IMG/VR virus record: IMGVR_UViG_3300046007_004022
Coordinates: 1 to 21,227 of that record
Strand: one strand, 5' to 3'
Length of the DNA: 21,227 bases
From: a virus
The notes under the pieces were generated by a model. The model made no database searches. It was not told the DNA's origin and saw only the letters and a program-made list of their open reading frames with translations. Below are positions 1 through 21,227 of this stretch, piece after piece; position 1 is the stretch's first letter; every line of letters starts with the position of its first letter. The position numbers and the translations under genes were made by a program.

Positions 1-1
1 G

Positions 2-199
2 ACAAGAATCGTTCAGCCAGCGCTGTTTCATGCGCTGAAAGAAGCCGGGTGGATTGACAAGGGGCTATGCAGCTCGCCTGAATACAAATCCAAGCGGCAC
101 ATATTCGTGCGGCCTGACCTAGCGGCGTTGCCTAAGGCTAAGCTACGCAACATGGTCGAACCGGATTGGAAAGATAATGTCGTCGCACTTAAAAATTAA
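2..199 (+). CDS. C-terminal fragment of a probable phage replication protein
   Basis: This reading frame is open from the left edge and ends at a TAA, leaving 65 residues of a longer protein whose start lies outside the window. The visible part has a compact, basic helix-rich segment (FHALKEAGWIDKG near residues 9-21) followed by KSKRHIFVRPDL. From memory this resembles the C-terminal tail of VapE or DUF5906-type phage primase-helicases, where a small winged-helix-like end follows the ATPase. No ATPase motif remains in the window to prove that. The next gene starts inside its last codons, so the two are translationally coupled. The coding call is fairly secure; the functional name is an inference. 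Confidence 0.6.
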   Translation, partial: TRIVQPALFHALKEAGWIDKGLCSSPEYKSKRHIFVRPDLAALPKAKLRNMVEPDWKDNVVALKN

Positions 200-371
200 T
201 ATCCTGAACGTCTTGGCGAATTTGACCGATCAGCTTGATCTTTACCTTGACTGGGCGGCGACTCCGGGGGACGATGAGTGTCCGCCGGAGATCGTCGAGG
301 GGCTATGTCAGGCCCATGAGACGGCCCGCGAGTTGCTGGAGGGTCTTGGCCATGGTCAGTCTCGTTCGTGA
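177..371 (+). CDS. Small acidic hypothetical protein
   Basis: This gene encodes 64 residues, starting inside the end of the preceding gene (23 bp overlap), with a GGAAAG ribosome site a few bases before the ATG. The protein is acidic and looks helical (NVLANLTDQLDLYLDW, then EIVEGLCQAHETARELLEG). I do not recognise a family. It is the last rightward gene of the left block, and its 3' end overlaps by 16 bp the end of the leftward gene at 356-604, so transcription converges here. The acidic, amphipathic make-up and the coupling support a real gene. Confidence 0.55.
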   Translation: MSSHLKINILNVLANLTDQLDLYLDWAATPGDDECPPEIVEGLCQAHETARELLEGLGHGQSRS

Positions 372-604
372 TTGGTTGGTTGCCGTCTGTGCATTGCTGC
401 TAGAATACGGACCCGGCGGTTTTCGTCCTGCACCTCGTCTAGCGCCCATTCGAGTGCGTTCCGTAGACGGGTGCTCTCATCGACGGCCGCCGCTATAGTC
501 CATTGGGCGCGTTGCCTGGCCTCGGAATACCCGGCCATATAAGCGTCATTCACATCCTTTTCGGTGATGGGGGTGCCATCTCTCTTGTGCGTTTTGCCGG
601 GCAT
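356..604 (-). CDS. Hypothetical protein, 82 residues
   Basis: This is the last gene of the leftward operon. It begins with a charged, turn-rich stretch (MPGKTHKRDGTPITEKDVND) and continues as a long amphipathic helix with many Arg, Glu and Ala residues (AYMAGYSEARQRAQ and LRNALEWALDEVQDE). An AGAGGA site lies about 9 bases before the ATG. Its start overlaps the end of the AP2-like gene by 59 bp in another frame. No family is recognised. A helical, possibly coiled-coil role is the most that can be said. It lies beyond the terminator at 797-822, so it depends on readthrough or on a promoter I could not find. Confidence 0.55.
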   Translation of the reverse strand: MPGKTHKRDGTPITEKDVNDAYMAGYSEARQRAQWTIAAAVDESTRLRNALEWALDEVQDENRRVRILAAMHRRQPTNHERD

Positions 605-734
605 TTATGGCGTCCTCTTTAGTAGAGAAAGTCCCCAAGTGAATGGCTTTCTTGTTTAATCTTAAATATGCTTTCCAGCAATGGTCGCCTATGCCGCTCG
701 GCATGGCGTATATGTATGGCGACCAGAACGCCAT
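546..734 (-). CDS. Stand-alone AP2-like DNA-binding domain
   Basis: The gene encodes 62 residues. Residues 20-54 match the second half of an AP2/ERF-type domain as found behind phage HNH nucleases: W-K-A-Y-L-R-L, then IHLGTFSTKEDAINARQNAQ. It aligns directly with the AP2 part of the HNH protein at 4430-4912 in this window (WRARISL, then IFLGQFKNREDALAARKAAE). AP2 domains in phage endonucleases help bind the DNA target. Here no HNH catalytic part is present: an in-frame TAG lies just upstream of the start, and the first 19 residues are unlike a normal AP2 beginning. It may be a remnant of an HNH-AP2 gene or a small DNA-binding protein in its own right. Confidence 0.6.
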   Translation of the reverse strand: MAFWSPYIYAMPSGIGDHCWKAYLRLNKKAIHLGTFSTKEDAINARQNAQERWHPHHRKGCE

Positions 735-796
735 GCGCCGGGCGCTCTACCCTTATTTGATGGATTTGGGCTGGGCCGTAGGCGCGTCGCAGTATT

Positions 797-822
797 AAAA
801 GAAAACCCCGCCGAAGCGGGGC
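797..822 (-). terminator. Rho-independent terminator for the leftward operon
   Basis: On the - strand, a GCGGGG/CCCCGC-type stem of 6 bp (806-811 pairing with 816-821) closes a 4-base loop and is followed by the T-rich tract TTTTCTTTT (797-805). It sits just after the 66-residue gene at 868-1068. The two leftward genes further on (AP2-like and 82-residue) are therefore downstream of it. Confidence 0.85.
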
Positions 823-867
823 TAAGTTACCATTGGGAGGAAACGACACAATCGTGTCAAAGCCTTT

Positions 868-1068
868 TTAGCAGACGCCTTGCCCCATGTAAAGCAGGTC
901 AAGCCGGCGCACGATCTCCATTTCAGTAAAGACCGGGCTTTCCTGCGCCCACGGCTCCACGGTGCGCCAGAACGCCCACAAGGGCGGATTGACCTGATAG
1001 GCCGGCACGTCACGCGGCAGGTCAGGTATTACGGCCTGTATGGCCTGATATTGCTCCTCGAACGTCAT
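868..1068 (-). CDS. Hypothetical protein, 66 residues
   Basis: The protein has a sensible composition: an amphipathic N-terminus (MTFEEQYQAIQAVIPDLP), an aromatic and proline-rich middle (AYQVNPPLWAFWRTVEPWAQ) and a helical end (EMEIVRRLDLLYMGQG). I chose the ATG at 1068 rather than the GTG one codon upstream, because that ATG overlaps the stop of the preceding tiny gene as TGATG, a typical coupling. A GGGGA site lies just upstream. No family is recognised. It is the last gene before the terminator. Confidence 0.6.
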   Translation of the reverse strand: MTFEEQYQAIQAVIPDLPRDVPAYQVNPPLWAFWRTVEPWAQESPVFTEMEIVRRLDLLYMGQGVC

Positions 1069-1136
1069 CACTTGATCCCCAACACTATCTCGATCATCAC
1101 CGCCAGTAAGATTGCCATTGCTTCACCGATTTTCAT
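1068..1136 (-). CDS. Tiny hydrophobic peptide, probable membrane protein
   Basis: A 22-residue reading frame fills the gap between the DnaA-like gene and the 66-residue gene. It begins MKIGEAMAILL and runs as one hydrophobic stretch to IVLGIK, which could span or dip into a membrane, with Lys at both ends. The ATG lies within the last codons of the DnaA-like gene, preceded by GGGA, and the TGA overlaps the next ATG as TGATG. The exact fit into the coupled operon is the main support. A frame this short can arise by chance, and no homologue is known to me. Confidence 0.35.
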   Translation of the reverse strand: MKIGEAMAILLAVMIEIVLGIK

Positions 1137-1368
1137 AGCGTTTGATCCCGTGCATTATGGTGGTATGGTCGCGCCCGCCTAACACTTGGCCGATGAGCTG
1201 GAGCGGCGCGTTTAGCTCGTGCCTGGCGCGCCACATGATCTCGAACCGTGGCCAGATGACCCCCTTGCGCCGATTGTGCCCGATTAGGTGTTCGGTGGGT
1301 ATGTTATGATTCCGGGCTGTTTCCTCGATCAGCTCCCGAATCTCCTCGATCATCTCTTGCTTTCGCAT
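1123..1368 (-). CDS. Stand-alone DnaA domain IV (DnaA-box-binding) protein
   Basis: This 81-residue protein corresponds to the C-terminal DNA-binding domain of the initiator DnaA. The segment from WPRFEIMWRARHELN (39-53) through LQLIGQVLGGRDHTTIMHGI (56-75) matches the domain IV pattern. It keeps the signature GGRDHTT (64-70), whose Asp-His-Thr contacts the DnaA box in the bacterial protein. The AAA+ ATPase domain and the N-terminal DnaB-contact domain are absent, so it should bind DnaA boxes without forming the ATP-driven initiator filament. It may modulate replication, compete with host DnaA or regulate transcription. The operon promoter near 3460 carries an exact DnaA-box sequence, which makes autoregulation plausible. 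The assignment is confident; the role is inference. Confidence 0.88.
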   Translation of the reverse strand: MRKQEMIEEIRELIEETARNHNIPTEHLIGHNRRKGVIWPRFEIMWRARHELNAPLQLIGQVLGGRDHTTIMHGIKRYENR

Positions 1369-1552
1369 GTTTCAGACTCTTGAACATGAAGTTAAGGGCG
1401 TGCGCCGCCGTGACAACAGAACGCTCGTCAGCATAGGGCGCATGGATTCTCATTATGAGGGAGCCATCGCGCCTGTGCAGCGATAGCCCCTCCCCGACAC
1501 GCCAGCGGGTTGTGACCCCGCCGGGCTCGGTATCAAGGTCAAGCCGGAGCAT
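1304..1552 (-). CDS. Hypothetical protein, 82 residues
   Basis: The N-terminal two thirds look like a small beta-rich fold (TTRWRVGEGLSLHRRDGSLI, then MRIHAPYADE) followed by a helix (VVTAAHALNFMFKSLKHAK). The last 15 or so residues are Asp/Gly/Arg-rich and overlap the start of the DnaA-like gene by 65 bp. Its ATG lies 14 bp inside the end of the preceding 50-residue gene. No family is recognised. The alternating hydrophobic pattern and the coupling argue that it is real. Confidence 0.55.
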   Translation of the reverse strand: MLRLDLDTEPGGVTTRWRVGEGLSLHRRDGSLIMRIHAPYADERSVVTAAHALNFMFKSLKHAKARDDRGDSGADRGNSPES

Positions 1553-1691
1553 GACCGCGCTTCTCCAGCTCGTTCTGGATGATCTTGGCGCGGTAATCGT
1601 CCTGCTCTGTTTCTAGCAGGATGTTAAGCGCTTCGTCTGACAGCCAATGTAAGAGCTGGCTAAATTCAAAATAGTCCTTCATACGTGACAT
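1539..1691 (-). CDS. Small helical protein, 50 residues
   Basis: A short frame encodes a strongly helical, charged peptide: MSRMKDYFEFSQLLHWLSDE, then LNILLETEQDDYRAKIIQNE and LEKRGHAPA. Its ATG shares one base with the stop of the membrane peptide gene upstream (TAATG), and its end overlaps the next gene by 14 bp. The composition is typical of a folded helical hairpin. No family is recognised. Confidence 0.6.
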   Translation of the reverse strand: MSRMKDYFEFSQLLHWLSDEALNILLETEQDDYRAKIIQNELEKRGHAPA

Positions 1692-1786
1692 TATAGGCCC
1701 CCCAGTAGATATGTTACGAATAGGGCGAGCGCGGGTATTGCCAGCGCTGCGCCGATAGCAAAGGCGATTAGGTCAGTTTTGTTCAT
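1691..1786 (-). CDS. Single-span membrane peptide, 31 residues
   Basis: The peptide starts MNKTDL and then runs through about 24 hydrophobic residues (IAFAIGAALAIPALALFV and TYLLGGL), so it is a single transmembrane segment with a short polar N-terminus. Its ATG lies 14 bp inside the end of the 99-residue gene upstream, and its TAA overlaps the following ATG by one base. Both junctions point to translational coupling within the leftward operon. A stretch of this length is unlikely to be so uniformly hydrophobic by chance, but no function is known to me. Confidence 0.6.
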   Translation of the reverse strand: MNKTDLIAFAIGAALAIPALALFVTYLLGGL

Positions 1787-2072
1787 TATGATCGGCCACG
1801 CAAGCAGCGTACACGTCGCGGCTGGCGCATAGGATGGACTCGACCTGTCTAAAGAGAGGGTCGGTCTGCTCTATGCAGCGGTCAGGCTCTCTAGCCTTGT
1901 CGGCGCTGATCGTCAGATGCTCCAGCTCTATGTCGTATGGGCCGGCGTCGTCGCCGGTGTCGCGGTCGCGGCCTTCCCATTTGTAGGTGATGGTCGCAAC
2001 GCCATAGGCGTATATCGCCATCCCCGGCCACGGCTGGAATTCATCCAACTCATATTCGATATGGTATGTCAT
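1773..2072 (-). CDS. Hypothetical protein, 99 residues
   Basis: The ATG at 2072 overlaps the stop of the preceding gene as ATGA and has a GGAG site 6 bases upstream, so it is preferred over the in-frame ATG at 2084. The protein is acidic and beta-rich at the start (MTYHIEYELDEFQPWPGM, AIYAYGVATITYKWEGRDRD), followed by YDIELEHLTIS and a helical C-terminus with two cysteines in the ILCASRDVYAAC segment. It has the feel of a small globular phage early protein. No family is recognised. Confidence 0.65.
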   Translation of the reverse strand: MTYHIEYELDEFQPWPGMAIYAYGVATITYKWEGRDRDTGDDAGPYDIELEHLTISADKAREPDRCIEQTDPLFRQVESILCASRDVYAACVADHNEQN

Positions 2073-2230
2073 GGGTTGCTCCAAACGTTTGTCCAGTATT
2101 CCTCCGCCGCATTGGTATGGGCGTCCTGTAGGGTCTTATAGGCCAAATCTAATACTGGCGGCCGCTCCACTGTGGAGAGGTGATCTAGCAGCGCTTCTAG
2201 CGCTTGTATCTCGATTTGAATCTCTAGCAT
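2069..2230 (-). CDS. Small helical protein, 53 residues
   Basis: The sequence is an amphipathic helix (MLEIQIEIQALEALLDHLST), a short loop with ERPPV, and a second helix (LAYKTLQDAHTNAAEEYW) ending in VWSNP, so it probably folds as a helical hairpin. A well-placed AGGAAA lies before the ATG, overlapping the stop of the upstream gene, and the TGA overlaps the next ATG. No family is recognised. Confidence 0.6.
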   Translation of the reverse strand: MLEIQIEIQALEALLDHLSTVERPPVLDLAYKTLQDAHTNAAEEYWTNVWSNP

Positions 2231-2240
2231 GGTCGTTTCC

Positions 2241-2379
2241 TCAAAATGGCATGTCGTATTGCTCGCCGTTTTCCTGCAGCGTTTTAAGCCGGCGAATCTC
2301 CCGCTCTAACACGTCAACGGCTACGTCGTTTTCGTCCCACACGGCGCCGGAAAGGGCCGGCTTGCTCTGATATTACCAT
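2241..2379 (-). CDS. Small gene that needs two frames (possible +1 frameshift)
   Basis: A good ribosome site (AGGGAG) and ATG at 2377-2379 open a frame of only 21 residues (MVISEQAGPF, then an Arg-rich tail to the stop at 2314). In the +1 frame, a convincing peptide continues to 2241: VWDENDVAVDVLEREIRRLK and TLQENGEQYDMPF, whose TGA sits right at the ribosome site of the next gene. The good start and the good body are in different frames, joined near GGCCCTTTCC. Either this is a programmed or sequencing frameshift giving about 45 residues, or the body starts at the GTG at 2342, which lacks a ribosome site. Confidence 0.4.
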
Positions 2380-2395
2380 TGCTTTTCTCCCTAGG

Positions 2396-3166
2396 TTAAG
2401 CGGCTTTGCCGACACGAAAGCCGTGTAGATTGATGACGATATCTTTGGCGCTTTTGCTTGTATTGCCAGCGCACAAGCCGCAACGGTCGCATGATGTGCG
2501 CGAGCCGTTTTCCGTAGCGGCTGGACAGCCGATTTCAGTCGTCGTTTTAGTCTCGGCCGCGCGTTTGGCCCTAAACGTACGCCAGCCGCAAGCGCTCGCC
2601 AATAGCTGGTCGCTTTCTGTCTCGCATGACGCCATGCATAGCAGCGCAAACGCTTGGAAACGTGGGTCACGCCATTGGTGCGAATAGCCCGTGATTTTAG
2701 CAGCGCGCAGGGTCGCGGCGCGCCAGATTTGAAATGGTGCGGCCGCGGGATCGCCATACGTTCCCAAACGAAACGCGCGGCCGGCGAACAATTCCGGTAG
2801 AATCGCCGGATCATAATCAACGCCCGGCTTGGCGTATCGGCCACGCTCATATGCGCCGTAGACGCTGGCGACTGATTTCGCCACGTCGACATAACATTTG
2901 CCGCCCTTAAACGGCCGTTGCGGGCAATCGCCGCAGACGCTTTCGTCTTGGCCGGTTTTCAGCGCGCGGTATGGGTTAACATCGGCGCGGATGATAAACG
3001 TCTGTACCATAGCGCCAGTCTTAGCGTTAGCGCTCGCCGTCTCGATCCGGCTAGCTATAACGACGACTGGCGCGCCATCGATTGCGCTCGGCCCCTCATA
3101 CAGGATCACGCCGGTAAACCGATTGCGCTTGATTGATTTGAGCAGGTCGTTTGCGTTGTCGATCAT
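2396..3166 (-). CDS. Cysteine-rich conserved phage protein (DUF7227-like)
   Basis: The 256-residue protein belongs, as I remember it, to a widespread phage family of unknown function. Visible hallmarks are C78-x2-C81-P with C91 (VCGDCPQRP, then CYV), RLGTYGDPAA (133-142), GYSHQWRDP (160-168), MASCETESDQ followed by GWRTFR (178-199), and a terminal C226-x2-C229-x2-C232 with His248. The cysteine groups suggest bound zinc or an iron-sulfur cluster. The C-terminal C-x2-C-x2-C-x15-H pattern is loosely reminiscent of the zinc site of tRNA-guanine transglycosylase-like DNA-modifying enzymes, but no 7-deazaguanine synthesis genes are in the window, so this is speculation. A strong AGAGAGGAAG ribosome site precedes the ATG. 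Confidence 0.8.
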   Translation of the reverse strand: MIDNANDLLKSIKRNRFTGVILYEGPSAIDGAPVVVIASRIETASANAKTGAMVQTFIIRADVNPYRALKTGQDESVCGDCPQRPFKGGKCYVDVAKSVASVYGAYERGRYAKPGVDYDPAILPELFAGRAFRLGTYGDPAAAPFQIWRAATLRAAKITGYSHQWRDPRFQAFALLCMASCETESDQLLASACGWRTFRAKRAAETKTTTEIGCPAATENGSRTSCDRCGLCAGNTSKSAKDIVINLHGFRVGKAA

Positions 3167-3185
3167 CTTACTTCCTCTCTTATTG

Positions 3186-3194
3186 TGTGGATAT
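3186..3194 (-). promoter_or_regulatory. Near-consensus DnaA-box sequence upstream of the 256-residue gene
   Basis: On the - strand this reads ATATCCACA, one mismatch from the DnaA box TTATCCACA. It sits about 20 bases before the ATG at 3166. It is part of a 15-base exact repeat (TGTGGATATGTTACG on the + strand) that recurs at 3431-3445. It may bind the phage DnaA-like protein or host DnaA. Confidence 0.4.
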
Positions 3195-3204
3195 GTTACG
3201 ATAA

Positions 3205-3226
3205 GGCGCGCCGGTTAAGGCGCGCC
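3205..3226. repeat. GC-rich inverted repeat, possible hairpin or weak terminator
   Basis: Two GGCGCGCC palindromes (3205-3212 and 3219-3226) flank a 6-base spacer and can pair as an 8-bp stem. It lies between the 57-residue gene and the 256-residue gene. On the - strand it is followed by TTATCG rather than a T-run, so termination would be weak. It could modulate the ratio of the two genes. Confidence 0.45.
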
Positions 3227-3233
3227 GTTAGTG

Positions 3234-3407
3234 TTAAGCCGCTGCTATCTTGCGCGCCAGTTGGACGATGGCCGCGCGCTCGCTGTCGACTAGCATCGCG
3301 AAGGGGTGCTTGCGATCATACGCGACGACGGCGCGCGCGGCTTTGACCAGAGCGTCGCGGTTCCCGGCGCGGTAGGCGGTTTTTAAAGCGGTGATTTTCT
3401 TTTCCAT
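3234..3407 (-). CDS. Small basic protein, first gene of the leftward operon
   Basis: A 57-residue frame begins MEKKITALKTAYRAGNRDAL and continues as an Ala/Arg/Val-rich helical protein (VKAARAVVAYDRKH, then SERAAIVQLARKIAAA). AGGAAA lies just before the ATG, and the promoter at 3445-3472 is immediately upstream, so this is the leader gene. It is strongly basic and all-helical, which could suit nucleic-acid binding, but no family is recognised. Confidence 0.65.
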   Translation of the reverse strand: MEKKITALKTAYRAGNRDALVKAARAVVAYDRKHPFAMLVDSERAAIVQLARKIAAA

Positions 3408-3430
3408 GTCGTTTCCTTTCTTGTATCCAT

Positions 3431-3439
3431 TGTGGATAT
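3431..3439 (-). promoter_or_regulatory. Near-consensus DnaA-box sequence at the expected transcription start
   Basis: On the - strand this reads ATATCCACA, one mismatch from TTATCCACA. It starts 5 bases after the -10 element, where transcription should start. It has the same orientation as the exact box at 3458-3466 and lies 27 bp from it. It belongs to the 15-base repeat shared with 3186-3200. Confidence 0.45.
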
Positions 3440-3444
3440 GTTAC

Positions 3445-3472
3445 GTTATAGGCCTTTTGTGGATAATGTCAA
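3445..3472 (-). promoter_or_regulatory. Sigma70-type promoter of the leftward operon
   Basis: On the - strand there is a perfect -35 hexamer TTGACA (3467-3472), a 16-base spacer, and a -10 hexamer TATAAC (3445-3450) with five of six consensus bases. It points at the gene starting at 3407 and probably drives the whole operon. The spacer begins with an exact DnaA box. Confidence 0.75.
3458..3466 (-). promoter_or_regulatory. Exact DnaA-box sequence inside the promoter spacer
   Basis: The - strand reads TTATCCACA, identical to the high-affinity Escherichia coli DnaA box. It directly abuts the -35 hexamer and ends 7 bases before the -10. A DnaA-type protein bound here would be expected to exclude RNA polymerase. 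Confidence 0.65.
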
Positions 3473-3966
3473 GGATTATTTTACGAAAAGGCGAAAATAG
3501 TTGCGGATCGTCGTAGGATCGTCGGACAACATGGCGTTGAATGCGAGGCGCTGCTTGAAAACGTCATATCGTCATGAGAGTTGTTATAGGGAGTTTTAGA
3601 ATAAATGTAAACATAATAGTATAGCAACCTGCAAAAGTTTTCAGCGACCTGAAACGTCATGGCAATCCGACGATCCGACGTTTTTTGTCCCGCGCCGTCC
3701 AGGCGCAAACACTCTGCATGAACCTGCGTCGTCATGACGATCCGACGTTTTGCTGGCGCGTGTTCGAACCTTCCAAGTGCATGACGATCCGACGTTTGAT
3801 TGTCAACTTAATGTGATGCTTTAAGTATACATTCATTGAGCTGATCGGGGTCGATCCAGGTCGAAACGGGAGGGGGGCTGGGCCGAGGGATCTCCTTTAA
3901 GAAATACGCAGGGGTCACAGCAAAAATTTATTTTTATTTTTTGATAGCACCGTGATAAAAGACTTT
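3473..3966. other. Non-coding divergent control region
   Basis: No convincing gene lies between the leftward promoter and the first rightward gene. The region is richer in A and T than its neighbours and holds the repeat cluster described separately. It also has an AT-rich stretch around 3796-3832 where TTGTCA and TTTAAGTATAC could form a weak rightward promoter, though the spacing is poor. A run of A and T lies at 3924-3945 just before the small terminase gene. I see no tRNA and no strong terminator. It is the natural place for a replication origin, operators and the rightward promoter. Confidence 0.55.
3505..3797. repeat. Iteron-like repeat cluster with GACGATCC core
   Basis: GACGATCCGACGTTT occurs exactly three times on the + strand, at 3669-3683, 3736-3750 and 3783-3797. 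The last two share the longer CATGACGATCCGACGTTT. Two inverted copies of the core (GGATCGTC) lie 11 bp apart at 3505-3512 and 3516-3523. Related CGTCAT words recur near 3561-3576 and 3655-3660. A perfect 12-bp palindrome TCGTCATGACGA sits at 3729-3740. AAACGTC at 3652-3658 can pair with GACGTTT at 3677-3683. Repeated sites in both orientations in a divergent gap suggest protein-binding iterons or operators. Confidence 0.6.
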
Positions 3967-4476
3967 ATGACATTCGAGTCTCTTCCATACGAGCCGCGCA
4001 AGATCGAAGCCACAGAGGCGGTGCTTGAGCGCATCTATCTCGCAGCCAAGAAAGGGCTGAAGGGCGACACGCTCGCCTACGCCGCAGGCATGACGCCGAC
4101 CGAGTATCGGCGGCTGGTGCAGTTCGACCCCATCGCGGAGTATGCCGAACAGAAGGGCCGCGCAGAAGGCGAAGCCGAAATGTCCGAAGTGCTGCACAAC
4201 GCCGCCCGAAGCGGTGACACCAAAGCGGCGCTGGATATCTTAAAACACGTACATCATTGGACAGCACCTCAATCTGTCCAGATTCAAGTCGAACAAAAAA
4301 TCAGCATTATCGCCGCACTTGAAGAAGCGCAGGCTCGCGTCGTCGAAGGATATGTGTTAGATAATGCAGAGGCCGCCGACGCAGCAACGTCGAACGGCCC
4401 CCTAACTAACCGTTACACGGACGGCAGCTATGACGATTCTTACGCAAGACATCCTGAAAAGTCTACTGAGATATGA
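3967..4476 (+). CDS. Terminase small subunit
   Basis: The product should bind the packaging site of the phage genome and recruit the large subunit. It has an N-terminal helix-turn-helix-like part (VLERIYLAAKKGLKGDTLAY, then AAGMTPTEYRRL), a central helical part (SEVLHNAARSGDTKAALDIL) that fits the oligomerisation region of these proteins, and VQIQVEQKISIIAALEEAQA further on. The position before the large subunit supports the call. I chose the ATG at 3967; a GTG at 3952 would add five residues, and neither has a strong ribosome site. The final 25 or so residues look low in order and overlap the inserted HNH gene by 47 bp, so the original C-terminus may have been changed by that insertion. Confidence 0.75.
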   Translation: MTFESLPYEPRKIEATEAVLERIYLAAKKGLKGDTLAYAAGMTPTEYRRLVQFDPIAEYAEQKGRAEGEAEMSEVLHNAARSGDTKAALDILKHVHHWTAPQSVQIQVEQKISIIAALEEAQARVVEGYVLDNAEAADAATSNGPLTNRYTDGSYDDSYARHPEKSTEI

Positions 4477-4912
4477 CCCCGATACGGGTTGCTTCTGCTG
4501 GCGCGAACGCCGTGGGTCAAGCCACGCTGGCAAACTAGCCGGTTCGCTACATTCGCGGGGGTGCGTTCATATCAGCATCTTTAAGAAACTACATAAAGCT
4601 CACCGGCTGGCGTGGCTATATGTGCATGGCGAATGGCCGGATGGTGAGATAGACCATATTAACGGTGTTCCAAACGATAATCGTATCTGCAACCTGAGAG
4701 TAGTCACGCGCAGCGAAAACATGCAAAATACTCGCCGGCGGTATAAAGGCGTGACTTTTAAGCGTGGGTATTGGCGGGCTAGGATCTCACTGGATAATCA
4801 CCAGATTTTTCTTGGCCAGTTCAAAAATAGAGAAGATGCTTTAGCCGCACGCAAAGCGGCGGAACTGAAATACCACACGCATAGGGCAGACAATGCAGAC
4901 TCCAATATATAG
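4430..4912 (+). CDS. HNH homing-type endonuclease with AP2 domain
   Basis: The 160-residue protein has the layout of phage HNH-AP2 nucleases: an N-terminal segment, an HNH (HNH_3-type) core at 58-90, and an AP2-like DNA-binding domain at about 105-148. The core shows H58-R-L-A-W, D75-H76-I-N78-G, then N82-D83-N84-R85 and N88-L89-R90. The family makes site-specific DNA cuts that promote spread of the gene into uncut relatives. It sits between the two terminase genes, overlapping the small subunit by 47 bp and the large subunit by 20 bp. This is a common insertion place for such elements. Both neighbours keep their reading frames. Confidence 0.9.
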   Translation: MTILTQDILKSLLRYDPDTGCFCWRERRGSSHAGKLAGSLHSRGCVHISIFKKLHKAHRLAWLYVHGEWPDGEIDHINGVPNDNRICNLRVVTRSENMQNTRRRYKGVTFKRGYWRARISLDNHQIFLGQFKNREDALAARKAAELKYHTHRADNADSNI

Positions 4913-6422
4913 CGCCGAAGACGAACAGAAGCTGATGGCGACCCTATGGTCGGCGCAGGTGAAGAACGATCCGGTAGCGTTCGTCCGCCTAGCGTTCCCG
5001 TGGGGTAAAGCCGGCACGCCGCTCGAACACTTCACAGGCCCGCGCAAGTGGCAGCTAGAGGTCTTACAAGATCTCAAAGAACATATCCGACTCAATGGCG
5101 GTAAAATCGACTTTGAAACCTTCCGCATGGCCACGTCATCCGGTCGCGGTATCGGCAAGTCCGCGCTGGTCAGTTGGCTCGTGATTTGGATGTTGACGAC
5201 GCGCATAGGCTCGACGACCATCGTGTCGGCCAACTCAGAGGCGCAGCTCCGCAGCGTCACCTGGGCCGAGATTACCAAGTGGCTATCAATGTCACTCAAC
5301 AGCCATTGGTTCGAGGTGTCCGCGACGCGAGTGCTGCCGGCCAAGTGGATTGCGGAGCTGGTCGAGCGCGACCTGAAGCTGGGCACACGCTACTGGGGCG
5401 TCGAGGGGCGGCTGTGGTCGGCCGAGAACCCAGACAGTTACGCGGGCGTGCACAACTTCGCGGGCGTCATGCTGGTGTTCGACGAAGCCAGCGGTATTGA
5501 TGACTCTATCTGGGCGGTGGCCAGTGGCTTCTTTACAGAGAACACTCCTAATCGTTTTTGGCTTAGCTTTAGCAACCCCCGCCGTAACAGCGGATACTTC
5601 TACGAGTGCTTCAACAGCAAGCGCGACTTCTGGCGAAACAAGGTTGTTGACGCTAGAAGCGTGGAGGGCACTGATAAGGCAGTCTATCAGCAAATTATCG
5701 ACGAATACGGACCCGACTCTAGCCAAGCGCATGTTGAGGTCTACGGAGCCTTCCCGAACGCATCGGATGACCAGTTTATACCGTCATCACTGGTCATGGA
5801 CGCGCAGACACGCCCGCCATCACAGGACCAGAGCGCACCGATAATCGTCGGCGTCGACCCGGCGCGGTTCGGGGCGGACGCGACCGTCATCGCCATCCGG
5901 CAGGGACGTGACATCATCGGCATCCGACGCTACCGCGGCGACGACACCATGGAGGTAGTCGGCAGGGTCATCGGCATCATAGAGGAGTTCAGGCCCGCGC
6001 TAGTCGTGATCGACGAGGGCGGGCTAGGCGCGGGCGTGGTCGACCGGCTAAAAGAGCAACGGTATAAGATCCGGGGCGTCAATTTCGGTATGCGCTCCAC
6101 GAAGCCCGTCATGTTTGGAAACAAGCGGGCTGAGATGTGGCACGCCATGCGGGAGTGGCTGAAGACGGCCAGCATCCCAAACGACCGCTTCCTAAAGTCC
6201 GACCTGACAGGGCCAATGATGAAGCCCGACAGTAAAGGGACGATATTCCTAGAGAGCAAAAAAGACATGAAAGCGCGGGGGCTGGCCAGCCCTGACGCCG
6301 CCGACGCTATCGCTGTGACGTTCGCGTATCCTGTGGCGCACAGGGAGGCGCGGCCCATAGACAACAGACCGCGCGTAACGTATGGTGGCAACGCAGCCTC
6401 TTCAGGATGGATGGGTCACTAA
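4893..6422 (+). CDS. terL: Terminase large subunit
   Basis: This is the DNA-packaging motor and nuclease. The ATPase part shows a Walker A-type loop SGRGIGKS (83-90) and Walker B MLVFDE (193-198). The RNase H-like nuclease has its acidic residues at D322 in GVDPARFGADATV, D374 in ALVVIDEGG, and D468/D471 in SPDAADAIA. At 509 residues it has normal length, so the HNH insertion has not damaged it. The ATG lies inside the HNH gene with AGGGC upstream. Its TAA shares a base with the next ATG. Confidence 0.95.
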   Translation: MQTPIYSAEDEQKLMATLWSAQVKNDPVAFVRLAFPWGKAGTPLEHFTGPRKWQLEVLQDLKEHIRLNGGKIDFETFRMATSSGRGIGKSALVSWLVIWMLTTRIGSTTIVSANSEAQLRSVTWAEITKWLSMSLNSHWFEVSATRVLPAKWIAELVERDLKLGTRYWGVEGRLWSAENPDSYAGVHNFAGVMLVFDEASGIDDSIWAVASGFFTENTPNRFWLSFSNPRRNSGYFYECFNSKRDFWRNKVVDARSVEGTDKAVYQQIIDEYGPDSSQAHVEVYGAFPNASDDQFIPSSLVMDAQTRPPSQDQSAPIIVGVDPARFGADATVIAIRQGRDIIGIRRYRGDDTMEVVGRVIGIIEEFRPALVVIDEGGLGAGVVDRLKEQRYKIRGVNFGMRSTKPVMFGNKRAEMWHAMREWLKTASIPNDRFLKSDLTGPMMKPDSKGTIFLESKKDMKARGLASPDAADAIAVTFAYPVAHREARPIDNRPRVTYGGNAASSGWMGH

Positions 6423-6586
6423 TGCCCCTAGTCAAGTCAGCGTCCAAAAACGCGTTTCGTAAAAACATCAAAGCGGAAGTCGCCGCCGGTAAGCCGCCGA
6501 AGCAGGCCGTCGCCATCGCGTATTCGACGAAGCGCAGTGCAGCGGCTAAAAAAGGCGGCATGAGCAAGGGCAAGTCGTGTAAATAA
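6422..6586 (+). CDS. Small basic conserved phage protein
   Basis: A 54-residue frame is coupled to the terminase (TAATG). The sequence begins MPLVKSASKNAFRKNIKAEV, has AGKPPKQAVAIAYSTKR in the middle and a Lys/Ser/Gly-rich tail. It resembles a small conserved protein I recall from many phages near the terminase and portal genes (pattern K-S-x-S-x-x-A-F-x-x-N and A-G-K-P-x-K-Q-A-V-A-I-A-Y). It is strongly basic, which could suit DNA or capsid-interior binding, but no function is established to my knowledge. Confidence 0.75.
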   Translation: MPLVKSASKNAFRKNIKAEVAAGKPPKQAVAIAYSTKRSAAAKKGGMSKGKSCK

Positions 6587-6708
6587 TGCCGGTCAATGCG
6601 CTCGCTCCTGACCCGCGTAACGCCATGCTGCGGCCGTATGAGCCGTCATGGAAAGAGCAAATTGCGGCTAAGATACTGGCTCGCCAAGAACAGCGGCAGG
6701 ATATGTAA
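6586..6708 (+). CDS. Small hypothetical protein, 40 residues
   Basis: The frame begins MPVNALAPDPRNAMLRPYEP and ends with a charged helix (SWKEQIAAKILARQEQRQDM). Both ends are coupled by TAATG junctions, to the basic protein before it and the portal after it. The precise fit between two genes and the tidy composition support it. No family is recognised. It may be a short structural or assembly peptide. Confidence 0.6.
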   Translation: MPVNALAPDPRNAMLRPYEPSWKEQIAAKILARQEQRQDM

Positions 6709-8825
6709 TGGCAAGTGATGACGTAATCGCCGCTGGCAAAGTCTCCGACAACCCGGACGATGACCGTCTGGCCACCATGCGTCACCGCTTCACGGTGGCG
6801 CAGGCGGCCTATTCAGACAGCCGTGAAGATGAGCTGGACGATCTGCGGTTTATGGCGGGCTCGCCAGACAACGCCTGGCAGTGGCCGGCAGACGTGTTGG
6901 CGACCAGAGGCGCGGTGCAGGGCCAGACGATCAACGCGCGGCCGTGCCTGACGATCAACAAACTGCCGCAGCACGTGCGCCTCGTGACGAACGAGCAACG
7001 CCAGAACCGCCCGACCGCCCGCGTCATCCCCGCCGACGACAACGCAGACCCGCAGGTCGCGGAGATCTTCGACGGCATCGTGCGGCACATTGAGTATATG
7101 TCCGACGCCGACGTGGCCTATGACACGGCCTGCGACAATCAGGTCACCTACGGCGAGGGCTACATCCGCATTCTGACGGAATACACGAAAGAAGACTCTT
7201 TCGAACAGGACATCCGCATCGCGCGCGTCCGTAGTAGCTTCAGCGTCTATATGGACCCGATGATCCAAGACCCGTGCGGTCAGGACGCGAACTGGTGCTT
7301 TATTACGGAAGACATTCCGAAGGCCGAATACGAGCGCATGTATCCCGACGCCACGCCCGTGACCGGCATGATGTCTCAGGGTGTGGGCGACCAGACGCTC
7401 AGCATGTGGGTCAGCCAGGAAACTGTCCGTATCGCTGAGTATTTTTACATTGATACGAAGCGCGCCACTCTTAACCTCTACCCGGACAACATCACGGCGT
7501 TCAACAATACGCCAGAGGACAAACGGCTGAAGGCTGTCTATGGCAAGCCGCTGCGTAGCCGTGAGAGCGACCGTCGCAAGGTCATGTGGATCAAAACCAA
7601 CGGCTATGAGGTGCTGGAGGAACGCGAATGGGCGGGTAAATATATCCCCGTGATCCGCGTCATCGGCAACGAGTTCGAGGTCGACGGTCAGATCTACATT
7701 AGCGGTCTTGTGCGTAACGCTAAAGACGCGCAGCGCATGTATAACTACTGGGTCAGCCAAGAAGCGGAAATGCTCGCTCTGGCCCCCAAAGCGCCGTTTA
7801 TCGGTTATGGCGGCCAGTTCGAAGGCTATGAAACCAACTGGAAAACGGCCAATACGAACAACTGGCCGTATCTGGAGGTCAATCCTGATGTTACCGACGG
7901 AGCCGGCAACCCGCTACCGCTACCTGAACGCGCCCAGCCTCCGATGGCTCAAACGGGCCTTATTCAAGCCAAGATGGGGGCTGGCGAAGACATCAAGTCG
8001 ACCACTGGCCAGTACGATAGTAGCATTGGGGCGACTTCCAACGAGCGGACGGGTCGTGCAATCCTCGCTCGGGAGCGGCAAGGAGACACGAGTACTTATC
8101 ATTATGTCGACAACCTTGCGCGGGCGATAAAATACGTCGCGCGGCAGCTCGTCGACATGATTCCAAAGATCTACGACACGCAGCGCGTGGCGCGTATTAT
8201 CAATGTCGAAGGCGAAGTTGGCATGGCGCGCATTAACCCGGCCCAGCCGGAGGCGGTGCGCAAGATTGTCAACGAAGAAGGCATTGAAATATCCAAGATC
8301 TACAACCCCAATGTCGGCACCTACGATGTGCATGTGTCGTCTGGTCCTAGCTACATGACGCGCAAACAGGAGGCGATGGACACAATGGGCCAGATCCTCC
8401 AGACCAATCCGGCGCTTTGGTCGGTCGCGGGCGATCTGTTCGTCAAGAACATGGACTGGCCTGGCGCTGAAACGATGGCCAAACGGTTTGAAAAGATGCT
8501 CGACCCGAAAGTCTTGCAGGACACCGACGAATCGCCGGAAGCGCAGGCCATGCGTATGCAGATGGAGCAGATGGCGCAGGAGATGGAGCAGACAACGGCT
8601 CAGATCCAAGCGCTTATGCAGTCCTATGAGATGCAGAAACTGGCGATTGACGAGCAAAACGCGCAGATTAAGGCTTATGACGCCGAAACTAAACGTATAT
8701 CGGCCATGCAAGCGGGCATGACGCCTGAACAGGTGCAGGACATCGTGCAAGGCACCATCGCAGCGGCGTTGGACATGGGTGATATTGTGCCAGGTAGTGC
8801 GCCGATGCGGGAGATAGGACAATGA
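6708..8825 (+). CDS. Portal protein, P22-like
   Basis: The portal forms the dodecameric ring through which DNA enters and leaves the capsid. The 705-residue length and the motifs NARPCLTINKLPQHVRLVTN (near 76-95), NRPTARVIPADD, the YDTACDNQVTYGEGYIRI segment and the GATSNERTGRAILARERQGD segment fit the P22-type portal family. The C-terminal region from about residue 605 is Gln/Met/Glu-rich and helical (QMEQMAQEMEQTTAQIQALM and onward), consistent with the long helical barrel of P22-type portals. Its ATG overlaps the preceding stop, and its TGA overlaps the next start as ATGA. Confidence 0.93.
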   Translation: MASDDVIAAGKVSDNPDDDRLATMRHRFTVAQAAYSDSREDELDDLRFMAGSPDNAWQWPADVLATRGAVQGQTINARPCLTINKLPQHVRLVTNEQRQNRPTARVIPADDNADPQVAEIFDGIVRHIEYMSDADVAYDTACDNQVTYGEGYIRILTEYTKEDSFEQDIRIARVRSSFSVYMDPMIQDPCGQDANWCFITEDIPKAEYERMYPDATPVTGMMSQGVGDQTLSMWVSQETVRIAEYFYIDTKRATLNLYPDNITAFNNTPEDKRLKAVYGKPLRSRESDRRKVMWIKTNGYEVLEEREWAGKYIPVIRVIGNEFEVDGQIYISGLVRNAKDAQRMYNYWVSQEAEMLALAPKAPFIGYGGQFEGYETNWKTANTNNWPYLEVNPDVTDGAGNPLPLPERAQPPMAQTGLIQAKMGAGEDIKSTTGQYDSSIGATSNERTGRAILARERQGDTSTYHYVDNLARAIKYVARQLVDMIPKIYDTQRVARIINVEGEVGMARINPAQPEAVRKIVNEEGIEISKIYNPNVGTYDVHVSSGPSYMTRKQEAMDTMGQILQTNPALWSVAGDLFVKNMDWPGAETMAKRFEKMLDPKVLQDTDESPEAQAMRMQMEQMAQEMEQTTAQIQALMQSYEMQKLAIDEQNAQIKAYDAETKRISAMQAGMTPEQVQDIVQGTIAAALDMGDIVPGSAPMREIGQ

Positions 8826-9178
8826 GCTGCGCGGATCTGATCGGCCACTTGTTTTTAGCGCGTGATGTTACGCATTCTGTGCACCTAAACACACGTTCTT
8901 ACGCCAAACATAAGGCTTTGGGCGGTTTTTACGAAAAAGTCATCGACTTGGCCGACGATTTGGCGGAAGCCTATCAAGGTCGTTATGGCTTGATTGGCCC
9001 GATTACGCTGCATTCGGCCAAAAAGACCAACAATGTCGTCGAATTTTTAGAAGATTCGCTAAAAGAGATCGAAGAAGCTCGTAAAGAGTATAAAGACGAC
9101 AGCGCTATTCAGAACATTGTCGACGAGATAGTTGGCTTATATCTGAAAACGCTGTATAAATTGAAATTCCTTGCATAA
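8822..9178 (+). CDS. Dps/ferritin-like small phage protein (DUF5856-like)
   Basis: The 118-residue protein has two or more long helices with H18, H21, H30 and the acidic set E38, D42, D45, E49 in RSYAKHKALGGFYEKVIDLA and DDLAEAYQGRYG. The spacing resembles the histidine and acid pattern at the ferroxidase centre of Dps mini-ferritins. I recall a phage family of this kind named DUF5856. Whether it binds iron is unproven. A second helical half (EFLEDSLKEIEEARKEY, then IVDEIVGLYLKTLYKL) completes a likely four-helix bundle. It is coupled to the portal by an ATGA overlap, so it is made with virion proteins. Confidence 0.65.
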   Translation: MSCADLIGHLFLARDVTHSVHLNTRSYAKHKALGGFYEKVIDLADDLAEAYQGRYGLIGPITLHSAKKTNNVVEFLEDSLKEIEEARKEYKDDSAIQNIVDEIVGLYLKTLYKLKFLA

Positions 9179-9190
9179 TCGGGGCGCATA

Positions 9191-10831
9191 ATGGCCGACG
9201 TAAAAATCTCGCAGCTTCCGCAAGCGTCGCTCCCCCTGACGGGGGCTGAAGTATTTCCAGTAGTTCAAAACGGCGTGACGGTTCAAGCACCCATTAGAAG
9301 TATTGGATCTACCGCGAATATTGCTGCGTTGCGTGCGGCTACGCCGGTTTCCGGTATAGTTACGAATGTCGAAGGTTATTATTCGACTAACGATGGCGGT
9401 GGCGGGGTATTCTACGGTGTATCTGGCGTTGCGCCGGGCACGTATGTAGATAATGGAGGAACAATTATTCTTCCGTCAAACGGCGATGGATCAACGGCGT
9501 GGTTACGCGCTATTGACGCCATAATTTCTGCACGTATGTTTGGCGCTATATCAGACACTAATATTGATAGCACAATATTTATTCAGAAAGCGCTTGACGT
9601 GGCGCTTTCCTTAAAATTGTCGCTTCTTTTAGACGGCAAATTTAAGATTACCGCGTCGCTAATACTTAACCGCCGCGTAACTACTACCTCTGATATATTT
9701 GTAATTTTTGCAGAGGGAACGGGCAATGGTCTATATGTTGACACATCAATTACGATGTTTGATTCAACTTTGCCTTTTGGTGGCATAAATCCTGTGTCTG
9801 AGTTTATTACTTTCCGTGGTGTGCATTTTCAAGGTATTGAAGCAAACGCAAATACTTACGTGTTAAATAAAAAATTCTTGCGTATGAGGTTCGAAAATTG
9901 CAACTTTAGAGGTATTAAATGCTTGACATCAGACACTTATGTTCAGACATATTATTTTGATAGTTGTAATATACGCGAATGGGGAAACGGAATATTCTTC
10001 GATTCAACCGGCGGCGCGTATGATTTTAGCGTATCTACTTGCGTCGTAGAAGCTGCGCGCGGCGGGTTTGTTAGGCTAACTGACGTTAATAATATTCGGC
10101 TAATTTCCGGTGTTCGGTTTAACGATAATCTTATAGAGGGAATTCCTAATGGGTCTGCGATTGCACTAGGAGGAACACGCGGATGCACCATTATTGGGAA
10201 TTATTTCGAGTATGTTGGCGGGGCAAATATCCCAGTTATTAATCTTGACCTTAACACAATTATTCATATCGGTGTTTTAATATCTGGAAATTTTTGCCAG
10301 AATCCAGATACCGTAGATTGGTGGATGATAAAATGGGGTCGTTGTCAAACTGCTGAAAGTAGCAATAATTATTGCAACGCTAGACTCCATGACAACAGCA
10401 CTATTTATTTGGCTAGTGGTTCGCCAACTGTATCGTCAATAGGCGACTACAGTTTGTTACAGTTTGTAGCGTCAACTTATCTTTGGAAAATTCCTCGCGG
10501 TAATATTTTATGTAATACAGTTGCCTATCCTTTGCAGAATATAACGCAAGCTGGCGGTGTGTTTCCGATAGCAGCGGAAACATATAGTATTTTTAAGCTA
10601 ACCACATCTGTAGCCGTGGGCAATTCATGTAGTTTCCCGACTGGCGGCGTTCTTGGGCAAAGAATAAGTATTCAATTTGTCAATAATACCGGCGTGATCA
10701 TAAATAATTGGACGTTTACTGGTAGTTGGGTTGTTAGTTGGACAGCTTTAGCCATCGGAAAATATCGTAGCATAGATTTTTATTACGATGGCGCTTCATG
10801 GCGAGCACTTTCTATCACAGATGTTGGGTAA
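9191..10831 (+). CDS. Tailspike-like beta-helix protein
   Basis: The 546-residue protein starts with a conserved phage fibre/spike N-terminal segment (VKISQLPQASLPLTGAEVFP, then VVQNG), probably the virion anchor. A linker domain with YYSTNDGGGGVFYGVSG and PSNGDGSTAWLRA follows, then MFGAISDT and a long region of short beta strands with N, D and G turns, as in right-handed beta-helix (pectate-lyase-like) tailspikes (LRMRFENCNFRGIK, YYFDSCNIREWGNGIFFDS, IIGNYFEYVGG). The C-terminus is a small beta domain ending YYDGASWRAL. Such proteins bind and often cut surface polysaccharide. I cannot assign catalytic residues. Base composition is clearly richer in A and T than that of the portal or coat genes, suggesting exchange by recombination. 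Confidence 0.82.
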   Translation: MADVKISQLPQASLPLTGAEVFPVVQNGVTVQAPIRSIGSTANIAALRAATPVSGIVTNVEGYYSTNDGGGGVFYGVSGVAPGTYVDNGGTIILPSNGDGSTAWLRAIDAIISARMFGAISDTNIDSTIFIQKALDVALSLKLSLLLDGKFKITASLILNRRVTTTSDIFVIFAEGTGNGLYVDTSITMFDSTLPFGGINPVSEFITFRGVHFQGIEANANTYVLNKKFLRMRFENCNFRGIKCLTSDTYVQTYYFDSCNIREWGNGIFFDSTGGAYDFSVSTCVVEAARGGFVRLTDVNNIRLISGVRFNDNLIEGIPNGSAIALGGTRGCTIIGNYFEYVGGANIPVINLDLNTIIHIGVLISGNFCQNPDTVDWWMIKWGRCQTAESSNNYCNARLHDNSTIYLASGSPTVSSIGDYSLLQFVASTYLWKIPRGNILCNTVAYPLQNITQAGGVFPIAAETYSIFKLTTSVAVGNSCSFPTGGVLGQRISIQFVNNTGVIINNWTFTGSWVVSWTALAIGKYRSIDFYYDGASWRALSITDVG

Positions 10832-10846
10832 TAGGAATTAAGCAAC

Positions 10847-12520
10847 ATGGCTAACAGATATTGGGTGGGAGGAAGCGCTAGTTGGGACGCTACAGCGGGA
10901 ACCAAATGGGCGCTTACGTCTGGCGGCGCTGGCGGTCAAGCTGTTCCAACGGCGGCTGACGATGTATTTATAGATTCTGGATCTGGCGTAGTTACTGTGA
11001 CCGTAGCAGCAGCGGCAGTTTGCCGCAATTTATCATTTACTAGTGGATCTGGTAATTTCGCCGGAACTTTTGCTGGAACTTCGACACTTGCTATATCGGG
11101 CGATCTTACACTTGTTTCAGGTATGACGCGAACTTATACCGGCACAATTACATTTAACTCGACAACAACCCAAACAATTACTTCCAATACCAAAACCTTA
11201 GATAGTCCTATTACATTTAACGGTGTCGGTGGTAATTGGACTATTGCGGATGATTTTGCTACCGGCGCAGCAAGACTTACTACGCTTACAAATGGCACAA
11301 TATCAATAACCGCCGCTAAAAAATTCTCTACGGGATTATTTGCATCTAGTAACACTAATGCGCGGGGCATAACTTTTAATACTGGATCTTATGTTGAATT
11401 AACGGGCGTTTCTACGGCAGGCACGATAACTATATGGGACACATCTAACGCTACTAATATGACCTATACAGGAACAAATGATGTTCGATTGACAGGTAAT
11501 TCTACCGCCAATCTGCGTGCTTTAGCTAATGGAATTACTGCGGGCGGCAGCGCGGCCACCGCCGTATCTTTTACTATTTCGGCGGGATCAGATACTATAT
11601 TTAGCTCGAATAATACCCATTTTAATAATCTTATTTTTACGTCTTATACAGGAACTTTAGACAATCATACTAGAAATATATACGGCGACGTAACTTTTTC
11701 TAGCGGGATGACGGTTAGCGGCTCCGCTGTGCAAAGTTTTATTTCGACTTCCAAAACACAAACTATTACAACTAATGGCGTTACCTACGATTTTCCAATT
11801 AATATAAATGCGCCGTCAAGCACTATAGTTTTTGCGGATAATTTTACACAAGGCACTTCCCGTATTTTTACGCTTACAACAGGCACTCTAAATATAAATG
11901 GAAAAACCGTAAGTTTTGGTAATTTTTATTCATATGGCGCTCTTGCTCGCGCGTTGACTTTTGGCACAAGCGGTAAAATTATTATTAGCAGTGGTGGCGT
12001 CAATGCTTGGTCTGTTGATGGCTCTAATCTGACAACAACAGGAACTAACGCAACAATTAGTATGGCATCCGCCAGTACCAAAACGTTTGCCGGTAATGGG
12101 TATAACTATGCTGCTACACTTAGCCAAGATGGTTTGGGAGCATTAACTATAACGGGCAGCAATACGTTTGCTAATATTACAAATACAGTTCAACCAACAA
12201 CAGTTACCTTTACCGCCGGAACTACTCAAACGGTATCCTCGTTCACAGCATCTGGAACGGCGGGAAATTTAGTTACTTTACAAAGTTCTTCCGCCGGGTC
12301 ACGATTTACACTTTCAAATAGTTCAGGGACTAATAGCGTAAGCTATTGTTCGATAAAAGATTCTGTAGCTACTGGCGGGGCGTATTGGCAGTCGCTTACG
12401 AGTAATGGCAACGTAGACGCCGGCAATAACGCGGGGTGGATTTTTTCTGCAATTCCAGTTATCTACGAACAAGCCTCGAATATAAAATTGCGCTCATTAG
12501 CGCAGCGCGGGAGATTTTAA
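10847..12520 (+). CDS. Repeat-built beta-solenoid-like virion protein
   Basis: The 557-residue protein begins with a recognisable phage motif (MANRYWVGGSASWDATAGTK, then VPTAADDVFID) and is rich in Thr, Ser, Asn and Gly, with short beta strands throughout. It contains an internal duplication: residues about 85-230 and 280-430 match at an offset of 195 (GDLTLVSGMT versus GDVTFSSGMT; FADNFTQGTSRIFTLTTGTL versus IADDFATGAARLTTLTNGTI). It ends with IYEQASNIKLRS and a basic tail. It is probably a surface-exposed fibre or adhesin-like component beside the tailspike. It shares the AT-rich composition and codon use of that gene. AGGAA lies upstream of its ATG. Confidence 0.7.
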   Translation: MANRYWVGGSASWDATAGTKWALTSGGAGGQAVPTAADDVFIDSGSGVVTVTVAAAAVCRNLSFTSGSGNFAGTFAGTSTLAISGDLTLVSGMTRTYTGTITFNSTTTQTITSNTKTLDSPITFNGVGGNWTIADDFATGAARLTTLTNGTISITAAKKFSTGLFASSNTNARGITFNTGSYVELTGVSTAGTITIWDTSNATNMTYTGTNDVRLTGNSTANLRALANGITAGGSAATAVSFTISAGSDTIFSSNNTHFNNLIFTSYTGTLDNHTRNIYGDVTFSSGMTVSGSAVQSFISTSKTQTITTNGVTYDFPININAPSSTIVFADNFTQGTSRIFTLTTGTLNINGKTVSFGNFYSYGALARALTFGTSGKIIISSGGVNAWSVDGSNLTTTGTNATISMASASTKTFAGNGYNYAATLSQDGLGALTITGSNTFANITNTVQPTTVTFTAGTTQTVSSFTASGTAGNLVTLQSSSAGSRFTLSNSSGTNSVSYCSIKDSVATGGAYWQSLTSNGNVDAGNNAGWIFSAIPVIYEQASNIKLRSLAQRGRF

Positions 12521-12521
12521 G

Positions 12522-12827
12522 ATGACTATGAACGTAAAAGGCATAACGACCTGCATGGGCTACCAGCAGCTTGGCACTCTGTCTTCAGCTACAGGATTGA
12601 CTGTGCCACTGCGGACGCCTGACGGAATGTCAGCAAAAGCTAATTTTGCGCTTATTGTCGCCGAAACGCAGAATGTGCGATGGCGCGACGACGGCACAGA
12701 TCCGACTGCTTCGGTCGGAATGCTGCTCGTAGCGGGTATCCCGCTTCAATATGACGGCGATCTTAGCCGCATTAAGTTCATTGAGACGACCGCCAGCGCA
12801 AAAGTCAACATTAGCTATTACGTTTGA
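12522..12827 (+). CDS. Small virion-associated protein
   Basis: The 101-residue protein is compact and beta-rich, with the segment VRWRDDGTDPTASVGMLLVA (52-71) then GIPLQYDGD and the end KFIETTASAKVNISYYV. I recall this pattern from small proteins in phage structural modules, possibly a decoration or head-fibre-related protein, but no defined role is known to me. Its base composition returns to that of the head genes, so the AT-rich cassette ends at 12520. Confidence 0.6.
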   Translation: MTMNVKGITTCMGYQQLGTLSSATGLTVPLRTPDGMSAKANFALIVAETQNVRWRDDGTDPTASVGMLLVAGIPLQYDGDLSRIKFIETTASAKVNISYYV

Positions 12828-12852
12828 CGTAATAGTCTTTTGTATGTAAATA
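12824..12852 (+). promoter_or_regulatory. Possible promoter for the scaffold and coat genes
   Basis: TTGACG (12824-12829, one mismatch to the -35 consensus) is followed after 17 bases by TAAATA (12847-12852), a weak -10. It overlaps the end of the 101-residue gene and lies about 40 bases before the scaffold gene. A promoter here would suit the high demand for scaffold and coat protein. Confidence 0.35.
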
Positions 12853-12893
12853 TGGATGACCGACTAGCCGGATAGCTAGGATTAGGAGACGTA

Positions 12894-13673
12894 ATGTCTG
12901 ACGAAGAACAGGCTGTAGCGGAGATCAGCCCCGCGCCGGAACCGGAAGCTACGGCAGCACCGGAATCTGTGGAAGCGACGCCGGAGGAACAGCAGCCTAC
13001 AAAATCGTTCTCTCAGGAAGAGTTGGACGCGATTGTAAGCAAGCGCCTTGCAAGAGAACAGCGCAAATGGGAAAGAGAGCAGGCCCAACGGCTTGCGGAG
13101 CAACAGGCCAGACAGCCTGTCGCACCTCCACCTGCGCCGGATGATTTTGAGAATGCGCACGCTTATGCGGAAGCATTAGCGCAGCAAAAGGCTCAAGAAC
13201 TTCTGGCTCAGAGAGAGGCCGCAACTCAGCAAGCGGCTCTTTTAGAGTCCTATAAGGACCGTGAAGAAGAAGCTAGGGACCGATACGAGGACTTTGAACA
13301 AGTCGCGTATAATCCAAGTCTTCCCGTCACGGACGTTATGGCTCAAGCGATCCAGGCTTCCGATATTGGCCCCGAGGTAATTTATTACCTTGGATCCAAT
13401 CCAAAAGAAGCTAGCCGCATATCCCGTCTGCCGCCAGTCTTGCAGGCAAAAGAGATCGGAAAAATCGAGGTCAATCTGACCACGAATCCGCCGGTTAAGA
13501 AAACCTCAACCGCGCCCGCACCTCTTGCTCCTGTCACGGCTACCCGGTCAAACTCAGGCCCTCGTTATGATACGACTGATCCTAGATCACTAAAGTCAAT
13601 GTCAACGTCGGATTGGATTGAAGCGGAACGGCAGCGTCAGATCAAGAAGTGGGAAGCGCAGAATCGGAGATAA
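12894..13673 (+). CDS. Capsid scaffolding protein
   Basis: The product should guide procapsid assembly from inside and leave before DNA packaging. The 259 residues have the composition of phage scaffolds: an acidic Pro/Ala/Glu-rich start (EISPAPEPEATAAPESVEAT), then a long charged helical region (FSQEELDAIVSKRLAREQRK, AQRLAEQQARQ, YAEALAQQKAQELLAQREAA), a disordered Pro/Ala/Thr stretch (PVKKTSTAPAPLAP), and a basic helical end (IEAERQRQIKKWEAQNRR). A basic C-terminus is the coat-binding part in P22 scaffold. The place directly before the coat gene and a strong AGGAGA ribosome site support the call. Confidence 0.85.
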   Translation: MSDEEQAVAEISPAPEPEATAAPESVEATPEEQQPTKSFSQEELDAIVSKRLAREQRKWEREQAQRLAEQQARQPVAPPPAPDDFENAHAYAEALAQQKAQELLAQREAATQQAALLESYKDREEEARDRYEDFEQVAYNPSLPVTDVMAQAIQASDIGPEVIYYLGSNPKEASRISRLPPVLQAKEIGKIEVNLTTNPPVKKTSTAPAPLAPVTATRSNSGPRYDTTDPRSLKSMSTSDWIEAERQRQIKKWEAQNRR

Positions 13674-13676
13674 GGT

Positions 13677-14873
13677 ATGTCTAATTCACTTCTTACTATT
13701 GACATGATTACTCGCAAGGCTCTTGAGATCCTTGAGAATAATCTTGTCCTGACGCGCACCGTTAATCGCCAGTATGACGACTCTTTCGCCGTTGAAGGCG
13801 CTAAGATCGGTTCGACCCTGCGTATCCGCCTGCCCGACCGCGCTCTGGTCACGGACGGCGCTGCGCTTCAGGTTCAGGACGACAACGAACAGTATACGAC
13901 CCTGACCGTTTCGTCGCAGAAGCATATCGGTGTGAACTTCACGACCGCCGAACTGACGATGCAGTTGGACGATTTCGCGGAACGTGTGCTGAAGCCGCGT
14001 ATTTCGCAGCTCGCCGCCAGCATCGACGCTGACGTTGCGAACTCGTTCAAATACATCGGTAACTCGGTCGGCACGCCCGGCACGACCCCGGCTACCTCGC
14101 TGGTTCTGTTGCAGGCGCAGCAGAAACTGAACGAGAACGCCGCTGTTATGTCGCCGCGCTATGCGACGGTCAACCCGGCTGCTAACGCCGCGCTGATCGA
14201 AGGCATGAAAGGTCTGTTCAACCCTGTTTCGGCTATTTCGAAGCAGTTTAAGAACGGCCTGTTTGGCGAAGGCATTCTCGGCTACGACGAGCTGAATATG
14301 TCGCAGTCGGTGAAACAGTTCACGACTGGTTCCCGTGCCGGTACCGTGACGGTCAGCACCTCGGTTACGAGCGAAGGCTCGACGACCATTGTTCTGACGG
14401 GCCTTGGCTCTACGACGATTAAGGCTGGCGACGTGTTCACCATCGCTAACGTCTACGCCGTTAACCCGCAGACCCGTGAATCGACTGGTTCGCTGTATCA
14501 GTTCGTGGCCCTGGCTGATGTTACGGCGTCCACTACGGCTTCGGTCACTGTTCCGGCGATGTATTCGGCGACGCAGGCTCTGGCTACGGTCGACGCTCTG
14601 CCGGTTTCCGGCGCGGCCGTCACGTTTGTGGGTGCTGCTTCGACGCAGTATCCGCAGAACCTGATCTATCATAAGGACGCCATCGCGTTCGCCACCGCCG
14701 ACCTTCTGCTTCCGCAGGGTGTCGACATGGCTTCGCGTCAGGTCCACAACGGTATCTCGCTCCGCGTTGTCCGTCAGTATGACATCAACAACGACCGACT
14801 GCCCTGCCGTATTGACGTTCTGTATGGCTACAGCGTCATTCGTCCGCAGATGGCGGTTCGTCTTTGGGGCTAA
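13677..14873 (+). CDS. Major capsid (coat) protein, P22-like
   Basis: The 398-residue protein starts SLLTIDMITRKALEILENNL and contains IGSTLRIRLPDRALV, HIGVNFTTAELTMQLDDFAE and KPRISQLAASIDADVANSF, all typical of the P22 coat family with an HK97-type fold. A Thr/Ser/Val-rich beta segment at about 221-320 (GTVTVSTSVT through AAVTFVG) is in the place expected for the inserted I-domain of P22-type coats. The end RIDVLYGYSVIRPQMAVRLW is also family-like. Codon use is strongly biased (GAC, CGT, CTG, GTT), as expected for the most abundant virion protein. It follows the scaffold by 3 bases with GGAGATAAGGT as ribosome site. Confidence 0.92.
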   Translation: MSNSLLTIDMITRKALEILENNLVLTRTVNRQYDDSFAVEGAKIGSTLRIRLPDRALVTDGAALQVQDDNEQYTTLTVSSQKHIGVNFTTAELTMQLDDFAERVLKPRISQLAASIDADVANSFKYIGNSVGTPGTTPATSLVLLQAQQKLNENAAVMSPRYATVNPAANAALIEGMKGLFNPVSAISKQFKNGLFGEGILGYDELNMSQSVKQFTTGSRAGTVTVSTSVTSEGSTTIVLTGLGSTTIKAGDVFTIANVYAVNPQTRESTGSLYQFVALADVTASTTASVTVPAMYSATQALATVDALPVSGAAVTFVGAASTQYPQNLIYHKDAIAFATADLLLPQGVDMASRQVHNGISLRVVRQYDINNDRLPCRIDVLYGYSVIRPQMAVRLWG

Positions 14874-14877
14874 TAGA

Positions 14878-14901
14878 GGGGGCTTCGGCCCCTTCTTTCT
14901 C
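14878..14901 (+). terminator. Terminator-like hairpin after the coat gene
   Basis: GGGGC (14879-14883), a TTCG loop and GCCCC (14888-14892) form a stable stem, followed by the pyrimidine-rich TTCTTTCT. The T-run is imperfect, so it may only partly stop transcription and thus keep coat mRNA above that of the following genes. Confidence 0.6.
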
Positions 14902-14921
14902 AAATTAAGGAGTTTTAGATC

Positions 14922-15398
14922 ATGGCTATCACTACTCAGGGCGCTTCCTACCCGCTTGAATCGTTCGGCCCCACGCCGCCGATTTCACAGGGCACTGGCG
15001 GCTATCAGTATTCGGCTGGCAACCGCACCGAACCGTTGCTGCTTGCGCAGGGCGCTCCGGCTGCTCTGACGGGCGCGACTGTTACGGTCACGGCTGCTAA
15101 TCTGGCGGCTGGCATCGTTACGATGGATTCCGGCGGCACGGATGCGGGCACCTACACGTTCCCGACGGGCGCGTTGATCGACGCCGCTTTCCCGAGCGTT
15201 GCGGTCAATACCGCTTTTGACGTTGTTTTTATCAATATTGGCGACAATGCTGCTAACGACGTGACGTTTGGAGCGGGCACCGGCAACAGCATCGTTGGTA
15301 GCGCAGTCGTCATTGATGGCGCGACCACGCCGTCCTCGGCTATCTTCCGTTTCCGCAAAACGGGCACGGCGGCGTATTCGATCTACCGCATCGCTTAA
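14922..15398 (+). CDS. Probable capsid-associated (decoration or head fibre) protein
   Basis: The 158-residue protein begins MAITTQGASYPLESFGPTPP and is dominated by beta-prone Thr/Val/Ala/Gly segments (ALTGATVTVTAANLAAGIVT, NTAFDVVFINIGDNAANDVT), ending FRKTGTAAYSIYRIA. Composition and codon use match the coat gene, and AAGGAG precedes its ATG at good distance, so it should be well expressed. The place right after the coat gene suggests a decoration protein or head fibre. There is no firm family match by eye. Confidence 0.6.
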   Translation: MAITTQGASYPLESFGPTPPISQGTGGYQYSAGNRTEPLLLAQGAPAALTGATVTVTAANLAAGIVTMDSGGTDAGTYTFPTGALIDAAFPSVAVNTAFDVVFINIGDNAANDVTFGAGTGNSIVGSAVVIDGATTPSSAIFRFRKTGTAAYSIYRIA

Positions 15399-15413
15399 CA
15401 CTAGGAGAAGGCA

Positions 15414-15869
15414 ATGCCTAACACTAAACCTGTCGGTGTTGCCTTCTCTGATCCCGAACTCGTGAGTGGAACGACCATCACGGGCGCGGCGATCAGTGGA
15501 GGCACTGTTTCCGGCGCTACTTCCGTAAGCGCAAGCGACATCACCACGACTGGTGGTCTGTATCTTAAATCGGCTACCGTCGCGGCGGCCGGTTCGACAC
15601 AGGCCAACGCGGCGGCTGTTTCGGATGGCTTCACGCTTGTCTCGGGGGCGGACGGCACCAAGGGTGTTGTTTTGCCGGCAGCTATTGCTGGCCGCACAGT
15701 CATCCTTAAAAATAATACTGCCGCAGTTCTAAAAGTTTGGCCGGCTTCAGGCGATGGCATTAACGCCATCACCGTCGATTCAAACTTTACGATGACTAAT
15801 CTTACGGCTTGTATGTACGTCGCATACGATTCGACTACTTGGTATTCTATCCCATTGGTCGCGTCTTAA
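15414..15869 (+). CDS. Beta-rich virion protein with fibre-like C-terminal domain
   Basis: The 151-residue protein has an N-terminal repeat-like stretch (TTITGAAISGGTVSGATSVS) of the kind seen in trimeric phage fibres. A C-terminal beta domain follows (DGFTLVSGADGTKGVVLP, GRTVILKNNTAAVLKVWPAS) ending AYDSTTWYSIPL. The C-terminal pattern recurs in the tailspike and in the fibre at 16822-17757. AGGAG precedes the ATG by six bases. It is probably a head or neck fibre, or a decoration protein. Confidence 0.6.
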   Translation: MPNTKPVGVAFSDPELVSGTTITGAAISGGTVSGATSVSASDITTTGGLYLKSATVAAAGSTQANAAAVSDGFTLVSGADGTKGVVLPAAIAGRTVILKNNTAAVLKVWPASGDGINAITVDSNFTMTNLTACMYVAYDSTTWYSIPLVAS

Positions 15870-15881
15870 GCTAATCCTACG

Positions 15882-15899
15882 GGCGGGCTACGGCCCGCC
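15882..15899 (+). terminator. GC-rich hairpin between virion genes
   Basis: GGCGGGC (15882-15888) pairs perfectly with GCCCGCC (15893-15899) around a TACG loop, 13 bases after the stop of the preceding gene. No T-run follows, so it is more likely an mRNA-stabilising hairpin or partial terminator. Confidence 0.5.
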
Positions 15900-15921
15900 T
15901 GGCCCTTACCATAGGTGTAAA

Positions 15922-16167
15922 ATGGCCCTGATTCATTTGCGTCATGAGCGTCATGGCGTTAAGATCGCTACGCTAGAAATGGAAGCCGAAGCCGACATAG
16001 AGAACGGCTGGGAAAGGTTCGATCCGAATGACGACGACAGCGGGCGATCAGATCAACGGAGCCCTGAGACTTTTGGGCGTCCTCGCAGAAGGCGAAACGC
16101 CTTCAGCGGAGACGTCGCAAGACGCTCTGACGGCGCTGAATCAGATGATCGACTCGTGGAATACTGA
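15922..16167 (+). CDS. Small conserved phage protein overlapping the connector gene
   Basis: The first 36 residues carry a pattern I recall from small phage proteins near the connector genes: LRHERHGVKIATLEMEAEAD, then NGWERFDP. The remaining 45 residues (RPRRRRN and so on) are Arg/Ser/Asp-rich and are read out of frame across the first 140 bp of the gp4-like gene, so they may be an unconstrained tail. AGGTG lies before the ATG. The gene itself is likely real; its role is unknown. Confidence 0.6.
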   Translation: MALIHLRHERHGVKIATLEMEAEADIENGWERFDPNDDDSGRSDQRSPETFGRPRRRRNAFSGDVARRSDGAESDDRLVEY

Positions 16168-16822
16168 GCGTTTATCTGTATTTGCCACACAAGATCAAAT
16201 ATTTACGTGGCCATCTGGCGTGCGTGAGCTGGACATTGGTCCTACCGGCGACATCATCTTAAACAATGCGCTTTTGTCTACGCAAGAATCTGTGCCACTT
16301 ACAACGCAAAGTTCGCTTGAGATCTTAGCGACCATTAAGGGTGGTCGCCCTATTTTAGTGGACGACGCCACATATTTTCGCGACCCGCAGACCAACGTGT
16401 CTTACGGGATCAAGCTGATTAATCAGCAGCAATACGACGGTATCGCGGTTAAGACTGTCACAAGCACGTACCCCCAGGTCATGTGGGTGAATATGTCATT
16501 CCCCAATATGTCCATGACAGTATATCCGGTTCCTCTTAGAGCGCTGGAGTTTCACTTAATTTCCGTCACGCCGCTTGATACGGCGGCGACGTTGGCTACT
16601 GTCTTGTCTTTTCCGCCGGGATATCTTCGCGCGTTCAGGTATAATCTGGCGTGCGAAATGGCCCCTGAATTTGGTGTTGAACCGTCTGCGCAGGTTCAGC
16701 GCATTGCTATGTATAGCAAGCGGAATCTCAAACGAATCAATAACCCCGACGACATCATGGCGCTGCCTTACAGCATTGTCGGAACTCGTCAGCGGTATAA
16801 CATTTACGCGGGGAATTACTAA
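16028..16822 (+). CDS. Tail accessory factor, P22 gp4-like
   Basis: The 264-residue protein matches the gp4 head-completion family: QINGALRLLGVLAEGETPSA, then DALTALNQMIDSWNTERLSV at the start, FTWPSGVRELDIGPTGDI in the middle, and VLSFPPGYLRAFRYNLACEM with KRINNPDD near the end. In P22 this protein binds below the portal, extends the channel and prepares it for gp10. The N-terminal motif must start at about 16028, which forces the 140-bp overlap with the small gene before it. Its TAA shares a base with the next ATG. Confidence 0.85.
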   Translation: MTTTAGDQINGALRLLGVLAEGETPSAETSQDALTALNQMIDSWNTERLSVFATQDQIFTWPSGVRELDIGPTGDIILNNALLSTQESVPLTTQSSLEILATIKGGRPILVDDATYFRDPQTNVSYGIKLINQQQYDGIAVKTVTSTYPQVMWVNMSFPNMSMTVYPVPLRALEFHLISVTPLDTAATLATVLSFPPGYLRAFRYNLACEMAPEFGVEPSAQVQRIAMYSKRNLKRINNPDDIMALPYSIVGTRQRYNIYAGNY

Positions 16823-17757
16823 TGACTACCATTAAGATCGCCGATCTTCCGGTCGCTACGAGCGTCGCCGACATTGCCGTTCTTCCTGTTGTCCAAGGTG
16901 ACATCACGCAGCAGGCTACCAAAACGACGTTTCTTACTGGCGTCACGCTGACGAATCCTAATATTGGAACGCCATCGGCCGGGACACTGACTAACTGCAC
17001 TGGATTGCCTATTGACGGTGGAACTTTCGGGACGCTTCCAGCTAACCGCGGCGGGACCGGAATTACGTCGTTAGGAACCAATGTCCCGGTATTTTTGCAG
17101 ACGCCTAGTTCGGCTAATTTAGCGGCTGCTCTTACTGACGAAACAGGTTCAGGCAGTGCTGTTTTTGCCACGTCGCCGACGCTTGTGACGCCGGTGCTTG
17201 GCGTAGCTACGGCCACCACTATCAATAAAGTGACCATAACGGCTCCGGCTACGTCGGCGACGCTTACAATCGCAAATGCCAAAACGCTGACTGTCAACAA
17301 TTCTCTCACGCTGGCGGGCACTGACGCTAAAACGCTTACGGTTAGTAACTCTCTGACACTGGCGGGCACTGATGCGACGGTTATGACTTTCCCGTCGACC
17401 AATGCAACTATTGCGCGGACGGACGCGGCTCAGACTTTTACTGGAGATCAGACCTATTCCGGATCGCAGATAGTCGCTGGCTTAAGAGCCACTAGCGCCG
17501 CCGCGCCTACTATCGCCAGCGCGACGACTATCGCGCCGACTACGCAGATCGTCTTTATTAGCGGCACCGCTGCTATTGACACTATTACGCCCCCGTCGCC
17601 TATTTCTCTTGGCGGGGGTCAGATCACACTTATCCCGACGGGTATTTTCACCACGACGACGGCCGGCAATATTGCTCTGGCGTCTACGGCCGTTGTCAGC
17701 AAAGCGCTGATAATGACCTATGATGTTACTACCACTAAATGGTATCCGAGCTACTAA
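16822..17757 (+). CDS. Fibre-like virion protein with tandem repeats
   Basis: The 311-residue protein opens with IKIADLPVATSVADIAVLPV VQG, the same type of anchor as the tailspike at 9191. It continues with fibre motifs common in phages: LTNPNIGTPSAGTLTNCTGL, NRGGTGITSLG, then LTDETGSGSAVFATSPTLV. Residues 153-184 hold two copies of a 16-residue repeat. The C-terminal beta domain (QIVFISGTAAIDTI through ALIMTYDV) ends TTTKWYPSY. It is likely a trimeric tail or head fibre, encoded between the two connector genes. Confidence 0.7.
   Translation: MTTIKIADLPVATSVADIAVLPVVQGDITQQATKTTFLTGVTLTNPNIGTPSAGTLTNCTGLPIDGGTFGTLPANRGGTGITSLGTNVPVFLQTPSSANLAAALTDETGSGSAVFATSPTLVTPVLGVATATTINKVTITAPATSATLTIANAKTLTVNNSLTLAGTDAKTLTVSNSLTLAGTDATVMTFPSTNATIARTDAAQTFTGDQTYSGSQIVAGLRATSAAAPTIASATTIAPTTQIVFISGTAAIDTITPPSPISLGGGQITLIPTGIFTTTTAGNIALASTAVVSKALIMTYDVTTTKWYPSY
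17278..17373 (+). repeat. Two tandem copies of a 48-bp coding repeat
   Basis: The fibre gene encodes AKTLTVNNSLTLAGTD immediately followed by AKTLTVSNSLTLAGTD. The DNA copies differ at several third-codon positions, so the duplication is not very recent. Confidence 0.8.
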
Positions 17758-19287
17758 ATGAAAACACCCATTCTAGGCTCATCTTATGTTACCCGCAGCG
17801 TCAATGCTGCGGATAACATAATGGTGAACCTTTACCCCGAGATTGTTCCTGAAGGTGGTAAAGAGCCAGCGTATCTTATGCGCGCGCCTGGATTGCGGCT
17901 TTTGAATACTGTCGGAAATGGGCCGATTCGAGGTCTTTGGGCTTATGGTGGGTATGGGTTCGTCGTTTCTGGGAATAGTCTTTATCGCATAGATTCATCT
18001 TGGAATGCGACGTTTAAAGGCACAGTTTCTGGCACTGGCCCGGTTAGCATGGCTGATAATGGCACGCAGCTATTTATCGCCTGTAATGGCCCTAGCTACA
18101 TATACAATTTGACCACCGATGTTTTCGCTCAGATAATCGATCCCGATTTTCCTGGTGCGGTTACTGTTGGGTATATTGATGGGTATTTTGTTTTTAATGA
18201 ACCTAATAGCCAAAGATTTTGGGTCACGTCTTTATTAGACGGTCTTTCGGTAGATCCGTTGGATTTTGCCAGCGCCGAAGGTTCGCCCGACGGTCTTGTT
18301 TCTCTTATTGTCGATCACCGGGAAATTTGGCTTTTCGGTATCAATTCTGTCGAAGTTTGGTATGATGCCGGGCTTCAAGATTTTCCGCTTGCGCGTATCC
18401 AAGGCGCGTTTAACGAGATCGGCTGCGCGGCGGCGTATTCGGTCGCGAAACTGGACAATGGGCTATTCTGGCTGGGATCTGATGCTCGCGGTAAGGGAAT
18501 TGTCTACAGATCTCAAGGGTATACAGGCCAGCGCATAAGCACGCACGCCGTCGAATGGCAAATCCAACAATATTCTGATATATCAGATGCTATTGGATAT
18601 ACCTATCAGCAAGATGGACATTCCTTCTATGTCCTAATCTTTCCTACCGCTAATACGACTTGGGTTTATGACGTAGCGACTGGCGCATGGCACGAACGTG
18701 CTGGCTGGGCTTATGACAGATTTATACGCCACCGCAGTAATTGTCAGATGGCGTTCAACGGCGAGATTGTTGTCGGAGATTATCAGAACGGCAATATTTA
18801 TGCCTTTGATATGACTAAATATACTGACAACGGCGACGTTCAAAAATGGTTGCGTCGTTGGCGAGCGCTTCCGACTGGTCAAAACGATCTGAAACGCACG
18901 ACGCAGCATAGTTTGCAGCTTGATTGCGAAACAGGCGTTGGGCTAGACGGATATGATTATACCACAATAATTATCGACTTATTAACGACTGAATCAAGCT
19001 CGCGAATAACAACCGAATCTGGTAATAACATATTGTTAAATTTCAACGTTACGGAAGGCGCTAATCCACAAGTCATGCTTCGTTGGTCCGACGATGGCGG
19101 CCATACTTGGTCAAGCGAACATTGGCGGTCTATGGGTAAAATTGGCCGTTATGGATTCAGAACGATTTGGCGGCGTCTCGGCATGACCATGAAAATCCGC
19201 GACCGCGTATATGAGGTATCAGGCACAGATCCGGTTAAGATCGCTATTATGGGCGCGGAACTTATTCTGAGTGCTACAAATGCCTAG
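17758..19287 (+). CDS. Packaged DNA stabilisation protein, P22 gp10-like
   Basis: The 509-residue protein fits the gp10 (Phage_stabilise) family of P22-like phages: an N-terminal stretch VTRSVNAADNIMVNLYPEIV with YLMRAPGLRLL, then repeated beta-propeller-like strands (GPIRGLWAYGGYGFVVSGNS, GYIDGYFVFNEPNSQRFWV, EIWLFGINSVEVWYDAG) and GVWEWE-like blades such as VYDVATGAWHERAGW, and the end LILSATNA. In P22 gp10 sits under gp4 and helps retain the DNA and attach tailspikes and the needle. The length is near that of gp10. The ATG directly follows the TAA of the fibre gene. Confidence 0.88.
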   Translation: MKTPILGSSYVTRSVNAADNIMVNLYPEIVPEGGKEPAYLMRAPGLRLLNTVGNGPIRGLWAYGGYGFVVSGNSLYRIDSSWNATFKGTVSGTGPVSMADNGTQLFIACNGPSYIYNLTTDVFAQIIDPDFPGAVTVGYIDGYFVFNEPNSQRFWVTSLLDGLSVDPLDFASAEGSPDGLVSLIVDHREIWLFGINSVEVWYDAGLQDFPLARIQGAFNEIGCAAAYSVAKLDNGLFWLGSDARGKGIVYRSQGYTGQRISTHAVEWQIQQYSDISDAIGYTYQQDGHSFYVLIFPTANTTWVYDVATGAWHERAGWAYDRFIRHRSNCQMAFNGEIVVGDYQNGNIYAFDMTKYTDNGDVQKWLRRWRALPTGQNDLKRTTQHSLQLDCETGVGLDGYDYTTIIIDLLTTESSSRITTESGNNILLNFNVTEGANPQVMLRWSDDGGHTWSSEHWRSMGKIGRYGFRTIWRRLGMTMKIRDRVYEVSGTDPVKIAIMGAELILSATNA

Positions 19288-20140
19288 CAGCCCATTAAAC
19301 ATAACCCAGATCCCGGCGCTGCGCGTTCCTATCATTGACCCTAGGACCGGATTGATTTCGCGTGAATGGTATTTGTTTTTCTTTAGCCTATTCAATCTAG
19401 TTGGGTCTGGAAGCAATCAAATCTCATTGACAGATCTCCAAGTTGGCCCCACCGATTCTGCGTTGCCGACCCAACAGGCAATCGTAGATACGGCGCTTCA
19501 GGCTCTTGGCGTAACGCCCAATGAACCTGGATGGTCATCGTCGCAAGGATCTATTGAAAATGCGTTGCAAGGTTTTGGCGTTACACCAACCGACGCCGAA
19601 TGGATGGCGCAGCAATTAAATGTATTTAATGGACTTGACGCCCTTGCCGTAGCGCCAGCTTATACCCCGCAAGTCCCCGATATGCGCTATGGCGTGTTTT
19701 CGGACACGACCACGCAGACGGCGGCGGCAATAAACACGGCTTATGCGGTCACGTTTAACACGACTGATCTATCTAACGGTGTTTACATAGGCGCAACAAC
19801 ATCACAGGTGTTTGTAGACAGACTCGGTATATACAACTTTCAGTTTTCGGCTCAGCTAGATAAGGCCGGCGCGGCCGCGCGCGATGTTTATATTTGGGCG
19901 GACATTAACGGCACGACGCAGCCAAATACAGGCACCAAGATTACTCTTGTCGGCAATAATGCTGCGGCCGTAGCGGCATGGAACTTTGTGTTTCGGCTTA
20001 ACGCAGGTGACTATCTTAGGCTTATGTGGTCTACTAACGACACGGCATGTCAAATATCAGCCGCCGCTGCGGCGGCTCCTGTCCCCGCTATCCCATCTGT
20101 TATTTTGACTGTGACTGATAACATAGGAATAACTCGCTAA
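19280..20140 (+). CDS. Virion protein with C-terminal jelly-roll-like domain
   Basis: From the ATG at 19280 the protein has 286 residues; a GTG nine bases earlier is less likely. The N-terminus (NITQIPALRVPIIDPRTGLI, then SREWYLFFFSLFN) is a known type of phage structural start. The C-terminal half from about residue 138 is a beta domain (FNTTDLSNGVYIGATTSQVF, LGIYNFQFSAQLDKAG, DVYIWADINGT, LNAGDYLRLMWSTND) that resembles C1q/TNF-like jelly rolls of phage fibres. It may be a receptor-binding or neck component. It overlaps the gp10-like gene by 8 bp. Confidence 0.65.
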   Translation: MPSSPLNITQIPALRVPIIDPRTGLISREWYLFFFSLFNLVGSGSNQISLTDLQVGPTDSALPTQQAIVDTALQALGVTPNEPGWSSSQGSIENALQGFGVTPTDAEWMAQQLNVFNGLDALAVAPAYTPQVPDMRYGVFSDTTTQTAAAINTAYAVTFNTTDLSNGVYIGATTSQVFVDRLGIYNFQFSAQLDKAGAAARDVYIWADINGTTQPNTGTKITLVGNNAAAVAAWNFVFRLNAGDYLRLMWSTNDTACQISAAAAAAPVPAIPSVILTVTDNIGITR

Positions 20141-20985
20141 TGGCTAATCTCGGCCCCGCCCCCAAAGCGCAATTTCTTACCGCTGCTGGCCAGCCCCTTG
20201 TAGGCGGCATGGTCTATACATATGCAGCGGGAACGACAACGCCATTAGCTACCTATACAGACGCATCTGGTTTGTCAGCCAATCCTAACCCAGTGATCTT
20301 AGATGGTCGTGGCGAATGCAATCTTTGGTTTTCGCCGACATCGACATATAAAATTAAACTGACTGATAGCAATGGCGTTGAGATATACAGCGTTGATAAC
20401 GTAACCAGTAGCGGATATGTTTCGGGCGGCGTAATAGTCGACAGTTCTATTGTTAACGGTTCTATATCAGGAACAACTTTAACTAACACGGCCATATCCG
20501 GTAGCGCCATTAATAGCACTACCATAGGCGCTACGACACCATCAACGGCTGTGTTCACGACTTTTTCTGGCGCTTGGGCCTCGTTGCCAGCCGGCACAAA
20601 AATGCTATTTGTCCAGACCGCGGCTCCTACTGGCTGGACAAAGTTAACGACTAATGACGACAAAGCGTTGCGTATCGTTTCTGGATCAGCCGGGACTGGC
20701 GGTTCAGTTGCGTTTACAACCGCGTTTAGTTCTCAGTCTATCTCTGGCACAGTTGGCGACACTACGCTTACCGTAGACCAAATTCCCTCGCATACGCATT
20801 CTTACACGGCGGCGGGCGGTGTTACTCTTGTTAACGGCGGCGCTACTTTTTCGTCGTTAATAAATGCGTCTGGGCTTACTACGGGCGCGACTGGTGGCGG
20901 TTTGCCGCATACGCACAGTCTTACTGCTACAGCTCTTAACTTAGCCGTTCAGTATGTAGACGCCATTATAGCGGTGAAGAACTGA
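20140..20985 (+). CDS. Tail-collar domain fibre protein
   Basis: The 281-residue protein has an N-terminal virion-binding-type domain (GQPLVGGMVYTYAAGTTTPL, then NPVILDGRGECNLWFSPTST), a Ser/Thr/Ile-rich repeat hinge (SIVNGSISGTTLTNTAISGS) and a C-terminal phage tail-collar domain. The collar shows AAPTGWTKL, two HTHS motifs (218-221 and 257-260) and LNLAVQYVDAIIAV at the end. HxH motifs in short tail fibres can bind metal along the trimer axis. Start and stop codons overlap those of both neighbours by one base. It is probably a short tail fibre or head-tail appendage. Confidence 0.82.
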   Translation: MANLGPAPKAQFLTAAGQPLVGGMVYTYAAGTTTPLATYTDASGLSANPNPVILDGRGECNLWFSPTSTYKIKLTDSNGVEIYSVDNVTSSGYVSGGVIVDSSIVNGSISGTTLTNTAISGSAINSTTIGATTPSTAVFTTFSGAWASLPAGTKMLFVQTAAPTGWTKLTTNDDKALRIVSGSAGTGGSVAFTTAFSSQSISGTVGDTTLTVDQIPSHTHSYTAAGGVTLVNGGATFSSLINASGLTTGATGGGLPHTHSLTATALNLAVQYVDAIIAVKN

Positions 20986-21227
20986 TGGAACTAAAAAACG
21001 GAAATTTTTGCCCATTAATTAAAAAAGACTGCGTGCAACTCAAATGTGCGTGGTTTACGCTTTTGCGTGGGACGAACCCCAACACTGGCAAAGAAGTCGA
21101 TGAGTGGATGTGCGCTGTGACGGCTCTGCCCATGCTTCAGATTGAAGTGGCTAAAGAAGTGCGTCAGGGCGCAGCCGCCACCGAATCGTTCCGAAATGAA
21201 GTTGTGTCTATAAATCAACAGGCTATG
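20985..21227 (+). CDS. Conserved phage protein with cysteine motif, truncated by the window
   Basis: The frame starts at an ATG overlapping the preceding TGA (TGATG) and is still open at the right edge after 81 residues. It reads MELKNGNFCPLIKKDCVQLK, then CAWFTLLRGTNPNTGKEVDE and WMCAVTALPMLQIE. The four cysteines in C9-x6-C16-x4-C21 and C43 suggest a bound metal or cluster. I recall similar proteins from many tailed phages, without an assigned function. The visible part is probably most of the protein. Confidence 0.75.
   Translation, partial: MELKNGNFCPLIKKDCVQLKCAWFTLLRGTNPNTGKEVDEWMCAVTALPMLQIEVAKEVRQGAAATESFRNEVVSINQQAM

Follow-up and report, generated by a model that had tools for sequence, protein, structure and literature searches.

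Two described systems come close to the one reported here. In Escherichia coli, the promoter region of dnaA contains a DnaA box by which DnaA represses its own gene (PMC5835720). In E. coli DnaA, R399 reads the 5' portion of the box through the minor groove, and TnCACA is read through the major groove by the helix of residues 434-451 (PMC5742627); the listed contact positions are 399, 423, 432-435 and 438-439 (PMC5043019). In the cluster A mycobacteriophages, the repressor is a monomer that binds asymmetric sites; these lie in promoters and in the gaps between genes, and their orientation follows that of transcription (PMC9283540). DnaA-like C-terminal domains are found in many phages, where their role is not known, and a literature search with most subscription papers outside its coverage returned no paper on a phage regulator that consists solely of DnaA domain IV. 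Here we describe a whole phage lineage in which such a domain is tied to a putative operator that can be read by eye.

The DNA analysed (the window) is an IMG/VR virus record of 21,227 bases, and all coordinates are positions in this whole stretch. A leftward early operon extends from about 3470 down to 868, and the terminase, portal and tail genes are read rightward. On the minus strand, the early promoter consists of the -35 element TTGACA (3467-3472) and the -10 element TATAAC (3445-3450) with a spacing of 16 bp. The spacer holds an exact DnaA box, TTATCCACA, at 3458-3466 (O1). A second box, ATATCCACA within TAACATATCCACA, is found at the predicted start site (O2, 3431-3439), 27 bp from O1, and a leader copy of ATATCCACA within GTAACATATCCACA stands at 3186-3194, 19 nt ahead of the ATG (3166) of a gene for 256 residues. 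Compared with the DnaA box 9-mer TTATnCACA, O1 matches throughout, whereas base 1 deviates in O2 and in the leader copy. The first-pass annotation had described TTGACA directly followed by an exact box, a one-mismatch box at the expected start 27 bp further on and a third copy before the 256-residue gene, and its letters and positions are correct; in the minus-strand reading the three lie at 3472-3458 (with TTGACA), 3439-3431 and 3194-3186. A generic promoter scan of the window did not list this promoter because the scan demands a T at the last -10 position, where TATAAC has a C. We assigned the promoter because it is conserved in relatives: TTGAC[AG] is kept in nearly all distinct related promoters and a -10-like hexamer occurs at the same place in most of them.

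The exact core TATCCACA occurs in the 21,227 bp only in these three boxes, all on the minus strand and all inside 281 bp. The expected number is 0.45, and at least three copies were found in 0.8% of shuffles, whereas three copies on the same strand within 300 bp were found in 0 of 3000 shuffles. When the 9-mer was allowed one mismatch, the window held 8 matches against 3.9 expected. Since this excess is unimpressive, it is the clustering and the strand bias that go beyond chance, not the count. A further repeat copy at 1705-1724 (GTAACATATCTACT) was dropped, as it lies inside a coding frame and is conserved there.

All genes of the operon are on the minus strand. The first is a 57-residue gene (3234-3407), an exchangeable cassette that is present in 6 of 18 box-bearing operons and elsewhere replaced by other genes. 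It is followed by a terminator-like GC hairpin of 8 pairs just ahead of the leader box (3205-3226; fold -19.0 kcal/mol, z -2.6), which the scan had listed on the plus strand. The 256-residue gene (2396-3166) belongs to phrog_2554 (PHROG E 1.1e-70). Its product is cysteine-bearing and is also found in phages of Mycobacterium, Klebsiella, Gordonia, Caulobacter and others. The operon core continues with genes for 53 residues (2069-2230; its family occurs in 18/18 of the box-bearing operons and in 13/14 of the box-free ones), 103 residues (1773-2084) and 50 residues (1539-1691; both in 18/18 and 14/14), and 82 residues (1304-1552; 18/18 and 10/14). The last of these overlaps the gene for the 81-residue DnaA domain IV protein (1123-1368), the proposed operon repressor, and a 67-residue gene lies downstream (868-1071; 15/18 and 14/14). 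Apart from domain IV, no gene family was universal in the box-bearing operons and absent from the box-free ones. The first-pass annotation had placed the domain IV protein in the same operon as the boxes. Its identification of the domain stands (see below), and strand, spacing and overlapping reading frames suggest that the gene is on the transcript of the early promoter.

The 81-residue protein matched PF08299 (Bac_DnaA_C) with an E value of 1.1e-15 and 57.8 bits, where the curated cut-off is 31.5, and its sequence matched the structures 1J1V and 8BTG. The AlphaFold2 model had a pLDDT of 95, and its top 12 PDB matches were all DnaA, with an rmsd of 0.7 Å to 1J1V over 71 columns. The DnaA contact residues R399, D433, H434, T435, T436 and H439 are kept and P423 is replaced by Q, so that six of seven are identical; position 423 is also variable in Epsilonproteobacteria (PMC5043019). 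The likeness to DnaA domain IV (PF08299; 1J1V, 3PVP) thus covers the fold and every contact residue bar P423. The difference is that the phage protein stands alone, with 81 residues, in a phage early operon. The AAA+ domain III and domain I are absent: only the C-terminal part of TIGR00362 matched, far under its cut-off. Judged by sequence and model, the protein is a bare, free-standing DnaA domain IV, and the freshwater phages of this group seem to have acquired no more of DnaA than the end that reads DNA. The 50-103 residue core genes without a known domain are as universal as the domain IV gene, and one of their products, or a host protein, might bind TATCCACA independently of anything related to DnaA. 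However, none of the core genes other than the domain IV gene gave a DNA-binding match in profile searches, whereas domain IV has the residues that read this sequence, and we regard such a reader as highly improbable.

Among viral contigs, 135 loci encode the 256-residue protein and 81 encode the domain IV protein. Loci with a domain IV of clade A have the box-bearing promoter. Sixteen distinct two-box promoters are of the window type, with O1 in the spacer directly 3' of the -35 element, the TATCCACA core kept, O2 in the form TAAC-N-TATCCACA and a distance of 26 or 27 bp between O1 and O2 in every one. Base 1 of the box is free in these promoters, and almost every O2 or leader copy has A there. 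In some promoters (L008, L083, L084 and L106) the second box is instead upstream of the -35 element. In contigs of 27-47 kb the boxes stand almost exclusively at the operon start and on the operon strand, and the 18 box-bearing loci together hold 54 copies of TATCCACA against 2.8 expected.

The box-in-spacer layout, which the first-pass annotation had proposed to look for in related phages, was then sought independently of any protein, as TTGACNNTATCCACA-N8-16-TAACNTATCCACA in 2.9 million viral contigs. It was found in 32 contigs. In every one of the ten contigs that extend at least 3.3 kb downstream, a clade-A domain IV is encoded at a distance of 1.8-3.2 kb on the strand of the layout. The gene is also present, in the same orientation, in most contigs that extend 1.8-3 kb. 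Where the gene was missing, the sequence ends too early or, in L266, the gene is at the opposite end of the contig. The layout and the clade-A protein are linked. Scans with a single pattern were not used as evidence; among the matches listed, they gave mostly single matches, probably by chance.

From these observations we propose that the 81-residue protein is probably a monomeric autorepressor that reads the two promoter operators and stoperator-like sites in the leaders. Domain IV would bind the asymmetric TATCCACA as a monomer, and the bound protein would cover O1 in the spacer and O2 at the start site and shut out RNA polymerase. As the protein accumulated, the early leftward operon would be turned down. 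In the leader, TAAC-N-TATCCACA points along transcription between the terminator-like hairpin and the ribosome-binding site, where bound protein probably hinders elongation in the manner of a stoperator. We favour autorepression because the boxes are placed so that bound protein would obstruct the polymerase, because they travel with the domain IV gene, and because they are missing where the protein has lost DnaA-contact residues. For the same reasons, the negative feedback loop is the best fit among the three ideas in the first-pass annotation, the others being a switch that reads host DnaA levels and an origin where the phage protein competes with DnaA; the boxes and their linkage are seen, and repression is what they would bring about. 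Counting against autorepression are two loci with the full residue set and one box (L092 and L095), the Q in place of P423 and the small number of changes in the contact set.

The arrangement resembles the stoperators of the cluster A phages L5 and TipsytheTRex (PMC9283540) in its asymmetric, transcription-oriented sites in a promoter and in short intergenic spaces, and the repressor is monomeric there and is likewise proposed to be so here. The cluster A repressor, however, is an unrelated protein of 183 residues with two DNA-binding domains (HTH plus Stoperator domain) instead of an 81-residue DnaA domain IV. Its sites are 13-mers, more than twenty across the genome, compared with 2-5 sites in one operon here, and cluster A phages establish lysogeny, whereas no integrase was seen among the genes examined here. 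With the autoregulation of E. coli dnaA (PMC5835720) the locus shares a domain IV and a DnaA box in the gene's own promoter region, repression being the likely outcome here. It differs in having two boxes, in the spacer and at the start site, and further copies inside the operon. Because the phage protein has no AAA+ domain, it should have neither a nucleotide switch nor domain III oligomerisation. An autorepressor of this kind would show how a domain of a replication initiator can become a transcription regulator in its own right. Beyond the actinobacterial phages, it would also serve as a simple model for monomeric repressors that act at stoperator-like sites. A more far-reaching version is that the phage gave the bare domain the joint role of repressor and stoperator protein, with the host DnaA box as its operator. 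Early shut-off and interference with host initiation might then be one switch, because the protein could also occupy the DnaA boxes of the host origin. We consider this version possible, though rather doubtful.

The boxes may also be bound by host DnaA, since they fit the host consensus and O1 matches it exactly. The host protein might even be the main reader, so that the promoter would follow the level or nucleotide state of DnaA and the phage domain IV would act as a competitor that relieves or tunes this control. The repression of dnaA by DnaA in E. coli offers a precedent (PMC5835720). In L092 and L095, whose promoters have a single site, O2 is the exact 9-mer TTATCCACA, and L172, a relative from a Rhodoferax bin, has many TTGTCCACA repeats, with no domain IV gene found in its early operon. 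On the other hand, the phage sites depart from the host consensus in having a free base 1, with A in almost every O2 or leader copy. Close relatives also lack the boxes even though DnaA boxes occur, as far as is known, in almost all hosts, and this lack accompanies changes in the phage protein. We therefore hold host DnaA as the main reader to be unlikely, and the host-DnaA switch of the first-pass annotation keeps its consensus match and is weakened by the free base. If host DnaA does read the same box, early transcription of the phage could connect with the replication state of the host. In L172, about eleven GTCCACA sites, some in tandem with a 9-bp period, lie at 6890-7410; TTGTCCACA is a variant of the DnaA box. 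The MAG loci L172 and L173 were set aside as a different arrangement, with boxes nearby and no domain IV match in the stretches examined.

Autorepression by the phage protein can be compared with natural variants in which the protein is altered and the boxes are gone, and these variants are available for testing the tie between domain and operator. Two box-free groups, B1 and B2, are close to the window in the terminase (about 84-89% identity), the portal (81-82%) and the 256-residue gene (80-86%) and keep the operon core, whereas in domain IV the identity to the window falls to 35-40%. B1 has N399 (H in one) and S439; B2 has T433, P or A at 435, A436 and R439. In the two groups TATCCACA is at background, with 2 copies against 1.9 expected and 0 against 0.6. 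The gene adjoining domain IV in L017, a member of B2, is still 83% identical, so the change in domain IV is sharper than that of its neighbour. The first-pass annotation had held that relatives keeping the gene without the boxes would speak against its circuit. Such relatives do exist, but their recognition residues are altered, and they lend the circuit indirect support.

L014 lies inside the box-bearing clade of the terminase tree and has a domain IV with N433, S435 and Y439. Its promoter, TTGACA-16-TATAGT, has no box, and a single leader copy is left. The promoter region of L014 (4380-4680) contains many GACTAT/ATAGTC repeats and no DnaA boxes; these repeats are possibly a changed operator for the altered protein. 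L041, with Y439, retains O2 and has no O1. T435S is found with one promoter box in L003 and L007 and with two boxes in L434, and this exchange alone is therefore uninformative. No more than four changes of the contact set fall on the terminase tree, and only two of these are on well-supported branches, so that the covariation of residues and boxes cannot reach significance and is a consistent pattern rather than statistical proof. A Fisher test of the residue set against the boxes was not used, as its rows are related and T435S was scored as altered despite L434, and a tree-based pair test had too few events. The idea that B1 works through an inverted DnaA-like box (TGTGTTAG/CTAACACA) was also rejected: the motif usually occurs as one copy, probably belongs to an extended -10, and has an inverted partner in two loci only. 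A general link between phage domain IV proteins and boxes was rejected as well, with no box excess at 34 distant loci. Since distant proteins with all contact residues show no excess nearby, the circuit is not implied by the domain in general.

A parallel is found in phage DSL-LC05 (OR003940), a distant relative whose terminase is 65% identical. In the slot of the domain IV gene, opposite the primase, it has a gene annotated as 'repressor protein C'. The product gave only a weak HTH match, and the annotation is therefore a lead. The early promoter, TTGACA-ATCTGACCCAGTGGGT-TAGAAT, has a 16-bp spacer holding the palindrome TGACCCAGTGGGT, which is repeated six or seven times nearby. The two operons share the gene slot, the target site in the spacer and further copies nearby; they differ in that the DNA-binding protein of DSL-LC05 is not a domain IV and its site is the palindromic TGACCCAGTGGGTCA. 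By analogy, this suggests that the domain IV slot is the repressor slot of the operon and that the spacer is the operator site. In the same phage (L184, 3540-4130), where TGACCCAGTGGGTCA occurs in the spacer and several times nearby, a separate repeated leader, TGTAACCCGTAACCGTAAAGGAACC, stands ahead of gene starts.

The leader copy in the window belongs to a family of elements ahead of interchangeable genes, which the first-pass annotation had overlooked. In relatives, TAAC-N-TATCCACA is repeated ahead of different gene cassettes, 9-27 nt from the ATG. Counting O2 copies, 42 distinct sequence contexts have the exact element, and forms with one mismatch are few. A hairpin below -12 kcal/mol was found just upstream in 16 of 20 leader contexts and in 3 of 27 comparison contexts; the latter are mostly start-site copies, and the three positives are leader copies misplaced by a simple sorting rule. 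Close relatives differ by exchange of the cassettes between GTAACATATCCACA elements (3234-3407 in the window, and the stretch before the 256-residue gene in relatives), which gives the leader the look of a recombination seam. The element could accordingly serve in the mRNA leader, for processing or ribosome standby, or as such a seam, with its likeness to a DnaA box being secondary. The short distance to the ATG and the strong hairpins would fit this, as would DSL-LC05, which has repeated leaders without its operator. Yet the same 8-mer, without the TAAC part, is kept in O1, which lies in the -35/-10 spacer ahead of the predicted start, and the linkage to domain IV would be a coincidence. We find this explanation quite unlikely as a whole; the leader copies themselves may act at the RNA level, but such a role would not account for O1.

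The boxes could also be part of a phage replication origin bound by domain IV, host DnaA or both, as the first-pass annotation had considered. The relatives have genes for a primase-like protein and a DNA polymerase of family A and none for an evident initiator, and the adjacent intergenic DNA is AT-rich with CATGACGATCCGACGTTTT repeats. The boxes, however, are fixed relative to the -35 and -10 elements and to gene starts, they recur hundreds of bp into the operon, and the AT-rich intergenic region persists in box-free relatives. An origin at the boxes appears very unlikely. The AT-rich DNA itself may well be a replication origin: at 3559-3798, between the early operon and the terminase genes, three direct and one inverted iteron-like CATGACGATCCGACGTTTT repeats surround an AT-rich stretch.

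Two observations were made on the wider set of loci. MAG bins with similar terminases were assigned to Rhodoferax, Burkholderiales, Methylococcaceae and others, where the binning of phage contigs is weak evidence for the host. In Podoviridae ctNMl277 (L183, 7636-8027), a 'dnaa protein helix-turn-helix' is annotated, and several palindromic TTTACATAAAC/TTTACGTAAAC repeats lie upstream of the early operon.
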